Positions 1 through 64,000 of a DNA stretch of 64,000 bases are shown here, piece after piece (within the stretch, counting starts at the first letter, position 1; every line of letters starts with the position of its first letter). Source of the DNA: Cellulomonas fimi (GTDB lineage: Bacteria > Actinomycetota > Actinomycetes > Actinomycetales > Cellulomonadaceae). The DNA lies in the NCBI RefSeq assembly GCF_028583725.1, contig NZ_CP110680.1:248001-312000 (forward strand). Reading direction: 5' to 3'. The position numbers and the translations under genes were made by a program. The notes beneath the pieces are model-generated. The model was not told the origin of the DNA. It saw nothing but the letters and a program-made list of their open reading frames with translations, and searched no databases.

Positions 1-84
1 TGCCGGGCACGCGCGGACGGCGGCTGTGGAGCCGTGACGCCTGCCAGCGGTCTGCGCGCGCCCGATCCCGCCGCGCGCGGCAGC

Positions 85-984
85 ATGAGGGTCGTGAACC
101 TGCGACAGCTCGGACCGTTCCGCGTCTCCCCGATCGGCCTGGGCGCGATGCCCATGTCGATGAACGACGACAGGGCATACCCCGGCGAGGACGACGCGAT
201 CGCGACGATCCACGCCGCGCTCGACGCGGGCGTCACCCTCATCGACACCGCCGACATCTACGCGCCGAGCTGGGACACGATGGGCCACAACGAGGTGCTG
301 GTCGGGAAGGCCGTCCGCACGTGGGGCGGCGACACGAGCGACGTCGTGATCGCGACCAAGGGCGGGATCACGCGGGGCCCCGGCGAGTCGTGGGGTCGCG
401 ACGGGTCGCTGGCCTACCTGCAGGGCGCCGTCGAGAAGTCCCTCCGGAACCTCGGGGTCGAGGCGATCGACCTGTACCAGTACCACCGGCCCGACCGCTG
501 GATGGTGTACGGCGAGGTCATGGAGAACCTCAAGACGCTCCAGACCCAGGGCAAGGTGCGCGCGCTCGGGATCTCGAACGCGAGCGTCGAGGAGATCGAG
601 ATCGCGGAGCAGGTGCTCGGGGAGGGCAACCTCGCGAGCGTCCAGAACGAGTTCTCGCCGCGACACCCCGGCAGCTACGGCGAGCTCCGGCACTGCGAGC
701 GCCGCGGCATCGCGTTCCTCCCGTGGAGCCCGCTCGGCGGCACGGGCGGTGGTGCACGCGCGGTGGGTGAGCGGTTCGCGGTGTTCGCCGAGCTGGCCGC
801 GACGTACGAGGTCAGCCCGCAGCGTGTCGTGCTCGCCTGGGAGCTCGCGCTGAGCGACCGGCTCATCGCCATCCCGGGTGCGCGACGGGCCGCGTCGATC
901 CAGGACTCCGCGCAGGCGGCCACGCTCGTCCTCGATCCCGAGGACGTCGACCGCTGCTCCACGGCGCTCGGGCTCGACGCCTGA
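85..984 (+). CDS. Aldo/keto reductase
   Basis: NAD(P)H-dependent oxidoreductase of the aldo/keto reductase superfamily, about 299 residues and a full (beta/alpha)8 barrel. The catalytic tetrad is visible: Asp54 and Tyr59 in LIDTADIYAP, Lys92 in ATKGG and His134 in YQYHRPD. The C-terminal half carries the usual cofactor-binding stretch ending in a predicted helix. I start at the ATG at 85 because the GTG-initiated extension at 34 is not conserved-looking; GTG 94 is also possible. The substrate cannot be told from sequence. Its UGA stop is followed by C and then by an open in-frame hydrophobic extension (separate entry). It converges on the minus-strand beta-propeller gene. Confidence 0.9.
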   Translation: MRVVNLRQLGPFRVSPIGLGAMPMSMNDDRAYPGEDDAIATIHAALDAGVTLIDTADIYAPSWDTMGHNEVLVGKAVRTWGGDTSDVVIATKGGITRGPGESWGRDGSLAYLQGAVEKSLRNLGVEAIDLYQYHRPDRWMVYGEVMENLKTLQTQGKVRALGISNASVEEIEIAEQVLGEGNLASVQNEFSPRHPGSYGELRHCERRGIAFLPWSPLGGTGGGARAVGERFAVFAELAATYEVSPQRVVLAWELALSDRLIAIPGARRAASIQDSAQAATLVLDPEDVDRCSTALGLDA

Positions 985-1152
985 CGGTCGCCCCCGTCGC
1001 CGCCCGCGGAGTCGTCGACGTCGGGTGCGTCGGACCGGCAGCCCGGATCCGCGTCGACGCGCGCCAACTGGATCGCGTACGCGCTGATCGGGGCGCTCGT
1101 CGTGGTGGTGATCCTGTTCTTCGTCGGGTACGCGATCGGCATCGCCGACTGA
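985..1152 (+). other. In-frame open extension encoding a transmembrane segment after the aldo/keto reductase stop
   Basis: Immediately after the UGA of the reductase, the same frame stays open for 55 codons to a UGA at 1150. It reads as a Pro/Ser-rich linker followed by a strongly hydrophobic helix (IAYALIGALVVVVILFF) and a short tail GYAIGIAD. Nearly every third codon position is G or C, as in real genes here. There is no ATG, GTG or TTG before the hydrophobic part. It may be a stop-readthrough tail, a small membrane protein with an unrecognised start, or the remnant of one that lost its start. Confidence 0.4.
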
Positions 1153-1180
1153 CCGGCTGCGCCACCCGCGGGGCCGCGGG

Positions 1181-2818
1181 TCAGCGGTGCTCGAAGACGA
1201 CGTACTCCTGGCGCTCACCGTCCTGGTCGCTGACGCCGAGGGCGAGCCGGCCGCTGAGCGACGCCATCCACGTGACCTCGTCGCCGAAGGCCACGTCGGC
1301 GCCCGTGGGCGCGGGGGTCGGGGCGGGACCGGGCCGCACGACGTGCTCCTCGCCCGCGTCCTGCACGTGCACGGACCACAGGCGCTCGCCCCGGTAGGAG
1401 ATCGCGTCGAGCTGCGCCCCGCGGGCGGCGAGGATCACGCGGCCGTCCGTGAGGAGCTGGTGGACCGAGACGCCGTCGCCCGGCATCGGCACGCGCCAGC
1501 GGACCCGGCCGGTCCGGGCGTCGACGGCGGCGAGCTCGTCGGGCGTCCGCGCCACGACCAGGCCGTCGAGCGCGATCGCGGCGAGCACGTCGAGGCCGGG
1601 CACCTCCCACCGGACGGAGCCGTCCGGCTCGCGCAGGCGTGCGACGCTGCCGTCGTCGGCGGCCGGGTCGGCGGGGAGCGGCTCGCCGCCGCGCGTGCGG
1701 GTCGAGCTCGGTGAGGCCGCCGTCCCGGTGAGCAGGGCGTCCTCCAGGGTGCCGTCGTCGAGCCCCACCCACTCCAGGTGGTCACCGTCGAACGGCACCT
1801 CGGTCCCGTCGGGGCGCACGAGCATCACGGGGACGTCCCCGGTCGGCTCGTCGGTCGCGCGCTCGGGGTCGGTGACGACGACCGAGCCGTCGGGCCGGAG
1901 CGTCGTCTGCCCCCACAGCCCGCCGTGGCCTTCCAGCGTGGTGAGGGTCGCCCCGTCGTCGGCCGACAGCAGCCACCCCGCGTCGTCGGGGCCGACGGTG
2001 GCCAGCACGCGGTCCTCGACGGCCATGATCGACACGTACGTGTCCGGCCCGACCTCCGGGAGGTCGAGCGTGCGCGTCCACCGCGTCGTGCCGTCCCACT
2101 CGGACGCGGCCAGGGTCAGGCGTGCGCCGTCGCGCGTCCCGACGACCGTGCCCCAGGGGCCGGTGCCGAGCATCGCCCCCGCGGGCAGGTCGGTGCGGCG
2201 CAGCACGCGCCCGTCCGCACCGGCGACCTCGACGATCGCCGTCACGTCCGTCCAGAGGCCGTCGGCCGGTGCGTCGGCGGAGGGGGGCAGCTGCCAGTGG
2301 ACGACGCACCGCAGGGACGTCGCCGCCTCGTCCTCCGGGGGCCAGCACCACGAGCCGCCGTCGAGCGCGCCCTCGACCGGCGGGGCGAACGTCGTCTCCC
2401 AGACGGGTTCCGCGGTCGCGGGGTCGAGCGCGACGAGCCGGGCTTCCGTGGCGCCGCCGGACCCGGACGTCCCGGTGACCAGGACGTCCGCGACCGGCAC
2501 CCCCATGCCGAGGTACGCGGACACCTCGGGCGGCACGTCCCCGTCCCGCCACGAGTAGGAGCCGCGCAGGAACACCGGGAACGCGGGGTCGACGGGGTCG
2601 AGCACGAGCGGGACGTCGGCGAGAGCGGCTGCGCGGGCGTCGTCCTGCACCCGGAGGCGGTGGTCGCTGACGAGCTGGTACGCGACGAGCCCGGCGACGA
2701 CCGTCGCGCCCGCGACCAGCCACCGCGGCCGGCGACGGACGCGGTCGAGGAACGACGGGTCCTCGTCCTGCGCGGGCGTCGACGGGTCGTCCGTCTCGAC
2801 CAGGTCGACGTGCCGCAT
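1181..2818 (-). CDS. Membrane-anchored PQQ-like beta-propeller protein
   Basis: About 545 residues. A short charged cytoplasmic N-terminus is followed by one membrane helix (about residues 33-50, WLVAGATVVAGLVAYQLV). A large extracytoplasmic part then has repeated blades such as GLVVARTPDELAAVDARTG and WRVPMPG, typical of the PQQ/quinoprotein-like WD40-type propeller fold. No dehydrogenase catalytic residues are evident, so I read it as a structural or binding propeller (BamB-like fold), not an enzyme. The ATG at 2818 is chosen; GTG at 2824 is an alternative, and the open frame further upstream is only antisense to the divergent lipoprotein gene. Function unknown. Confidence 0.75.
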   Translation of the reverse strand: MRHVDLVETDDPSTPAQDEDPSFLDRVRRRPRWLVAGATVVAGLVAYQLVSDHRLRVQDDARAAALADVPLVLDPVDPAFPVFLRGSYSWRDGDVPPEVSAYLGMGVPVADVLVTGTSGSGGATEARLVALDPATAEPVWETTFAPPVEGALDGGSWCWPPEDEAATSLRCVVHWQLPPSADAPADGLWTDVTAIVEVAGADGRVLRRTDLPAGAMLGTGPWGTVVGTRDGARLTLAASEWDGTTRWTRTLDLPEVGPDTYVSIMAVEDRVLATVGPDDAGWLLSADDGATLTTLEGHGGLWGQTTLRPDGSVVVTDPERATDEPTGDVPVMLVRPDGTEVPFDGDHLEWVGLDDGTLEDALLTGTAASPSSTRTRGGEPLPADPAADDGSVARLREPDGSVRWEVPGLDVLAAIALDGLVVARTPDELAAVDARTGRVRWRVPMPGDGVSVHQLLTDGRVILAARGAQLDAISYRGERLWSVHVQDAGEEHVVRPGPAPTPAPTGADVAFGDEVTWMASLSGRLALGVSDQDGERQEYVVFEHR

Positions 2819-2915
2819 CGTCACGTGCGGGACGCTACTCGTCGCGCCCCCGCGCCCGCTGCTGTTCGGGCGGTCGACGGGCGGCCCTCGGGGGCCGGGT
2901 GCGAGGGTGGACGCC

Positions 2916-3614
2916 ATGCGGATCACGACGCTGACCTCGACGATCGTCCTGTGCGCGCTGGCCCTCGCGGGCTGCGCCGCCGAGCCGGAGGCGCAGGAAC
3001 CACCGTCGCCGACCGCTGCCGCGTCGACACCGGCCGCGTCGCCGACCCCGACGGCGTCGGTCGCCACGGACGTCGCGCCGGACGTGATGCTCGCCGAGGC
3101 GGACTGGTCGGCGGTGGGCCTCGCGGCCCCGCGCGACGAGAGCACGGGGGTCGTCGACTGGCGCCTGCCGGACGCGTGCGCCGCGGGGGCGCCGGCCCCG
3201 ACGTCCGCGATGCGCACCGTCACGCAGGGCACCGGCGAGCTCGAGTCGTCCGTCGGGGTGCAGCAGGTCGTGCTGCTCCCGGACGCGGACGCCGCGGTCG
3301 CGGAGGCGGAGCGTCTGACGGCCGCGCTGACCGCGTGCACCGCGGGCGAGCCGCCGACGCTCTACGTCGCCGAGCCGGTGCCGGTGGGCGCACAGGGCGT
3401 CGGGCTCGCGACCGACTACTACGGGTCGTCGGCATCGGGTCCGCTCGACGACGCGATGGGCACCTACGTCGCGGTGACCCGCCGCGGCACCGCGGTGATG
3501 CTCGTCGGGCTCGACGGCGGCGAGTCGACCGTCGGGTCGGCGCGCACGACCGTGTCCGGGCTCGCGCAGCAGGGCTGGGAGCAGCTGTGCCCGTTCGACT
3601 CCGCGGGCTGCTGA
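2916..3614 (+). CDS. Secreted lipoprotein of unknown function
   Basis: The signal peptide MRITTLTSTIVLCALALAGC has a clear lipobox (LAGC, Cys20), so the mature protein is lipid-anchored on the outer face of the membrane. A low-complexity Pro/Ala/Thr linker (about 25-50) precedes a compact domain of about 180 residues with paired cysteines, including a C-terminal CPFDSAGC. This resembles sensor-domain or PknH-like extracellular domains of actinobacterial lipoproteins, but I do not recognise a family with certainty. ATG 2907 lies in frame just upstream; 2916 gives the better signal peptide. It is divergent from the propeller gene and ends 3 bases before the converging GMC oxidoreductase. Confidence 0.7.
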   Translation: MRITTLTSTIVLCALALAGCAAEPEAQEPPSPTAAASTPAASPTPTASVATDVAPDVMLAEADWSAVGLAAPRDESTGVVDWRLPDACAAGAPAPTSAMRTVTQGTGELESSVGVQQVVLLPDADAAVAEAERLTAALTACTAGEPPTLYVAEPVPVGAQGVGLATDYYGSSASGPLDDAMGTYVAVTRRGTAVMLVGLDGGESTVGSARTTVSGLAQQGWEQLCPFDSAGC

Positions 3615-3617
3615 GGT

Positions 3618-5339
3618 CTACGGGGCCGGGCGCAGCACGATCAGGCGCCACGCACCCCGCGCCCCGGGCGGCACGACGGGCGCGCGCGGCGGCACGGGCG
3701 CGACGCGCACGTACCCCGCGCCGACGGCCGGGCGCGGGTCCGGGTCGCCCGCGTTCGGCCACAGCGCGCACGCGCGCTCGGCCTGGGCGGTGATGGTGAG
3801 CGACGGGTTCACGCCGAGGTTCGCGGTGATCGTCGAGCCGTCGAGCACGTGCAGGCCGTCGTACCCGAACACGCGGTGGTAGGGGTCGACGACCCCGTCC
3901 GTGGCGCTCGTGCCGATCGTGCAGCCGCCGATGAAGTGCGCGGTCATGGGCACGTCGACGATCTCCCCGAGGCTGCTGAACGCGCCGCCGCCGACGTGCG
4001 CCGCCATGCGCCGGTAGGCGGCGTTGGCCCGCGGGATCCAGGTCGGGTTCGGTTCGCCGCCGCCGGGCGTGGACGTGAGCCGCCACCGTCCGAGCCGGGT
4101 GCGGCGCGGCCCGACGGTGATCGACGCGTCACCGGTCTGCATGACGAGCCCGATGACGGTGCGCTGCGACCATGACGCGAGCCCCGTGACGACCGAGACG
4201 GCCCGCACGGGGTGCCGCAGCACCTGCCCGAACCAGCGGACGGGCCGGGGCACGCGCCCGCCACCGTCGGTGAGGACCGTCGCGAGCAGGCCCATGAGGT
4301 TCGACCCGCGCCCGTACCGGACGGGCTCGAGGTGCGTGCGTTCGTCGAGCCAGACGGACGACGTGATCGCGACGCCGCCGTTGAGCGGCTCGTGCCGCCG
4401 CCAGCCCCGCACCCGGCGCGCCGCGCCGCCGAGCGACTCCGAGTTGGTGCGGGTCAACGCCCCGAGCCGGTCGGACAGCCGCGGCAGCGTCCCGTCGGCC
4501 TTGAGCCGGTGCAGCAGCGACTGCGTGCCCCACGCCCCGGCGGCGACGACGACCTGGTCCGCCGCCAGCGTCGCGGCCGGCCCGCGTCGACCCGTCGGGA
4601 CGGTCGACACCGTCCAGCGGCCGTCGCGCGTCGGGGACAGCGACGTCACCGTCGTGTCGGGCACGATCCGCGCACCCGCCCGCTCGGCCAGCCACAGGTA
4701 GTTCGTCTCGAGCGTGTTCTTCGCGCCGTGCCGGCACCCCGTCATGCACTCGCCGCACTCGAGGCAGCCGCGCCGCTCGGGCCCGGCCCCGCCGAAGAAC
4801 GGGTCGGGGACCGCGGCCCCCGGCGTCCCGAACACGACGCCGACCGGCGCGCGCCGGAACGTCGCCTCGACACCGAGGTCACGCGCGGCGGCCAGCACGA
4901 CACGGTCCGCGGGCGTGACCGTCGGGTTGTCGACGACACCGAGCATCCGTCGGGCCTGGTCGTAGTGCGGCGCGAGCTCGGCGTGCCAGTCGGTGATGCC
5001 CGCCCACTGCGGGTCGGACCAGAACGCGTCCGACTCGGGCTCGTACAACGTGTTCGCGTACACGAGCGACCCGCCGCCGACACCGGCACCGGCGAGCACG
5101 ACGACGTCGGGCAGCACGTGGATGCGCTGGATGCCGTGGCAGCCGAGCCGCGGCGCCCACAGGAACCGCCGCACGTCCCACGACGTCCGCGGCAGCGTCT
5201 CGGCCGTGAAGCGTCGACCGGCCTCCAGGACCGTGACGCGGTACCCCTTCTCGGAGAGCCGCAGCGCGGCCACCGACCCGCCGAACCCGGAGCCCACGAC
5301 GACGACGTGCGGGCGCGCGTCGCTCCCAGCAGACGTCAT
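3618..5339 (-). CDS. GMC-family FAD oxidoreductase (cholesterol-oxidase-like)
   Basis: 573 residues. The N-terminal Rossmann motif GSGFGG (16-21) and the following VTVLEAGRRF bind FAD. The C-terminal GMC part contains HFIGGCTIG and HVLDGSTITANLGVNPSLTI, with the conserved Asn and Pro of the family. The middle contains CLECGECMTGCRHGAKN (Cys192, 195, 198, 202), a Cys-x2-Cys-x2-Cys-x3-Cys cluster found in the actinobacterial cholesterol-oxidase-like subgroup and similar in spacing to iron-sulfur ligands. There is no Tat or Sec signal, so it is probably cytoplasmic. Substrate could be a sterol or other alcohol; not decidable here. Confidence 0.85.
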   Translation of the reverse strand: MTSAGSDARPHVVVVGSGFGGSVAALRLSEKGYRVTVLEAGRRFTAETLPRTSWDVRRFLWAPRLGCHGIQRIHVLPDVVVLAGAGVGGGSLVYANTLYEPESDAFWSDPQWAGITDWHAELAPHYDQARRMLGVVDNPTVTPADRVVLAAARDLGVEATFRRAPVGVVFGTPGAAVPDPFFGGAGPERRGCLECGECMTGCRHGAKNTLETNYLWLAERAGARIVPDTTVTSLSPTRDGRWTVSTVPTGRRGPAATLAADQVVVAAGAWGTQSLLHRLKADGTLPRLSDRLGALTRTNSESLGGAARRVRGWRRHEPLNGGVAITSSVWLDERTHLEPVRYGRGSNLMGLLATVLTDGGGRVPRPVRWFGQVLRHPVRAVSVVTGLASWSQRTVIGLVMQTGDASITVGPRRTRLGRWRLTSTPGGGEPNPTWIPRANAAYRRMAAHVGGGAFSSLGEIVDVPMTAHFIGGCTIGTSATDGVVDPYHRVFGYDGLHVLDGSTITANLGVNPSLTITAQAERACALWPNAGDPDPRPAVGAGYVRVAPVPPRAPVVPPGARGAWRLIVLRPAP

Positions 5340-5415
5340 CGTCGACCTCCGGCACCGTCGCCCGCGTCGGTCACGGACGTCGTGATGATAGGACGACGCC
5401 GACGTCGGGCCGGGG

Positions 5416-6315
5416 TCAGCGTCCGGCCAGGGCGGGGACGGCCTCGCTCGTCGCGTCGAGCGGGTGCTCGTCGGTCGCCGCGACGAGGGAGCGGACGAGC
5501 GGGTGCCACGGGCGGGTCGTCGGGCCGGTGAGCACGAGGTCGCGCGTCAGCGTCGGTGCGAGCGGGGCCATGACGACGCCGTCGGGGAGCAGGCCGCCGC
5601 CGAGACTGGGCATGACGGACACCCCGATGCCCTCCTCGACCATGCGGAGCATCGTCGCCAGCTCGCGCACGCGCTGTCCGGGGGAGAACGGCAGGTCGGC
5701 GGTGCGGTGGAGGCGCCGGACCTGGGCCTCGCACCCGCCCCCGGACACGAGCAGGCCGTCGTCCACGAGCTCGGCCAACGGGATCGGGCCGGCGTCGACG
5801 AGCGGGTGGTCGGTGCGGACGACGGCGCGGAAGTCGTCGCGCGCGACGAGCCGGGCACCGTCCGGTGCCGGGTCCGGGTCGACGAGCACCGCGGCGTCGA
5901 CGATGCCGCCCTCGAGCCACTCCGCGAGCTCGTCGTCGTCGCCCTCGAACACGCGCACGTGGACGAGCGGCAGGCGGTCGCCCCACGTCCGCAGGAGCGC
6001 CGGCATGAGGCCCTGGCACACCGTCGGCACGGCGGCGAGCCGGACGGTCCCGGCCGACCGCGCCGAGGCGTGCTCGGCCGTGAAGGCGTCGGCGGACGCG
6101 ATCGCGGCGCGCGCGTGGGGGAGCAGGCGGGCACCGAGCGCCGTCGTCACGACGGGCGTCGCTCGCTCGACGAGCCGGCCGCCGGCCTCCTGCTCGAGCG
6201 CGGCGACGGCGTGCGAGACGGCGGACTGGCTGACGTCGAGGGCCGCGGCGGCGTCGGTGAACGACGCGCGGTCGACCACCGCGACGAAGACCCGGAGCTG
6301 CACGAGCGTGGGCAT
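5416..6315 (-). CDS. LysR-family transcriptional regulator
   Basis: About 299 residues with the standard layout: N-terminal winged helix-turn-helix (FVAVVDRASFTDAAAALDVSQSAVSHAVAALE shape, roughly residues 10-42) and a C-terminal periplasmic-binding-like effector domain. I start at ATG 6315 (MPTLVQLRVF), which aligns with the family start. The upstream ATG at 6336 lies inside the inverted repeat shared with the divergent DMT transporter gene. Known logic of the family: it probably activates or represses its divergent neighbour, here the putative exporter, in response to a small molecule. Confidence 0.9.
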   Translation of the reverse strand: MPTLVQLRVFVAVVDRASFTDAAAALDVSQSAVSHAVAALEQEAGGRLVERATPVVTTALGARLLPHARAAIASADAFTAEHASARSAGTVRLAAVPTVCQGLMPALLRTWGDRLPLVHVRVFEGDDDELAEWLEGGIVDAAVLVDPDPAPDGARLVARDDFRAVVRTDHPLVDAGPIPLAELVDDGLLVSGGGCEAQVRRLHRTADLPFSPGQRVRELATMLRMVEEGIGVSVMPSLGGGLLPDGVVMAPLAPTLTRDLVLTGPTTRPWHPLVRSLVAATDEHPLDATSEAVPALAGR

Positions 6316-6333
6316 GAACCGACCGTATCGCGG

Positions 6334-6359
6334 CATGAGCCGGATGCGTTTGCCTCATG
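6334..6359. promoter_or_regulatory. Candidate LysR operator between divergent lysR and DMT exporter genes
   Basis: An inverted repeat CATGAG (6334-6339) and CTCATG (6354-6359), separated by 14 bases, lies in the 62-base gap between the two chosen starts. Size and position fit a LysR-type binding site. It overlaps the rejected upstream ATG codons of both genes, which supports the inner starts. Confidence 0.45.
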
Positions 6360-6377
6360 TCGGAGGTCTCGGCCACG

Positions 6378-7340
6378 GTGGTGCACGTGACCCGGGACCG
6401 GACGATCGTCGTCTACTACCTCGCCGCCGCCCTCGTGTGGGGTGCGAGCTTCCTGTTCATCAAGGTCGGGCTCGACGAGGGCCTGAGCCCGGCGCAGGTC
6501 GTGCTGGCGCGGCTGACGCTGGGAGCGCTCGCGCTGCTCGTCGCGATGGTCGTGCTGCGGCGCCGCTGGCCGCGCGGTGCGCGGACGTGGGGGCACCTCG
6601 CGGTGCTCGGCGTCATCCTGTGCGTCGTGCCGTTCCTGCTGTTCTCGTGGGCCGGGCAGCACGTGACGTCGGGGCTCGCCAGCATCCTCAACGCGACGAC
6701 GCCGCTCATGACCGCCGCGTGGGCGGCGGCGCTGCTGCCCACCGAGCGGCTGGTCGCCCGGCAGCGGGTCGGCCTGCTCGTCGGCATCGTCGGCGTGGTG
6801 GTGGTCGTCGCGCCGTGGACCTGGCTCGCGGGCGGCGTGTCCGCGAGCGTCCCGGCCGTCCTCGCATGCCTCGGGGCCACGGCGAGCTACGGCATCGGCA
6901 CCACCTACCTGCGCCGGTTCGTCACGCCGCTGGGCCTGCCGCCCGAGTCGGTCGCGGCCGGGCAGATCGGCGCCGGGGCGCTCCTGGTGCTGGCCGCGTC
7001 ACCGTTCATCGTGCCCGTGGGCACGCTGGGCACGCTCGAGGTGTCGTGGCCGCTGGTCGGCGCGATGGTCGCCCTCGGCGCGCTGGGCACCGGCGCCGCG
7101 TACGTGTGGTTCAACCGGATCGTCGACGCGTGGGGCGCGCAGCGAGCGTCGACGGTCACGTACCTGACCCCGCTCGTCGGGGTGGTGCTGGGCGCGCTCG
7201 TCCTGGGTGAGCGCGTGCACTGGTACGAGCCGGTCGGGGGGGTGCTGGTCGTGCTCGGCGTGGTGGTGGCGCAGCGGGGGAAGCGGGCGCCGGTCGCCGC
7301 AGCCGCGCCGGGCGAGGCGCTCGAGGCGCGGACGGCCTGA
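6378..7340 (+). CDS. EamA-domain (DMT superfamily) transporter
   Basis: About 320 residues with ten predicted membrane helices arranged as two EamA repeats, the drug/metabolite exporter fold. The first helix is YYLAAALVWGASFLFIKVGL. The GTG at 6378 is preferred because a perfect GGAGG (6362-6366) sits 11 bases upstream; the ATG at 6357 lies before that ribosome site. It is divergent from a LysR regulator, the usual arrangement for a regulated exporter of amino acids or metabolites. Substrate unknown. A basic/Ala tail follows the last helix. Confidence 0.85.
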   Translation: MVHVTRDRTIVVYYLAAALVWGASFLFIKVGLDEGLSPAQVVLARLTLGALALLVAMVVLRRRWPRGARTWGHLAVLGVILCVVPFLLFSWAGQHVTSGLASILNATTPLMTAAWAAALLPTERLVARQRVGLLVGIVGVVVVVAPWTWLAGGVSASVPAVLACLGATASYGIGTTYLRRFVTPLGLPPESVAAGQIGAGALLVLAASPFIVPVGTLGTLEVSWPLVGAMVALGALGTGAAYVWFNRIVDAWGAQRASTVTYLTPLVGVVLGALVLGERVHWYEPVGGVLVVLGVVVAQRGKRAPVAAAAPGEALEARTA

Positions 7341-7471
7341 GGGCGGCCGCCGGGACCTCGCCGGGGTGTCTCCACCTCGCCGTGTTTGGTCGTGAGCGCG
7401 CCCGGGTGCACCATGGACGGCGATCTGCGTCGCGGGACCAGCCCGCGACCGCGAGCACGGAGTGCATCTCG

Positions 7472-7543
7472 ATGCAGCAGGGAAGCGAGGCGGCCGTCCT
7501 GGCCTCCTCAGGCGCGGGCCCGACGCCCGCCCCGCACGCCTGA
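7472..7543 (+). CDS. Possible leader peptide upstream of the FBP-domain gene
   Basis: A 23-codon open frame (MQQGSEAAVLASSGAGPTPA and three more residues) starts with ATG, has GGAG 9 bases upstream (7459-7462) and ends at UGA 7541. It lies in the otherwise empty 340-base stretch before the FBP gene and upstream of alternative hairpins, the arrangement expected for translation-dependent attenuation. The peptide resembles no family I know; its support is the ribosome site and position only. Confidence 0.35.
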   Translation: MQQGSEAAVLASSGAGPTPAPHA

Positions 7544-7565
7544 CGCCTCACGGCGACGACCCGTC

Positions 7566-7675
7566 CGGACCTGGTCCGCGCGGGTTCCTCGGTGCACCCC
7601 GGCGGGCCGTCTCCTGACCCGTGCCGTCCCCGGACCTCCGATGGTCCGGCGACGGCTCCTGCCGCACGAGAGCCG
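7566..7675 (+). promoter_or_regulatory. Structured leader with alternative hairpins before the FBP-domain gene
   Basis: Three inverted repeats follow each other. CGGACC/GGTCCG lies at 7566-7571/7573-7578. CCGGACC/GGTCCGG lies at 7630-7636/7643-7649 (perfect, 6-base loop). CGGCTC/GAGCCG lies at 7653-7658/7670-7675. The arms of the first two can also pair with each other, giving mutually exclusive folds. The third hairpin ends 6 bases before the ATG and buries the only GAGAG that could act as a ribosome site. The rest of 7341-7565 shows only the possible leader peptide. Confidence 0.45.
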
Positions 7676-7681
7676 AGACCC

Positions 7682-8173
7682 ATGCTTCCCCTGACCGAAC
7701 AGCAGATCCGCACGTCCTTCGTGAACTGCTCGCGCCGCGAGGCCGCGCAGCTCACCCTCCCGTCCGACCTGGCCGACCTGCGCTGGGACCGCCTCGACTA
7801 CCTGGGGTGGATCGACCGCAAGGCGCCGCTGCGCTCCTACGTGGTCGTGCCCGTCGACGACGGGATCGTCGGCGTCACGCTGCGGGCCCCCGAGGTCGCG
7901 TCGCGCCGCCGTGCCGTGTGCGCGTGGTGCGAGGACGTCTACGCGACCGACGACGTGTCGATGTACGTCGCCCGCCGGGCAGGTGCGGCCGGTCGCAACG
8001 GCGACACCCTCGGGACGCTCGTGTGCACGGACTTCCACTGCTCGCGCAACGTGCGCCGCAAGCCGACGATCATCGAGGCCGGCCAGGACCCGGCCGGCGT
8101 CGTCCAGCGCCGCATCGAGACGCTGCGCGCGCACTCCGCGCGCTTCGTCCGCGAGGTGCTGCGCGAGTCCTGA
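7682..8173 (+). CDS. FBP-domain protein (FusB/EF-G-binding-like zinc protein)
   Basis: 163 residues. The C-terminal half has the treble-clef zinc-finger pattern of the FBP domain: CAWC (Cys80, Cys83) and VCTDFHCSRNVRRKP (Cys115, Cys120). Proteins of this family include FusB-type factors that bind EF-G and free it from stalled or fusidic-acid-blocked ribosomes; that role is known for the family and only inferred here. Length fits the actinobacterial versions. The leader before it is unusually long and structured (separate entries), suggesting control at the level of translation or attenuation. A GTG-initiated SPOUT methyltransferase, another ribosome- or tRNA-related gene, follows 216 bases downstream. 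Confidence 0.8.
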   Translation: MLPLTEQQIRTSFVNCSRREAAQLTLPSDLADLRWDRLDYLGWIDRKAPLRSYVVVPVDDGIVGVTLRAPEVASRRRAVCAWCEDVYATDDVSMYVARRAGAAGRNGDTLGTLVCTDFHCSRNVRRKPTIIEAGQDPAGVVQRRIETLRAHSARFVREVLRES

Positions 8174-8389
8174 CCGCTGAAGGTGCGGCGTCGGCACGTC
8201 CGGCGCCGCACCGGGCTCACGGTCGACGCACCACCTGCGGCGCGTGTCGCGACGGCCGAAGGGCTGGACGGCTGGTGCGCCGGTGCGTACCTTCGGGGCG
8301 TCCGTCCGTCCGTCGACGATGGCCCCCGGTGCGCCGCGAAGCACCGCCCGCATGGAGACTCGACCCGGAGGGCTCGCCCTCGTCGTCCC

Positions 8390-8911
8390 GTGACCGGCCC
8401 GCAGGTGCGGGTCCGCACCCGCCAGGACCTGCGTCGGGAGCGACGTCCCCGCCCGCACTCCTGCTGGGACCACCTGGTCGCCGCACCGTTGTGGCCGTTG
8501 CACGGCGTGAACCTCGGCACGCTGCTGCGGACGTGCGACGCCGTCGGCGCGTGCCTGGCCGTCCCGCGGCTGCCGTGGGTGCCCGAGGCGCTGGCGCGCG
8601 GCAACACGCTCCGTCAGCCCGCGTGCGTGCACTGGACCGGCAACCCGGTCCGGTGGCTCGAGAAGCAGCGGGAGCGCGGCTCGGCGGTCGTGGGCGTCGA
8701 GCTGACCGAGGAGTCGGTGCGGCTCGGCGACCTGCCCGCGGCTCGCCGCCGGACGGTCATGGTGCTCGGGCACGAGCAGACCGGCATCCCGCCCGAGGCG
8801 CTCGACCTGCTCGACGTGACCGTGGAGATCCCCATGGTCGGGACCGGGTCGAGCCTCAACGTCGCCGTCGCGGGCTCGCTCGTGCTCTACCGCCTCGCGG
8901 GCCTGACGTGA
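8390..8911 (+). CDS. SPOUT (TrmH-type) RNA 2'-O-methyltransferase
   Basis: About 173 residues with the SPOUT trefoil-knot motifs in order: NLGTLLRTCDAVGA near the N-terminus, MVLGHEQTGIPPE in the middle and VEIPMVGTGSSLNVAVAGSL at the end. This matches small TrmH-type tRNA or rRNA 2'-O-methyltransferases using S-adenosylmethionine. The start is GTG 8390; upstream in frame the residues are non-family. A 13-codon open frame (ATG 8352, MELRPGG-like short peptide) ends at UGA 8391-8393 and overlaps this GTG, so expression may be translationally coupled. The exact RNA target is unknown. Confidence 0.85.
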   Translation: MTGPQVRVRTRQDLRRERRPRPHSCWDHLVAAPLWPLHGVNLGTLLRTCDAVGACLAVPRLPWVPEALARGNTLRQPACVHWTGNPVRWLEKQRERGSAVVGVELTEESVRLGDLPAARRRTVMVLGHEQTGIPPEALDLLDVTVEIPMVGTGSSLNVAVAGSLVLYRLAGLT

Positions 8912-8941
8912 CGGCTGCCGGGCGGCGGCGTGCGTGGCGGG

Positions 8942-9406
8942 TCAGGCCGTGGCGCGGTGGCAGGCGGCGAGCAGCGTCTCCATGCCGACGCGGATGTCGT
9001 CGATCTCCCGTCGGGACAGGCCCAGGCGGTCGACCATCGCGGCGGGGATGCCGACGGCGTCGGCGCGCATCGCGCGGCCCTCGTCGGTGAGCGCGATGAC
9101 GAGCTGCCGCTCGTCGTCGCCCGCGCGCGTCTTGGTCACGAGGCCGAGCGTCTCCAGGCGCTTGACCAGCGGCGACGTGGTCGCGGGCTCGAGCTGCAGG
9201 ACGGCGGCGAGCCGCTTGAGCGAGAGGTCGCCGTGCTGCCACAGCGCGAGCATCGCGAGGTACTGCGGGTGCGTGAGGCCGAGGGGCTCGAGGAGCGACC
9301 GGTAGACACCGACGAGCGCGCGGGCGGCGGCGGACGTCGCGAGGCAGAGCTGCGCCTCCAGGGCGAGCGGGTCGGTGTCCGAGGCGTCCGTCACGGTGGT
9401 CGGCAT
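8942..9406 (-). CDS. MarR-family transcriptional regulator
   Basis: 154 residues, the normal MarR length, with a winged helix-turn-helix in the middle (LSLKRLAAVLQLEPATTSPLVKRLE region followed by the wing KTRAGDDERQ). Members of this family sense small phenolic or oxidising ligands and repress neighbouring genes. It is divergent from a small 72-residue gene, with a perfect palindrome between them that is the likely operator for both. No conserved redox Cys of the OhrR type is present near the N-terminus: Cys21 is the only N-terminal cysteine and its context differs. Confidence 0.9.
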   Translation of the reverse strand: MPTTVTDASDTDPLALEAQLCLATSAAARALVGVYRSLLEPLGLTHPQYLAMLALWQHGDLSLKRLAAVLQLEPATTSPLVKRLETLGLVTKTRAGDDERQLVIALTDEGRAMRADAVGIPAAMVDRLGLSRREIDDIRVGMETLLAACHRATA

Positions 9407-9426
9407 GCGAGCATCCTAGTGATAAG

Positions 9427-9454
9427 TTCGTGCACGAATCATCCGCGCACGAAT
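9427..9454. promoter_or_regulatory. Candidate MarR operator
   Basis: A perfect 12-base palindrome TTCGTGCACGAA (9427-9438) lies 20 bases upstream of the marR start. Its right half, GCACGAAT, is repeated exactly at 9447-9454, 15 bases on. The AT-rich composition stands out from the surroundings. This fits a MarR dimer site plus an accessory half-site covering both divergent promoters. Confidence 0.55.
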
Positions 9455-9464
9455 GGAACTCACG

Positions 9465-9683
9465 ATGGGCTTCGCCGACCGGTTCGACGCGCTGAACAAC
9501 CACGTGACGCTGTTCTTCCTGCGCTTCGTCGGCCCGCCGTCGGTGGGCTCGCCCGACGGGCGCGGGCGCGCGGTGAGCGACGACGAGCGCGCCCGCGAGG
9601 TCGAGATCCGGCAGTCCTTCGAGCGCGTGACGGGCCCCGACGGCCGCCCGTACCTCGTCGAGCGCCCGTCGTCGGAGGGCTAG
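9465..9683 (+). CDS. Small conserved-looking protein next to MarR
   Basis: About 72 residues (MGFADRFDALNNHVTLFFLR start), soluble, charged in its second half, with no recognisable domain. The upstream ATG at 9453 overlaps the repeated operator half-site, so I prefer 9465. It is divergent from the MarR gene and shares its control region, so it is probably the repressor's target. I do not recognise a family. Confidence 0.55.
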   Translation: MGFADRFDALNNHVTLFFLRFVGPPSVGSPDGRGRAVSDDERAREVEIRQSFERVTGPDGRPYLVERPSSEG

Positions 9684-9729
9684 GCGCCCCGCTGGTCGCG
9701 GAACGTGCGGTCGGCGTCCGCCTTGGCAA

Positions 9730-9747
9730 CGGATGACGTCACATCCG
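9730..9747. promoter_or_regulatory. Candidate operator upstream of the Fic gene
   Basis: The 18-base inverted repeat CGGATG-ACGTCA-CATCCG is centred 25 bases upstream of the GTG start of the Fic protein. The Fic protein has a C-terminal winged helix, so autoregulation is plausible (inference). Confidence 0.45.
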
Positions 9748-9763
9748 ATGCTAACGTCGTCCT

Positions 9764-10972
9764 GTGACAACGGATCCGCCCTCTGCGCGACCGGCCGCAT
9801 GGCCCGCGTTCGGCAGCGAGACGGTCGAGTGGCAGTCGGCGGACGCGGGATACGGGCCGCGCACCGGCCGTAGCGGACGCACCGGTCCGTACGAAGCCGC
9901 CGTCCCACCCTCGATCGCCGAGGCCCCCGTCGTCCTGTCCACGTCGACGGTCGCGCTCGTCGCCGAGGCCTCGGCGGAGATCGCCCGGTTCGACGGCGAG
10001 ACGCACGCCGCGACGACGTCGTACGCGGCACTGCTGCTGCGCACGGAGGCTGCGAGCTCGTCGCAGATCGAGAACCTCACGTCGTCCCCGAAGGCGATCG
10101 CTCTCGCCGAGCTCGGTCGGAAGGGGCGGGCGAACGCGGACGAGATCGTCGCCAACGTCGCCACGATGACCGAGGCGCTCGACGGAGCCGAGCGGCTGGA
10201 CGGCGCCGCCATCCTCGCGATGCACCGGACGCTCATGGCCGACCACATGCCGTCGGCTGCCGGCCGGTGGCGCGAGGAGGCGGTGTGGATCGGGGGGAGT
10301 GCCCGGAGCCCCCACGGGGCGGCGTACGTCGCCCCCGTGCACACTCGCGTCCCGGACGCGATCGACGACCTGGCCGCATTCATGGCGCGCGACGACGTGC
10401 CGGTGCTCGCGCAGGCGGCTCTCACGCATGCGCAGTTCGAGTCCATCCACCCGTTCCCGGACGGCAACGGCCGCACGGGGCGCGCGCTCCTGCACGCCCA
10501 GCTGCGGCACGGGGGTCTTGCCCGGGAGGCGATCGTGCCGGTGTCGGCGGGGTTGCTGGCCGACACCGACCGGTACTTCCGCGCCCTGACCGTCTACCGG
10601 GACGGGGACGTCGAGCCGATCGTGGTCGAGGTCGCAGATGCCGTCTTCCCGGCGTTGGCGAGCTCGCGACGGCTCATCGCCGACGTCTCCGACGCGCGCG
10701 CCGGCTGGGGTGAGCGGATCCGGGCGCGCCGGGGCGCAGCCGCGTGGGCGCTCGCCGACCTCCTCACGACGCGTCCGGTCGTCGATGTCCGTCTGGTCGC
10801 CGAACGGCTCGGGATCACCACGGTGAACGCCCAGCTCGCGGTCGACAGACTCGTGGAGGACGGAGTCCTGACGCAGGTCGGCAACGGCGCGCGTGACCGG
10901 GTCTGGCAGGCGGCCGAGGTGCTGGACGCGATGGATCGGTTCGCCGCGCGCTCTCGGCACCGCGTCGTGTGA
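9764..10972 (+). CDS. Fic-domain AMP-transferase-like protein with C-terminal winged helix
   Basis: 402 residues. The catalytic Fic motif HPFPDGNGRTGR is intact at 229-240, with the catalytic His229. Upstream, SSSQIEN (98-104) matches the inhibitory [S/T]xxxE[G/N] motif in its N-terminal, class II position, so activity is expected to be self-restrained by Glu103. A C-terminal helix-turn-helix (about 345-385, VRLVAERLGITTVNAQLAVD) marks it as the FicD/SoFic-like bacterial type with a DNA-binding-like domain. Known chemistry of the family is transfer of AMP to hydroxyl groups of target proteins. There is no adjacent antitoxin gene, consistent with in-cis inhibition. It starts at GTG 9764, just after a promoter-proximal inverted repeat. 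Confidence 0.88.
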   Translation: MTTDPPSARPAAWPAFGSETVEWQSADAGYGPRTGRSGRTGPYEAAVPPSIAEAPVVLSTSTVALVAEASAEIARFDGETHAATTSYAALLLRTEAASSSQIENLTSSPKAIALAELGRKGRANADEIVANVATMTEALDGAERLDGAAILAMHRTLMADHMPSAAGRWREEAVWIGGSARSPHGAAYVAPVHTRVPDAIDDLAAFMARDDVPVLAQAALTHAQFESIHPFPDGNGRTGRALLHAQLRHGGLAREAIVPVSAGLLADTDRYFRALTVYRDGDVEPIVVEVADAVFPALASSRRLIADVSDARAGWGERIRARRGAAAWALADLLTTRPVVDVRLVAERLGITTVNAQLAVDRLVEDGVLTQVGNGARDRVWQAAEVLDAMDRFAARSRHRVV

Positions 10973-10997
10973 TCCGGAGCGCCGAGCCGACCGTTGC

Positions 10998-11903
10998 TCA
11001 CGGCAGGGGGTCGGTCGCCCACGGGTAGGACGGCTGGGCGCCGAGGCGCGTGACGGACGCCGCGGCGACGCGGGTCGCGAAGGCCGCCGCGTCCCGCAGG
11101 GCGTCCCCGACGGCGAGCCGGGCGGCGAGGGCGCCGACGAAGGCGTCGCCCGCGCCGGTCGTGTCGACCGCGTCGACCCGCACGGCGGGCCACGACCAGG
11201 AGGCGCCCGCCTCGTGCCCGACGACCCCCGACGTCCCGAGCGTGACGACGACCGACGCCGGCCCCCGCGCCGCGAGCTCCGTGGCGGCGTGGTGCGCGCC
11301 CTCGGCGCCGGGGGCGATCGGGTGCCCGAGCAGGAGGGCCGCCTCGTGCTCGTTGACGACGAGCGGGTCGGCGAGCGCGACGACGTCGTCGGGGAGCGTC
11401 GTCGCGGGTGCGACGTTGAGCAGCACCCGCACGCCGGCACGGTGCGCGAGGCGGGCGGTGTGACCGACGGTGTCGAGCGGGATCTCCGCCTGGAGCACGC
11501 ACACGCGGCCCCCCGCGACCACGGCGCGGGCCGCGTCGACGGCTGCCGGCGTCACGGCGGCGTTGGCGCCCGGGACGACGACGATCGTGTTCTCGCCGTC
11601 GTCGGCGAGCGTCACCACGGCGAGCCCGGTCGGCCCGTCGACGGTGCGCACGTGCGCGAGGTCGACGCCCGCCGACGTCAGCAGGCCGAGCGCGACGGCG
11701 GCGTTCTGGTCGGTGCCGACCGCGCCGACCAGCGCGACGGACGCGCCGAGCCGTGCGGCGGCGACGGCCTGGTTGGCGCCCTTGCCGCCGGGCAGCGTGA
11801 CCGCGTCGCGGCCCAGGACGGTCTCGCCGGGGCGCGGGTGTCGCCCGACCTGCAGCACGAGGTCGGCGTTGACCGACCCCACGACGACGACGTCGTGTCC
11901 CAT
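10998..11903 (-). CDS. rbsK: Ribokinase
   Basis: 301 residues of the PfkB family. The N-terminal signature is PGGKGANQ (38-45) and the C-terminal catalytic/anion-hole motif is DTTGAGD (247-253, catalytic Asp253). The NADL start (VGSVNADLV) is ribokinase-specific. It phosphorylates D-ribose to ribose-5-phosphate. No ribose transporter or rbsD is adjacent, so it acts as a stand-alone salvage gene. It converges on the Fic gene with a 25-base gap. Upstream, 11904-12158 holds an inverted repeat GACATC/GATGTC (11927-11932/11950-11955) that could be a regulator site but shows nothing else. Confidence 0.88.
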   Translation of the reverse strand: MGHDVVVVGSVNADLVLQVGRHPRPGETVLGRDAVTLPGGKGANQAVAAARLGASVALVGAVGTDQNAAVALGLLTSAGVDLAHVRTVDGPTGLAVVTLADDGENTIVVVPGANAAVTPAAVDAARAVVAGGRVCVLQAEIPLDTVGHTARLAHRAGVRVLLNVAPATTLPDDVVALADPLVVNEHEAALLLGHPIAPGAEGAHHAATELAARGPASVVVTLGTSGVVGHEAGASWSWPAVRVDAVDTTGAGDAFVGALAARLAVGDALRDAAAFATRVAAASVTRLGAQPSYPWATDPLP

Positions 11904-12158
11904 GGCGCCTCCTCGTACCCGACCGGGACATCGTGGACCGTCGGCCCGGGATGTCGCCGCCCGTCCGCCGCCCGGGTGCCCCGGTTGCGCGCCGATCCGG
12001 GTCGCCTACCGTGGGCGACGGTCCAGCAGAGGCCGTCGGGTGCGGTTGCGCCGAGGCGGCGACGGGCGCACCCGGACGGCGGACACCGTCGGCACACGAT
12101 CGGGTGACCTGGGTCCAACCGGGCGTAGTCATCCCAGGACTTCGGGGAGGCTTGCGGG

Positions 12159-12341
12159 ATGGACATGCGGATCGAGGTCACGAACGCCGACGTCGCCGCG
12201 GCCAAGCGCGCCTGGTCGCGCGCGGTGGAGAGCGGCGAGAGCGACGCCCGCACCCAGGTGCTCTACGACAGCCTGCGCCGCGTCATCAACGCCCAGGCCC
12301 AGCAGATGGCGGAGGACTTCCGCGCGAAGCGCGCGAGCTGA
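12159..12341 (+). CDS. Small hypothetical helical protein
   Basis: 60 residues (MDMRIEVTNADVAAAKRAWS start), predicted all-alpha and charged, with no signal or membrane helix. A strong GGGGAGG (12144-12150) lies 8 bases before the ATG, and codon use is typical for the region, so I take it as real. I do not recognise the family. It is divergent from ribokinase and converges on the long secreted beta-helix gene. Confidence 0.65.
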   Translation: MDMRIEVTNADVAAAKRAWSRAVESGESDARTQVLYDSLRRVINAQAQQMAEDFRAKRAS

Positions 12342-12449
12342 CCGGCGGAGTCCGGCGCGGAACGCGCGAGCCGACCCGGCGCGCGGCCGGGTGGCGCGAG
12401 CGGACCCGGTGGGCCGCGGGCAGCCACGGCCCGCGACCCACCGGACCTG

Positions 12450-14357
12450 TCACGGGTAGGACGTGACGAACGACGGGGTCCCCGTGTTCGTGTTGTCCAC
12501 CTGACCGCCCACACCGTTCACCACGTGGCGGATCGTGCCCGCGCTGAGGTTCACGGTCATGACGTGCTTCAGCGTCACGCCCGGACGCTGCGGCACCTCG
12601 AACCCGTTCTCGGTGACGATCGACGGGTTGTTCTGGTTGAACACGTAGACACCGGCACCCCACAGCTGGTGCGACCGCACGCGGTCCCCGACCTTGTACC
12701 CGGCCCACCCGAGGGTGCCGTCGGGCTCGGTCCAGTCCGCCTGCGTCGGCGGGTCGTACGGCAGCTCGTTCTGGTACAGGACGACGCGTCCGCGCTCGCC
12801 GTTCCAGATCGTGTTGTGCTGCTGGAAGTGCTCGACGAACAGCCCGGTCGCGGTGACGTCGTCGCCGTTCACGACGACGCCGTTGTGACCGATGTTGGTG
12901 CGCCAGCGCTCGGTGTCGCCGTTGACGCCCTCGGTGAAGCCCTCGACGCCGTGGTCGGCGCGCCACACCCACGTGTGGTCGACGAGCACGTCGTCGGCGT
13001 TGATCTCGAGCGCGACGTCGGTGCTGCCCTTGTGGGGCCCGCCGACGCGGAAGTAGACGTCACTGAGCGTGATCGGGTCGCGACGGCTCTTGGTGCCCCA
13101 GTCGGGCGCGTGCCGGTGGTCGAGGCCGACCTTGAGGAGCACGGGCGACTTCGTCGGGCCGGCGTCGATGGTGACGCCCGCGACGACGATGCCCGGGACG
13201 TCGGCGACGAACAGCGGGGTCGCACCGCGCGCGGACGTGAGCGTCGCGTGGCCGGTGCCGAGCACGACCGTGCCGGGCCGCCAGACGGCGATCGTCGACG
13301 CGACGTCGTAGACGCCGGGCGTGAGCAGCAGGTGCTTGCCGAGCGCGAGCTGCGCGTTGATCTTGAGCACCGAGTCGCCGGGCTTGGCGACGTAGAAGTC
13401 GCGCAGCGGGATCGATCGGCCGGGCGTCATGCCGTTCGCCCACGTGATGCCGCGCGTGCCCTCGGCCGCCGACGGGACGCGGACCTGCCACGTGCCGCGG
13501 GAGTCGACGTAGAGGTACGGCTTCTCGCGGCTGACGGGGGTGGTGTCGAGCGTCGTGTACGGCGGGTCGGGGAACGTCGCGTCGGCGGGTGCGCCCTCGA
13601 CGCCGGAGAACACCTGGTTCCAGACGGCGTTCGACCAGCTGCGCACGGAGCTGTTGCGGGTGAGCCACTGCTGCTGCGAGCCGTTGACCACGTCACCGAA
13701 CCGGGAGTCGGCGATGAACCCGCCGCTCGCGTACTGCGGGCCCGCGGTGCAGTAGTCCATGAGCGAGAAGCCGGGGTCGCCCTCGTTCGCCAGGACGTTG
13801 ATCCGGCGCAGCGACACCGCCTGCGACACGGCCCAGAAGTTGGCCGACGCGCGGCAGCCGTCCTGGCCGGCGCCGTCGATGTCGAGCGTGAGGTTGGACA
13901 GCGTGCGCCAGAAGTTGACGAGCGCGATGCAGTTCGGGTTCGCGGGGTCGTCGGACAGGCAGCGGTTGTAGGTCTCGATCTTGCCGTGCACGACGACGTC
14001 GGTCGGCGACGCCCCGAGGCCGGCGACCTCGGTGTAGTAGCCGACCTTCATCTGCAGGGGCTGCGTGGCGGTGCCGTACTCGCCGGGCTTGAACAGCAGC
14101 GAGTACCGGGCGGTGCCCATCTCGGCGTCGACCTGCTGGGCGTGGATCTGGTCGACCTTCGCCTGGATGTCGGCGACCGGCATGCTCGGGTCGAAGACGA
14201 CGACGTTCGGGCCGAGGTTCGGGGTGGCGGGCGCGCCGCCGCCGTGCGCGGTCGCGGGGGCGGCGGCCGTCGCGGCGAGCGCGAGGGCGAGGGTCGCGAT
14301 CAGCGGGGCGCGACGACGTCGTCGTGACCGGCTGCTCGCGGGGACGTGCGGGTCCAT
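12450..14357 (-). CDS. Secreted right-handed beta-helix protein
   Basis: 635 residues. The N-terminus RSRRRRRAPLIATLALALA... is a Sec signal peptide with cleavage expected near AHG (about 38). The mature part begins NLGPNVVVFDPSMPVADIQ and has repeated short beta-strand rungs (for example DVLVDHTWVWRADHGVEGF, VVVNGDDVTATGLFVEHF), the parallel beta-helix fold of pectate-lyase-like and GH55-like proteins. This family is common in Streptomyces and is often mis-annotated as an adenylyl cyclase; nothing cyclase-like is visible. I infer a polysaccharide-binding or -cleaving protein. GGAGAGG precedes the ATG. An AT-rich dyad lies 46 bases upstream. Confidence 0.75.
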   Translation of the reverse strand: MDPHVPASSRSRRRRRAPLIATLALALAATAAAPATAHGGGAPATPNLGPNVVVFDPSMPVADIQAKVDQIHAQQVDAEMGTARYSLLFKPGEYGTATQPLQMKVGYYTEVAGLGASPTDVVVHGKIETYNRCLSDDPANPNCIALVNFWRTLSNLTLDIDGAGQDGCRASANFWAVSQAVSLRRINVLANEGDPGFSLMDYCTAGPQYASGGFIADSRFGDVVNGSQQQWLTRNSSVRSWSNAVWNQVFSGVEGAPADATFPDPPYTTLDTTPVSREKPYLYVDSRGTWQVRVPSAAEGTRGITWANGMTPGRSIPLRDFYVAKPGDSVLKINAQLALGKHLLLTPGVYDVASTIAVWRPGTVVLGTGHATLTSARGATPLFVADVPGIVVAGVTIDAGPTKSPVLLKVGLDHRHAPDWGTKSRRDPITLSDVYFRVGGPHKGSTDVALEINADDVLVDHTWVWRADHGVEGFTEGVNGDTERWRTNIGHNGVVVNGDDVTATGLFVEHFQQHNTIWNGERGRVVLYQNELPYDPPTQADWTEPDGTLGWAGYKVGDRVRSHQLWGAGVYVFNQNNPSIVTENGFEVPQRPGVTLKHVMTVNLSAGTIRHVVNGVGGQVDNTNTGTPSFVTSYP

Positions 14358-14402
14358 GCGGGTTCCTCTCCGTCGAGGGTGGACACACCGGAGGAAACCA
14401 CA

Positions 14403-14422
14403 CTTACCGACCTGTTAGTAAG
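14403..14422. promoter_or_regulatory. AT-rich dyad upstream of the beta-helix gene
   Basis: CTTAC (14403-14407) and GTAAG (14418-14422) form an inverted repeat with a 10-base spacer, in an AT-rich patch 46 bases upstream of the secreted beta-helix gene. In this GC-rich DNA it looks like an operator overlapping the promoter. A TetR-type site is one possibility, but no such regulator gene is nearby. Confidence 0.4.
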
Positions 14423-14592
14423 AGTCCGGTGAAACGTGTCCACGATCGGGCCTCGGACATCCGCGACGGCCGACGCACCGCGCGGGCACCGGGACGCGGG
14501 TCTACTGTCGAGAGAAGCGGCGTCCACGACGGCCCCGGGGGGTTCGGACCCAGCCTCTCTCTTCCTTCGCGGCGGAGCCGCGAGGAGGACCC

Positions 14593-15588
14593 ATGCCCGT
14601 CCACGCAGCCGAGGCGGTAGGCCGCTACACGTACGACGAGGGCGGTCGCTGGTGGTGGTCCGACACCATGCAGGCGACCTACGGCCCCGGGACGGGGGGC
14701 TCACAGCCGGGCGCCGTGGGCGTGGGACGCCTGCTGCACCGCGTCCTCGAGGACGACCGCGGGCGGGTCACCGACGCGCTCGCCGCCTGCGTGACGCACG
14801 GGACGTCCTTCGCCGTGTCGCACCGCGTGCACGCGGCCGAGGGCGACGGCCGACGACGCGTCACCCTCACCGGTGCCCGTGAGCGCGACGACGCCGGCGA
14901 GCCCCGCGTCGGGGGCTTCGTCCTGGACGTCGACGAGGCCGTCACCGCCGCCGCGCGGCACGACGCACAGCTGCAGCTCGGCACGGCCCTCGCGTCGCAC
15001 GCGCTGATCGACCAGGCCAAGGGCGCCCTCATGCTCGTGTACGGCATCGACGAGCAGGAGGCGTTCGACCTGCTGCGCTGGAGCTCGATGCGGCTCAACG
15101 TCAAGCTCGCGCTGCTCGCCCAGCGGGTCGTCGCAGTCGTGCGCGAGGCCGAGAGCCTGGCACCGTCGGCCCGCGACGCCCTCGAGCGCATGCTCGACGA
15201 CCCGGACGCCCCGCCCCGTCGACGTGCCGACCGCGGCGAGGTCACCACGACGACCTACGGGCCGCACGGCCCGGTGGTCACGGTCGGCGGCCGGGTCGAC
15301 CCGTGGACCGCGCGGCAGCTCGCCGAGGCGCTCGGCACGGTGTGGTCCGAGGCCCGCGCGCAGGGCGGCCTCGTCGTCGACCTCGAACGCACGGCGGGGA
15401 TCGGCGCGGCGGCCCGGCACCTGCTCGCCGGGACGGCGCGGCGCGCGGACTCGGACCACGTCCGGCTGTGGGTCGTCGTCCCCGCCGGCGACCCCGCCGG
15501 GATGGTCGGGACCCTGCCGGCGCGCGTCGTGCGCGCCGCGGACGAGGCCCTCGCGCCGGGACGTCGCTTCGGCGCCGTCAGCGCCTGA
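14593..15588 (+). CDS. PAS-ANTAR protein with C-terminal STAS-like domain
   Basis: 331 residues. Residues about 10-110 look like a PAS fold (RWWWSDTM, FAVSHRVHAA, GGFVLDVD). ANTAR follows at about 127-183 (ALIDQAKGALMLVYGIDEQE and LLRWSSMRLN), an RNA-binding antiterminator module. The C-terminal part from about 215 resembles an anti-sigma-antagonist (STAS) beta-alpha sandwich with VVDLERTAGIG. ANTAR proteins bind paired hexaloop hairpins in nascent RNA to prevent termination. The start is ATG 14593 with GGAGG; a TCGCGGC/GCCGCGA hairpin (14567-14583) abuts this ribosome site and could mask it. A coiled-coil gene follows 45 bases downstream. Confidence 0.8.
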   Translation: MPVHAAEAVGRYTYDEGGRWWWSDTMQATYGPGTGGSQPGAVGVGRLLHRVLEDDRGRVTDALAACVTHGTSFAVSHRVHAAEGDGRRRVTLTGARERDDAGEPRVGGFVLDVDEAVTAAARHDAQLQLGTALASHALIDQAKGALMLVYGIDEQEAFDLLRWSSMRLNVKLALLAQRVVAVVREAESLAPSARDALERMLDDPDAPPRRRADRGEVTTTTYGPHGPVVTVGGRVDPWTARQLAEALGTVWSEARAQGGLVVDLERTAGIGAAARHLLAGTARRADSDHVRLWVVVPAGDPAGMVGTLPARVVRAADEALAPGRRFGAVSA

Positions 15589-15633
15589 CGAGCAGGACAC
15601 CGGACGGGCCTCGCGGGGGCGGAGGTGGTGCTG

Positions 15634-16425
15634 ATGGACGACGCGGTGCGCACCGTGCGCTGGGACGGCGGCTGGGTGACGCTGGTCGGCCGGCGGCTCG
15701 AGGGTGAGCCGACCGCCGACGCGTGGCACGCGATCGCGCGCGGACGGCGGACGGCGCTGCGACTCGGGCGACCCCACCTGATCGACCTGCCGGACGAGAC
15801 CGTGGTGGAACGCGTGGGCGAGCTCGACGACAGGGCCGACCAGGCGCCATGGGTCGCTCCCCCGACCGACCCGCGCGCCCACGGGAGGTGGCGCTCGGCG
15901 GCCGACCTCACGGCACGGGCCTGCGAGCGGCCGGCCGAGCTGCGCGAGGGTCGCGCGTCGTCGCGTGCTCACGTCGACGACGGCGCAGCCTCGGCCCGCG
16001 AGGCGCAGCGCGCCGCGGCGGCCGCGCGCGCCCGGTCCGCCGACGTCTTCGAACGGGCCGCCCTCGCGCACGAGGCCGCGGCCGACGTGCACGAGCGGCT
16101 CGCACGGCTCGGGTCGGACCCCGCTCGCCACCGCTCCCGCGCGCGCGAGCACCGCGAGGCGGCCGAGGCCGACTGGCGGATGAGTCGCTCGGGGCGTCCG
16201 CGAGGGACGAGGGCGACGTCTCAGCTGCCGGAGTCGACGGAGGAGGAGCTGAGGTCGACGGTGGAGGAGCTGGAGACGGCGAACGACGACCTCCGGTCGA
16301 CGCACGAGGAGCTGGAGACCGTGGGCGAGGAGCTCCGGTCGATCAAGGCCGAGCCCGCCACCGGCGACGCGGAGTCGCGCCAGCGGACCGCCCGGACGCG
16401 CGAGCTCGACGACCTCACGGAGTAG
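15634..16425 (+). CDS. Coiled-coil protein with a CheB/CheR-linker-like heptad region
   Basis: About 263 residues, start ATG 15634 with GGAGG 8 bases upstream. The first 60 residues are a small alpha/beta region of unknown family. The middle is Ala/Arg-rich helix. The end carries repeated EELRSTVEELETANDDL- and RSTHEELETVGEEL-type heptads (about 200-240), strikingly like the helical linker that joins CheB/CheR and PAS domains in fused signalling proteins. No catalytic domain follows it here. Lying between two PAS-ANTAR genes, it may be a dimerising partner in the same pathway (inference). Confidence 0.6.
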   Translation: MDDAVRTVRWDGGWVTLVGRRLEGEPTADAWHAIARGRRTALRLGRPHLIDLPDETVVERVGELDDRADQAPWVAPPTDPRAHGRWRSAADLTARACERPAELREGRASSRAHVDDGAASAREAQRAAAAARARSADVFERAALAHEAAADVHERLARLGSDPARHRSRAREHREAAEADWRMSRSGRPRGTRATSQLPESTEEELRSTVEELETANDDLRSTHEELETVGEELRSIKAEPATGDAESRQRTARTRELDDLTE

Positions 16426-16514
16426 GTGGCGTCGACCCGGTGCGGGTGGGACGAACGGCACGCCTCACTGCGTCGATGCTCCCGACCGCATGAGCGCAGC
16501 GCGGCCGTGACGCG

Positions 16515-17126
16515 TCAGGCGGGTGGCGTGTCGTCGAGCGCGCCCGCGACGGCACGCTCGAGTCGGCCCCCCTGGGTGCCGAGGTCACCGCCCGCGGCGA
16601 CGGCTGCCTGCATGACGAGCCGTGCGGCTGCGGTCACGTCGACGTCGCGCCGGTCCGCGCTCCACCGGAGCATCTCCAGGGCGCCGGCCCGGTCGACCCC
16701 GTAGACCAGGCCGAGGCACCCGATCGCCTGCTCGACGACCGGACGCTCCGCGAGCAGCTCGGGCAGCTTCGCGTTGACGGCCCGCGCGGCACGCGCGCGG
16801 ACATCGGGGGACACGTCGACGACCACACCGCGCACGTCGTGCCCCTCTCCTGCCGGCTCTGCGACCCCGGCGATCGCCATGACCCGGGACTCGCCCTCGA
16901 GTCGCTTGACGGTGTGCACCTGGGCGAACGCGGCACCCCCGCGCGCGCACTCCTCGACCGCGCGGCGCAGCGCCTCCCGCTCGTCGACGCGTACGTGCCG
17001 CAGCAGCGCGTCGAGCGTCGGCGGGACGTCGCCGGGGGACATCCCGAGGACGGCGTACAGCTCGTCCGACCACCAGGGGCGGCCGTCGACCGGGATGAGG
17101 AACTGTCCCGACTGGAGGTCGTCCAT
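16515..17126 (-). CDS. PAS-ANTAR regulator
   Basis: 203 residues. A PAS-3-like domain (about 15-105, PWWSDELYAVLGMSPGDVPP then FAQVHTVKRLEGESRVMAI) is followed by ANTAR (about 118-175, LPELLAERPVVEQAIGCLGL, VYGVDRAGALEMLRW). The start is ATG 17126; the longer open frame upstream is intergenic. It is the second PAS-ANTAR protein within 3 kb and lies tail-to-tail with the coiled-coil gene. It may sense a ligand or redox state and act as an RNA antiterminator; I found no typical twin hexaloop target next to it. Confidence 0.8.
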   Translation of the reverse strand: MDDLQSGQFLIPVDGRPWWSDELYAVLGMSPGDVPPTLDALLRHVRVDEREALRRAVEECARGGAAFAQVHTVKRLEGESRVMAIAGVAEPAGEGHDVRGVVVDVSPDVRARAARAVNAKLPELLAERPVVEQAIGCLGLVYGVDRAGALEMLRWSADRRDVDVTAAARLVMQAAVAAGGDLGTQGGRLERAVAGALDDTPPA

Positions 17127-17287
17127 CACTCGTGCTCCGCAACGCCCGGCAGCCGGGCGCCCGTGGCTGGACACTGTCGGCCGGATGATGTGCCCAGCGT
17201 AGTCACGGCGCCCTGTCGCGGCATCCACGTCCCGTCCCGTCCCGCGCCCGGGTACGCGGAGCCCCCGCGCCGACCGCACGCCGACCC

Positions 17288-17386
17288 CTCGCCCCGCCGT
17301 GGGGCGAGCCGAACGGACGTCGCAGGTGGCGCCGTCGGGAGAACCGCCTCTCCCGCCTCGGCTCGCCGAGCCGGGAGAGGCGGTTC
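17288..17386 (+). promoter_or_regulatory. Two strong hairpins in the leader of the sugar ABC operon
   Basis: CTCGCCCC/GGGGCGAG (17288-17295/17301-17308, 5-base loop) is followed by a long hairpin. Its arms are 17341-17355 and 17372-17386 (15 perfect pairs, GAACCGCCTCTCCCG and its complement), continued after one mismatch by an inner 5-pair stem with loop CTCG. They sit 80-180 bases upstream of the binding-protein start, in the 339-base gap between divergent genes. The second could be an attenuator/terminator or an RNA stabiliser. CCCTGA/TCAGGG (17400-17427) lies further downstream. Nothing else is evident in the gap. Confidence 0.5.
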
Positions 17387-17465
17387 ATATTGAGGGGAGC
17401 CCTGAGGTAGTTCGGAGCCGGTCAGGGGCGACGCGGATCGCCCTTCGAGCCAGGCGGAGGCTCCG

Positions 17466-18851
17466 ATGCGTGCAGTGCGATGGGCGGTCCCGGGTGCAGC
17501 GGTCCTGCTGGTCCTGACGGCGTGCGCCCGCGGGACGGGTGGCGGCGACGGGACGGCGGCGCCGTCCTTCGACCCCGACGCGGACGTCTCCGGGACGCTC
17601 ACGGTGATGGGCTTCGGGGCGGGCGACGAGATCGGCGAGACCCGTCTGGAGCGCGCGAAGGAGTCGATGCCGGACGTCGACGTGTCGCTGATCGAGGGTG
17701 ACCTCGACATCCAGGCGTTCCTGTCGGCCGTCGCCGCGGGGGACCCGCCGGACGTCGTGTACGCGAACCGCGACCAGATCGGGACGTTCGCGTCGCGCGG
17801 CGCGGTCGTGCCGCTGGACGAGTGCTACGCGTCGCAGGAGATCGACGAGGACGCGTTCCGGGACGCGGCGCTCGCGCAGGTGACGTTCGGCGACCAGCTG
17901 TACGGCGTGCCGGAGTTCAACCAGGTGCAGCTCACGATGGCGAACCAGTCGCTGCTCGACGCGGCGGGCCTGACGATCGAGGACGTCAACGGCTCGGACT
18001 GGGACGCGGTCACCGCGGCGACGACGGCGTTGTCGACGTCGGACGGCGGCACGGTGAGCGTCATCGGGTACGACTCGAAGATGCCGGAGTTCCTGCCGCT
18101 GTGGGCCAAGGCCAACGGCGCGGACCTGCTCTCGGAGGACGGGCGCACGGCGCAGCTGGACGACCCGAAGGTGCTCGAGGCGCTCGAGTTCGCGGTCAAC
18201 GTCTATGACGTGCAGGGCGGGTTCGCGGGCGTGAAGTCGGCGCGCGACGCGGCGGACTTCTTCGGGTCCGGCAACCAGTTCGCGTCGTCCACGCTCGGCG
18301 CGATGCCGATGGAGCAGTGGTACGTCAACGTCCTCAACGAGAACTCGCCGGACGCGCCGATGGCGTTCGACGCGTTCCGGACCCCCGAGGGTGAGCCGCT
18401 CGCGTACGCGACGGGCTCGGCGTGGGCGATCCCCGCGGGATCGGCGAACCCCGAGGCGGCGTGCCGGTTCGCGGCGTCGATGGTGTCGTTCGACAGCTGG
18501 ATGGCCGCGGCGCAGGCGCGGGCCGACGCGCGCGAGCAGGAGGGCCTCGTGTTCACGGGCGTCCTGACGGGCAACGAGAAGGCGGACGACGAGATCCGCT
18601 CGACCCTCGTGAAGGTCACCGAGGAGCCGTGGGCGACCGGCGTGAACGCCATGTACGAGGCCAACGACCACACGTTCGCGCTCCCGGCGAACCCCGCCGA
18701 CAGCGAGTTCAAGACGGCCTGGCAGGACGCGGTGAACCGCGTGCTCAACGGCCAGCAGGCGCCCGCGGACGCCCTGGCCCAGGCGCAGGAGGAGGCGCAG
18801 AAGGCGCTCGACGCGGCGTGGGAGCGCTGGGACGGCGGGGCGACGGACTGA
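17466..18851 (+). CDS. Sugar ABC transporter substrate-binding lipoprotein
   Basis: 461 residues with lipobox LTAC (Cys20), so anchored outside the membrane. It has the family-1 solute-binding fold with GTLTVMGFGAGDEIGET, AAGDPPDVVYANRDQIGTFA and YGVPEFNQVQLTMAN, as in CUT1 carbohydrate-binding proteins. It captures an oligosaccharide or monosaccharide for the two permeases that follow, overlapping its stop by one base. The precise sugar cannot be read from sequence. It has a good GGAGG before ATG 17466. No ATPase is encoded in the operon, so a shared MsiK-type ATPase elsewhere is expected (known actinobacterial pattern). Confidence 0.88.
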   Translation: MRAVRWAVPGAAVLLVLTACARGTGGGDGTAAPSFDPDADVSGTLTVMGFGAGDEIGETRLERAKESMPDVDVSLIEGDLDIQAFLSAVAAGDPPDVVYANRDQIGTFASRGAVVPLDECYASQEIDEDAFRDAALAQVTFGDQLYGVPEFNQVQLTMANQSLLDAAGLTIEDVNGSDWDAVTAATTALSTSDGGTVSVIGYDSKMPEFLPLWAKANGADLLSEDGRTAQLDDPKVLEALEFAVNVYDVQGGFAGVKSARDAADFFGSGNQFASSTLGAMPMEQWYVNVLNENSPDAPMAFDAFRTPEGEPLAYATGSAWAIPAGSANPEAACRFAASMVSFDSWMAAAQARADAREQEGLVFTGVLTGNEKADDEIRSTLVKVTEEPWATGVNAMYEANDHTFALPANPADSEFKTAWQDAVNRVLNGQQAPADALAQAQEEAQKALDAAWERWDGGATD

Positions 18852-19804
18852 TGGCCGCCACGACGACGACCGCACCGGCCGGGGTCGCGGCCCCGCGCCG
18901 GCGGCGGTCGAGCGTGTCGAGCCGTGACGCGCGCCACGCGTGGTGGTTCATCAGCCCGTGGATCGTCGGGTTCCTGGTGTTCACCGCGTGGCCGATGGTC
19001 TACAGCGCGTACCTGTCGCTCACGGACTACGACGTCATCAACGACCCCCGGTTCGTCGGGCTCGACAACTACCGCGAGCTGTTCGCGGACCCCAAGGTCG
19101 CGCTCGCGCTGCGGAACACGTTGATCTACACCGTCATGGCGGTGCCCGCGGAGATCCTGCTCGCGCTCGGGCTGGCGCTGCTGCTCGACCGGGCGGCACG
19201 GTCCGCGGGCTTCTTCCGGACCGCGTTCTTCCTGCCGAAGATGACCCCGCCGGTCGCGATCGGCGTGCTGCTGCTGCTCCTGTTCAACGGGCAGAGCGGC
19301 GTCGTGAACACGGTGCTCGGGTGGTTCGGCATCGCCGGTCCCGCGTGGACCACCGACCCCGACTGGGTCAAGCCCGGGCTCGTGGTGATGGGCCTGTGGA
19401 CGATCGGCTCGACGATCATCATCCTGCTGGCCGCGCTGCGGAACGTGCCCGCCGACCTGTACGACGCCGCCCGCGTCGACGGTGCCGGCTTCTGGCACCG
19501 CACCCGCGCGGTCACGCTGCCGATGATCAGCGGCCCGCTGTTCTTCGTCGTGGTGGTCAACACGATCGGGTCGTTGCAGATGTTCACCGAGGCGTACACC
19601 GCGTTCTTCGGGTCGGGGAACACGACCTACTCGAACGACGCCGCGCTGTTCTACGTCATCTACCTGTTCCAGCAGGCCTTCGAGTTCCTGCACATGGGGT
19701 ACGCGTCGGCGCTCGCGTGGCTGCTGTTCCTCGTGATCATGGCGATCACGGCCGTCCAGGTCCTCGTGAGCCGGCGCGTCGTGTACTACGAGGGGGACCG
19801 ATGA
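18851..19804 (+). CDS. Sugar ABC transporter permease, MalF type
   Basis: 317 residues, six predicted helices after a basic cytoplasmic N-terminus. The cytoplasmic EAA-type loop is DAARVDGAGFWHRTRAVTLP, where the ATPase docks. Start ATG 18851 shares one base with the upstream stop (TGATG), and its own stop overlaps the next ATG, so the three genes are translationally coupled. It pairs with the following MalG-type protein to form the channel. Confidence 0.9.
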   Translation: MAATTTTAPAGVAAPRRRRSSVSSRDARHAWWFISPWIVGFLVFTAWPMVYSAYLSLTDYDVINDPRFVGLDNYRELFADPKVALALRNTLIYTVMAVPAEILLALGLALLLDRAARSAGFFRTAFFLPKMTPPVAIGVLLLLLFNGQSGVVNTVLGWFGIAGPAWTTDPDWVKPGLVVMGLWTIGSTIIILLAALRNVPADLYDAARVDGAGFWHRTRAVTLPMISGPLFFVVVVNTIGSLQMFTEAYTAFFGSGNTTYSNDAALFYVIYLFQQAFEFLHMGYASALAWLLFLVIMAITAVQVLVSRRVVYYEGDR

Positions 19805-20712
19805 CGTCGACCGCCTCCGCCACCCGGATGCCGCAGGGCGTCGTCACCGCCGCGCCCCGCCCGGTCACGGAGCGCCGCCGTCCGCGCCGCCTCGTGACGC
19901 GGGTCGCGGTCATGGCGGCGCTCGTGCTCGCGACGGTCGCGTTCGTCTACCCGTTCGTGTGGCTGCTCTCGGCGTCGTTCAAGCCGCGCGGCGAGGTCTT
20001 CGACAACCGTCTGATCCCACGCACGTTCACGCTGCAGAACTACGTCGACGTGTGGCAGGTCGCGCCGATGTGGACGTGGCTCGTCAACACGCTGGTCGTC
20101 ACGACGCTCGCCGCCGTCACGGTCACGGTCTCGTCGGCGCTCGTCGCCTGGGGCTTCGCGTACTTCCGCTTCCCGGGCCGCGGGCCGCTCTTCGGGCTGG
20201 TGCTGGCCACGATGATGCTGCCGGGCGCCGTCACGATGGTGCCGACGTACCTCATCTGGAAGCAGCTCGGGCTGGTCGGCGGTCTCACGCCCCTGTGGGC
20301 GGGCAACCTGTTCGCGAGCGCGTTCTACGTGTTCCTGCTGCGGCAGTTCTTCCTCTCCCTGCCGCGCGAGCTGTTCGAGGCCGCGCGCCTCGACGGCGCG
20401 GGCAACTGGACGTTGTTCGCCCGGATCGCCGTGCCGCTGTGCAAGCCCGCGCTCATCCTCACGCTGCTGTTCGAGATCCAGGCCGCGTGGACCGACCTCA
20501 TGCGCCCGCTCATCTACCTGCAGGACTCGTCGACGTTCACCGTCCCGCGCGGGCTCAAGGCGATGCTCGACCAGTTCGGGTTCGGCGGGGAGTGGCACTG
20601 GGAGATCGTCGTGACCGCGAGCGTCATCACGACCGTCCCGATGATCATCCTGTTCTTCCTCGGTCAGCGGCACTTCGTCCAGGGCATCGCGACGACCGGC
20701 TCGAAGGGCTGA
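19801..20712 (+). CDS. Sugar ABC transporter permease, MalG type
   Basis: 303 residues, six helices. The docking loop EAARLDGAGNWTLFARIAVP and the C-terminal pattern (QRHFVQGIATTGSKG) are typical of MalG-like permeases ending in a short Gly/Lys tail. It overlaps the preceding gene by ATGA. Last gene of this operon; no ATPase or LacI-type regulator follows. The next gene starts about 100 bases on with its own ribosome site. Confidence 0.9.
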   Translation: MTSTASATRMPQGVVTAAPRPVTERRRPRRLVTRVAVMAALVLATVAFVYPFVWLLSASFKPRGEVFDNRLIPRTFTLQNYVDVWQVAPMWTWLVNTLVVTTLAAVTVTVSSALVAWGFAYFRFPGRGPLFGLVLATMMLPGAVTMVPTYLIWKQLGLVGGLTPLWAGNLFASAFYVFLLRQFFLSLPRELFEAARLDGAGNWTLFARIAVPLCKPALILTLLFEIQAAWTDLMRPLIYLQDSSTFTVPRGLKAMLDQFGFGGEWHWEIVVTASVITTVPMIILFFLGQRHFVQGIATTGSKG

Positions 20713-20814
20713 GATTGCGGCCGGCCCGCCGCTGCGTAGGGTCGACAGGACGGTCGAGACGTGGCCGGTGAGCCCGTCGGCGCGTGCCGGCGGCGGACGT
20801 CCCGGAGGAACCTC

Positions 20815-21426
20815 ATGGTCACGGCCGACACCGACCGCCCCGGCGACCACACCCGCGAGCCCGAGGGCGTGGGACGGCACTCCGGCCCGCGCGCCGAGTC
20901 CCTCGCGGGCTCGGTCGCGCGCGCGCTCGAGACCGCGCACCAGCTCGACCCGGTCGTCGAGAAGCTCGCCGCGCTCTGGCGCACCCCGCTCCAGCACGAC
21001 GGCCTGCGCCGCCTGCTGCGCGGCAAGCCGCTCGGCCACGCCGCGCACCCGCTGCTCACCGACGTGCCGCTCGGGCTGTGGCTGAGCTCCGCCGTCCTCG
21101 ACGCGACCGGGCAGGACGAGGCGGCCCGACGTCTGATCGGCGCCGGCGTCCTCGCCGCCGGGCCGACGCTCGTCACCGGGTGGGCCGACTGGGCGGCGGG
21201 CGACGACCGGACCCGGCGCGTCGGCGTCGTGCACGCGGCCTGCAACGGCGTCGCGCTCGCCTGCTACACGGCGTCGTGGGTGGCACGGCGTCGCGGCCAC
21301 CGGGGCGTCGGCCTGCTCGCGTCGGCGGCCGGGGCCGCGGCACTCGGCGCCGGGGGCTTCCTCGGCGGGCACATGGCGTACGTCCTCGGCTCGCCCCCGC
21401 GCGACCCCGACGCACCCGTGCGCTGA
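20815..21426 (+). CDS. DUF2231 membrane protein
   Basis: About 203 residues with four membrane helices. The motif GKPLGHAAHPLLTDVPLGLW is characteristic of DUF2231, a family of small membrane proteins sometimes near haem or c-type-cytochrome-like functions; no role is established. I start at ATG 20815, preceded by GGAGGAACC, and not at the GTG 20761. It is followed by a YitT-like gene on the same strand. Confidence 0.8.
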   Translation: MVTADTDRPGDHTREPEGVGRHSGPRAESLAGSVARALETAHQLDPVVEKLAALWRTPLQHDGLRRLLRGKPLGHAAHPLLTDVPLGLWLSSAVLDATGQDEAARRLIGAGVLAAGPTLVTGWADWAAGDDRTRRVGVVHAACNGVALACYTASWVARRRGHRGVGLLASAAGAAALGAGGFLGGHMAYVLGSPPRDPDAPVR

Positions 21427-21549
21427 CTGCCCTTCGTCCCGTACGCCGCGGCACCGCCGTCGGTCACAATGTCCTGCGCGCGCCGGACCACGGCCGCGCA
21501 CGCCCCGGGCAGCGTCGCCCGCCCCGACGACGCGACCGAGGACGACACC

Positions 21550-22176
21550 ATGGCCACCACCGACACCCCGACGCTGCCCACGGCGATCCCGCACGGGCGC
21601 GCCGAGGACGTGCTCGGCCTGCTCACGGGCGTCGTGCTCGTCGCCGTCGGCATGTCGCTGCTGCGGGCCGCCGGCCTGGTCACGGGCGGCATCGCGGGTG
21701 CGGCGCTGCTGCTGGGCCACGCGGTCGACGTGCCGCTCGGCGTGCTGTTCTTCGCGCTCAACGTGCCGTTCTTCGCGCTCGCGGCGCACCGGTCCGGGTG
21801 GTCGTTCACGCTGCGCAGCGCGGCGACCGTCGGGCTCGTCTCGCTCGGTACCGCGCTGACCGCCGCGCACCTTGACGTCGCGTCCGTCGACCCGTGGTTC
21901 GCGGCGGTCGTCGGCAACCTGCTGTGCGGCACGGGGCTGCTCGTCGTGTTCCGGCACCGGTCGAGCGTCGGCGGCTTCTCGATCGTCGCCGTGCTGCTCC
22001 AGGAGCGCGCGGGCATCCGCGCCGGGCACGTGCTCATGGCGCTCGACACGCTCGTCGTCCTCGCCGCGTTCGCCGTCGCGCCGCCGCTCGACGTGCTGGT
22101 CTCCGCCGGTGGCGCCGTCCTGCTGAGCCTCGTCGTGACGTTCAACCACCGGCCCGGGCGCTACACCGGGTTCTGA
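21550..22176 (+). CDS. YitT-family membrane protein
   Basis: About 208 residues, five to six helices with family-like segments GLVTGGIAGAALLLGHAVDV, VVGNLLCGTGLLVVFRH and the C-terminal TFNHRPGRYTGF. YitT proteins are integral membrane proteins of unknown transport or stress function. ATG 21550 is used; an upstream in-frame ATG (21469) adds a non-hydrophobic stretch that looks non-coding. Confidence 0.78.
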   Translation: MATTDTPTLPTAIPHGRAEDVLGLLTGVVLVAVGMSLLRAAGLVTGGIAGAALLLGHAVDVPLGVLFFALNVPFFALAAHRSGWSFTLRSAATVGLVSLGTALTAAHLDVASVDPWFAAVVGNLLCGTGLLVVFRHRSSVGGFSIVAVLLQERAGIRAGHVLMALDTLVVLAAFAVAPPLDVLVSAGGAVLLSLVVTFNHRPGRYTGF

Positions 22177-22189
22177 CGGTCGCGTCCGG

Positions 22190-22378
22190 TCAGCCGCCGT
22201 AGAACGACTTCAGCAGCTCGTACGCGACGATCGCGGGCCACACGAGCGCCTTCGGGATCGCGAGGACGAAGTCCCAGAACCCCTCCCCGGCCGAGAAGTA
22301 GTACACCGCCGCGCCGATCAGCCCGAGGCCGTACACCGCCCCGCCGCCCGCACCGCCCGCGTCCGATCCCTTCGCCAT
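22190..22378 (-). CDS. Small two-helix membrane protein
   Basis: 62 residues: a Gly-rich N-terminus, then a helix AVYGLGLIGAAVYYFSAG and a second, AIPKALVWPAIVAYELLKSF. GGGAG precedes ATG 22378. It resembles a group of short actinobacterial membrane proteins that I cannot name; no function can be inferred. It converges on the YitT-like gene. Confidence 0.65.
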   Translation of the reverse strand: MAKGSDAGGAGGGAVYGLGLIGAAVYYFSAGEGFWDFVLAIPKALVWPAIVAYELLKSFYGG

Positions 22379-22554
22379 CACGCACTCCCGTCGCTCGCGC
22401 CGCCGACCTCGCCCGGCACCTTCCCGCGACGGCGACGGCGGCGGCATCACCCGCGGCGGGCGGTTCCTGGCGGCCGGTGGGCGTGTGGGTGGGTCGCGGG
22501 ACGATGGGTCGGACGCCGCCGGGGTCGTCCGGCGGGCCGACCGAGGGGGTTCCC

Positions 22555-22929
22555 GTGGAGTTCAGGCTCGAGCTCGTGATCGTCCCGGTGAGCGACGTGG
22601 ACCGTGCCGTCGCGTTCTACGCGGAGCAGGTGGGGTTCGTCGTCGACCACGACCAGCGCGTGAGCGACGACGTGCGGTTCGTCCAGCTCACACCGCCCGG
22701 TTCGGCGTGCTCGATCGCCGTCGGGCTCGGCCTGACCGACGCGGCGCCCGGCTCGGTCAAGGGCCTCCAGGTCGTCGTGGACGACGCCGACGCGGCGCGG
22801 GCCTTCCTCGTGGAGCACGGGATCGACGCGCCCGAGGTGCAGGAGTTCCCGTGGGGCCGGTTCACGGGCTTCCGCGACCCCGACGGCAACGAGTGGTCGG
22901 TGCAGCAGCTCCCCGCCTGGCGCGGCTGA
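22555..22929 (+). CDS. VOC/glyoxalase-family protein
   Basis: 124 residues, start GTG 22555 with GAGGGGG upstream. It has the VOC beta-alpha-beta-beta-beta fold twice: DVDRAVAFYAEQVGF at the N-terminus, and FRDPDGNEWSVQQL at the end, which carries the usual second-module metal-ligand Glu position. The family includes glyoxalases, dioxygenases and resistance proteins; length fits the single-chain glyoxalase-like type. The role here is open. Confidence 0.85.
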   Translation: MEFRLELVIVPVSDVDRAVAFYAEQVGFVVDHDQRVSDDVRFVQLTPPGSACSIAVGLGLTDAAPGSVKGLQVVVDDADAARAFLVEHGIDAPEVQEFPWGRFTGFRDPDGNEWSVQQLPAWRG

Positions 22930-23020
22930 CGGGGTGACGCGGCGTCGGACGGGCCGGCGCCGCGCAGGTCGGGGCCGGTGACCCCTTCCTCTGTCGCGCA
23001 TGCGCGACATATGCTCGCCC

Positions 23021-23103
23021 GGTCAGCGACAACGGCAAACCTGCCGCGAGGCAGGGACGCAAAGCCATGGGGCCCTCGTGGTCCGCCAGGCTGCCGAACG
23101 ACC
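23021..23103 (+). promoter_or_regulatory. Cyclic-di-GMP-I (GEMM) riboswitch
   Basis: The conserved core is present in order: GGCAAACC (23034-23041), P1b stem CCTGCC-GCGA-GGCAGG (23040-23055) capped by a GNRA tetraloop, then GGGACGCAAAGCC (23054-23066), a variable P1c arm and CTGCCGAAC (23091-23099). P1 closes with GGTC (23021-23024) and GACC (23100-23103). The element ends 2 bases before the ribosome-binding AGGGGG (23105-23110) of the GH26-like gene. Ligand binding could therefore change access to the ribosome site, or couple to transcription. GGGG/CCCC near the start codon could form the alternative anti-ribosome-site stem. Confidence 0.92.
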
Positions 23104-23119
23104 CAGGGGGCTCCCCACC

Positions 23120-25021
23120 ATGCGCACGCCTGCGCCCGTCCAGGGCGTCCTCCGCCATGCCCACCACCGACCCACCGCCCGCACCGCGCTGCTCGCCGCC
23201 GGGGTCGCCGCGCTCCTCGTGAGCGGTCTCACTGCACCCGCCGCGGCCGCCGAGCCCGCACCCGCACCGTCGACCGCGAGCGCCGCGCTCACGCCCGCGT
23301 CGGGCCTGCTGTTCGGCGCCTTCGTCGCGACCGGCTCGTCGGCGAACGTGGACGACGCCGTCGCCGCGTTCGAGCACACGGTCGGCCGCAAGCTCGACGT
23401 CCAGCGCGTCTACCGCCGGTGGGGCGACGACCTGCGGGCGGGCGGGGTCGCGTCCGCCGTCGCGCGCGGACGCACGCCCGCCGTGTCCGTCGCGTCCAAG
23501 CGGGCCGACGGGACGGCCGTGTCCTGGGCGTCGATCGCGCGCGGCGACCACGACGCCGCCATCGCGGCGCAGGCCACGACCGTCGCGGGTCTCGGCGTGC
23601 CGATCTTCCTCACGTTCCAGCACGAGCCCGACTACGCGACCGGCTACGGCACCCCCGAGGAGTACCGCGCGGCGTGGCGCCACTACGTCGAGGTGTTCCG
23701 CGAGCGCGGCGTGCGGAACGTCGTGTGGACGTGGATCGTCACGCCCGCGGCGTTCGCGACCGGCTCGACGAGGCCCACCGCCGACGCGCTCTACCCGGGC
23801 GACGACGTCGTCGACTGGGTCGGGCTCGACGTCTACAACTGGTCCGGCTGCAACCCGGGCGGCCCCACGTCGTGGAGCCCGGTCGCGAGCCAGTCCGCCG
23901 CGGCCCGCACGTTCGCGCAGGCGCACGGCAAGCCCGTCATGGTCGCCGAGTGGGGGTCCGTCGAGGACCCCGCCGACCCGCAGCGCAAGGCGGGCTGGCT
24001 GCGCGACGCGATGGCGACGTGGACCGCGTGGCCCGAGGTCAAGGCCGTCCTGTACTTCCACCAGCAGGGCAGCTGCCCGTGGTGGGTGGACTCGTCGCCC
24101 GCGAGCCTCGCGGCCTTCACCGAGATCGCCGCGCGGCCGGCCGCGCGCACCCGTGCGAGCGCGTTCCTCGACGTGTCGACGACGCACGGCAGCGCACCCC
24201 TGACCGTCACGCTCGACGCGTCCCGGTCGTCCGGGGCGGGCCACGTCGCGGGCGCGGGCGTCGCGTCGTGGACCCTGGACCGCGGCGACGGCACCCCCGT
24301 CCTGACCGGCACGGGGACGCCCCTGGCGACCCTCACGCACACGTACGCGGCCGGGACGTGGAACCCGCGGCTCACCGTCACCGACGCCGGCGGGCGCGCG
24401 GTGACGGACGCCGTGACGCTGCGCGCCGCCCCGGCCCCGACCGTCACGGTCTACGCCAAGGACGTGACGACGACCGGCGCGACGTCGCAGGCGCTCGTGG
24501 ACCCGCACGGGTACGCGGGGACCGTCCAGGTCGAGTGGGGGACGAGCACCGCGTACGGCACACGCGGTGCCGTCGTGAGCGTGCCCGCCGTGTCGTACAT
24601 GCGGACCGTGAACCAGCCGCTCACGGGGCTCGCGCCCGGCACGACCTACCACGTGCGCACCACGACCATCACGCCGGCCGGCACGACCGTCACGACGAGC
24701 AGCTTCGAGACCGCGGGCCGCCCCACGTCGTCGCGGCAGTACACGTCCGGGACGACGCCCACGTCGACCTCGTTCGGCGCTCAGGTCCACCCGCACCGCC
24801 TCGCCACGACCGCGTGGTTCGAGTGGGGTCCGACGACGGCCCTCGGGTCCCGGTCGCCCGTGACCGACGTCGCCGCGCTGACGTACGAGAAGACCGTGAC
24901 CAGCGGCGTCGTCGACGGGCTCGCGCCCGGCACGACGACCTACTACCGCGTCGTCGCGCAGAACGCCGCCGGCACGTTCGTGGGGCCGGTCCTCAGCGTC
25001 AGGACCCCGCGGCTGCCCTGA
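23120..25021 (+). CDS. Secreted GH26-like hydrolase with PKD and FnIII-like modules, under c-di-GMP riboswitch
   Basis: 633 residues. A Sec signal peptide (about 1-44, ending AAAAEP) leads to a GH26-like catalytic barrel of about 55-340. The acid/base is Glu169 (FQHEPDY) and the nucleophile Glu277 (VMVAEWGSVED), the spacing expected for the family. A PKD-like domain follows (about 345-437, with WTLDRGDGTPVLTGTG and HTYAAGTW), then two related FnIII-like repeats (about 441-535 and 540-633, each with YHVRTTT- or YYRVVAQNA-type strands). GH26 enzymes cleave beta-mannans or beta-1,3/1,4-glucans. The start ATG 23120 sits 9 bases after the AGGGGG next to the c-di-GMP riboswitch, so I infer matrix or cell-wall glycan remodelling tied to lifestyle switching. 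Confidence 0.88.
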   Translation: MRTPAPVQGVLRHAHHRPTARTALLAAGVAALLVSGLTAPAAAAEPAPAPSTASAALTPASGLLFGAFVATGSSANVDDAVAAFEHTVGRKLDVQRVYRRWGDDLRAGGVASAVARGRTPAVSVASKRADGTAVSWASIARGDHDAAIAAQATTVAGLGVPIFLTFQHEPDYATGYGTPEEYRAAWRHYVEVFRERGVRNVVWTWIVTPAAFATGSTRPTADALYPGDDVVDWVGLDVYNWSGCNPGGPTSWSPVASQSAAARTFAQAHGKPVMVAEWGSVEDPADPQRKAGWLRDAMATWTAWPEVKAVLYFHQQGSCPWWVDSSPASLAAFTEIAARPAARTRASAFLDVSTTHGSAPLTVTLDASRSSGAGHVAGAGVASWTLDRGDGTPVLTGTGTPLATLTHTYAAGTWNPRLTVTDAGGRAVTDAVTLRAAPAPTVTVYAKDVTTTGATSQALVDPHGYAGTVQVEWGTSTAYGTRGAVVSVPAVSYMRTVNQPLTGLAPGTTYHVRTTTITPAGTTVTTSSFETAGRPTSSRQYTSGTTPTSTSFGAQVHPHRLATTAWFEWGPTTALGSRSPVTDVAALTYEKTVTSGVVDGLAPGTTTYYRVVAQNAAGTFVGPVLSVRTPRLP

Positions 25022-25112
25022 CGGCACCGCCCCGCACCCACGCCGTCAGCCGCGCCGGCCGCACCCGCCGGCGCGGCTGACCGCGCCGCCCCGGCTGTCC
25101 TAGGGTCGGCTC

Positions 25113-25598
25113 ATGGCCGTGACCGACGCCGACCTGGTCCACCTGCGGCGGTGCGTCGCGCTCGCGCGCGAGGCCCTCGACGACGGTGACGAGCCGTTCG
25201 GCTCGGTGCTCGTCGACGCGCACGGCACGGTGCTGCTGGAGGACCGCAACCGCGTCAAGGACGGCGACGGCACCCGGCACCCCGAGCTCGAGATCGCCCG
25301 CTGGGCAGCCGCGCACCTCCCGCCCGACGAGCGGCCCGGCTGCACCGTCTACACCTCCGGCGAGCACTGCCCGATGTGCGCGGCCGCGCACGGCTGGGCG
25401 GGCCTCGGCCGGATCGTCTACGTCGCGTCGAGCGGGCAGCTCGTCGCGTGGCGTCGCGCGTGGGGCCTGCCGCCCGGTCCGGTCGCTCCGCTGCCGGTGA
25501 AGTCCGTCGTCCCCGGAGCCGTCGTCGACGGCCCGGCGGAGGCGCTCGTCGAGGAGGTGTGCGCGCTGCACCGCGCGCACGCCGACCGGCCGGCGTGA
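25113..25598 (+). CDS. Nucleoside/cytidine-deaminase-superfamily protein
   Basis: 161 residues with the zinc-dependent deaminase motif: HPELE (His56, Glu58) and EHCPMC (Cys86, Cys89). Zinc binding by His/Cys/Cys and proton transfer by Glu are intact. Length and PCxMC-type end fit the guanine/nucleobase (tRNA- or cytosine-deaminase-like) branch. Its UGA overlaps the GTG start of the next, truncated DUF6881-like frame (GTGA), suggesting a former two-gene operon. Confidence 0.85.
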   Translation: MAVTDADLVHLRRCVALAREALDDGDEPFGSVLVDAHGTVLLEDRNRVKDGDGTRHPELEIARWAAAHLPPDERPGCTVYTSGEHCPMCAAAHGWAGLGRIVYVASSGQLVAWRRAWGLPPGPVAPLPVKSVVPGAVVDGPAEALVEEVCALHRAHADRPA

Positions 25599-25978
25599 CC
25601 GCTCCCGACCCGTCGCGCGCGGGTACGTCTCCCACCGGTACGGGACGGCCGCGCGAGGACCGCCGTGGGCCGACCTCGTACTTCCAGCGTGTCCGGTGGA
25701 GGCACGACGCCCCCGACCAGCCCGTCGTGCTGTGGGCCGAGGTCTCCGACGGGTGGGAGGTGCGGAAAACGGTGTGGCAGCGGGCGCGGACCGGCGGCGA
25801 CGAGGACCGACGTCCGGGAGGGCCCCTAGCTCGTCGTCGCCTTCTCACCCCTGAGGAAGGCGAGGATCGCCGGCGTCGCGAGCCGGAGCTGGGCGACCCC
25901 CGCCTCGATCTTCGCGGTGCTGATCGTGTCCCACAGCGCCGCCGCCTCGGTGCTCAGCAGGCCCGCGAAGTGGTGTGA
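25595..25978 (+). pseudogene. Truncated DUF6881-like protein
   Basis: Starting at GTG 25595 (overlapping the deaminase stop), residues about 28-58 read TSYFQRVRWRHDAPDQPVVL then WAEVSDGWEVRKTVW, matching the conserved N-terminal core of DUF6881 proteins (YxRVxWxHDxPDxPVxLxxE). Beyond about residue 60 the resemblance stops and the frame runs antisense through the last 150 bases of the converging eCIS-cargo-like gene before a stop. I therefore read it as an N-terminal remnant whose 3' end was replaced. A short functional product is possible but less likely. Confidence 0.5.
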
Positions 25979-27454
25979 CAGCGCGATCCGGGCGGTCGCC
26001 ACCCACTGGCTCGCGGGCGGGTTGGACGGCATGTCGAAGTGCTGGAGCGAGTCGGACAGCTCGCGGATCTCCACGATGAACAGGTTCTCGGCGGCCTTGC
26101 CCCGCTCGGTGCGCGTGTCCATCGGGTACGCGCCCATGCCGTACAGGTGACGGTCCCGGGTCTCCTGCGGCCCGGGGAAGGGGTCCGTCTGCTCCCGGGC
26201 GGGGTCGCGCTTGCCCCAGCCGATCGGCGGGGACATGAGGTCGCGGCCGGCCCGGTCGTGACCGGGGACGTCGGCGCAGATGCTGCTGAGCCACTGCTGC
26301 ACGGTCGGGCCCTGCATGACGACGTACGCGTTGTTGCCGTCCCGGTCCTTCACCCGCCGGACGACGAAGGCGTCCCGCAGCGCGTCGTCCTGGGCGACGA
26401 CGTCCGGGTCGGCGCGGTAGGGCGCGACGGGGAACCGTGAGGTCATGTCGAGCCGGTCGCCGAGGACCGGCTCGACCGTCACCGCGCCGCGTGCCGCGCT
26501 CGGCTGCATCAGGCCGCGGAACACCTCCTGGTCCTCCCCCGAGAGGCTCAGGAACGCGGCCCGGAAGCTCGTGCGGGCCATCAGCCCGAACGACGCCTTC
26601 GGGCCGTCGGTCGTGCCGAGGTCCCACCACACGCCGTCGATCTGGACGGACGAGCCCGTCGGCTCCTTCACCTTCTCCGGCGGCCGGCTCCCGGCCTCGA
26701 GGTAGTACGCGACCATGCTGAGCAGACCGCTCACGGCGCCGGAGAGCGTCCGCGCCCCGGTCCACGTGCCGGTCCGCGTCCGGACCTTGTCGAGCGTCTC
26801 GCCGCGGATCTCACGGACGACCGTGGTCTGGGGGTCTTTCTTCTCGCGGTCCGCGACGGGGACGGTCATGGCGTTGGCGAGCAGGGTCGCGACCTTGGCC
26901 AGCGGCACACCGATCGTGGCCTGCGGCGTGGCCGCGAACGTCTTGTCGGGCGCGTCGATCCGGGCGTCCCGGAGCCACCTCCCCGCGAACGGGCCGGCGC
27001 CCTTGTGCACCGTGGTGCTGCCGGTCGCGCCGAGGGCCGTCGCGACGTTGCTCGCGCCCTGCACGGCGGCGAGCGCGTCGACGATGTCGTCGGTCGCGGT
27101 CGTGACGAACTCCAGGTCGGACTGCGAGGCCGTCGCGTTGTCGCCCTCGATGCGGAACAGCCCTTCCTGGCCCTCGTAGACGCGTTCCTTCTCCGCGACC
27201 CCCGGGACGCCGCCGCCCGGGACGAACGTGTTGCGCGTGCTCTGGAACTCGAACCCGAGCTTGCGCTGCACGACGGGTCCTGTGCCCGCGAGCAGCCCGC
27301 TCACCGCCCGGTTGCCCGCGAGCCGCCCCAGGGACGCCACGGCGGCCGCGCCGGTCACGAGGGGCACCTGCCGAGGTCGCTCCCGTCCGGGGGCGGGCGC
27401 CGACGCGCGCGTCGGGACGGCGACCTCGTCCTCGCCGCGACGACGGGCGCTCAC
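25826..27454 (-). CDS. Orphan protein with eCIS-cargo-type N-terminal motif
   Basis: 542 residues from GTG 27454. After a disordered basic N-terminus, residues 41-65 contain SLGRLAGNRAVSGLL and VVQRK. This matches the short helical 'GNxAVxxLL ... QR' segment found at the N-terminus of many proteins associated with extracellular contractile injection systems and related toxins (established pattern; function in loading inferred). The remaining 470 residues form a soluble domain of no family I recognise, with a HDRAGRDLMSPP segment and no obvious protease or nuclease motif. No eCIS sheath, tube or baseplate gene is in this window. Its GTG overlaps the stop of the APC permease (GTGA), so translation is coupled. 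Confidence 0.7.
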   Translation of the reverse strand: MSARRRGEDEVAVPTRASAPAPGRERPRQVPLVTGAAAVASLGRLAGNRAVSGLLAGTGPVVQRKLGFEFQSTRNTFVPGGGVPGVAEKERVYEGQEGLFRIEGDNATASQSDLEFVTTATDDIVDALAAVQGASNVATALGATGSTTVHKGAGPFAGRWLRDARIDAPDKTFAATPQATIGVPLAKVATLLANAMTVPVADREKKDPQTTVVREIRGETLDKVRTRTGTWTGARTLSGAVSGLLSMVAYYLEAGSRPPEKVKEPTGSSVQIDGVWWDLGTTDGPKASFGLMARTSFRAAFLSLSGEDQEVFRGLMQPSAARGAVTVEPVLGDRLDMTSRFPVAPYRADPDVVAQDDALRDAFVVRRVKDRDGNNAYVVMQGPTVQQWLSSICADVPGHDRAGRDLMSPPIGWGKRDPAREQTDPFPGPQETRDRHLYGMGAYPMDTRTERGKAAENLFIVEIRELSDSLQHFDMPSNPPASQWVATARIALSHHFAGLLSTEAAALWDTISTAKIEAGVAQLRLATPAILAFLRGEKATTS

Positions 27455-28911
27455 CGGTCCGCCCCGCGTCGTCCGACGGCCCACCGGTTGACGACGTAGA
27501 GCAGCACGCCGATCGCGAGCAGGATGCCCGCGCGGACGTACACCGCGGGGTCGCGTCCGGTCAGCGGTGACGCGAGCACGAGCGACACGACGGCGCCCGC
27601 GACGGGTGCCCACGTCGGGGCGCGGAACGTGGGGCGGGCGTCGGCGTCGTCCGCCGCGGGGCGGCCCGGCGCGGCCCCGTCGTCGGCCCGGTCGTCGGCC
27701 CGGTCGTCGGCCCGGTCGTGGGCCCGGTCGTCCCCCTCGGCACGGCCCTCGTCGGGTCTGCGGCGGAGCACCAGGACGGCCACGTTGACCGTCGCGAACA
27801 CGAGCAGCAGCAGCAGGACGGTCGTGTCGGCGAGCCCCGCGAGGTCGCCCGTCGAGACGAGGGTCAGCGCGACGACCACCGTGAACGCGATCGCGACGAA
27901 CGGCGTCTGCCGCCCGCCCACCCGGCCGAGCACGCGCGGCACGATCCGCTCCTGCGCCATCCCGTAGACCAGCCGCGACGCCATGAGCATGTTGATGAGC
28001 GCGGTGTTCGACACCGCGAGCAGCGCGATCACCGCGAACAGCGCCGGCGGGAACGTCAGCCCGGCGACCTTCACGACCTCGAGCAGCGGACCCGTCGACT
28101 CCGCCAGCACGTCCGTCTCGACCAGCATCGACGACGTGAACGCGACGCCCACGTAGATGAGGCCCGCGACCACGAGCCCGCCGAACAGCGCGCGCGGGAA
28201 GTCGCGGCGCGGTGCGCGGCACTCCTCGGCGAGGTTGACCGAGTCCTCGAACCCGAGCAGCGCGTAGAACGCGAGCGCGGTCGCGCCCAGGACCGCCACC
28301 CACGCCGCGCCGTCGGTCTCCAGCACGAACGCCCGGCCCGGGTCGCCCTCGCCCGTGAGCAGCGCCCACCCGCCGATCGCGAGGATCACCAGCAGGCCCG
28401 TCGCCTCGACGATCGTCAGCACGACGTTGACGCGCACCGACTCCGAGATCCCCAGCAGGTTGACGCCCGTGATGACCAGCAGGAAGAACCACGCCGCGAC
28501 CAGCGTCGGGACCGTGACGAACTCCGCCAGGTAGTCGCCGCCGAACGCGCGCGCCGCCGCGCTCGCGGACGTGACGCCCGACATCATCACGGCGAACGCG
28601 ACGAGGAACGTGAGGAACGGCCGACGGAACGCCCGGTGCGCGTAGAGCGCCGCGCCCGCCGCCTGCGGGAACCGGCCGACGAGCTCCGCGTACGCCGTCG
28701 CCGTCAGCGTCGCCAGCACGAACGCGCACACGAACGGCAGCCAGACCATGCCGCCCACCTCGGCGGCGACCTTGCCCGTGAGGGCGTAGATGCCCGCGCC
28801 GAGGATGTCGCCGACGACGAACAGCAGCAGGACGCGCCGACCGATCGTCCGCCGCAGCGGTGGGCCGTCGGACGGGCGCGTGCCCGTCGTGGCCGTCCCC
28901 GGCTCGCTCAT
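27451..28911 (-). CDS. APC-family amino acid permease
   Basis: 486 residues, twelve predicted helices. APC motifs include VVGDILGAGIYALTGKVAAE in helix 1 and FYALLGFEDSVNLAEECRAP in helix 6. It is likely an amino acid/proton symporter or antiporter; substrate unknown. Between helices 11 and 12 a long cytoplasmic loop carries DDRADDRADDRADD, coded by a 12-base tandem repeat (separate entry). Its last codons overlap the start of the eCIS-cargo-like gene. It is divergent from the YtxH-like gene. Confidence 0.85.
   Translation of the reverse strand: MSEPGTATTGTRPSDGPPLRRTIGRRVLLLFVVGDILGAGIYALTGKVAAEVGGMVWLPFVCAFVLATLTATAYAELVGRFPQAAGAALYAHRAFRRPFLTFLVAFAVMMSGVTSASAAARAFGGDYLAEFVTVPTLVAAWFFLLVITGVNLLGISESVRVNVVLTIVEATGLLVILAIGGWALLTGEGDPGRAFVLETDGAAWVAVLGATALAFYALLGFEDSVNLAEECRAPRRDFPRALFGGLVVAGLIYVGVAFTSSMLVETDVLAESTGPLLEVVKVAGLTFPPALFAVIALLAVSNTALINMLMASRLVYGMAQERIVPRVLGRVGGRQTPFVAIAFTVVVALTLVSTGDLAGLADTTVLLLLLVFATVNVAVLVLRRRPDEGRAEGDDRAHDRADDRADDRADDGAAPGRPAADDADARPTFRAPTWAPVAGAVVSLVLASPLTGRDPAVYVRAGILLAIGVLLYVVNRWAVGRRGADR
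27679..27726. repeat. 12-base coding tandem repeat
   Basis: GTCGTCGGCCCG is repeated three times exactly (27679-27714) and a fourth time with one change (27715-27726). On the minus strand this encodes the Asp/Arg/Ala loop of the permease. The length is in frame, so copy-number change would not break the gene. Confidence 0.85.
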
Positions 28912-29129
28912 CGTGGCTCCCCCCGCCGACGCACGTGCCGCCAGTGTCGTCCCGCACGTCCCCCCGCGCGCGGCGGGCCGTCCCGCTCGTGCCTGGCGGA
29001 CGCCGCGCGCCCGGTCGCCGCCGGTCGTTCACCGCGCGGACCCGCGGGTGGGTGCCTACGCTCGGACCTTCGGACGGGGCGGTGCGCTCTGCGGGTGCGC
29101 CGCCGTCAGGACCCTCGGGAGGACCGCTC

Positions 29130-29474
29130 ATGAAGGGCAAGGTCGTGTTCGCCGTCGGCGTCGGGCTCGGGTACGTGCTCGGGACCCGTGCAGGACGGGG
29201 TCAGTTCGAGAAGATCAAGGGCTGGGCGAACGACGTCTGGCAGGACCCGCGCGTCCAGGGCTACGTCCAGGACGTCGAGAGCCAGGCGACCGCGTTCGCC
29301 AAGCAGCAGGGTGTGGCGCTCAAGGACAAGGCCGTCGAGGCCGCGAGGTCCGCCGTCGCGGGCAACGCACCCTGGCGGTCGTCCACGACGCCGGAGGCCG
29401 ACGACCCGGCCCCCGACATCATCGCCGGCGAGCCGATCATCGACGCCGACGACGCCCGCACCCGCACCCCCTGA
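29130..29474 (+). CDS. YtxH-like small membrane protein
   Basis: 114 residues. The N-terminal segment KVVFAVGVGLGYVLGTRAGR is the typical YtxH-like single helix followed by an amphipathic stretch (FEKIKGWANDVWQDPRVQGY) and a charged, disordered tail. GGGAGGA precedes ATG 29130. The family is linked to stress and cell-envelope functions, but the biochemical role is unknown. Confidence 0.8.
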   Translation: MKGKVVFAVGVGLGYVLGTRAGRGQFEKIKGWANDVWQDPRVQGYVQDVESQATAFAKQQGVALKDKAVEAARSAVAGNAPWRSSTTPEADDPAPDIIAGEPIIDADDARTRTP

Positions 29475-29482
29475 CGAGTCGC

Positions 29483-29515
29483 CGCTCCCCGCTGGCCTGG
29501 TGAACACGGGGAGCG
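29483..29515. terminator. Hairpin downstream of the YtxH-like gene
   Basis: CGCTCCCC (29483-29490) pairs perfectly with GGGGAGCG (29508-29515) around a 17-base loop, starting 9 bases after the stop codon. No U-run follows, common in actinobacterial terminators. Confidence 0.45.
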
Positions 29516-29636
29516 ACCGACCACGACGACGCGCCCTCACGACCGCCACCCGGCGGGCCGGCGGGGGCGCGTCGGCGTGTCCGGCCCGCAGGCGGGCGGG
29601 CCGTCAGGCGGGCTGGCCGTCAGGCCGGGCGGGCCC

Positions 29637-30140
29637 TCAGGCCCCGAGCGCCTCGACGACGGCGGCGGCCGTCTGCGCCGGGTCGCGGTGGACCGGGAGC
29701 CGGAGGCCGTCCTCGTCCTCGCCCAGCGGTTCGAGCGTCGCGAGCTGCGACTCCAGGAGCGACGCGGGCATGAAGTGACCGCGCCGCCCGGCCATCCGCC
29801 GCCCGAGCTCTTCGTCGGGGACCGCGAGGTGCACGAACCGCACACGGCCCTGCGCCCCGCGCAGCACGTCCCGGTACGCCCGCCGCAGCGCGGAGCACGC
29901 GACGACGGTCCCGCGGCCGGCCTCGGCGTGCTCGGTCATCGCGGCCGCGACGAGCCGCAGCCACGGGCCGCGGTCCGCGTCGGTCAGCGGCACGCCCGCG
30001 GCCATCTTCTCGACGTTGGCCGGGGGGTGCAGGTCGTCGCCCTCGACGAACGGGACGTCGAGCGCCTCGGCGACGAGCCGCCCGATCGTCGTCTTGCCCG
30101 TCCCCGACACGCCCATCACCACGACGTGCTGCACGCCCAC
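29637..30140 (-). CDS. Gluconokinase
   Basis: About 167 residues, start GTG 30140 with GGGAGGAG 5 bases before it. Walker A GVSGTGKTT (about 10-18) is followed by VEGDDLHPPANVEKMAAGVP, the gluconokinase signature, and by the lid region GRVRFVHLAVP and GHFMPASLLESQLATLEPL. It phosphorylates D-gluconate to 6-phosphogluconate. No gluconate transporter or dehydratase is adjacent; it lies divergent from an MFS pump. Confidence 0.92.
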   Translation of the reverse strand: MGVQHVVVMGVSGTGKTTIGRLVAEALDVPFVEGDDLHPPANVEKMAAGVPLTDADRGPWLRLVAAAMTEHAEAGRGTVVACSALRRAYRDVLRGAQGRVRFVHLAVPDEELGRRMAGRRGHFMPASLLESQLATLEPLGEDEDGLRLPVHRDPAQTAAAVVEALGA

Positions 30141-30242
30141 CGGCTCTCCTCCCGCTGCGGAACCCGCCCACCCTCCCACGCCGGCGCCCGCCCCCACCCG
30201 CACGCCCAGGACGGGTGCCCCGGGCGACGTACAGTGGCGGCG

Positions 30243-31523
30243 ATGTCCGTCCTCGTCGACACCACACCCCTGCGCGTCAGCCCGGCGTTCCGACGGCTGT
30301 GGTGGGGGCTGTCGGTGTCGAACCTCGGCACGCAGCTCACCGTCGTCGCCGTCGGGCTCCAGGTGTACGACCTCACGGGCTCGACGTTCTCCGTCGGCGT
30401 CCTCGGCGTGTGCGCGCTGGTCCCGCTCGTGGTGTTCGGGCTCTACGGCGGGGCGATCGTCGACCACTACGACCGCCGCCGCGTCGCGCTCGTCGCGTCG
30501 CTGGTCGCCTGGACCGTCGTCCTCGGCCTCGCGGTGCAGGCGTACCTCGGCAACGAGCACGTCGCCCTGCTGTACGCGCTGGTCGCGGTGCAGTCGGCCG
30601 CGGGCGCGGTCAACAGCCCGGCACGGACGGCGATCATCCCGCGCCTGCTCGACCCGACGCTGCTCCCGGCGGCCAACGCGCTGCAGACGACGGGCTGGAA
30701 CGTCGCGCTGACCGTGGGCCCCCTGCTCGGTGCGGGGCTCGTCGCCGCGTTCGACTACGCCGCCGCGTACACCCTCGACGCCGTGCTGTTCACGTTCGCG
30801 CTCGCGGCGCTGCTGCGGCTGCCACCGGTCCCGCCGGAGCCGTCGTCGGCGCGACGCGCGCGCGTCGGCCTCGGGTCGGTCGTCGACGGCCTGCGCTACC
30901 TCGGCACGCAGCGCAACGTCCGCATGACGTTCGCCGTCGACCTCGTCGCGATGATCACCGCGTCGCCCCGCGTGCTGTTCCCCGCGGTCGCGCTGCTCTA
31001 CCTCGGTGGCGGCGAGACGACGACGGGCGTGGTCAGCGCGGCCGTCGCGGTCGGCGCGGTGCTCGCGGGCCTGTTCTCCGGAGCCCTGGTGCACGTGCGC
31101 TGGCAGGGGCGCATCATCACGCTCGCGATCGTCGTGTGGGGGCTCGCGATCGCGGGGTTCGGCGCGGTCCTCGTGAGCGTCGACGCGACCCGGCCCGACC
31201 AGGTGCTGTGGGGCGCGCTGGCGCTCGCGGTGCTCACGCTCGTGGTCGCGGGCGCCGCGGACGCGATCTCGTCGGTGTTCCGGCAGAGCATCCTGCAGAC
31301 CGCGACGCCCGACGACATGCGCGGACGCCTCCAGGGCGTGTTCGTCGTCGTGGTCGCGGGCGGCCCGCGGCTGGGCGAGCTGCTCCTCGGCGGGCTCGCG
31401 ACGCGTGTCGGCGAGGGGTGGACGGCGGTGGTCGGCGGCCTGACGTGCGTCGTGCTGGTCACCCTCCTGGTCCGGGCGCAGCGCACGTTCTGGCACTACG
31501 ACGCCCACCACCCCACCCCCTGA
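30243..31523 (+). CDS. MFS transporter, EntS-like
   Basis: 426 residues, twelve predicted helices. It has MFS motif A-like GAIVDHYDRRRVA in the loop between helices 2 and 3, and the C-terminal bundle includes ILQTATPDDMRGRLQGVFVV. This arrangement resembles the EntS/MFS_3 group of exporters for siderophores and drugs. Substrate unknown; no siderophore genes are nearby. Start ATG 30243, about 100 bases from the divergent gluconokinase. Confidence 0.85.
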   Translation: MSVLVDTTPLRVSPAFRRLWWGLSVSNLGTQLTVVAVGLQVYDLTGSTFSVGVLGVCALVPLVVFGLYGGAIVDHYDRRRVALVASLVAWTVVLGLAVQAYLGNEHVALLYALVAVQSAAGAVNSPARTAIIPRLLDPTLLPAANALQTTGWNVALTVGPLLGAGLVAAFDYAAAYTLDAVLFTFALAALLRLPPVPPEPSSARRARVGLGSVVDGLRYLGTQRNVRMTFAVDLVAMITASPRVLFPAVALLYLGGGETTTGVVSAAVAVGAVLAGLFSGALVHVRWQGRIITLAIVVWGLAIAGFGAVLVSVDATRPDQVLWGALALAVLTLVVAGAADAISSVFRQSILQTATPDDMRGRLQGVFVVVVAGGPRLGELLLGGLATRVGEGWTAVVGGLTCVVLVTLLVRAQRTFWHYDAHHPTP

Positions 31524-31662
31524 CCACCCGCGACGCCCTCCGCCGAGGCGGTGTGGGGCGACGAGCCCGCACGACCGGGTCGTCGTGCGGCCGCGCTGTC
31601 GATCCCGGCGATCCCCGTCCGTCACAGTGGTGACACGCCGCAGCCGCACCGGAGGAGCGACC

Positions 31663-32004
31663 ATGACGCAGTACGCCATCTACTTCCAGCAGAACTGGGT
31701 CGGGGACCACCCGGCGGAGTGGTTCCGGAGCCGCGTCGAGCCCAGCACCGCGGTCGTCCGTGACATGGAGGCGGCCGGGGTGCTGGTCTTCGCCGGCGGG
31801 CTCGAGGAGGACCTGGCCGACGCGTTCACCGCCGACGCGACGAGCGGGACCGTGACGATCACCGACGGCCCCTACGTCGAGACGACCGAGTACCTGGGCG
31901 GGATCACCGTGATCGACGTGCCGGACGTCGAGACCGCCAAGCTGTGGGCCGGCCGGGTCGCCGAGGGGTGCGGCTGGCCTCAGGAGGTCCGGGTCATCAA
32001 GTAG
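31663..32004 (+). CDS. YCII-domain protein (DGPF-type)
   Basis: 113 residues, GGAGGAG before ATG 31663. The sequence YAIYFQQNWVGDHP, FAGGLEEDLADAF and TDGPYVETTEYLGGITVIDV is typical of the DGPF/YCII-related ferredoxin-like proteins, often encoded beside ECF sigma factors (none here). Enzymatic role unproven. It overlaps the converging phosphotransferase by 8 bases. Confidence 0.85.
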   Translation: MTQYAIYFQQNWVGDHPAEWFRSRVEPSTAVVRDMEAAGVLVFAGGLEEDLADAFTADATSGTVTITDGPYVETTEYLGGITVIDVPDVETAKLWAGRVAEGCGWPQEVRVIK

Positions 32005-33067
32005 CGCCCCCGGCTACCGCCCGACGACTGTCCGACGTGAGCGTGTCGAGGAACGTCCGCAGCGCGTCGGCCAGCGTCGTGCGGTACCCGGGGAGCCACT
32101 CGCCGTCGAAGGACCGGGGCACGATCTCGGTGGTGAGGACGAGCGTGAGGAACGTCCGGTACAGCGTGAGCCGGGTCTGCGCCGACGGGCTCGTCACGTC
32201 GATGCCACCCGGCACGACGCTCGCGTAGCCCGCGAGGACGCGCGGGTTCACGGGGCCGACGTTGTGGCAGTCCGCGCCGACGAGCTCGTGCAGCGGATCC
32301 CCCCAGAACGCGCGCTCGGGGTCGATGACACCGACGATCTCGCCGGTCGACGGCTCGACGAACAGGTTCCCGGCCCACAGGTCGGTGTGCACGAGCGCGG
32401 GCGACGTGACGTCGTCGAGCACGTCCCCGTGGCGGCGCAGGGCGGCGCGCACCTCGTCGGCGGGGAGGACGACGCCCCACCGGGGCGCGTCGGTCAGCAC
32501 GGCCTCGACCATGGCGGTGAACGTCTCGCGCCACGTGCGCCTGTTGAGGCCGGCCGCGGGGTTCGGGTAGCCGAAGCCGCCGTCGGGCGCCGGCAGGCCC
32601 GCGGTGTGCAGCCGCGCCATGTAGGCGCCGAGCTCGTGCTCCGCGCGCGCGGCGCGCGGGTCCTCGTCGGCCGGGCCGAAGCCGACGTCGACCAGCGGCA
32701 CGCCGGGCAGGTGGCTCACGACGAGCGCGTCGGACGGCAGGTCGGTGCGCGTGAAGTCGGTGAGCAGCACGCGCGGCATGAGCAGCGCCGGGTGCTCCTC
32801 GGCGAGCCGGTAGACGTGCGCCTCGGACCGGACGAGGTCGTGCTCGTAGGTGAGCAGCGCGTCGGTCGCGGTCGGCGCGGTCTTGACGATGACGCGGGTG
32901 CCGTCGTCGAGGGTCACGCGGTAGCTCGTCGCGAACATCCCGCCGGTCAGGCGCTCGACGGCGGCGATCGTCCCGAGCGGTGCGAGCACGGCGCGCAGCG
33001 CGTCGACGGGTACGTCGGTGTCCGGGGCGGCCGCGGGGGTCTCGTCGGCGAGGGTCACGACGCGCAC
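31997..33067 (-). CDS. Kinase-fold phosphotransferase (fructosamine-kinase/APH-like)
   Basis: About 356 residues. The ATP-grasping N-lobe includes GTRVIVKTAPT (catalytic Lys) and the C-lobe has the Brenner motif VHTDLWAGNLFVEPSTGEIV followed by GVIDPERAFWGDPLHEL. This combination (WAGN, DPERA) is that of fructosamine-3-kinase-like phosphotransferases, which phosphorylate sugar-amine adducts; aminoglycoside kinases are related but less similar. Start uncertain: GTG 33067 or GTG 33058. Two 13-base direct repeats lie upstream. Confidence 0.75.
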   Translation of the reverse strand: MRVVTLADETPAAAPDTDVPVDALRAVLAPLGTIAAVERLTGGMFATSYRVTLDDGTRVIVKTAPTATDALLTYEHDLVRSEAHVYRLAEEHPALLMPRVLLTDFTRTDLPSDALVVSHLPGVPLVDVGFGPADEDPRAARAEHELGAYMARLHTAGLPAPDGGFGYPNPAAGLNRRTWRETFTAMVEAVLTDAPRWGVVLPADEVRAALRRHGDVLDDVTSPALVHTDLWAGNLFVEPSTGEIVGVIDPERAFWGDPLHELVGADCHNVGPVNPRVLAGYASVVPGGIDVTSPSAQTRLTLYRTFLTLVLTTEIVPRSFDGEWLPGYRTTLADALRTFLDTLTSDSRRAVAGGAT

Positions 33068-33111
33068 GCTACTGCGGGGTCGGCGCGCCGGGGGAGGGCC
33101 GAAGGGCTGTT

Positions 33112-33148
33112 CGTGGTGTCGAAAACCGGGGCGCGCGTGGTGTCGAAA
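33112..33148. repeat. Pair of 13-base direct repeats upstream of the phosphotransferase gene
   Basis: CGTGGTGTCGAAA occurs at 33112-33124 and exactly again at 33136-33148, a 24-base period (slightly over two helical turns). It lies 45-80 bases upstream of the minus-strand phosphotransferase start and about 55 bases downstream of the MFS gene end, a position suitable for a regulator binding array. Confidence 0.45.
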
Positions 33149-33203
33149 GTCGCGGCGCCGACGGCGTCGGTGATGTCCGGCCGGACCGCCCGCGGCCGGG
33201 CGG

Positions 33204-34610
33204 TCAGCCGTCCTCGGCGACGCCCGTCGGGCGCGGCGGCGCGGGGTGCTCGACGGCGCTGCCGACGTCGCCGTCGGCGGCGCCGCGCTGCCGCGGGACC
33301 GCGCCGCGCGGGTCGACGCAGTCGGCGACCTCGCACGCGGCGACCGCGGCACCGGCGGTGGGCGACGGCGACTCGTCCTCGACGGCGCGCGGGACGCGCA
33401 CGTCGGCGGTCGTCGCGTCGGGGCGGGGGCGCAGCGTGCGGTAGGCGGCGAGGGTCGCGACGAGCGCGAGGACGGCGGACACGATGACGACGAGGAACCC
33501 GCCGTGCGACCCGTCGGCGTCGATGCGGGACCCGGCGATCGACGAGCCGAAGGAGACGCCGACACCGAGCGACGTGCCGACCCAGGTGAGCCCCTCGGTG
33601 AGGCGCGCGGGCGGGACGAGCTGCTGGACGAGCGCGTTGCCGTTGATGAGCGTGGGCGCGATCGCGAACCCGGTGACGAACATGACGGCGGCGAGCACGA
33701 CGAGGTTGGTCGCGACGACGAAGAACGACACCCCGACGGCGAGGACGACGACGCCGATCGCGAACCGCTGGTGCAGGGGCCGGACCCAGTGCCGCGTGCC
33801 GTAGAGCAGGCCGGCGATGAGCGACCCGAACGCGAACACCGCGAGGATGACGCCGGCGATGCCGGTGTTCCCGGACTCCTCGGCGAACGCGACGGTGGAC
33901 ACGTCGGTCGCGCCGAAGATCGCGCCCATCGCGACGAAGACGAGCGCGAGCACGACCATGCCGGGGTTGGCGAGCACGGACCCGCGGACGCGCTCGCCGC
34001 CGGCGGCGACGGTCGGGGCGGGCTCGGTCGCGCGGAGCGCGAGGAACCAGTACCCGCCGACGAGCAGCGCGACGAGCGGGACGACGAGGCCGGCGGCGGG
34101 GTCGACACCGGTCGCGAGGACGGTGGCGAGGACGGGGCCGACGATGAAGACGAACTCGTCGATGGTCGACTCGAGCGCGTAGGCGGTGTGCATGGGGCGG
34201 GGGTCGCCGCCGAGCACGCCGGACCAGCGGGCGCGCACGAGCGAGCCGAACGACCCGACGGCGGCGCCCGTGACGGCGGCGGCGGCGTAGAGGAGCCACG
34301 GGTTGCTGTCGGCGCGGGCCGCGACGACGAGCGTGACGAGCCCGACGGACGCGACGGCGACGGCGGGACGCATGACGCGCGCCTGCCCGTGGCGGTCGAC
34401 GAGCCGCGCGAGCTGCGGCGAGCACAGGGCCTGGGCGACGACGTAGACGGCGGAGACGCGGCCGGCCAGCCCGTAGGAGTCGTACAGCGCGGAGATCATG
34501 AGGACGATGCCGATCCCGATCATCGACATCTGGAGGCGCGCGACCATCCCCGCGACGGAGAAGGCGAGGGCACCCGGGCGCGACAGGATCTCGCGGTAGG
34601 GCTGGAGCAT
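33204..34610 (-). CDS. MFS transporter
   Basis: 468 residues with twelve predicted helices and motif-A-like ARLVDRHGQARVMRP after helix 2. A long Asp/Glu/Ala-rich C-terminal tail of about 80 residues contains two cysteines. It belongs to the broad drug-resistance/unknown-substrate MFS group. Start ATG 34610 close to the divergent GNAT gene, sharing a 74-base promoter region. Confidence 0.82.
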   Translation of the reverse strand: MLQPYREILSRPGALAFSVAGMVARLQMSMIGIGIVLMISALYDSYGLAGRVSAVYVVAQALCSPQLARLVDRHGQARVMRPAVAVASVGLVTLVVAARADSNPWLLYAAAAVTGAAVGSFGSLVRARWSGVLGGDPRPMHTAYALESTIDEFVFIVGPVLATVLATGVDPAAGLVVPLVALLVGGYWFLALRATEPAPTVAAGGERVRGSVLANPGMVVLALVFVAMGAIFGATDVSTVAFAEESGNTGIAGVILAVFAFGSLIAGLLYGTRHWVRPLHQRFAIGVVVLAVGVSFFVVATNLVVLAAVMFVTGFAIAPTLINGNALVQQLVPPARLTEGLTWVGTSLGVGVSFGSSIAGSRIDADGSHGGFLVVIVSAVLALVATLAAYRTLRPRPDATTADVRVPRAVEDESPSPTAGAAVAACEVADCVDPRGAVPRQRGAADGDVGSAVEHPAPPRPTGVAEDG

Positions 34611-34684
34611 GCTCCCAGTCTCGCACCGCGCTCCGACGGCGGCCGGGGCTGGTGGTGGGGCGCCGGGTGCCGCACCATCGGTGC

Positions 34685-34975
34685 ATGACGGACGTGCTGG
34701 TCAGCGACGCGCCCGAGGCGCACCGGTTCGAGGCCCGCGACGCGGCGGGCGAGCTCCTGGGGTTCGCGGTGTACGACGTGGTGGGCCGGACGGTGGTGTT
34801 CACGCACACCGAGGTGGACCCGCGCGCGGAGGGTCGCGGGGTCGCCGCGACGCTCGTGCAGGCGGCGCTGGACGCGGTGCGCGAGAGCCACCGGGACGTC
34901 GTGGCGCTGTGCCCGTACGTGAAGGCGTGGGTCGCCCGTCACCCGGAGTACCAGGACCTCCTGCACCGGCCCTGA
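34685..34975 (+). CDS. GNAT-type N-acetyltransferase (short, YjdJ-like)
   Basis: 96 residues, the short single-domain GNAT_3-like type. VVFTHTEVDPRAEGRGVAATLVQAAL contains the acetyl-CoA pyrophosphate-binding RxEGRG motif, and LCPYVKAWVARHPEY closes the domain. Members acetylate small amines or protein N-termini; the target is unknown. It is divergent from the MFS gene and upstream of the exopolysaccharide leader. Confidence 0.85.
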   Translation: MTDVLVSDAPEAHRFEARDAAGELLGFAVYDVVGRTVVFTHTEVDPRAEGRGVAATLVQAALDAVRESHRDVVALCPYVKAWVARHPEYQDLLHRP

Positions 34976-35389
34976 GGGCCTCGGCGACGTCCCGTCGGCG
35001 GCTGTCGTCCGGAGCAACTTCTTGTAAATTTCGTGTGAAGTTGCCTCGGGCAAACCGGACATCTCCGGTCAAGGGGTAAGCGCTTGCGGTGAGCGCGGTC
35101 ACTTTTGGACAAGTGTCCGTCTAAATCCCCTGTTACCGCCTGGTAAGTTCGATTTACCGAGTTCGCCGGGCGCTGTCATCCGTGTGCCTGTCCCCGGCTT
35201 CGGATCGTGCGCCTCCATCAAGCAGGGGGCGGTTGCGCACGTCCACTCGCAGGTCAACGGCCTGCCAGTGGTCTCTCGACGCGCCTGTGGGGGCCTGCGC
35301 GCTTCCCACGGTGACGTCCATGCTGGATCGCCGACGACGCCGGGACAGCCCGTCAGTAATTCGCCACCACCGTGTCGGGTAGGCAATTC
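34976..35389 (+). promoter_or_regulatory. Dyad-rich leader of the exopolysaccharide operon
   Basis: This 414-base gap is AT-richer than its surroundings and crowded with inverted repeats. GCAACTTC/GAAGTTGC (35014-35021/35037-35044), ACCGGA-CATC-TCCGGT (35054-35069), palindrome AAGCGCTT (35078-35085), GGACA/TGTCC (35107-35118) and TTACC-GCCT-GGTAA (35133-35146) are all present. LacI/GntR-type sites and a structured 5' leader are both plausible. I tested it by eye for the c-di-GMP riboswitch core and did not find it. No gene is convincing in 35150-35389 on either strand. Confidence 0.5.
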
Positions 35390-36895
35390 ATGTTCGTATT
35401 CGTGCTTCAGCTGCGTCATATGCTGGAAGGGCAGTCGGAGTTTTATCTCTTCGCTGTCTTCTCCACGCTGATCTGGGCGTTGTGGCTGCTCAAGGTCCTT
35501 CTCTCACGTCGGTACAAGCCGTACACCGGCGAGTTCCACGGCACCACCTCCGTCGTCGTCCCCGTCGTCGACGAGCCCCTCGACCTCTTCCACGACGTGC
35601 TCTCGCGGATCGTCGCGCAGCAGCCCGACGAGGTCATCGTCGTCATCAACGGCAAGCCCAACCCGGGCCTCGAGCGCGTCAGCGAGGAGTTCGCGCCGCT
35701 CGTCCGCTGGGTCCACACCCCGATCCCGGGCAAGCGCAACGCCGTCAAGATCGGCACCGAGATGTCGCGCGGCGAGATCACCGTGCTCGTCGACTCCGAC
35801 ACCGTCTGGACCGACGGCACGCTCCCCGAGCTCGTCAAGCCGTTCGCCGACGCCAACATCGGCGGCGTCACCACGCGTCAGCGCATCCTCGACCCCGAGC
35901 GGTCCTGGATCACCCGCTGGGCCGACTGGCTCGAGAACACCCGCGCGCTCTACTCGATGCCCGCGCAGTCCGCGCTCGGCCAGGTCGGCTGCCTCCCCGG
36001 ACGCACCATCGCGTTCCGCCGGCACATCCTCATCGACGTCATGGACGACTTCATGCACGAGAAGTTCATGGGCGTCTTCCTCGAGGTCTCCGACGACCGC
36101 ACGCTCACCAACCTGACCCTCAAGGCCGGGTACAAGTGCGTGTACCAGTACACGAGCCTCGTCTACACGGACGCCCCGCTGCAGGTGAAGAAGCTCTTCA
36201 AGCAGCAGCTGCGCTGGGCCCGCGGCAGCCAGTACAACACCCTGCGGATGCTGCCCTGGATGATGGGCCACGCCCCCGTCCTGGCGATCTTCTTCGTGAT
36301 GGACATCATCCTGCCGTTCCTGCTGGTCGGGACGATCGCCGGCTGGGTGTACCGCGCCGTCTCCGGCACGGGCGTGAACCTCTACCAGGCGATCCTCGAG
36401 ACCTACACCGGCCTCGAGGGCTGGGTCTGGGTCGTCGCCACGATGATCATCTCGTCGGTGCTGTCCATGGCGATCCGCCAGATCCGCCACCTGCACGAGA
36501 AGCCGTCCGACTTCCTGCGGCTGCCGATCTTCATCATCGTCTCGACGTTCTTCCTCATGCCGGTCCGCCTGCTCGGGTTCCTGCGCATGGCGCACGCGTC
36601 CGGCTGGGGCACCCGCGCCGGCGCCTACGCCGGCGGCGACCTCATGGAGGAGCTCGAGAACGCCCCGCAGGCGCCCGTCGACCTCGTCGACCGCGCCCCC
36701 GACGGCGTCGTCCCGAGCCAGCGCTCCGCCGACGGCACCGTCCTGACCGAGGCACCGACCCGCGTCCGCCGCGCCACCGCGGCCGCCGCACCGGCCCCCG
36801 CGCCGCGTCGCCGTCGCCGTCTCAACCCCCTCGCCGGCATCCCCTACGTGGCCGCCGTGCTGATCTTCGCCCTGGAGGCACTCGTCTATGTCTGA
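35390..36895 (+). CDS. Processive GT2 polysaccharide synthase, hyaluronan-synthase-like
   Basis: 501 residues. One N-terminal helix (about 17-38) precedes the GT-A domain. The expected acidic and pairing residues are all there: Asp61 (VPVVDE), DSD 135-137, the acceptor-site SDDRTLTN (234-241, like GDDRxLTN of HAS/NodC) and the processive signature QQLRW (272-276). Three further helices (about 297-320, 345-364, 377-398) form the channel, then a Pro/Ala/Arg-rich tail and a final helix (about 482-501). No PilZ domain is fused. It probably extrudes a beta-linked polymer while adding UDP-sugars. ATG 35390 with GGGTAGG is chosen. The 8-base overlap with the GH26 gene and the downstream UDP-glucose dehydrogenase define the operon. 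Confidence 0.85.
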   Translation: MFVFVLQLRHMLEGQSEFYLFAVFSTLIWALWLLKVLLSRRYKPYTGEFHGTTSVVVPVVDEPLDLFHDVLSRIVAQQPDEVIVVINGKPNPGLERVSEEFAPLVRWVHTPIPGKRNAVKIGTEMSRGEITVLVDSDTVWTDGTLPELVKPFADANIGGVTTRQRILDPERSWITRWADWLENTRALYSMPAQSALGQVGCLPGRTIAFRRHILIDVMDDFMHEKFMGVFLEVSDDRTLTNLTLKAGYKCVYQYTSLVYTDAPLQVKKLFKQQLRWARGSQYNTLRMLPWMMGHAPVLAIFFVMDIILPFLLVGTIAGWVYRAVSGTGVNLYQAILETYTGLEGWVWVVATMIISSVLSMAIRQIRHLHEKPSDFLRLPIFIIVSTFFLMPVRLLGFLRMAHASGWGTRAGAYAGGDLMEELENAPQAPVDLVDRAPDGVVPSQRSADGTVLTEAPTRVRRATAAAAPAPAPRRRRRLNPLAGIPYVAAVLIFALEALVYV

Positions 36896-38408
36896 GCACA
36901 CCGCCCACGGCTGGTGGACCCGGGCCATCCGACCGTCCCCCCGCAAGCGGCTGACCGCAGCCGCGATCGCCCTCGCGCTCATCGCCGTCACCGTCGGCGT
37001 CTGGCTGTCGCCGTCCGTCGACGGCGTCGTCCCGACCCGCGCCTCCGCCGAGGAGCTGCGGCTCCAGGCGGAGAACGACAAGCTCCGCAACTCCCTGGAG
37101 GCCCGCGAGCAGGAGGTCCTCGACCTCGAGCGCTCGCAGCGCAAGGCCGCCTCCGAGCGGTCCGCCGCCGCCGAGCGCGGCAAGGCCAAGGCCGCCGAGG
37201 AGAAGGCCGCGGCCGACGCCGCCGCGCAGCAGAAGGCCGCCGAGGAGCAGGCCGCCGCCAAGGCCGCGTCCGCCGCCAAGGCCGCGACCGAGAAGAAGGC
37301 CGCCGCCGAGCGCGGCAAGGCGCGCGACCGTGCCGAGCGGGCCGAGGCCGCGCTCGCCCGGGCCCGTGCCGCGGCCGCCACGCCGTCGTCGTCCGGCCCG
37401 GCGCCCGAGGTCAAGCCCACGGCCCCGTCGCTCGCCGAGCTCCGGCAGCCGACGGCCCGCCAGTTCGGCCTCTACACCCCGCAGGCCCCGTTCAGCTGGG
37501 CCGAGCAGGACGCGGTCGCCGCGCAGGTCGGCACGCAGCCGAGCATCGTCGGCTACTTCCAGGGCTGGGACGGCAACTTCCGGGCCGACGCCGTGACGCG
37601 CTCGTGGGCCAAGGGCGCCATGCCCATGCTCACGTGGGAGTCGCGGAACCTCGCGACGGCGAACGACGTCGTCGAGGAGCCCGAGTGGTCCCTCAAGGAG
37701 ATCATCAACGGCCGCTACGACGCCTACCTGCGGCAGTACGCCGCCGACGTCACGGCCCTCGGTCTGCCCGTCGCGATCCGTCTCGACCACGAGATGAACG
37801 CGTCCTGGTACCCGTGGAACGAGCAGGGCTCCGGCGGCGCGTCCGTCAACGGCAACAGCCCCGGCGAGTACGTGGCCATGTGGCGTCACGTGCACGACGT
37901 CTTCGAGGCCGCCGGCGCGAACCAGTACGTGCTGTGGGTGTGGGCGCCGAACATCGTCAACAACCTGCCCGCCGCGAACCAGTCGCTCGCCTACACGAAG
38001 TCGCTCTACCCGGGTGACGAGTACGTCGACTGGGTCGGACTGTCCGGCTACTACCGGCCGCCGTACCGCGACGGCCAGACGCCGACCTTCGCGTGGACCT
38101 TCGACAAGTCGCTGGACCAGCTGCGCTCGATCACGCACAAGCCGATCTTCCTCGCGGAGATCGGGGCGTCGGAGAGCGGCGGCCAGAAGGCCGCATGGGT
38201 CACCGACCTGTTCGACGCGCTGGCCAAGCCGGAGAACGCCGACGTCGTCGGGTTCGCCTGGTTCAACCACGCCGTCACCACCATCAGCCAGGGCGAGCGC
38301 CTCACCAACGACTGGCGCGTCGAGTCGCGCGCCGACTCCCTCGCCGCCTTCGTCGAGGGTCTGCACGACCCCGCCGCAGGCTTCGCCCTCCCGGGCGGTG
38401 CGTCATGA
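36888..38408 (+). CDS. Membrane-tethered coiled-coil GH26 protein of the exopolysaccharide operon
   Basis: 506 residues. A membrane anchor (about 22-40) is followed by a Lys/Ala/Glu-rich coiled coil (about 52-165) and a linker (to about 190). The GH26 barrel carries RLDHEMNASWYPW (acid/base Glu302) and IFLAEIGASES (nucleophile Glu424), matching the family pattern; both carboxylates are present, so it should be active. The coil would hold the enzyme at a fixed distance outside the membrane. Overlap with the synthase suggests it trims, releases or proofreads the nascent polymer. A related soluble GH26 gene under a c-di-GMP riboswitch lies at 23120. Confidence 0.85.
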   Translation: MSEHTAHGWWTRAIRPSPRKRLTAAAIALALIAVTVGVWLSPSVDGVVPTRASAEELRLQAENDKLRNSLEAREQEVLDLERSQRKAASERSAAAERGKAKAAEEKAAADAAAQQKAAEEQAAAKAASAAKAATEKKAAAERGKARDRAERAEAALARARAAAATPSSSGPAPEVKPTAPSLAELRQPTARQFGLYTPQAPFSWAEQDAVAAQVGTQPSIVGYFQGWDGNFRADAVTRSWAKGAMPMLTWESRNLATANDVVEEPEWSLKEIINGRYDAYLRQYAADVTALGLPVAIRLDHEMNASWYPWNEQGSGGASVNGNSPGEYVAMWRHVHDVFEAAGANQYVLWVWAPNIVNNLPAANQSLAYTKSLYPGDEYVDWVGLSGYYRPPYRDGQTPTFAWTFDKSLDQLRSITHKPIFLAEIGASESGGQKAAWVTDLFDALAKPENADVVGFAWFNHAVTTISQGERLTNDWRVESRADSLAAFVEGLHDPAAGFALPGGAS

Positions 38409-38455
38409 CGCCCGCGACGCCCACTGCCAACCCCCGCCGTTCTAGGAGAAACGAC

Positions 38456-39853
38456 ATGACCGAGCAGCACACCGAGGACCTCACGGTCGCGGACCACTTC
38501 CCCCGTCGCGTGTTCGACGCCGACGCCCCCGCCCCCCGCATCTCGGTGCTCGGCACCGGCTACCTCGGCGCCACGCACGCCGTGTCGATGGCCGCGCTCG
38601 GCATGGAGGTCGTCGGGTACGACGTCGACCCCGCCAAGGTCGCCGCGCTCCAGGCCGGCAAGGTGCCCTTCTACGAGCCCGGGCTGCCCGAGCTCCTCGA
38701 GGAGCAGCTCGCCACCGGCCGCCTGCGCTTCACCTCCGACGTCGCCGAGGCCGTGGCCTTCGCGGACGTGCACTTCGTGTGCGTCGGCACGCCGCAGACC
38801 AAGACGAGCCACGCCGCGAACCTGTCCTTCGTCGAGGCCGCCACCACGGCCATCGCGGAGAACCTCACGCACGACGCGCTCATCGTCGGCAAGTCCACCG
38901 TGCCCGTCGGCACCGGTGCGCGCCTGCGCCAGCTGGTCGCGCAGAAGGCCCGCACGGACGTCCGCGTCGAGCTCGTGTGGAACCCCGAGTTCCTCCGCGA
39001 GGGCAAGGCCGTCCAGGACACGCTGCACCCCGACCGCATCGTCATGGGCGGCACCACCGCCGACTCCGAGGCGCTGCTGCGCCGCGTCTACGAGACGCCC
39101 ATCGCCGAGGGCACCCCGGTCGTCGTCTGCGACCTGCCCACCGCGGAGCTCGTCAAGGTCAGCGCCAACGCGTTCCTCGCGACCAAGATCTCGTTCATCA
39201 ACGCGATCGCCTCGGTCTGCGAGGCCGCCGACGCCGACGTGACCGTCCTGGCCGACGCGCTCGGCCACGACGTGCGCATCGGTCGCCAGTTCCTCGACGC
39301 CGGTCTCGGGTTCGGCGGCGGCTGCCTGCCGAAGGACATCCGCGCCCTCATGCACCGCGCCAACGAGCTCGGTGCGCACCAGGCGTCCGCCCTGCTCCAG
39401 CAGGTCGACGAGATCAACATGGGCCAGCGCGGCCGCGTGATCGACCTCGCCCTCGAGGCGTGCGGGGGCTCCGTGCTGAACCGCCGGGTCGGCGTCCTCG
39501 GGGCGGCCTTCAAGCCGCACACCGACGACGTGCGTGACTCGCCGGCCCTCAACGTCGCCGCGGCCCTGCACCTGCGCGGTGCCCAGGTCACCGTGTACGA
39601 CCCCGAGGCCGGCGACACCGCCCGCGCGTCCTTCCCGACGCTCGGCTACGCGACCTCCGCCGAGGAGGCCGTCGAGGGTGCGGACGTCGTCCTCGTCCTC
39701 ACCGAGTGGGACGAGTTCGTCGGCGCCGAGCCGGCGAAGCTCGCCGCCCTCACGCAGAACGCGAACGTCATCGACGCGCGCGGCAAGCTCGACCCGCAGC
39801 GCTGGCGCCAGGCCGGCTGGTCCTTCCGGGGCCTCGGCCGCACCGCCGCCTGA
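38456..39853 (+). CDS. ugd: UDP-glucose 6-dehydrogenase
   Basis: 465 residues. The N-terminal Rossmann motif GTGYLG (33-38), Lys at 244 (LATKISF) and catalytic nucleophile Cys290 (GFGGGCLPKD) are intact, as is the C-terminal UDP-binding domain (AFKPHTDDVRDSP). It oxidises UDP-glucose to UDP-glucuronate with two NAD+. Start ATG 38456 has AGGAG upstream. Its place directly after the HAS-like synthase and GH26 genes points to a uronic-acid-containing polymer. Confidence 0.93.
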   Translation: MTEQHTEDLTVADHFPRRVFDADAPAPRISVLGTGYLGATHAVSMAALGMEVVGYDVDPAKVAALQAGKVPFYEPGLPELLEEQLATGRLRFTSDVAEAVAFADVHFVCVGTPQTKTSHAANLSFVEAATTAIAENLTHDALIVGKSTVPVGTGARLRQLVAQKARTDVRVELVWNPEFLREGKAVQDTLHPDRIVMGGTTADSEALLRRVYETPIAEGTPVVVCDLPTAELVKVSANAFLATKISFINAIASVCEAADADVTVLADALGHDVRIGRQFLDAGLGFGGGCLPKDIRALMHRANELGAHQASALLQQVDEINMGQRGRVIDLALEACGGSVLNRRVGVLGAAFKPHTDDVRDSPALNVAAALHLRGAQVTVYDPEAGDTARASFPTLGYATSAEEAVEGADVVLVLTEWDEFVGAEPAKLAALTQNANVIDARGKLDPQRWRQAGWSFRGLGRTAA

Positions 39854-39867
39854 CGGGTCGTCTGAAC

Positions 39868-39889
39868 GGTCGCCGGGGTGTCGGCGACC
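39868..39889 (+). terminator. First hairpin after the exopolysaccharide operon
   Basis: GGTCGCCG (39868-39875) and CGGCGACC (39882-39889) make an 8-pair stem with a 6-base loop, 15 bases after the ugd stop. A second imperfect hairpin (39930-39968, GCACGCACC arms) follows. Confidence 0.5.
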
Positions 39890-40000
39890 GACCTCGGGCC
39901 GCCGGAGGCACGGTCCGGCGGTCACCCCCGCACGCACCACCCGACCGCGTCGGGTCGGGGGTGCGTGCAGCGGGCGGCGTCGCGCCCCGACGCCGCTCCG

Positions 40001-40044
40001 CACGACGGGCCGCGCACCTCGACCAGGTGCGCGGCCCGTCCGTG
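40001..40044 (+). terminator. Strong long hairpin before the CPT-like gene
   Basis: Fifteen perfect pairs (40005-40019 with 40025-40039) around the loop CGACC are extended by CACG/CGTG across one bulged base. It is the strongest dyad in the window and ends 49 bases before the next gene, so it probably closes the exopolysaccharide transcript. Confidence 0.65.
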
Positions 40045-40092
40045 TCCCCGCCGCCACGCCGCCCGGTCCCGCCGGGACGTACGGTGGCGCGC

Positions 40093-40662
40093 ATGCCGCA
40101 CGCGTCCGGACAGGTCGACGTCGTCGTCGTGAACGGCGGCTCCAGCTCGGGGAAGACCTCGCTGTGCCGCGCTCTCCAGGAGGCGCTCCCCGGTCTGTGG
40201 CTGACGTTCGGCGTCGACGCCCTGGTCGACGCCCTCCCGGGCGGCGGTGACAGCCCGCGGGCCGACATCACCTTCGCCCCGGACGGCACGGTCAGCGTCG
40301 GCCCCGACTTCACCGCCGGGCAGGACGCCTGGTACGCGGGGCTCGCGGCGATGGCCCACCACGGCGCGCGCCTGGTGCTCGACGAGGTCCTGCTGGCCGG
40401 GGGCGCCGGGCAGGAGCGCGTCCGCCGGGCGCTCGACGGGCTCGACGTCGTGTGGGTCGGGGTGCGCTGCGACCCCGACGTCGCTGCCGCGCGCGAGGCG
40501 CAACGGCCCGATCGCACGCCCGGCATGGCGCGCGCCCAGGCGCTCAGCGTCCACGCGGGTGTGCGGTACGACCTGGAGGTGGACACGACGCGACGGCCGA
40601 CGCCCGACTGCGCCGCCGAGATCGCCGCCGCCCTCGCGGCCCGGACGGCCGCGCGCGGGTGA
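40093..40662 (+). CDS. Chloramphenicol-phosphotransferase-like P-loop kinase
   Basis: 189 residues. P-loop VNGGSSSGKTSLCRAL near the N-terminus and the C-terminal pattern VGVRCDPDVAAARE, RPDRTPGMARAQALSVHAG and YDLEVDTT match the CPT family, which in Streptomyces venezuelae phosphorylates chloramphenicol. Most chromosomal relatives act on unknown hydroxyl substrates, so resistance should not be assumed. The gene follows a strong hairpin and has its own GCGCGC-rich start region. Confidence 0.8.
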   Translation: MPHASGQVDVVVVNGGSSSGKTSLCRALQEALPGLWLTFGVDALVDALPGGGDSPRADITFAPDGTVSVGPDFTAGQDAWYAGLAAMAHHGARLVLDEVLLAGGAGQERVRRALDGLDVVWVGVRCDPDVAAAREAQRPDRTPGMARAQALSVHAGVRYDLEVDTTRRPTPDCAAEIAAALAARTAARG

Positions 40663-40713
40663 CGGCGGGACGGCCGCGCACCGCAGAGCGGCTCGTCGAG
40701 GGCTCCTCCCCGG

Positions 40714-41022
40714 TCAGTCGGGGACGGGTGCGTGCGTGATCGCGGAGAGACCGGCGTTCACGGGCCGCGAGTACGTCGTCACGTCGGTGATGCCGAAGCC
40801 CGCGAGACGGGCGGTGTGCTTCGCGAGGTAGCGCTGGGCCGACTCGCGGTCCGTGAACAGGTACGCGCCGCCCGCCGTCCCGGCCTCGGCGTCCTCGGTC
40901 CAGACCTTCCAGAGCAAGCCGTCCTCGGCCGCGATGTCCGCGGCGAGCCCGCCGAACGCGGTGACGGCCTCGTCCCCGACAGGCCCGTCGGTCGCGAAGT
41001 CGAAGAACAGCAGGTGCGCCAT
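40714..41022 (-). CDS. YdhR-like monooxygenase-fold protein
   Basis: 102 residues, start ATG 41022. The sequence DFATDGPVGDEAVTAF, GLLWKVWTEDAEAGTAGGAY and FTDRESAQRYLAKHTARL is that of small ferredoxin-like alpha+beta (YdhR, ABM-like) proteins. Activity in the family is poorly established. It lies after the pgm terminator and converges on the CPT-like kinase. Confidence 0.82.
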   Translation of the reverse strand: MAHLLFFDFATDGPVGDEAVTAFGGLAADIAAEDGLLWKVWTEDAEAGTAGGAYLFTDRESAQRYLAKHTARLAGFGITDVTTYSRPVNAGLSAITHAPVPD

Positions 41023-41150
41023 GGGTGGGTCCTCTCGCTGCGGGCCGCGGAGGGACGCGAGACGCGCTCCGCTGGTCGCCCAGTCGACCACCGGCCGCCC
41101 ACATCGACGCCACCCGGGCCGCAGCACCGGCGACGGCGCGTCAGCGGTCA

Positions 41151-41194
41151 CCAGGCCCGGGTCGTCACCACGCACAGGGGCGACCCGGGCCTGG
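41151..41194 (-). terminator. Hairpin downstream of pgm
   Basis: Fourteen perfect pairs: CCAGGCCCGGGTCG (41151-41164) with its complement (41181-41194), 16-base loop, 73 bases after the pgm stop on the minus strand and before the YdhR-like gene. Confidence 0.55.
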
Positions 41195-41266
41195 GTACCG
41201 GAGAGCGGACGTCAGCGGTACCCGGACCCGGGTCGTCGTGCGGAGCTGGCCGGGGGGCGGCGGGCG

Positions 41267-42943
<1,677 letters not shown>

Positions 42944-43025
42944 GCGGTCGATCCTTCCGCATGACCTGCGCGCGCGCAGCCCCCGGTGGTCCCAGCCGTC
43001 CGTCGTCGTGGTGTGCCCGCGGGCG

Positions 43026-43304
43026 TCAGCCGGCGGAGCGCCCGCCGTCGACGAGCCACACCTGGCCGGTGACGTGCGACGCCTCGTCGGACGCGAGGAA
43101 CGCGACGACGTTGGCGGCCTCGGCGGACTCCCCGATGCGTCCCTGCGGGACCTGCTGGGCCAGGGTGTCGATGAGGTCGGCGTCGAGGTTGTCGAGCCAC
43201 GGGGTGCGGATGATGCCCGGCCCGACGGCGTTGACCCGCACGCCTCGCTGCGCGTACTCGAGCGCCGCGGTCTTCGTCATCATGACGACCGCGCCCTTCG
43301 AGGA
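43026..43304 (-). pseudogene. C-terminal remnant of a short-chain dehydrogenase
   Basis: The last 92 codons read SSKGAVVMMTKTAALEYAQ, VNAVGPGIIRTPW, and end WLVDGGRSAG, the C-terminal half of a classical SDR. Intact relatives have Tyr-x-x-x-Lys at this point (YxASKGAV); here the homology starts at SSKGAV, so the catalytic Tyr, Ser and the cofactor domain are lost. Upstream codons are antisense to the DUF5926 gene. It is therefore a deletion remnant; the breakpoint is near 43305. Confidence 0.75.
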
Positions 43305-43361
43305 CCGCGTGCGAGGCGGGCGTCGCCGCCCGTCCCGGGGACTCCCGGTACCCTTCGGGAC

Positions 43362-44186
43362 ATGGCCAGGAACACGCCCGACTTCGTGCTGCGTCCGTTC
43401 GAGGGGCTCCCCGGTGAGCCCGACTGGGTCGCGCTCAAGGAGCTCGTCCCCGCGGCGACCGCGACCGCCCGCACCACGAAGGAGCACGGGGCGCGCGACG
43501 TCCTCGTCACCACCGTGCTGCCCACCGCCTGGCCCGCGCTGCACCGCGCGGACGGCGTCGTCCTCCTCGCGCTCCAGACGGTCGGCTCGTCGGGCGACGC
43601 GAGCCGCGACCTCGCCGCCGCGCTGCTCGAGGCCCTCGACGTCGAGCCCGGCACCGCGGTCGAGACCGTCGGCCTGCCCGGTCCCGGCCCGCGCCTCCAG
43701 GACGTGCTCGACCCGTCCGTGCCGTTCGAGGTCACGGTGCACGACTCGTTCTCCTACTGGCTCGCGCCCGACACCGAGCGCACGCCCGACCTCGTCGCGG
43801 CGATGGAGGAGGCCGACGCGGGCATCATCGACACCCGCAAGCTCGCCGCCGCCGACGCCGCCTACTGGTGCCGCATGGGCGCCCGCGAGTTCCTCCGCTG
43901 GGCGCAGCCGCACGACGAGCAGGTCGTCCTCGACGCGCTCGCCCGCCTGCACGCGCGCCGTGCGTCCGGGTTCGACGGCGGCAAGTTCGTCGGCTACTTC
44001 CGGTCCAGCGGCCTCGTCGTGCCGGTGTGGGAGCTCGCCCGCGGCTCCGAGGCCGAGGACGTCGAGACCCCGCTCGCGGCGTTCGCCCCCTCGTTCGCCG
44101 AGGCGCTCGCGTCGACCGAGCCGCTCGACGCGAACGAGCGTCGCGCCCGCGCCGGGCTCGTCGCCCGCCAGGTCACCCTCCGCTGA
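43362..44186 (+). CDS. DUF5926 family protein
   Basis: 274 residues. It begins MARNTPDFVLRPFEGLPGEP and has no recognised catalytic motif; the C-terminal half contains FSYWLAPDTERTPDLV and REFLRWAQPHDEQVVLDALA. This is an actinobacteria-specific family of unknown role, typically beside the GT2/pheA/serS block as here. The ATG at 43362 matches the family start. Confidence 0.85.
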   Translation: MARNTPDFVLRPFEGLPGEPDWVALKELVPAATATARTTKEHGARDVLVTTVLPTAWPALHRADGVVLLALQTVGSSGDASRDLAAALLEALDVEPGTAVETVGLPGPGPRLQDVLDPSVPFEVTVHDSFSYWLAPDTERTPDLVAAMEEADAGIIDTRKLAAADAAYWCRMGAREFLRWAQPHDEQVVLDALARLHARRASGFDGGKFVGYFRSSGLVVPVWELARGSEAEDVETPLAAFAPSFAEALASTEPLDANERRARAGLVARQVTLR

Positions 44187-44301
44187 CGCCCGCCGCGCCC
44201 ACGCCCGCCGCGCCGACGCCGCCCGCCGGACGGGTGTCGTCGGCGTCCCGGCCTGCGGCTCCGGGCGGGCGGTCGCCGTCCGGCTCGCTAGGCTGACGCC
44301 C

Positions 44302-45354
44302 GTGACGCGCAAGGGCGGGAAGGCCGCCGACGACCAGCCGGAGGCCGGCCCGACCGACGCCTCGACGGCCGCTGCGACCGCGCCCACGCGCACGCGTGGC
44401 CGGACGCCCGCCACCACGACGGTCGACGAGGCGACGACGCCCGCCGACACGGGTGTCGACGCCCCCGCCGCGACGTCCGACGCGCACCCCGAGGCCCCGG
44501 CCACGGGCGGTCGTCAGCGGCGCGGAGGCCGGGACGCCGGTCGCGACGCCGCGCGTGAGCCCGCGCACGACGCGCGCGAGCCGAAGCCGCACCGGCACAA
44601 GCAGCGGGTCGCCGTGATCATCCCGGCGAAGGACGAGTCCCGGCGGATCGCCGCGACGGTCCGCTCCGCGCGCGCCATCCCGCACGTCGACCTCGTGCTC
44701 GTCGTCGACGACGGCTCCGAGGACAACACCCAGCACGTCGCCCGCGAGGCCGGGGCCGTCGTCGTCCGGCACTCGCACAACCGCGGCAAGGCCGCCGCCA
44801 TGGAGACCGGCGCCGCCGTCGTCGCCATGCGGGATGCGCCCGACCGGTCGCCCCGCGTCCTGCTGTTCATCGACGGCGACCTCGGCGAGACCGCGGTCAA
44901 CACCGCACCGCTCGTCCCGCCCGTCGTCGAGGGCCACGCCGACCTGTCGATCGCGCTCCTGCCGCCGCAGCCCGGCGCCGGTGGCCGCGGCATCGTCGTC
45001 GGCGCCGCGCGCCGCGCGATCGCGTCGATGACCGGCTGGACACCCACGCAGCCCCTGTCCGGCATGCGCTGCCTCACGCGCGAGGCGTTCGAGGCCGCGA
45101 CGCCGCTCGCGCGCGGCTGGGGTGTCGAGACGGGCATGACGATCGACCTGCTGCGGCAGGGGTTCCGCGTGATCGAGGTGCCCTGCGAGCTGCGGCACCG
45201 ACCGTCGGGCAGCGACCTCAAGGGCCAGCTGCACCGGGCCGCGCAGTACCGCGACGTGCAGCTCGCGGTCAGTGCGCGTCGGGTGCGGGGGGCGGCGTCG
45301 GCCGTGCAGCAGGCGGTCGCGCCGCGGTCGCGTCCGCCGCAGACGCACCGCTGA
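44302..45354 (+). CDS. GT2 glycosyltransferase, dolichol-phosphate-sugar-type
   Basis: 350 residues. A long disordered Thr/Pro/Arg-rich N-terminus (about 1-95) precedes the catalytic domain. Motifs are VAVIIPAKDESRRIA, LVVDDGSEDNTQHV (UDP/GDP-sugar metal-binding DDGS) and LLFIDGDLGE (DxD-like). No C-terminal channel helices are present, so it is the non-processive type related to polyprenol-phosphate-mannose/glucose synthases. Start GTG 44302. Its last 86 bases overlap the converging membrane protein. Confidence 0.8.
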   Translation: MTRKGGKAADDQPEAGPTDASTAAATAPTRTRGRTPATTTVDEATTPADTGVDAPAATSDAHPEAPATGGRQRRGGRDAGRDAAREPAHDAREPKPHRHKQRVAVIIPAKDESRRIAATVRSARAIPHVDLVLVVDDGSEDNTQHVAREAGAVVVRHSHNRGKAAAMETGAAVVAMRDAPDRSPRVLLFIDGDLGETAVNTAPLVPPVVEGHADLSIALLPPQPGAGGRGIVVGAARRAIASMTGWTPTQPLSGMRCLTREAFEAATPLARGWGVETGMTIDLLRQGFRVIEVPCELRHRPSGSDLKGQLHRAAQYRDVQLAVSARRVRGAASAVQQAVAPRSRPPQTHR

Positions 45355-47782
45355 CCCCACCGTCGACGACCGCACCGCCACCGTCGGCGACCGCACCGCC
45401 ACCGGCGGGAGCGTCGGCCTCGCCCTGAGCGTCGGCCTCGCCGCGCGCGCCGACCGCGGCGGGCGTCCTCTCGTCGACGGCGACCGCCTGCGGCTCGGGC
45501 GCCTCGAGCCGCCACTGCGCCGCCGCGGCGACGAGGCACGGCACCGCGACCGCGATGCCGGTGGCGGGCACGACGATGCCGGAGTCGTTGATGAGGAACC
45601 CGACGCCGAGCCCGGCGCCGATGGCCAGCACCGCGGGACGCAGCAGCGGGACGGCGGCCTGCAGCCCCGCGAGCGGGCTGCGCGGGCCCATGAGCGCGCC
45701 TCGCCGCGGCCGGTCGCCCGCGAGCACGATCCACGTGAGCGCGATGCCGAACACGGCGAGCACGAGGTAGCGCCAGTTGGTGAGCACGCGCAGGTTGACG
45801 GACAGCTTGCGGTAGACGACGTCCCACAGCCCGCCGTCGAGGACCGTCGCGAAGAACCGGCCGAGGTGGGTGCGGTCCGCGGGCGGGCGCATCCAGTCGA
45901 GCACCGCGAACCCGCCGACGACGAGCGCGCCGACGCCGAGGATGATCGCGAGCGTCCTCCAGTGCACGCGCCGGCCGCTCACGGTGATCGCGAGCAGCGC
46001 GAACGCGAGGATCAGCGCGGGCGGGCCACCGAAGTCGGAGCCGAGACCGGGGGCGCCGTCGACGACGACGAGCAGCAGCCCGAGGCCGGCGACGAGCACG
46101 GTCGCGAGGACGCGCCGGCCGCGGCGCACGAGCGGGTCGGCGATCGCGACGGCGACGAGCAGGCCCGCCGCGGTGAGCAGCGCGAACGCCTGGTTGCTCA
46201 TGCCGTAGAACCGCGCGGCGAGCAGCCGGTGCGCGCCCATGGGCGTGTCGATGACGAGGTGCGAGCCCGTGCAGGCGTCGACGACGAGCACGCCGACGGT
46301 CACCGCGGCCACGAACCCCGCGGGTCCGAGCACCGAGCGCCGCCACGGCCCGACGAGGGCCAGCGCCGTGATGAGCGCGATCCACGCGAGGACCGTCCAC
46401 CAGAACGCCATGCGCGGGTCGGCGGCACGCCACCACGGGACGAGACCCGTGAGGAACGCCGTGATCGGCGCCGCCGCGAGCGCGAGCGACGCGATCTTGA
46501 GCGCGTGCAGCGCGGGCCGCAGGGGTCGGCGGTCGGACCGGCCCTTGCGCGTGAGGATGATCGCGGCGGCGACGAACAGCACCGCCTGCGCGAGCACCAT
46601 GCGCGTCGAGAACCCGCCGCTGACGCGCGTCACCCACTGCGCCTGCTGCTGCACGTCGAGCAGCGTCGCCATCCGCCCGGACGCGGTCACGGGACCGGCG
46701 GTCGGGACGATCGTCGCGCCCGCGAGCGCCGGCGCGTCGTCCTCGAGGTCGAGCGAGTCGAGCAGCGTCGGTGTGACGTCGACGGTCTGCACCAGCCCGG
46801 CCTGCCGGGTGGCGCCCGACGTGAGCAGGTTGCGCGCGTACTCGTCGCCGTTCGGTGCGGTGCCGAGCGCGGCGGCGAGCTGGAGCGTCGCGCGGCTGGA
46901 GTCGGCGAGCGACACCACGAGGACCGTCGCGCCGCTGCGCTCGGTGGCCCGCAGGACGGCGCCGATGCGGTCGTCGAGGGTCTGCGCCTGCGCGGACCGC
47001 GTGGGCTCGACGATCGCGCCCGGCGTCGGCAGCTCCGGGTCCGTCGGGTCGGCGATGCCGGGGATCTCGTCGCCGGGCTCCTCCTCGACCGGGGTGGACG
47101 AGCCGCGCGCGGCGGTCGCGTAACCGGGGTCGCGCAGCACGCCCGCGTCGACGACGACGAGCCGCGACGTCTGGAGCGCGTCGCGCACGGTGCGCGTCAG
47201 GGCGTTCGTGCTGCCCGGGCGGGCGAGGTGCGTGCCGACCGGGAGCCCGTCGCCGTCGGCCAGCGCGATCGCGGCACCGGGGCCGATGCCGGTCGCGGGG
47301 GTGCCGGAACCGGCGAGCAGGTCGCCGAGGAGCCCGGGGCGCGCGCCGTACGACTCGGACTCGGCGGACGACAGGTAGTCGTCCCAGCCGGGCACCTGGC
47401 CGTCCTCGCCGGGGTCGCGCAGCGAGCGGCAGGTGCGGTCGTCGGCGGGCAGGTCCGCGGCGCGCTCGCCCGACGACACCGCGAGCCAGCCGTCCGCGGG
47501 GCAGGACCGGGACGCGACGGACCGCGCGGCGACGAGACCGATGGACCCGTCGCGGGAGAGGTCCCACAGCGTCGGCGTGGTGAGCGTCGTGACGTCGTCC
47601 CAGCGCAGGCCGGTGACGCCGACGAGCACGACGGGCGCGGCGGCGGTGTCCTCGGCGGTCGGGGCGGGGGTCGCGGCGGTCGCGGTCGGGGCGGTGAGCA
47701 GCACGGTCGCGGCGGCGAGCAGCGTGCCGGCGAGCGCACGCACGCGGTGACGCAGGGCGCGCGGGCGGGCGGAGGTCGGCAC
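45269..47782 (-). CDS. Large membrane protein with alkaline-phosphatase-like ectodomain
   Basis: 837 residues: Sec signal (about 1-36), an extracytoplasmic domain of about 370 residues starting VVLVGVTGLRWDDVTTLTTP (sulfatase/phosphatase-like fold opening), then about ten helices (RMVLAQAVLFVAAAIILTRK onward). A Pro/Ala/Asp-rich tail ends the protein. The conserved actinobacterial neighbourhood (GT2, DUF5926, pheA) is kept. Catalytic metal residues are not evident, so an enzymatic claim is weak; it may flip or modify a lipid-linked sugar together with the overlapping GT2 gene (inference). Confidence 0.7.
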   Translation of the reverse strand: MPTSARPRALRHRVRALAGTLLAAATVLLTAPTATAATPAPTAEDTAAAPVVLVGVTGLRWDDVTTLTTPTLWDLSRDGSIGLVAARSVASRSCPADGWLAVSSGERAADLPADDRTCRSLRDPGEDGQVPGWDDYLSSAESESYGARPGLLGDLLAGSGTPATGIGPGAAIALADGDGLPVGTHLARPGSTNALTRTVRDALQTSRLVVVDAGVLRDPGYATAARGSSTPVEEEPGDEIPGIADPTDPELPTPGAIVEPTRSAQAQTLDDRIGAVLRATERSGATVLVVSLADSSRATLQLAAALGTAPNGDEYARNLLTSGATRQAGLVQTVDVTPTLLDSLDLEDDAPALAGATIVPTAGPVTASGRMATLLDVQQQAQWVTRVSGGFSTRMVLAQAVLFVAAAIILTRKGRSDRRPLRPALHALKIASLALAAAPITAFLTGLVPWWRAADPRMAFWWTVLAWIALITALALVGPWRRSVLGPAGFVAAVTVGVLVVDACTGSHLVIDTPMGAHRLLAARFYGMSNQAFALLTAAGLLVAVAIADPLVRRGRRVLATVLVAGLGLLLVVVDGAPGLGSDFGGPPALILAFALLAITVSGRRVHWRTLAIILGVGALVVGGFAVLDWMRPPADRTHLGRFFATVLDGGLWDVVYRKLSVNLRVLTNWRYLVLAVFGIALTWIVLAGDRPRRGALMGPRSPLAGLQAAVPLLRPAVLAIGAGLGVGFLINDSGIVVPATGIAVAVPCLVAAAAQWRLEAPEPQAVAVDERTPAAVGARGEADAQGEADAPAGGGAVADGGGAVVDGGVSGASAADATAARPPAARPTPPPAPDAH

Positions 47783-47862
47783 CGGTCAAGCCTACGGGCG
47801 CACTACCCTCGACCCCGGCGGGTGGGGTCGACGCCGCGTGGAGCGCCTGAGGAGGAGCTGTG

Positions 47863-48867
47863 ATGTCCGCACCAGGAGCGGTCGCGCCCGGGGCGTCGTC
47901 GGAGTCCTCCGGCGGGCGGCCGCGGTACGCCTACCTCGGGCCCGCGGGCACGTTCACCGAGGCGGCGCTGCGGCAGGTCGTCGGGCCCGACGAGGCGGTG
48001 TACCTCCCGCAGACCGACGTGGCCGCCGCGATCGAGGCGGTCCGGTCCGGCGGCGCCGACTTCGCGGTCGTCGCGATCGAGAGCACCGTCGAGGGCGGCG
48101 TCACGGCCACGCTCGACAGCCTCGCCGGCGGCGCGCCCCTCGTGCTGCTGCGCGAGGTGCTCGTGCCCGTCCAGTTCACGCTCGCGGCCGCGCCGGGCGT
48201 CGCGCTCGCGGACGTGCGACGCATCTCCGCGCACCCGCACGCGTGGGTGCAGTGCCGCCGCTGGCTCGCGCACCACCTGCCGGGCGTCGTGCACGTGCCG
48301 GCCACGTCGAACACCGCACCGGCCGCCCTCCTCGCGGGGCGCGCCGCCGACGGCGAGCCCACGGACCTCGGCTTCGACGCCGCGCTCGTCCCGCCGCCCG
48401 CGGTCGAGACGTACGGGCTGGTGCCGCTGGCCGAGCACGTCGCGGACAACCCGAGCGCGGTGACGCGGTTCGTCGTCGTCGGCCACCCCGGTCACGTCCC
48501 GCCGCCGACGGGCGCGGACAAGACGACGCTCGTGGTGCACCTGCCCGACAACGAGGCCGGTGCGCTGCTCGCGATGCTCGAGCAGTTCGCCGTGCGCGGC
48601 GTGAACCTCTCGCGCATCGAGTCGCGTCCGATCGGCGACGCCCTCGGCCGCTACTCGTTCTCCATCGACGCCGAGGGGCACATCACCGACGAGCGGGTCG
48701 GCGAGGCGATCATGGGCCTGCACCGCCGCTGCCCGCACGTGCGGTTCCTCGGCTCCTACCCGCGGGCCGACGCGGTCGCACCGACCGTGCACGTCGGGAC
48801 CGCCGACGCGGACTTCGTCGGGGCTCGCGAGTGGCTGCGCGCGGTGCGTGAGGGCTCCGCGACCTGA
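47863..48867 (+). CDS. pheA: Prephenate dehydratase
   Basis: About 334 residues, stand-alone type with PDT domain (YAYLGPAGTFTEAALRQVV; TSNTAPAALLAG motif near 145) and C-terminal ACT regulatory domain (VHLPDNEAGALLAMLEQFAV, NLSRIESRPIG, where ESRP binds phenylalanine). It converts prephenate to phenylpyruvate for phenylalanine synthesis, with feedback inhibition. Start ATG 47863 has GGAGGAG upstream; GTG 47860 is one codon longer. Confidence 0.95.
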   Translation: MSAPGAVAPGASSESSGGRPRYAYLGPAGTFTEAALRQVVGPDEAVYLPQTDVAAAIEAVRSGGADFAVVAIESTVEGGVTATLDSLAGGAPLVLLREVLVPVQFTLAAAPGVALADVRRISAHPHAWVQCRRWLAHHLPGVVHVPATSNTAPAALLAGRAADGEPTDLGFDAALVPPPAVETYGLVPLAEHVADNPSAVTRFVVVGHPGHVPPPTGADKTTLVVHLPDNEAGALLAMLEQFAVRGVNLSRIESRPIGDALGRYSFSIDAEGHITDERVGEAIMGLHRRCPHVRFLGSYPRADAVAPTVHVGTADADFVGAREWLRAVREGSAT

Positions 48868-48885
48868 CCGGCGGGTCGGGTCTGG

Positions 48886-49578
48886 TCAGCCGAGCGAGAC
48901 CCCCAGCACCTGCGCGACGGGCGTCGCGCCGACGTCGAGCCCGCGTGCGACCCGGTCCGCCGTCACGCCGTCGGCCGGTGCCGGGAGGTCGAGGTCGGCC
49001 GGCTCGGTGAGCGCGACCGGTCCGGACAGGCCGCGCGTCGGGTCGCCGTCGACGGGCTCGGCGTCGGAGTCCACGAGCGCACGTCCGGGCGCCGCGACGG
49101 CCGTCGTCAGCGCGTACCCGGCGGGCAGCTCCCAGCGGACCCGGTAGACGCCGTCCGGGAGGTCGTCGAACGCCGCGGTCCCGTCGGTTCCGGTCGTCGC
49201 GGCGGCGACGAGGCTGCCGTCGGTGTGGTGCGCCGGGCGGGCGTCCGCGGTCTCGAGGTGGACGACGACGCCCGACAGCGGGGCCTCGGCGGCGCCGCGC
49301 AGACCGTCGGCGTCCTCGTCCGACCATGCGCCCGTGACCAGCGCGAACGCGGGCGGCGCGACCGCGCGGTCGTCGAGCAGCATCGCCCGGTCGTCGGCCG
49401 CGGGGCCGGGGTCCGGGGCGAGGAGCACGAGGCCGAGCGCGGCTGCGGCGAGCGCGCCGACCGTCCCGAGCGCGACCGACGCGAGCGTCGTGCGATGGTT
49501 CGCGGGCGACCCGACCACGGGCACGGGCGCCGTCCGGGGCGCACCCGCGGGCGGTTCGGGGCGGCTGTCGGTGGTCAC
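48886..49578 (-). CDS. Membrane-anchored SdrD B-like domain protein
   Basis: About 230 residues from GTG 49578, which has GAGGAG 6-8 bases upstream. A short N-terminal tail and one helix (TLASVALGTVGALAAAALGL) are followed by an extracytoplasmic beta-sandwich: WSDEDADGLRGAAEAPLSGV then FDDLPDGVYRVRWELPAGY. This is the SdrD-B/carboxypeptidase-regulatory-like fold that forms rigid stalks. Probably a surface adhesion or scaffold protein; ligand unknown. It converges on pheA. Confidence 0.7.
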   Translation of the reverse strand: MTTDSRPEPPAGAPRTAPVPVVGSPANHRTTLASVALGTVGALAAAALGLVLLAPDPGPAADDRAMLLDDRAVAPPAFALVTGAWSDEDADGLRGAAEAPLSGVVVHLETADARPAHHTDGSLVAAATTGTDGTAAFDDLPDGVYRVRWELPAGYALTTAVAAPGRALVDSDAEPVDGDPTRGLSGPVALTEPADLDLPAPADGVTADRVARGLDVGATPVAQVLGVSLG

Positions 49579-49747
49579 CGTGCTCCTCGTCTGCTCCGCG
49601 ACCGCGGCGGGCCCTCGGGGGTGGGAGGCGACCGTCCGCGTCGACTGCTCTCCACGGTAGCGGCGGGAACGGACATCGGCGGAGGAGTCGGGCATTCTTC
49701 ACCACCCCGGAGCAACGACCGCCCGACCGCGGGCCGAGGGGCCGCCG

Positions 49748-50908
49748 TCAGCGCGTCGGGACGCGCACCACCAGCGCCCCGGGGTCGATCCGCGCGCTCA
49801 GCTCCGTGACGCGACCCACCACGTCGCCGTCGACCTGCACGTGGTCGCCGCCCGGCACGACGAGCCGCACCTCCTGCGCGCGGGTGTGGTCGATGCGGCC
49901 GATCTTCGCGGGCAGGTCGTTGCGGACCCCCACCCCTTGCAGCACCACCTCGCCGAGGAGCTGCGCCCAGCCCGCGATCCCCGCGCGCGTGTCGATCGCC
50001 GCGACGTCGAGCCAGCCGTCGTCGAGCTCCGCGTCGGGCAGCAGCGTGATGCCGCCCGGGAGCCGGCCGCAGTTGCCGATGAGCAGGCTGCGCAGCCGCG
50101 TCGTGGCGACCGGCTGGTCGTCGAGCCTGACGTGCACGCGCGTCCGCCGCCCGTGCAGGTGCTTCATCCCTGCGACGAAGTAGGCGATCCACCCCACGCG
50201 CGCCTTGAGCTGCTCGTCGGCGTCGGCCACCATCGCCGCGTCGAACCCGACCCCCGCGATCACCAGGAAGATGTGGTCGCGCGGCAGGTCCGTGTCGTCG
50301 GGCAGGCTGTCTGCCGCCTCCGCGACGTCGTCGTGCACGTCGGACTCCCAGCGCTGGACACGCAGCCAGCCGACGTCGATCGTCCGGTCGCGGCCCTCGA
50401 CCGCGACCCGCATCGCCGCGAGCGGGTCCGACAGCGGGATGTCGAGGTTCCGCGCCAGCAGGTTGCCCGTCCCCAGCGGCATGAGCCCCATCGGCACGCC
50501 CGTCCCGACGAGTCCCTCCGCGACCGCGCGCACCGTCCCGTCGCCGCCGATCGCGACCACCACGTCGGCCCCCCGCTCGACCGCGAGCCGCGTCTGGCCC
50601 ACGCCGGGGTCCTCGACCGTCGTCTCGAGCCAGAGCGGGGTCGGCAGCTCCTGCTCCGCGCACAGCCGCAGCACCGCCGCGCGCAGGTGGGCGACGTCGG
50701 GCTTCGAGGGGTTCGCGACGAACGCGACGAGCTGGCCGCCGCCCTCGATCTCCCGCGCCAGCCGCAGCGCCCGGGCCGACCTCGCGGCGCCGGGGGCCTC
50801 GATGCGTCGGCGCAGCTCGCGCTGCCGGACGAGGAGCACACCGACGCCGAGCAGCGAGAGGAGCGCGAGCGCACCCGCCGCGACCGCGACCCACCCCTCC
50901 CACGACAC
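49748..50908 (-). CDS. Diacylglycerol-kinase-family lipid kinase
   Basis: 386 residues. One N-terminal helix (about 6-27) precedes the catalytic domain with nucleotide-binding GGDGTVRAV (121-129) and PLGTGNLLARNL, the DAGK_cat signature. It phosphorylates diacylglycerol or a related lipid at the membrane. Conserved neighbours (pheA, serS) fit the actinobacterial order. It is divergent from serS with a 176-base gap rich in GC dyads; no T-box is present. Confidence 0.88.
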   Translation of the reverse strand: MSWEGWVAVAAGALALLSLLGVGVLLVRQRELRRRIEAPGAARSARALRLAREIEGGGQLVAFVANPSKPDVAHLRAAVLRLCAEQELPTPLWLETTVEDPGVGQTRLAVERGADVVVAIGGDGTVRAVAEGLVGTGVPMGLMPLGTGNLLARNLDIPLSDPLAAMRVAVEGRDRTIDVGWLRVQRWESDVHDDVAEAADSLPDDTDLPRDHIFLVIAGVGFDAAMVADADEQLKARVGWIAYFVAGMKHLHGRRTRVHVRLDDQPVATTRLRSLLIGNCGRLPGGITLLPDAELDDGWLDVAAIDTRAGIAGWAQLLGEVVLQGVGVRNDLPAKIGRIDHTRAQEVRLVVPGGDHVQVDGDVVGRVTELSARIDPGALVVRVPTR

Positions 50909-51084
50909 ACGGGCAATCTACGGCCCGCCCCCGCCCTGGCCCGCCCGAACACCCCGAGCACCGCCTCCCGGGCCACCGACGGACGCCACCTCCCGACCCG
51001 CGACCCGGGACCCGGGTGCTGCGGGCCGGGTGGAGCGGCGGAGGTGCGGGGCGGCGGGTGCGGGGCGGTCGGTAGAGTCGGCGG

Positions 51085-52368
51085 GTGATCGATCTGCGGC
51101 TCCTGCGGGAGGAACCCGAGCTCGTCCGGACCAGCCAGCGGCTGCGTGGCGACGACCCGTCCCTCGTCGACCAGGTCCTCGACGCCGACTCCCGCCGCCG
51201 CGCCGCCCTCACCGAGTTCGAGACGCTGCGCGCGGAGCAGAAGGCGCACGGCAAGAAGGTCGCGTCGGCGCAGGGTGACGAGAAGCAGGCGCTGCTCGCG
51301 CACGGCAAGACGATCGCGGAGAAGGTCAAGGGGCTGCAGGCGGAGGCCGACGAGGCCGAGCGGCACGCCACGGACCTGGCCCGGCGGATCGGCAACGTCG
51401 TCGAGGACGGCGTCCCGGGCGGCGGCGAGGACGACTACGTCGTGCTGGAGCACGTCGGCACCCCGCGCGACTTCGCGGCGGAGTACGGCGACGACTTCCA
51501 GGTGCGCGACCACCTGGCGCTCGGCGAGGGCCTGGCGGCCATCGACACCGAGCGCGGCGCGAAGGTGTCGGGCGCGCGGTTCTACTACCTGACGGGCATC
51601 GGGGCGCGGCTCGAGCTCGCGCTGCTCAACGCGGCCGTCGACCGGGCGCTCGCGGTCGGGTTCACGCCCGTCATCACGCCGACGCTGGTGAAGCCCGAGG
51701 TCATGGCCGGCACCGGGTTCCTCGGCGCGCACGCGGACGAGATCTACCACCTGCCCGCGGACGACCTGTACCTGGTCGGGACGTCGGAGGTCGCGCTCGC
51801 GGGCTACCACAGCGGCGAGATCCTGGACCTGACGGGCGGCCCGAAGCGGTACGCGGGGTGGAGCGCGTGCTACCGGCGCGAGGCCGGCTCGTACGGCAAG
51901 GACACGCGCGGCATCATCCGCGTGCACCAGTTCCACAAGGTCGAGGCGTTCTCCTACACGACGGTCGAGGACGCGGCCGACGAGCACCGCCGCATCCTCG
52001 GCTGGGAGAAGGCGATGCTGGACCTCGTCGAGCTGCCGTACCGCGTGATCGACACCGCGGCGGGCGACCTGGGCAGCAGCGCGGCACGCAAGTTCGACTG
52101 CGAGGCGTGGCTGCCGAGCCAGCAGCGGTGGCTCGAGCTGACGTCGACGTCCAACTGCACGACGTTCCAGGCCCGCCGCCTGGGCGTGCGCGAGCGCACC
52201 GCGGACGGCACGGTCCGTGCGGTCGCGACGCTCAACGGCACGCTCGCGACGACGCGCTGGATCGTCGCGATCCTGGAGAACCACCAGCAGGCCGACGGGT
52301 CGGTCCGCGTCCCGGAGGCGCTGCGCCCGTACCTCGGCGGGCTCGACGTGCTGGAGCCCGTGCGATGA
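51085..52368 (+). CDS. serS: Seryl-tRNA synthetase
   Basis: 427 residues, start GTG 51085. The N-terminal coiled coil (about 30-110, the tRNA-binding arm) precedes the class II core: motif 2 [17 protein letters not shown], and motif 3 [19 protein letters not shown]. It charges tRNA-Ser (and tRNA-Sec if present). It overlaps the following HAD gene by ATGA. Confidence 0.97.
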
Positions 52369-53159
52369 GCCGCTGCACGATGGTCGCGCTCGACGTCGAC
52401 GGCACCCTCATGTCGTACGACGGCGTCATCTCCGCCGACGTGCGCGACGCGATCGCGGCGGTGCGGGAGGCCGGCGTGCACGTGGTGCTCGCGACGGGTC
52501 GTGGCGCGCACTCGGCGGTTCCGGTCGCGCGCGACCTGGGGCTCACCGAGGGCTGGGTGGTGTGCTCGAACGGCGCGGTGACGGCCCGCATCGACGGGAC
52601 GGACGAGGGCTTCGCGATCACGAAGTCGGTGACGTTCGACCCCGGTCCGGCCCTGCGGACGATCGCGATGGAGCTGCCCGACGCGCTCTTCGCGGTCGAG
52701 GACCTCGGCGTCGGATTCAAGGTGTCCGCGGACTTCCCCGCGGGCGAGCTGTCCGGGCGGGTGCAGGTCGTGCCGTTCGACGAGCTCGCGTCGACGCCCG
52801 CGACGCGCGTCGTCATCCGGGCGCCCGAGGCGAGCCCCGAGGAGTTCCACGAGCTCGTGGAGCGCGTCGGCCTGCACGAGGTCGAGTACGCCGTCGGCTG
52901 GTCCGCGTGGCTCGACCTGACCCCGGGCGGGGTGTCGAAGGCCAGCGCGCTCGAGGAGATCCGGCAGCACGAGGGCGTCGAGCCGTTCGCGACGGTCGCC
53001 GTCGGGGACGGGGCCAACGACGTGCAGATGCTGCGGTGGGCCGCGCGGGGCGTGGCGATGGGCCACGCGTCCGACGTCGTGCGCGCGGCGGCGGACGAGG
53101 TCACCGGCACGATCGAGGACGACGGCGTCGTCGCGGTCCTGCGCAGCCTCGTGGGCTGA
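52365..53159 (+). CDS. HAD-superfamily phosphatase (Cof-type)
   Basis: 264 residues. HAD motif I DVDGTL (about 10-15), motif II TGRG and C-terminal [10 protein letters not shown] (motif IV) are intact; the cap is the C2/Cof-like type between them. It likely dephosphorylates sugar phosphates or related metabolites. Translation is coupled to serS through ATGA overlap, the conserved actinobacterial arrangement. Confidence 0.9.
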
Positions 53160-53261
53160 CGAGGCGCCCGCAGGCGTCGTCGCAGGTGCCGAGGGCAACG
53201 GCCACCGGCGGCTGACACGTGTGCGTTGCCCAATTGTGACCGTTCTGTCCCCGTGTGCCGG

Positions 53262-53280
53262 TTGCGAAACCCTTGCGCAA
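53262..53280. promoter_or_regulatory. Candidate LacI-type operator of the alpha-glucoside operon
   Basis: TTGCG (53262-53266) and CGCAA (53276-53280) form an inverted repeat containing the palindrome TTGCGCAA (53273-53280), in the 193-base gap before the binding protein. TTGC-rich palindromes are typical of maltose/alpha-glucoside LacI repressors; no such regulator is encoded nearby. Confidence 0.45.
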
Positions 53281-53352
53281 CGACTTGCATCGCTGGGGAG
53301 GGCGCGACGGGGTGGAGTCGCGCCGTCCGGACCATGACGACGTGGAGGTCTC

Positions 53353-54729
53353 ATGAACGGCTTGCGCAAGCGTCGCGGCTACACCGCGGCAGCGGCGGCG
53401 GGGGCGGGTCTCGTGCTCGTGCTCACCGCCTGTTCGGGCAACGACGACGACGGCGGGGGCGGCGGCGACGAGACGTCGACGACCGACTGCTCGGCCTACG
53501 AGGACTACGGCGACCTGTCGGGGAAGACGATCAGCGTCTACACCTCGATCGTGGACCCGGAGTCGCAGCAGCAGATCGACTCCTACGCCCCGTTCGAGGA
53601 GTGCACGGGCGCGAAGATCGAGTACGAGGGCTCGCGCGAGTTCGAGGCGCAGCTCCCGGTGCGCCTCCAGGCCGGCAACCCGCCGGACATCGCGTACATC
53701 CCGCAGCCCGGCTTCCTCAAGTCGATCGTCGAGCAGTACCCGGACGTCGTCGTGCCGGCCCCGCAGGCCGTCATCGACAACGCGAACGAGTACTACACCG
53801 AGGGCTGGGTCAACTACGGCACCGTCGACGGCACGCTCTACGCGACGCCGCTCGGCGCGAACGTGAAGTCGTTCGTCTGGTACTCGCCGTCGGCGTTCGA
53901 GGAGAACGGCTACGAGATCCCCACGACGTGGGACGACCTCATCGCGCTCACCGACCAGATCCGTGAGGACTACCCCGACGTGCAGCCGTGGTGCGCGGGC
54001 ATCGAGTCCGGCGACGCGACCGGCTGGCCGGCCACCGACTGGCTCGAGGACGTCGTCCTGCGGACCGCGGGTGCCGACGTCTACGACCAGTGGGTCAACC
54101 ACGAGATCCCGTTCAACGACCCGCAGATCCTCGAGGCGCTCGGGACCGTCGGCTCGATCCTCAAGGACTCCGAGCGCGTGAACGGCGGCTGGGGCGACGT
54201 GACGTCCATCGCGACGACCCCGTGGAACGAGGCCGCGCAGCCGATCCCGGACGGCGCCTGCTTCCTGCACCGTGCGGCGAACTTCTACCAGGCCAACTGG
54301 GACGAGAGCCTCACGGTCGCCGAGGACGGCGACGTGTACGCGTTCTACCTGCCGGGCAAGACCGCCGAGGACAAGCCGCTGCTCGGTGGTGGCGAGTTCG
54401 TGACGGCGTTCGCCGACCGTCCCGAGGTCGCGGCGTTCCAGGCCTACCTGTCGAGCCCCGAGTGGGCCAACAAGAAGGCCGAGGTCACCGGCCAGGGCTG
54501 GCTGTCCGCCAACAACGGCCTCGACCCGGAGCTCCTGCAGTCGCCGATCGACAAGCTGTCGTTCGACCTGCTGACCGACGACTCGTACACCTTCCGGTTC
54601 GACGGGTCCGACCAGATGCCCGGTGCCGTCGGCGCCGACGCGTTCTGGAAGCAGATGACCGCGTGGATCGCCGAGAACCAGTCCGACGAGGAGACGCTCG
54701 ACAACATCGAGGCGGCCTGGCCGCAGTGA
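53353..54729 (+). CDS. Alpha-glucoside-type ABC transporter substrate-binding lipoprotein
   Basis: 458 residues with lipobox LTAC (Cys27). Family-1 solute-binding protein of the AglE type: LSGKTISVYTSIVDPESQQQ, then FEAQLPVRLQAGNPPDIAYI and WLEDVVLRTAGADVYDQWV. The closest known role is uptake of alpha-glucosides such as maltose or trehalose; the sugar is inferred from family resemblance. A 12-pair hairpin separates it from the permease genes, common for highly expressed binding proteins. Confidence 0.85.
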   Translation: MNGLRKRRGYTAAAAAGAGLVLVLTACSGNDDDGGGGGDETSTTDCSAYEDYGDLSGKTISVYTSIVDPESQQQIDSYAPFEECTGAKIEYEGSREFEAQLPVRLQAGNPPDIAYIPQPGFLKSIVEQYPDVVVPAPQAVIDNANEYYTEGWVNYGTVDGTLYATPLGANVKSFVWYSPSAFEENGYEIPTTWDDLIALTDQIREDYPDVQPWCAGIESGDATGWPATDWLEDVVLRTAGADVYDQWVNHEIPFNDPQILEALGTVGSILKDSERVNGGWGDVTSIATTPWNEAAQPIPDGACFLHRAANFYQANWDESLTVAEDGDVYAFYLPGKTAEDKPLLGGGEFVTAFADRPEVAAFQAYLSSPEWANKKAEVTGQGWLSANNGLDPELLQSPIDKLSFDLLTDDSYTFRFDGSDQMPGAVGADAFWKQMTAWIAENQSDEETLDNIEAAWPQ

Positions 54730-54751
54730 CGCCTCGACCGGTGTGACACCG

Positions 54752-54786
54752 CCGTGGTGGGGGTCCGTCCCGGGCCCCCACCACGG
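54752..54786 (+). terminator. Intercistronic hairpin between binding protein and permease
   Basis: CCGTGGTGGGGG (54752-54763) and its complement (54775-54786) form 12 perfect pairs with an 11-base loop, 22 bases after the binding-protein stop. It may stabilise the upstream message or partly terminate, giving less permease than binding protein. Confidence 0.55.
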
Positions 54787-54881
54787 CCGTCGCACCGGCT
54801 GTCCCGACGTCTTCGGCGCGCGTACGGACCGCGCCCCCCGTTGCATCGACGCCGGCCTCGACGGCGAGGAAAGGGTGAGCC

Positions 54882-55871
54882 ATGGACTGGTTGCTCGAAG
54901 CGGACACCACGGGCGAGAAGTTCGCGGTGATGGTGATCGCGATCCTGCTGTTCGTGGTCGTGATGGGTCTGATCCTGTTCGGCGTCGACCGGATCAAGCG
55001 GCTGCCCTCGTGGGCGGTCGCGCTCGGCTTCCTGGGCCCGACGCTGATCTTCATCGCGTTCGGCCTGCTGTACCCAGGGCTGCGGACGATCCGCGGCTCC
55101 TTCTACAACAACACCGGTGACGCGTTCGTCGGCTTCGACAACTACGTGCGCGCCTTCACCGAGGACCAGTTCCAGACGGTCCTGCGCAACACGCTGCTGT
55201 GGGTCGTGCTCGTCCCGCTCGCCGCGACGTTCATCGGGCTCGTGTACGCCGTCATGGTCGACCGGACACGGTTCGAGTCGTTCGCCAAGACGCTGATCTT
55301 CCTGCCGATGGCCATCTCGCTCGTCGGCGCGTCGATCATCTGGAAGTTCGTCTACGAGTACCGACCCGACCAGGGCAACATCCAGCAGATCGGCCTCGCG
55401 AACCAGCTCCTCGTGTGGCTCGGGCTGCCACCGCAGCAGTTCCTGCTGAACCAACCCTGGAACACGTTCTTCCTCATCGCGGTCATGGTGTGGATCCAGG
55501 CCGGCTTCGCGATGACGGTCCTGTCCGCCGCGATCAAGGCGATCCCCGACGACATCGTCGAGGCCGCGCGGCTCGACGGACTGGGCGGGACCAAGATGTT
55601 CCGCTTCATCACCGTCCCGAGCATCCGGCCCGCGCTCGTCGTCGTCCTCACGACGATCGCGATGTCGACGCTCAAGGTCTTCGACATCGTCCGGACCATG
55701 ACGGGCGGCAACTTCAACACGTCGGTCGTGGCGTACGAGTTCTACACGCAGTCGTTCCGGGCGCAGCAGCAGGGGCTCGGCGCCGCGCTCGCCGTGATCC
55801 TGTTCGTGCTCGTCATCCCGATCGTCGTCTACAACGTGCGGCAGCTGCGTCTGGCGGAGGAGATCCGATGA
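54882..55871 (+). CDS. Alpha-glucoside ABC permease, AglF type
   Basis: 329 residues, six to seven helices with an extra N-terminal helix (FAVMVIAILLFVVVMGLIL) typical of the AglF/MalF group. The docking loop is EAARLDGLGGTKMFRFITVP. AAAGGGTGA precedes the ATG. It overlaps the next permease by ATGA. Confidence 0.88.
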   Translation: MDWLLEADTTGEKFAVMVIAILLFVVVMGLILFGVDRIKRLPSWAVALGFLGPTLIFIAFGLLYPGLRTIRGSFYNNTGDAFVGFDNYVRAFTEDQFQTVLRNTLLWVVLVPLAATFIGLVYAVMVDRTRFESFAKTLIFLPMAISLVGASIIWKFVYEYRPDQGNIQQIGLANQLLVWLGLPPQQFLLNQPWNTFFLIAVMVWIQAGFAMTVLSAAIKAIPDDIVEAARLDGLGGTKMFRFITVPSIRPALVVVLTTIAMSTLKVFDIVRTMTGGNFNTSVVAYEFYTQSFRAQQQGLGAALAVILFVLVIPIVVYNVRQLRLAEEIR

Positions 55872-56815
55872 CCGTCATCCCTCCCACCAACCTCGTCGAC
55901 GAGACCGAGGCGGACACGCGCGTCGCGAAGCCCGCGCGCAAGATGTCCCGCGCGGAGAAGCGCGCGATGGCCGTGAAGGGCAAGCTCAGCTCGCCGTGGG
56001 CGTCGGGCATCGCGATCACCATCGCGATCCTGTGGACCGTCCCGACGTTCGGCCTGTTCGTCACGTCGTTCCGGCCGCGCGCGGAGATCCGGTCGTCGGG
56101 CTGGTGGACCCTCCCGTGGAACCCGGAGCTGACGCTCGACAACTACCAGGAGGCGCTGTTCGGGTCGTCGACGAGCCTGTCGACGTTCTTCGTCAACTCC
56201 GTCGTCATCACGCTCCCGGCCGTCATCATCCCGATCTCGCTCGCGCTGCTCGCGGCGTACGCCTTCGCGTGGATCGACTTCAAGGGCCGCAACCTGCTGT
56301 TCGTCGCGGTGTTCGCGCTCCAGGTCGTGCCCATCCAGGTCACGCTGATCCCGCTGCTCTCGCAGTACGTGTCGTGGGGCCTCGCGGGCTCGTTCTGGGT
56401 CGTGTGGCTGTCGCACTCGATCTTCGCGCTGCCGCTCGCGATCTACCTGCTGCACAACTTCATGAAGGACATCCCGCCGTCGCTCGTCGAGGCCGCGCGC
56501 GTCGACGGCGCCGGGCACGTGAAGATCTTCTTCCAGGTGCTCCTGCCGCTGCTCACGCCCGCGATCGCGTCGTTCGCGATCTTCCAGTTCCTGTGGGTGT
56601 GGAACGACCTGCTCGTCGCGCTCGTGTTCGCCGGTGGCACCCCCGACGTCGCGCCGCTGACGGTGCGCGTCGCCGAGCTCGCCGGCACGCGCGGGTCGCA
56701 GTGGCACCTGCTGTCGGCCGGTGCGTTCATCGCGATGATCGTGCCGCTGATCGTGTTCCTCGGGCTCCAGCGGTACTTCGTCCGCGGCCTGCTCGGCGGT
56801 GCCGTGAAGGGCTGA
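55868..56815 (+). CDS. Alpha-glucoside ABC permease, AglG type
   Basis: 315 residues. After a charged cytoplasmic N-terminus, six helices with docking loop EAARVDGAGHVKIFFQVLLP and a C-terminal LQRYFVRGLLGGAVKG typical of MalG/AglG. It closes the operon, followed by a strong bulged hairpin. No ATPase or glucosidase gene is adjacent. Confidence 0.88.
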   Translation: MTVIPPTNLVDETEADTRVAKPARKMSRAEKRAMAVKGKLSSPWASGIAITIAILWTVPTFGLFVTSFRPRAEIRSSGWWTLPWNPELTLDNYQEALFGSSTSLSTFFVNSVVITLPAVIIPISLALLAAYAFAWIDFKGRNLLFVAVFALQVVPIQVTLIPLLSQYVSWGLAGSFWVVWLSHSIFALPLAIYLLHNFMKDIPPSLVEAARVDGAGHVKIFFQVLLPLLTPAIASFAIFQFLWVWNDLLVALVFAGGTPDVAPLTVRVAELAGTRGSQWHLLSAGAFIAMIVPLIVFLGLQRYFVRGLLGGAVKG

Positions 56816-56837
56816 CCCCCGCTCGACCGCCAGACAC

Positions 56838-56876
56838 CTGCGGCCCGCGCACCCTCCGGGGTGACGCGGGCCGCAG
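56838..56876 (+). terminator. Terminator of the alpha-glucoside operon
   Basis: CTGCGGCCCGCG/CGCGGGCCGCAG (56838-56849/56865-56876, 12 pairs) continues through one bulged A into CACCC/GGGTG (56850-56854/56859-56863) with loop TCCG, 23 bases after the stop codon. Confidence 0.7.
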
Positions 56877-56916
56877 CGTGCCGGGCGGGCGGAGTGCCGG
56901 TGCCTACGCTGGACGC

Positions 56917-57792
56917 GTGCCCGCGCCGCTCCTCTTCGTGCTGTCGGGCCTGACCCAGTACCTCGGCGCCGCGATCGCGGTCGGGCTGTTCGACGTGCTT
57001 CCGCCCGCCGTCGTCGCGTGGCTGCGGCTCGCCGTCGCCGCGGTCGTCCTCGTGCTGTGGCGGCGGCCGTGGCGGTCACGTGGCCTCTGGACGCGTCGTG
57101 CGGTCCGCACCACCGTGCTGTTCGGCGTCGTGCTCGGGCTCATGAACGTCGCGTTCTACGTCGCGATCGACCACCTGCCGCTCGGCACGGCGGTCGCGCT
57201 CGAGTTCGTCGGGCCCGTCGCGGTCGCCGCGGTCACCGGGCACGGGTGGCGCGACCGTGTCGCGATCGGCGTCGCGGCCCTCGGCGTCGTGCTGCTCGCG
57301 GGCGTCACCCTGGAGTCCGGCGCGGTGCCGGGCGGCGACGCGGTCGTCGGGCTCGTCGCCATCGGGATCTCCGCCGCGTGCTGGGCCGGGTACATCGTCC
57401 TCGGGCGCCGCGTCGCGACCGCGGAGAGCGGCGGGGTCACCGGGCTGTCCGTCGCGATGACGGCGGGCGCGCTCGTCCTCGCGCCGTTCTTCGTGGCCGA
57501 CGCCGCACCCGTCGCCACCGACGCGTGGCTCGCGCTGCTCGTCGTCGGCGTCGCCGTGCTGTCGTCCGTCGTGCCCTACGGGCTGGAGCAGGTGGTCCTG
57601 CGGCGCGTCCGCCCCGCCACGTTCGCGGTGCTGCTCGCGCTGCTGCCGGCGACGGCGGCCGTCGTCGGTGCCGTCGTGCTGCGGCAGGTCCCGCACCCCG
57701 CCGAGCTCGCCGGGCTGGTGCTGGTCTCGGGCGCGATCGCGCTCACCGGCACCGACCGGACCGCCACCGACGAGGCGCCGCCGCCCGCCTGA
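56917..57792 (+). CDS. EamA-domain (RhtA-like) exporter
   Basis: 291 residues from GTG 56917, ten helices in two EamA repeats (YLGAAIAVGLFDVLPPAVVA, EFVGPVAVAAVTGHGW, LLALLPATAAVVGAVVL). The pattern is closest to the RhtA threonine/homoserine-exporter group. It is the second EamA gene of the window (the first is at 6378) but only distantly similar. Confidence 0.85.
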   Translation: MPAPLLFVLSGLTQYLGAAIAVGLFDVLPPAVVAWLRLAVAAVVLVLWRRPWRSRGLWTRRAVRTTVLFGVVLGLMNVAFYVAIDHLPLGTAVALEFVGPVAVAAVTGHGWRDRVAIGVAALGVVLLAGVTLESGAVPGGDAVVGLVAIGISAACWAGYIVLGRRVATAESGGVTGLSVAMTAGALVLAPFFVADAAPVATDAWLALLVVGVAVLSSVVPYGLEQVVLRRVRPATFAVLLALLPATAAVVGAVVLRQVPHPAELAGLVLVSGAIALTGTDRTATDEAPPPA

Positions 57793-57884
57793 GGACCGGC
57801 TCGCCCGCACGACGGGAGGCCGCGCGCGGGCCGGGCCGCTCGGATGCGCGCGCCGGGGCGAGGTCGCCGCGCTGGGCGGGACGG

Positions 57885-58481
57885 CTACAGGTACTGACCG
57901 GTGCCCGGGCGCTCCGGGTCGTCGGGGTCGCCGATCGCGAGGCCCGGGTGCCCGGGGTGCGCGCCCGGCATCCCGCCTCGGCCGGGCGGCAGCGCGCGAC
58001 GCATCTGCGACAGCTGCGCCTGCGCCGCCATCTGCTGCGCCACGAGCGCCGTCTGGATGCCGTGGAACAGCCCTTCCAGCCACCCGACGAGCTGCGCCTG
58101 CGCGATCCGCAGCTCCGCGTCCGACGGCGTCTGCTCGTCGACGAACGGCAGCGTGATGCGGTGCAGCTCGGCCACGAGCTCGGGGGACAGGCCGTCCTCG
58201 AGCTCCTTGAGCGAGCGCTCGTGCACCTCCGCGAGACGCGCACGGGCGGCGTCGTCGAGCGGCGCGCTGCGGACCTCGTCGAGGAGCTGCTTGATCATCG
58301 TGCCGATCCGCATGACCTTCGCGGGTTCGCCGACCAGGTCGGTGACGTCCTCGCCGGCGTCGTCCTGCGCGTCGTCGGCGCCGTCCGGCGCGGGCACCAC
58401 GACGACCCGCGGACCCGCGCCCGTCGGGCCCTGCGCGTGCTGCTGCGTGCCGACCTCGTCACGTGCCTCGTCGTCGCTCAT
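57885..58481 (-). CDS. bpa: Bacterial proteasome activator (Bpa/DUF2587)
   Basis: 198 residues from ATG 58481. The four-helix core (about 60-150, AKVMRIGTMIKQLLDEVRS, LAEVHERSLKELEDGL, QLVGWLEGLFHGIQTALVAQ) and the C-terminal GTGQYL tail match the Bpa family. In mycobacteria the ring-forming Bpa docks the GQYL C-terminus between 20S proteasome subunits and opens the gate for unfolded proteins without ATP. Both features are intact, so a functional proteasome is predicted elsewhere in the genome. Confidence 0.92.
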   Translation of the reverse strand: MSDDEARDEVGTQQHAQGPTGAGPRVVVVPAPDGADDAQDDAGEDVTDLVGEPAKVMRIGTMIKQLLDEVRSAPLDDAARARLAEVHERSLKELEDGLSPELVAELHRITLPFVDEQTPSDAELRIAQAQLVGWLEGLFHGIQTALVAQQMAAQAQLSQMRRALPPGRGGMPGAHPGHPGLAIGDPDDPERPGTGQYL

Positions 58482-58557
58482 CCGGGCATTGTGTCCCGCC
58501 CGTCCCGCCCGGTGCAGCCCGGACCGTCGACCGGTCCGCCGTCGGTAGGGTTGACGC

Positions 58558-59790
58558 ATGTCCTGGCTGACGACGCCCGCGCACGCCCGGTGGCTCGAGG
58601 GCGAGACCGACCGGTTGCTGGACTTCGGGAGGGCGTCGGCGGTCCCCGGCGGCGGGTTCGCGCGGCAGGACGAGCAGGGCGCTCCCCAGGACGGCCCGCT
58701 CGAGCTGTGGATCACGTGCCGCATGACGCACGTGTACGCGATCGGTCACCTCCTCGGCCGCCCCGGCTCGGCCGCGCTGGTCGACCACGGGCTCGCGGCG
58801 CTGCGCGGGGTCTTCCACGACGACGAGCACGGCGGCTGGTTCGCCGAGGTCGAGCGCGACGGCACCCCGCGCGACGCCGACAAGGCCGCCTACCCGCACG
58901 CGTTCGTCATCCTCGCCGCGTCGAGCGCGGCCGCCGCGGGCCGGCCCGGTGCGCGCGAGCTGCTCGACGAGGCGCTCGCCGTGTCCGAGCGGCACTTCTG
59001 GGACGACGAGGCGGGGCTCGCGGTCGAGCAGTGGGACCGCACGTTCACCACGCTCGACGGCTACCGCGGCGTCAACGCGAACATGCACACCGTCGAGGCG
59101 TACCTCGCCGCCGCCGACGTCACGGGGCACCGCGTCTGGCTCGACCGCGCGCTGCGCATCGTCGAGCGCGTCGTCGACGGCTTCGCGAAGGGCAACTCCT
59201 GGCGCATCCCGGAGCACTTCGACTCCGCGTGGGTCGCCGACCTCGAGTACAACGTCGACACCCCCGCGCACCCGTTCCGGCCCTACGGGGCGACGATCGG
59301 CCACTGGTTCGAGTGGGCCCGGCTCACCCTGCACGCGCGCGCCGCCGTCACCGCCCGCGGCGACGTCGCCCCGACGTGGCTGCTCGACGACGCCGTCGCG
59401 CTGTTCGACGCGGGCGTCCGCGAGGGCTGGGACGTCGACGGCGCCCCCGGATTCGTCTACACGGTGGACTGGAGCGGCCGCCCCGTCGTGCGCGAGCGCA
59501 TGCACTGGGTCGCCGCCGAGGCCGTCGCCGCGGCCGCCGCGCTGCACGCCGCGACCGGCGAGGCGCGGTACGACGACCTCTACACGCAGTGGTGGGAGTA
59601 CGTCGGGGAGCACCACCTCGACCGCGAGGGCGGGTCCTGGTGGCACGAGCTCGGCACCGACAACACGGTGTCGCGCACGGTGTGGGCGGGCAAGGCCGAC
59701 CTCTACCACGCCGTGCAGGCGACGCTGATCCCGCGGCTGCCGCTCACGCCCGTGATCGTCCCGGCGCTCGCGGCGGGCCTGCTGGACTGA
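58558..59790 (+). CDS. AGE-family epimerase/isomerase (mannose-isomerase-like)
   Basis: 410 residues, alpha6/alpha6 barrel. Key segments are LWITCRMTHVYAIGHLLG, NANMHTVEAYLAAADVTG and GKADLYHAVQATL, with the conserved His residues of the catalytic pocket. The family interconverts mannose/fructose, glucosamine or sulfoquinovose; length and motifs best fit D-mannose isomerase. It is divergent from bpa, sharing a 76-base region. Confidence 0.85.
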   Translation: MSWLTTPAHARWLEGETDRLLDFGRASAVPGGGFARQDEQGAPQDGPLELWITCRMTHVYAIGHLLGRPGSAALVDHGLAALRGVFHDDEHGGWFAEVERDGTPRDADKAAYPHAFVILAASSAAAAGRPGARELLDEALAVSERHFWDDEAGLAVEQWDRTFTTLDGYRGVNANMHTVEAYLAAADVTGHRVWLDRALRIVERVVDGFAKGNSWRIPEHFDSAWVADLEYNVDTPAHPFRPYGATIGHWFEWARLTLHARAAVTARGDVAPTWLLDDAVALFDAGVREGWDVDGAPGFVYTVDWSGRPVVRERMHWVAAEAVAAAAALHAATGEARYDDLYTQWWEYVGEHHLDREGGSWWHELGTDNTVSRTVWAGKADLYHAVQATLIPRLPLTPVIVPALAAGLLD

Positions 59791-59820
59791 GGGGCCCGGC
59801 CCACCGGCGCGCGGGCGGCG

Positions 59821-60798
59821 TCAGGGGACCAGCAGCACCTTCCCGAAGACCTCGCCGCGCTCCATCATCCGGTGCGCCTCCGCGGCGTCGGCCAGCGGGA
59901 CGCGCGCGTGCACGACGGGACGCACCCGGCCCTCGGCCACGAGCGGCCACACGTGCCGGGCCACACCGTCGACGATCGCCGCCTTCTGCGCGTGCGGGCG
60001 CGAGCGCAGCGTCGTGCCGATCACCGACGCGCGGCGCGCGAGCAGCAGGCCGAGGTCGAGCTCCGCGCGTCGACCCTGCTGCAGCCCGATGACGACGAGC
60101 CGGCCACCGTCGGCCAGCAGCCGCAGGTTGTCCGCGAGCGCCCCCGCACCCAGCACGTCCAGCACGACGTCGACACCGCGGTGGTCCGTCGCCGCACGGA
60201 CGCGGCCGACGAGGTCCTCCTCGCGGTGGTCGAGCGCGACGTCGGCACCGAGCTCGCGGACCCGCGCCACCCGGTCGGGTCCGCCGGCCGTCGCGAGCAC
60301 CCGGGTGCCGAGCGCACCTGCCAGCTGTACCGCCACGGAGCCGACACCGCCGGACCCGCCGTGCACGAGCAGCGACTCCCCGGGGGACAGGTGCGCCGCG
60401 CGCAGGTTCGACCACACCGTGGCGACCGCCTCGGGCAGTGCGGCGGCGTCCTCCAGGGGAACGTCGTCCGGCACGGGGAGGCACAGGTCGGCGCGCACCG
60501 TCACCCGATCGGCGTAACCTCCGCCCGCGAGGAGCGCGGCGACGCGGTCGCCGGGCCGCCACCGGTCCGTCACCGACTCGCCGACGGCGACCACGACCCC
60601 GGACACCTCCAGCCCCGGCCAGGCCGGGGCGCCCGGCGGCGGGGGATAGTGACCCTCGCGCTGGAGGAGGTCCGCGCGGTTGACTCCCGCGGCGCTGACC
60701 TGCACCAGGACGTCCGCGGGCCCGGGTGTCGGGTCGGGCACCTCGGCGACGCGCAGGACGTCCGCCGGACCCGGCTCCGAGACCACGACTGCCCGCAT
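59821..60798 (-). CDS. NAD(P)H:quinone oxidoreductase (zinc-free MDR family)
   Basis: 325 residues, MDR fold. The nucleotide motif LVHGGSGGVGSVAVQLAGAL is intact and the catalytic zinc ligands of alcohol dehydrogenases are absent, as in PIG3/TED2-type quinone reductases. It probably reduces quinones or reactive carbonyls with NADPH. It is divergent from the sensor kinase, with about 220 bases between them. Confidence 0.88.
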   Translation of the reverse strand: MRAVVVSEPGPADVLRVAEVPDPTPGPADVLVQVSAAGVNRADLLQREGHYPPPPGAPAWPGLEVSGVVVAVGESVTDRWRPGDRVAALLAGGGYADRVTVRADLCLPVPDDVPLEDAAALPEAVATVWSNLRAAHLSPGESLLVHGGSGGVGSVAVQLAGALGTRVLATAGGPDRVARVRELGADVALDHREEDLVGRVRAATDHRGVDVVLDVLGAGALADNLRLLADGGRLVVIGLQQGRRAELDLGLLLARRASVIGTTLRSRPHAQKAAIVDGVARHVWPLVAEGRVRPVVHARVPLADAAEAHRMMERGEVFGKVLLVP

Positions 60799-60938
60799 CT
60801 GCGCACCCTAGCGGCCCGTCAGGACGCGGCAGATAGGGTGCGCACCTGGTCTCGTCCCGACGTATCCCATCGGGTGAGGTCCATGGCAAACTCTGGCCCG
60901 GGCTAATGGTCCGGTGTCCAGGAGCCGATGGTGGCGGT

Positions 60939-61006
60939 GGACCCCCAGAGGGTCCGTCAGGACGCAGGGCCGGCACGCCCCCCGGTGGCAACACCCGTGT
61001 CGGGTG
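60939..61006 (+). promoter_or_regulatory. Hairpins in the leader of the sensor kinase gene
   Basis: GGACCC/GGGTCC (60939-60944/60950-60955) and CACCCG-TGT-CGGGTG (60992-61006), the second touching the GGAGG (61006-61010), lie in the 223-base divergent gap. They could limit ribosome access; no known riboswitch core is present. Confidence 0.35.
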
Positions 61007-61021
61007 GAGGAAAGGAACGAC

Positions 61022-64000
61022 ATGCTGCGACGGCTTGGCATCCGCGCCAAGATCTTGGCTGTCCTTGCCGTGCCCATGCTCGTCCTGTTCGGTGCTGGGG
61101 CGTTCATCTCGTACGACGCGATCCGCGAGGCGCAGCGTGTGCGGGCGGCCGAGGGTGCCGTGGCGGCGCTCCAGGCGTACGCCCCGCTGGCGAGCGCGAT
61201 CCAGACGGAGCGCGTGCTGTCGGTGAACGCCGCGCCCATGGAGGAGATCGAGGCGGCGCGCAGCGCCACCGACTCGATGCTCGCGAAGGTGCGCCCGATC
61301 ACCCGCGAGCTCGACCTCGAGGAGTTCCCCGCCTCGGTGGTGCGGCAGTTCCAGGAGGTCCAGCTCGCGCACAACACGGCGCTGCCGCAGGTGCGCACGC
61401 TCGTCGACGGCAAGGGCGACCGGAACCAGACGGCCAACAGCTACGAGGCCATCATCAAGGGCCAGATCGACCTCGTCGAGCAGGTCGCGAACGTCCTCGA
61501 CGACCGCGACCTGGCCCAGTACGTCACGGCGTACCGCGACGTCTCCGCGACGGCGGACGGCCTCGTGACCGAGATGCTCGCCGGTCAGGGCCTGCTGCGT
61601 GCCCGCCAGGCGCAGGCCGCCGGCGCCCGCGTCTACCAGAACCTCGTCACGACGACCGAGGTGTCCCGTGCCCGTGCCCGTGCCGCCGTCGAGCGGCTCG
61701 GTGAGAACGGCATCGCGATGCCCGCCCGTGACCCCTCCTCGTCCTTCACGTCGATGCGTACGTGGATGCAGCAGGGCAACGCGCAGGGCTTCGACCGCAT
61801 CGACCCCGCCGCGTACGCCGGTGACATCCAGCAGCAGCTCGCGTCGCTCGTGAGTGTCAACGAGGCCGTCCTCGAGCGGGCGTCCGACATCGCCGACTCC
61901 GCCGCGACCGCCGCCGAGACCCGCGCCGTCTACACGATCGCGATCGCGATCGCCGCCGCCGCCCTGTCGCTGTTCTTCGCCCTCGTCATCGCCCGGGCGA
62001 TCGTCACGCCGCTGCGGCGTCTGACCGCCGCCGCCGGTGACGTCCGCGAGCAGCTCCCGAAGCTCGTCGAGCAGGTGGCCGTCCCCGGCGAGGGTCCCGA
62101 GATCGTCCTGCAGCCGATCCCCGTGAACTCCCGCGACGAGGTCGGCGCTCTGGCCGAGGCGTTCAACTCCGTGAACGCGACGACCGTCCAGGTCGCCCAG
62201 GAGCAGGCCGCCCTCCGTGGCTCCATCGCGGAGATGTTCGTCAACGTCGCCCGTCGCGACCAGGTGCTCCTCAACCGCCAGCTGTCGTTCATCGACTCGC
62301 TCGAGCGCGCGGAGGAGGACCCGTCGACCCTGGCGAACCTCTTCCGCCTCGACCACCTGGCCACCCGGATGCGTCGTAACGCGGAGTCGCTCCTCGTGCT
62401 CGCCGGCATCGACTCCGGTCGACGCCTGCGCGACGCCATGCCGCTGTCCGACGTGATCCGGACCGCGTCCTCCGAGATCGAGCAGTACGACCGCGTCGAG
62501 CTCGACCTGCAGGTCGACCCGCACATGCTCGGCTTCAACGCCCTCGGTGCCGCGCACATGCTCGCCGAGCTCCTCGAGAACGCGACGATCTTCTCCGAGC
62601 CGGAGACGCCCGTCACCGTCACGACCGGCGTGTCCGGGCAGCACGTGTACGTCCGCATCCTCGACCACGGCCTCGGCATGACCGAGGCGGAGCTCGCCGC
62701 GGCCAACTCGAAGATCGTGTCGGTGTCCGCCAGCGACGCCCTGGGCGCCCAGCGCCTCGGCCTCTTCGTCGTCGGCCGGCTGGCGCAGCGCCTCGGTGCC
62801 GAGGTCCGCCTGCACAAGAGCTCGCAGGGCACCGGTACGGAGACCATCGTCCGGTTCCCGTCGACGCTGTTCGTCGCGACCGAGACCTCGCTGTACGGCG
62901 CGCCGCCCGCGGCGCAGCCCGCGCAGCTGCCGGCCGCGGCCCCCGCCCCGGTGGCCGAGCAGGCGCCCGTCGTCCGCGAGGTCGACCTCGCGGCGCTCAC
63001 CGACGGCCAGACGGGCCTCGGCCTGCCGCGGCGCAAGAAGACGGACGACACGGGCGAGAACGAGATCGCGCCCTCGTCGCTGCCGGTGCGCGGCGGCGGC
63101 CAGCTGCCGACCCGCTCCGCGAAGACGTTCGACGAGGACAAGATCGTCCTGCCCGAGGTCCCGTCCGGGAACCTCGCCGCCGACCTCGGCTCCGCCGGGG
63201 GCGAGTGGACGCCGCCGACGATCGCGACGACCCCGCTCAACTCGGGCCTGCCGAGCCGCTCGCGGGCGTCGACCGCGGCGTGGGCCCCCACGCCCGAGCC
63301 CGAGGCCACCCCTGCTCCCGCCGCGCCCGCCTCGCCGGCCGCGCGTGCCGGTCTGTTCTCCGGGTTCCGCGGTCGCGGCGACCTGGCGACCGGCACCCCG
63401 GCGTCCGGCATCTCGATCCCCGGCCTGGCCTCGGACGACGACGACCGTCCCGCCGACCCGGTGCGCGCGCCCTGGATGTCGCTCGGTGCGCACTCCCAGG
63501 CCGCGGAGCCGATCGTCGTGCCGCAGCTCGCGGAGGACGACGAGTGGTCGCCGACCCCCGCCGAGGACTCGGCGGACGTCGTCGAGGCTCCGGCCGACGA
63601 GGTCGCCGTCGCGGCCGCTCCCGAGGAGTCCGAGCCGGCCTGGGCGCCGGCGCCGGTCGCCGAGACCGAGGAGCCTGTGTGGGCGCCGACCCCGGTTGCC
63701 GAGACCGAGGAGCCCGCGTGGGCGCCGACGCCGGTCGCCGAGTCGCAGGAGCCGACCTGGGCGCCGACTCCGGTTGCCGAGACCGAGGAGCCGACCTGGG
63801 CGCCGACCCCGGCCGCCGAGTCGCAGGAGCCCGCGTGGGCGCCGACGCCGGCCGCTGAGACGCAGGAGCCCGCGTGGGCGCCGACGCCGGTTGCCGAGTC
63901 GCAGGAGCCCGCGTGGGCGCCGACGCCGGCCGCTGAGACGCAGGAGCCCGTCTGGGCGCCGACCCCCGTCGCCGAGTCGCAGGAGCCCGCCTGGGCGCCG
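61022..64000 (+). CDS. Conservon-type sensor histidine kinase, 3' end beyond the window
   Basis: At least 993 residues, no stop within the window. TM1 (about 10-31) and TM2 (about 304-325) flank an extracytoplasmic helical domain like the nitrate/nitrite-sensing (NIT) type. HAMP follows, then an LDHLATRMRRNAESL dimerisation/H-box-like segment and an HATPase (MLAELLENA N-box, DHGLGM G-box, LFVVGRLAQRLGAEV). Such kinases (CvnA) lead actinobacterial conservons, normally followed by roadblock, DUF742 and small GTPase genes. The C-terminal part from about residue 630 is disordered and from 871 is a 13-residue repeat (separate entry). ATG 61022 is preceded by GGAGGAAAGGA. Confidence 0.85.
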   Translation, partial: MLRRLGIRAKILAVLAVPMLVLFGAGAFISYDAIREAQRVRAAEGAVAALQAYAPLASAIQTERVLSVNAAPMEEIEAARSATDSMLAKVRPITRELDLEEFPASVVRQFQEVQLAHNTALPQVRTLVDGKGDRNQTANSYEAIIKGQIDLVEQVANVLDDRDLAQYVTAYRDVSATADGLVTEMLAGQGLLRARQAQAAGARVYQNLVTTTEVSRARARAAVERLGENGIAMPARDPSSSFTSMRTWMQQGNAQGFDRIDPAAYAGDIQQQLASLVSVNEAVLERASDIADSAATAAETRAVYTIAIAIAAAALSLFFALVIARAIVTPLRRLTAAAGDVREQLPKLVEQVAVPGEGPEIVLQPIPVNSRDEVGALAEAFNSVNATTVQVAQEQAALRGSIAEMFVNVARRDQVLLNRQLSFIDSLERAEEDPSTLANLFRLDHLATRMRRNAESLLVLAGIDSGRRLRDAMPLSDVIRTASSEIEQYDRVELDLQVDPHMLGFNALGAAHMLAELLENATIFSEPETPVTVTTGVSGQHVYVRILDHGLGMTEAELAAANSKIVSVSASDALGAQRLGLFVVGRLAQRLGAEVRLHKSSQGTGTETIVRFPSTLFVATETSLYGAPPAAQPAQLPAAAPAPVAEQAPVVREVDLAALTDGQTGLGLPRRKKTDDTGENEIAPSSLPVRGGGQLPTRSAKTFDEDKIVLPEVPSGNLAADLGSAGGEWTPPTIATTPLNSGLPSRSRASTAAWAPTPEPEATPAPAAPASPAARAGLFSGFRGRGDLATGTPASGISIPGLASDDDDRPADPVRAPWMSLGAHSQAAEPIVVPQLAEDDEWSPTPAEDSADVVEAPADEVAVAAAPEESEPAWAPAPVAETEEPVWAPTPVAETEEPAWAPTPVAESQEPTWAPTPVAETEEPTWAPTPAAESQEPAWAPTPAAETQEPAWAPTPVAESQEPAWAPTPAAETQEPVWAPTPVAESQEPAWAP
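63632..64000 (+). repeat. 39-base coding tandem repeat, EPxWAPTPxAE[ST][EQ]
   Basis: At least nine full 13-residue units and part of a tenth follow residue 871 of the kinase; the array continues past the window. Units alternate between ending TE/SQ and TQ/SQ. The later ones form near-identical 78-base pairs (units 6-7 against 8-9), evidence of recent duplication or gene conversion. The invariant Trp and Pro suggest a peptide ligand for repeated binding, or an extended spacer. The frame is intact. Confidence 0.9.

Follow-up and report, generated by a model that had tools for sequence, protein, structure and literature searches.

The present analysis covered 64,000 nucleotides of a Cellulomonas genome (the window) and points to a predicted synthase-dependent exopolysaccharide cassette, a reading to which a probability of about 0.58 is assigned, in which three co-directional genes forming one unit would produce a beta-linked glucuronate polymer while a tethered GH26 enzyme would cut the emerging chain (Table 1). 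The support counted for this proposal includes the presence of GH26 in 39/42 and of the dehydrogenase in 32/42 synthase copies, the recurring gene overlap, the apparently dedicated dehydrogenase copy, hyaluronan synthases (HAS) as the only strong solved match of the synthase, the lichenase-like character of the GH26, and duplicated units.

Table 1. Features of the cassette and of the second GH26 locus, in window positions.
Feature	Positions	Strand	Basis
GT2 processive polysaccharide synthase, HAS/NodC-like, 501 aa	35390..36895	+	Pfam, NCBIfam, PDB comparison, alignment
8-nt overlap ATGTCTGA, GH26 start within synthase stop	36888..36895	+	Sequence; recurrence in relatives
Membrane-anchored GH26, 506 aa	36888..38408	+	Pfam, PDB comparison, TM-like segment
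Single N-terminal TM-like segment of GH26, aa 22-40	36951..37007	+	Conserved WW (aa 9-10) before segment
GH26 stalk/linker, aa 51-180, Ala/Lys/Glu/Arg-rich here	37038..37427	+	Composition
GH26 catalytic domain, lichenase (CtLic26A)-like	37446..38363	+	PDB comparison, alignment
Shine-Dalgarno-like AGGAGA of dehydrogenase gene	38444..38449	+	Sequence
UDP-glucose 6-dehydrogenase, 465 aa, GTGYLG and GFGGGCLPKD motifs	38456..39853	+	Pfam, NCBIfam
c-di-GMP-I-GGC riboswitch ahead of second GH26 gene	23025..23099	+	67.9 bits, gathering score 59
Second GH26, 633 aa, probably secreted, lichenase-like	23120..25021	+	Signal-peptide-like start by eye

The synthase frame opens with ATG at 35390 and closes with a stop at 36893-36895, and the GH26 frame runs from ATG at 36888 to 38408; both are marked as coding by GC3 values of 0.96-0.97. 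The dehydrogenase frame (ATG 38456, end 39853, with an alternative in-frame ATG at 38405 that overlaps the GH26 stop) was not listed by the crude coding filter, and its coding call rests on family matches. The overlap of the GH26 gene with the synthase gene, already claimed in the initial annotation, is borne out and recurs as the same 8-base pattern in 38/42 readable copies, window included (36 with ATGTCTGA and 2 with TTGTCTGA), which suggests translational coupling. The conserved WW at residues 9-10 is found in 38/38 copies with the overlap start, and overlap, WW and TM-like segment occur together in 38/42 readable copies; the N-terminal WW/TM-like element is absent from P0048, the sole case among 22 aligned proteins.

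The cassette counts are based on 42 synthase copies fetched from relatives. Because the three-gene order recurs in 32 of these and the synthase-GH26 pair in 39, the order lies beyond chance, and the three-gene unit proposed in the initial annotation stands on its frames, family matches and gene order. Absence of GH26 from most homologous operons had been named there as evidence against the system; the opposite was found, as a GH26 catalytic domain lies directly downstream of nearly every synthase, and the three copies without it are on broken contigs that end 126-1226 nt past the synthase match. GH26 is the more constant partner, and the dehydrogenase is kept in several different flanking contexts. 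C. fimi (L005) carries all three genes. The flanking genes vary by clade while the cassette stays one unit, with the whole cassette tandemly duplicated in one genome (G039) and the synthase-GH26 pair in another (G009). Three pairs have no downstream dehydrogenase despite available sequence (G063, the second G009 copy and the C16 pair of G013), and these count against the proposal; all three genomes carry dehydrogenase-family genes at other places, and UDP-glucuronate could there come from elsewhere or be unused. A sample across the order (396 genomes, 109 genera) had the synthase in 12 genomes and 5 genera, a tally that includes the genome of the window and other genomes surveyed before, and among 98 relatives GH26 matches, as a raw count, occurred in 56 versus 34 with the synthase. 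One relative (G001) lacks the synthase but has a GH26 of the cassette type (63% identity) right where a contig begins, and a contig break is the probable reason.

The synthase carries the GT2 domain (Pfam GT2 models scoring up to 88 bits), acidic motifs and QxxRW of a processive polysaccharide synthase, and has TM-like segments near residues 16-34, 295-313, 344-362, 380-398 and 478-496; DSD, SDDRTLTN, QQLRW and WGTR are invariant in 21 aligned synthases. Hyaluronan synthases are its only strong relatives among solved structures (best E 1.3e-19), the first non-HAS match of the synthase profile being a different GT2 at E 2.2e-4. Chitin synthase appears at E 0.019, and none of the 19 PDB sequences matching the profile (E up to 10) is named as a cellulose or curdlan synthase. 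The alignment with HAS has GKR, DSDT, AQS...C, DDRxLTN, QQxRW and WGTR in common, and the CxxGPL segment, which from this alignment and general knowledge we take to belong with WGTR to the HAS signature, is CLPGRT in the cassette synthases, invariant across the 21-member alignment. The score against the NCBIfam NodC equivalog is 105.1 bits, with a cut-off of 550. This membrane enzyme probably produces an acidic polysaccharide and carries it out of the cell.

The GH26 matches Pfam PF02156 at 46.6 bits (gathering score 20.2) and no NCBIfam family; PF02156 is matched in 22/22 members of the GH26 alignment and a carbohydrate-binding module in 0/22. Its closest solved relative is the C. thermocellum lichenase CtLic26A (E 4.5e-33), and the next PDB chains (YdhT, a beta-1,4-mannanase) lie at E 9.5e-10 and 1.7e-9, so that, judged by match E-values, the enzyme is nearest the lichenase and not the mannanases. 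CtLic26A belongs to an enzyme that breaks down plant polymers and is known to cut neutral glucan, and we know of no GH26 that acts on a uronate polymer. The catalytic HE and AE segments of the lichenase align with those of the cassette enzyme, in which H301, E302 and E424 are invariant across 22 aligned sequences; from the alignment and general knowledge of the family, E302 (37791-37793) is presumably the acid/base and E424 (38157-38159) the nucleophile. The GYNW segment of CtLic26A, in contrast, is GYxRP in 40/43 cassette GH26 frames, the exceptions being SYK in G063 and two frames without a match to the pattern (L090 and L122). A role of the GYxRP arginine as a uronate-binding residue tied to the dehydrogenase was considered and dropped, as the residue is clearly missing in only 1/43 frames (G063). 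The stalk measures about 143-201 residues in copies where measurable and, from its Ala/Lys/Glu/Arg-rich composition, is probably helical in this protein. However, the coiled-coil stalk of the initial annotation was rejected as a general feature, since a crude heptad-periodicity test gave 0.143, below the shuffle mean of 0.249, and the linker is richer in Ser, Gly and Pro in other clades. The membrane-anchored GH26 probably trims the polymer made by the synthase.

The third gene product scores 431.8 bits against NCBIfam TIGR03026 (cut-off 189.8) and 390 against TuaD (cut-off 700), and has the three-domain architecture PF03721, PF00984 and PF03720 with the catalytic Cys loop. The cassette dehydrogenase looks dedicated, because a second UDP-glucose dehydrogenase-like gene lies elsewhere in the same genome, beside genes read as polysaccharide genes.

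Several known systems bear comparison. Co-operonic hydrolases include BcsZ (GH8) for cellulose, PelA for Pel, PgaB for PNAG and CslZ for CslA/GlxA. As in the cassette, each of these operons holds a processive synthase and an extracytoplasmic hydrolase; however, the cassette hydrolase is a GH26, its synthase is HAS-like and a nucleotide-sugar dehydrogenase is included. The initial annotation had proposed an undescribed system, and no description of the cassette appears among the open-access literature matches listed, but the cassette fits better as a variant within the familiar class in which a synthase shares its operon with a hydrolase than as an entirely new system. Class I hyaluronan synthase operons (hasA-hasB) likewise combine a GT2 HAS-like synthase with an operonic UDP-glucose dehydrogenase, whereas the cassette adds GH26 and contains a synthase whose resemblance to HAS is distant (E 1e-15 to 1e-19), with CLPGRT instead of CxxGPL and, as read from cassette sequences alone, a C-terminal TM-like segment after a variable linker. 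The pneumococcal type 3 capsule system has its own UDP-glucose dehydrogenase, Cps3D, and no GH26 partner known to us. Likened by description, its Cps3S is one GT2 enzyme that draws on both UDP-Glc and UDP-GlcA, and, as a lead only, primers printed in that paper translate to the ends MYTFILMLL and GTRNLTE, beside MFVFVLQLR and WGTR in the cassette synthase (PMC3912152). The wps-1 cluster of Actinoplanes missouriensis, of which all genes except wpsD are described as required for normal sporangia, is likened by description as an actinobacterial exopolysaccharide cluster with a GH26 gene (WpsE), although a Wzx/Wzy pathway operates there and a single processive synthase here (PMC13390465). Romboutsia ilealis RiGT2, again likened by description, is a Gram-positive GT2 whose beta-1,3/1,4 polymer is cut by lichenase; GH26 is mentioned 0 times in the main text of that paper (PMC10374906).

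It appears unlikely that the product is hyaluronan or a close GlcNAc/GlcA variant, with the GH26 as an unusual hyaluronan-trimming enzyme. Such a product would fit the strong match to HAS structures alone, the shared GKR, DSDT, DDRxLTN, QQxRW and WGTR motifs and the 105 bits of the NodC model, and the HAS-like similarity suits a GlcNAc/GlcA polymer equally well, a point against the main proposal; however, the NodC score is far under its cut-off, CxxGPL is replaced by the invariant CLPGRT and, to our knowledge, GH26 is not among the hyaluronidase families. An operonic UDP-glucose dehydrogenase is a described HAS partner (PMC10939387). A neutral beta-glucan, mixed-linkage or curdlan-like, trimmed by a lichenase-like GH26 next to a dehydrogenase that is a mere neighbour or serves another pathway, would agree with the nearest GH26 relative, with the pairs that have no downstream dehydrogenase and with the curdlan-type polymer reported for Cellulomonas (PMC3544764), but the retention of the dehydrogenase in most copies across several flanking contexts and the PDB matches of the synthase, with no named cellulose or curdlan synthase and chitin synthase only at 0.019, make this improbable. 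Very improbable is a cell-surface GH26 for foreign plant beta-glucan or mannan, co-transcribed by happenstance: Cellulomonas degrades plant polysaccharides and its genome paper groups GH26 with mannan degradation (PMC3544764), yet the GH26-synthase pairing and overlap are steady, the genome of the window also encodes a distinct GH26 that spans positions 1-264 of the 311 in the Pfam model, and none of the 22 aligned members matched a carbohydrate-binding module.

The second GH26 is a possible partner of the cassette, and the riboswitch ahead of its gene is possibly related to it. This protein also has weak PKD/Fn3-like C-terminal matches. No riboswitch was found before the synthase (34600-35500, E up to 1), nor at gathering scores in the cassette loci of 11 relatives, which gave one tRNA only. 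Between 34600 and 40100 there was no match to a sigma-70-like promoter and there were 5 terminator-like matches (1.4 expected), none of them between the dehydrogenase and 40100. A degenerate box (CTGNATCGCC-like) lies 53-67 nt before the start in 17/39 upstream stretches. The phosphoglucomutase gene at 41267-42943 was treated as a neighbour, its cluster being present in only 13/42 loci.

The proposed glucuronate-polymer cassette would operate as follows. The dehydrogenase would convert UDP-glucose to UDP-glucuronate, which the HAS-like synthase would polymerise together with another UDP-sugar (UDP-glucose being the likeliest), and the resulting beta-linked chain would leave through a channel that the synthase itself forms in the membrane. 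The GH26, presumably translated in a coupled manner from its overlapping start and anchored in the same membrane, would be held above the exit by a spacer of some 150 residues and cut or trim the emerging chain, thereby setting its length or releasing it. In favour of this reading, the beta-1,3/beta-1,4 backbone that lichenase cleaves (PMC10374906) resembles that of the Glc/GlcA type 3 polymer (PMC3912152). An extended version, speculative and rather unlikely, holds that an acidic beta-glucan not yet described, similar to cellobiuronan (Glc/GlcA, beta-1,3/1,4), is produced by Cellulomonas and its relatives, that the dedicated, co-translated, tethered GH26 acts on uronate-containing chains, and that the secreted GH26 under c-di-GMP riboswitch control removes the same polymer at a lifestyle change. 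If true, the proposal would provide Cellulomonas and related actinobacteria with a compact three-gene route to an acidic exopolysaccharide, would make GH26 a participant in synthase-dependent polymer biosynthesis, and would offer a clean single-synthase model of a tethered hydrolase shaping a growing polymer.

The three-gene cassette is real and conserved. It lies in a single-contig genome of 4.49 Mb that, judged from its nearest proteins, is that of a Cellulomonas (the tethered GH26 shares 96% identity with a protein of C. algicola), and its genes lie one behind the other on the plus strand, all in the same direction, with the synthase stop containing the GH26 start codon (ATGTCTGA) and AGGAGA preceding the dehydrogenase ATG; a second possible in-frame dehydrogenase ATG overlaps the GH26 stop. 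An MFS transporter gene stands upstream on the opposite strand, and a CPT-like protein gene, then a phosphoglucomutase gene on the opposite strand, lie downstream. A degenerate CTGNATCGCC-like box at window 35323-35333 also occurs at the same place in some relatives; of the 39 upstream stretches, 17 have such a box, 53-67 nt ahead of the start of the synthase.

Features of the cassette and of the upstream GH26 locus (window positions)
Feature	Position	Strand	Basis or remark
GT2 synthase, 501 aa	35390-36895	+	family matches, reading frame
Tethered GH26, 506 aa	36888-38408	+	family matches, reading frame
UDP-glucose dehydrogenase, 465 aa	38456-39853	+	family matches, reading frame
Second GH26, 633 aa, signal-peptide-like start	23120-25021		10-12 kb upstream of cassette
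c-di-GMP-I-GGC riboswitch	23025 onward		Rfam; ends 20 nt before second GH26 start

With a search threshold of E up to 1e-60, 34 of 98 related genomes, the own genome counted, carried the synthase (39 copies in total), and so did 12 of 396 genomes of an order-wide sample that includes the own and already counted genomes. DNA was examined around 42 copies (38 from the relatives' set, the window's own excluded, and 4 new from the order-wide sample), and GH26 was scored as a partner if its catalytic domain lay on the same strand at most 1.5 kb downstream of the synthase. The initial annotation had proposed a three-gene operon and had named the absence of GH26 from most homologous operons as a refuting result; the operon is upheld and the survey gave the opposite of that result: the GH26 domain follows in 39/42 copies and the sequence of the other three stops 126, 478 and 1226 nt past the synthase match. 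One of these three (stretch L078) has a GH26-like frame, its first 161 residues visible, with WW and a TM-like segment. The dehydrogenase lies downstream in 32/42; among the ten copies without it, three have sequence available, and in the other seven the contig runs on for no more than 2.8 kb; one of the seven is L097, where the dehydrogenase is absent from the ~1.2 kb beyond the GH26 catalytic domain. Flanking genes in the clustered loci vary by clade (MFS/phosphoglucomutase, gamma-glutamyltransferase-like, ClpB-like and others; names read by eye from sequence, except the family matches to MFS and phosphoglucomutase). Because the GH26/dehydrogenase pairing and the overlap recur while flanks differ between clades, and because genome G039 (L082) carries a tandem duplication of the full triplet as two complete sets, the cassette is maintained as a unit across relatives.

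Among 42 readable copies in the overlap survey (41 from relatives plus the window; L104, which runs off its contig, was left out), 38 share an 8-base synthase/GH26 overlap, 36 as ATGTCTGA and two as TTGTCTGA. The other four are L073 (broken contig), L105, L106 and L080, the last reading ATGCGTGA, which the search pattern used rejected. All 38 GH26 proteins starting at the overlap have a single hydrophobic segment and, close to the N-terminus, WW; the latter is missing in one of 22 aligned homologues (P0048). The coiled-coil stalk previously proposed seems not to be a kept feature: since spacer composition shifts from Ala/Lys/Glu-rich to more Ser/Gly/Pro-rich while the distance from TM to catalytic domain stays at ~143-201 aa in measurable copies, the conserved property seems to be length.

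In profile searches of PDB sequences, hyaluronan synthases (HAS) were the only strong relatives of the synthase (1.3e-19), the next matches being a different GT2 (2.2e-4) and chitin synthase (0.019); its score against the NodC model was 105 bits, far under the 550 cut-off. GKR, DSDT, DDRTLTN, QQLRW and WGTR are retained, whereas the HAS CxxGPL segment reads CLPGRT. The closest solved relative of the tethered GH26 is the C. thermocellum lichenase CtLic26A (4.5e-33), YdhT and mannanase chains being much weaker matches (9.5e-10 and above), and H301, E302 and E424 are invariant among 22 aligned sequences. A published GH26 tree separates lichenases from the mannanase branches (PMC6556568).

In the most probable model, the dehydrogenase, a typical family member, makes UDP-glucuronate, which the synthase would join with a second UDP-sugar and export through itself, as HAS polymerises and exports through the same protein (PMC10939387); coupled translation would produce the GH26 at that site, and the enzyme would then cut the chain outside the cell. 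The lichenase-like GH26 favours a beta-1,3/beta-1,4 backbone, linkages reported for the Glc/GlcA chain of pneumococcal type 3 (PMC3912152) and for hyaluronan, with GlcNAc (PMC10939387). Since the GH26 is lichenase-like and the CxxGPL segment is changed, glucose would be favoured as the second sugar. The predicted polymer likely contains uronic acid. Against a Glc/GlcA chain stand three synthase-GH26 copies without a downstream dehydrogenase. None follows the second copy of the tandem triplet plus synthase-GH26 in G009 (L099), although the first copy's dehydrogenase sits just upstream of it; none follows the G013:C16 pair, whose contig stops ~1.7 kb past GH26; and none lies within the 7.9 kb searched near the G063 pair. 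These three genomes carry dehydrogenase-family genes elsewhere, and UDP-glucuronate could therefore be supplied in trans. The G063 pair (L106, 6203-11506) belongs to another family, with an acyltransferase/SGNH-like gene (read by eye) just upstream on the same strand; O-acylation of its polymer by that product is possible. The own genome has two further dehydrogenase-family members above cut-off: by eye, one looks UDP-ManNAc-type, and the other, UDP-glucose dehydrogenase-like (L125, G000:C1:846000-853000), adjoins polysaccharide-type genes (ligase/polymerase-like, flippase-like, pyruvyltransferase-like).

The second GH26, probably secreted, has ~30% identity to the tethered enzyme. Its closest match, too, is the lichenase, with which it shares YNW where tethered enzymes have YxRP. 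The riboswitch precedes second-type GH26 genes in five genomes, the own and four others of the genus (G006, G008, G011, G013), in all four of which Rfam confirmed it on fetched DNA; none reached gathering score for six further relatives of the second GH26 (45-70% identical). The synthase is present in all five, and in G013 a divergent synthase-GH26 pair (L105, G013:C16, 1735-7139) lies back to back with the riboswitch-GH26 gene. GH26 activity in the neighbourhood of the cassette is thereby tied to c-di-GMP signalling, and the second GH26 is a possible further player that might act on the same polymer. Two more c-di-GMP riboswitches occur in the own genome (G000:C1:1816729-1816803 and 4250430-4250503).

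Among the matches listed from open-access full-text literature, none describes the cassette, which is apparently undescribed. The nearest published case among them is a GH26 gene inside a Wzx/Wzy-type cluster in a 2026 Actinoplanes paper, whose authors state that they knew of no previously characterised such cluster involving GH26 (PMC13390465). A Cellulomonas genome paper groups GH26 with mannan degradation and names, for each genome, two GT2 genes whose identity to curdlan synthase is 35-39%; the cassette synthase might be one of these (PMC3544764). The proposal of an undescribed system stands in part: the general kind, a single synthase with a co-operonic hydrolase, is already known, but the combination of parts is new.
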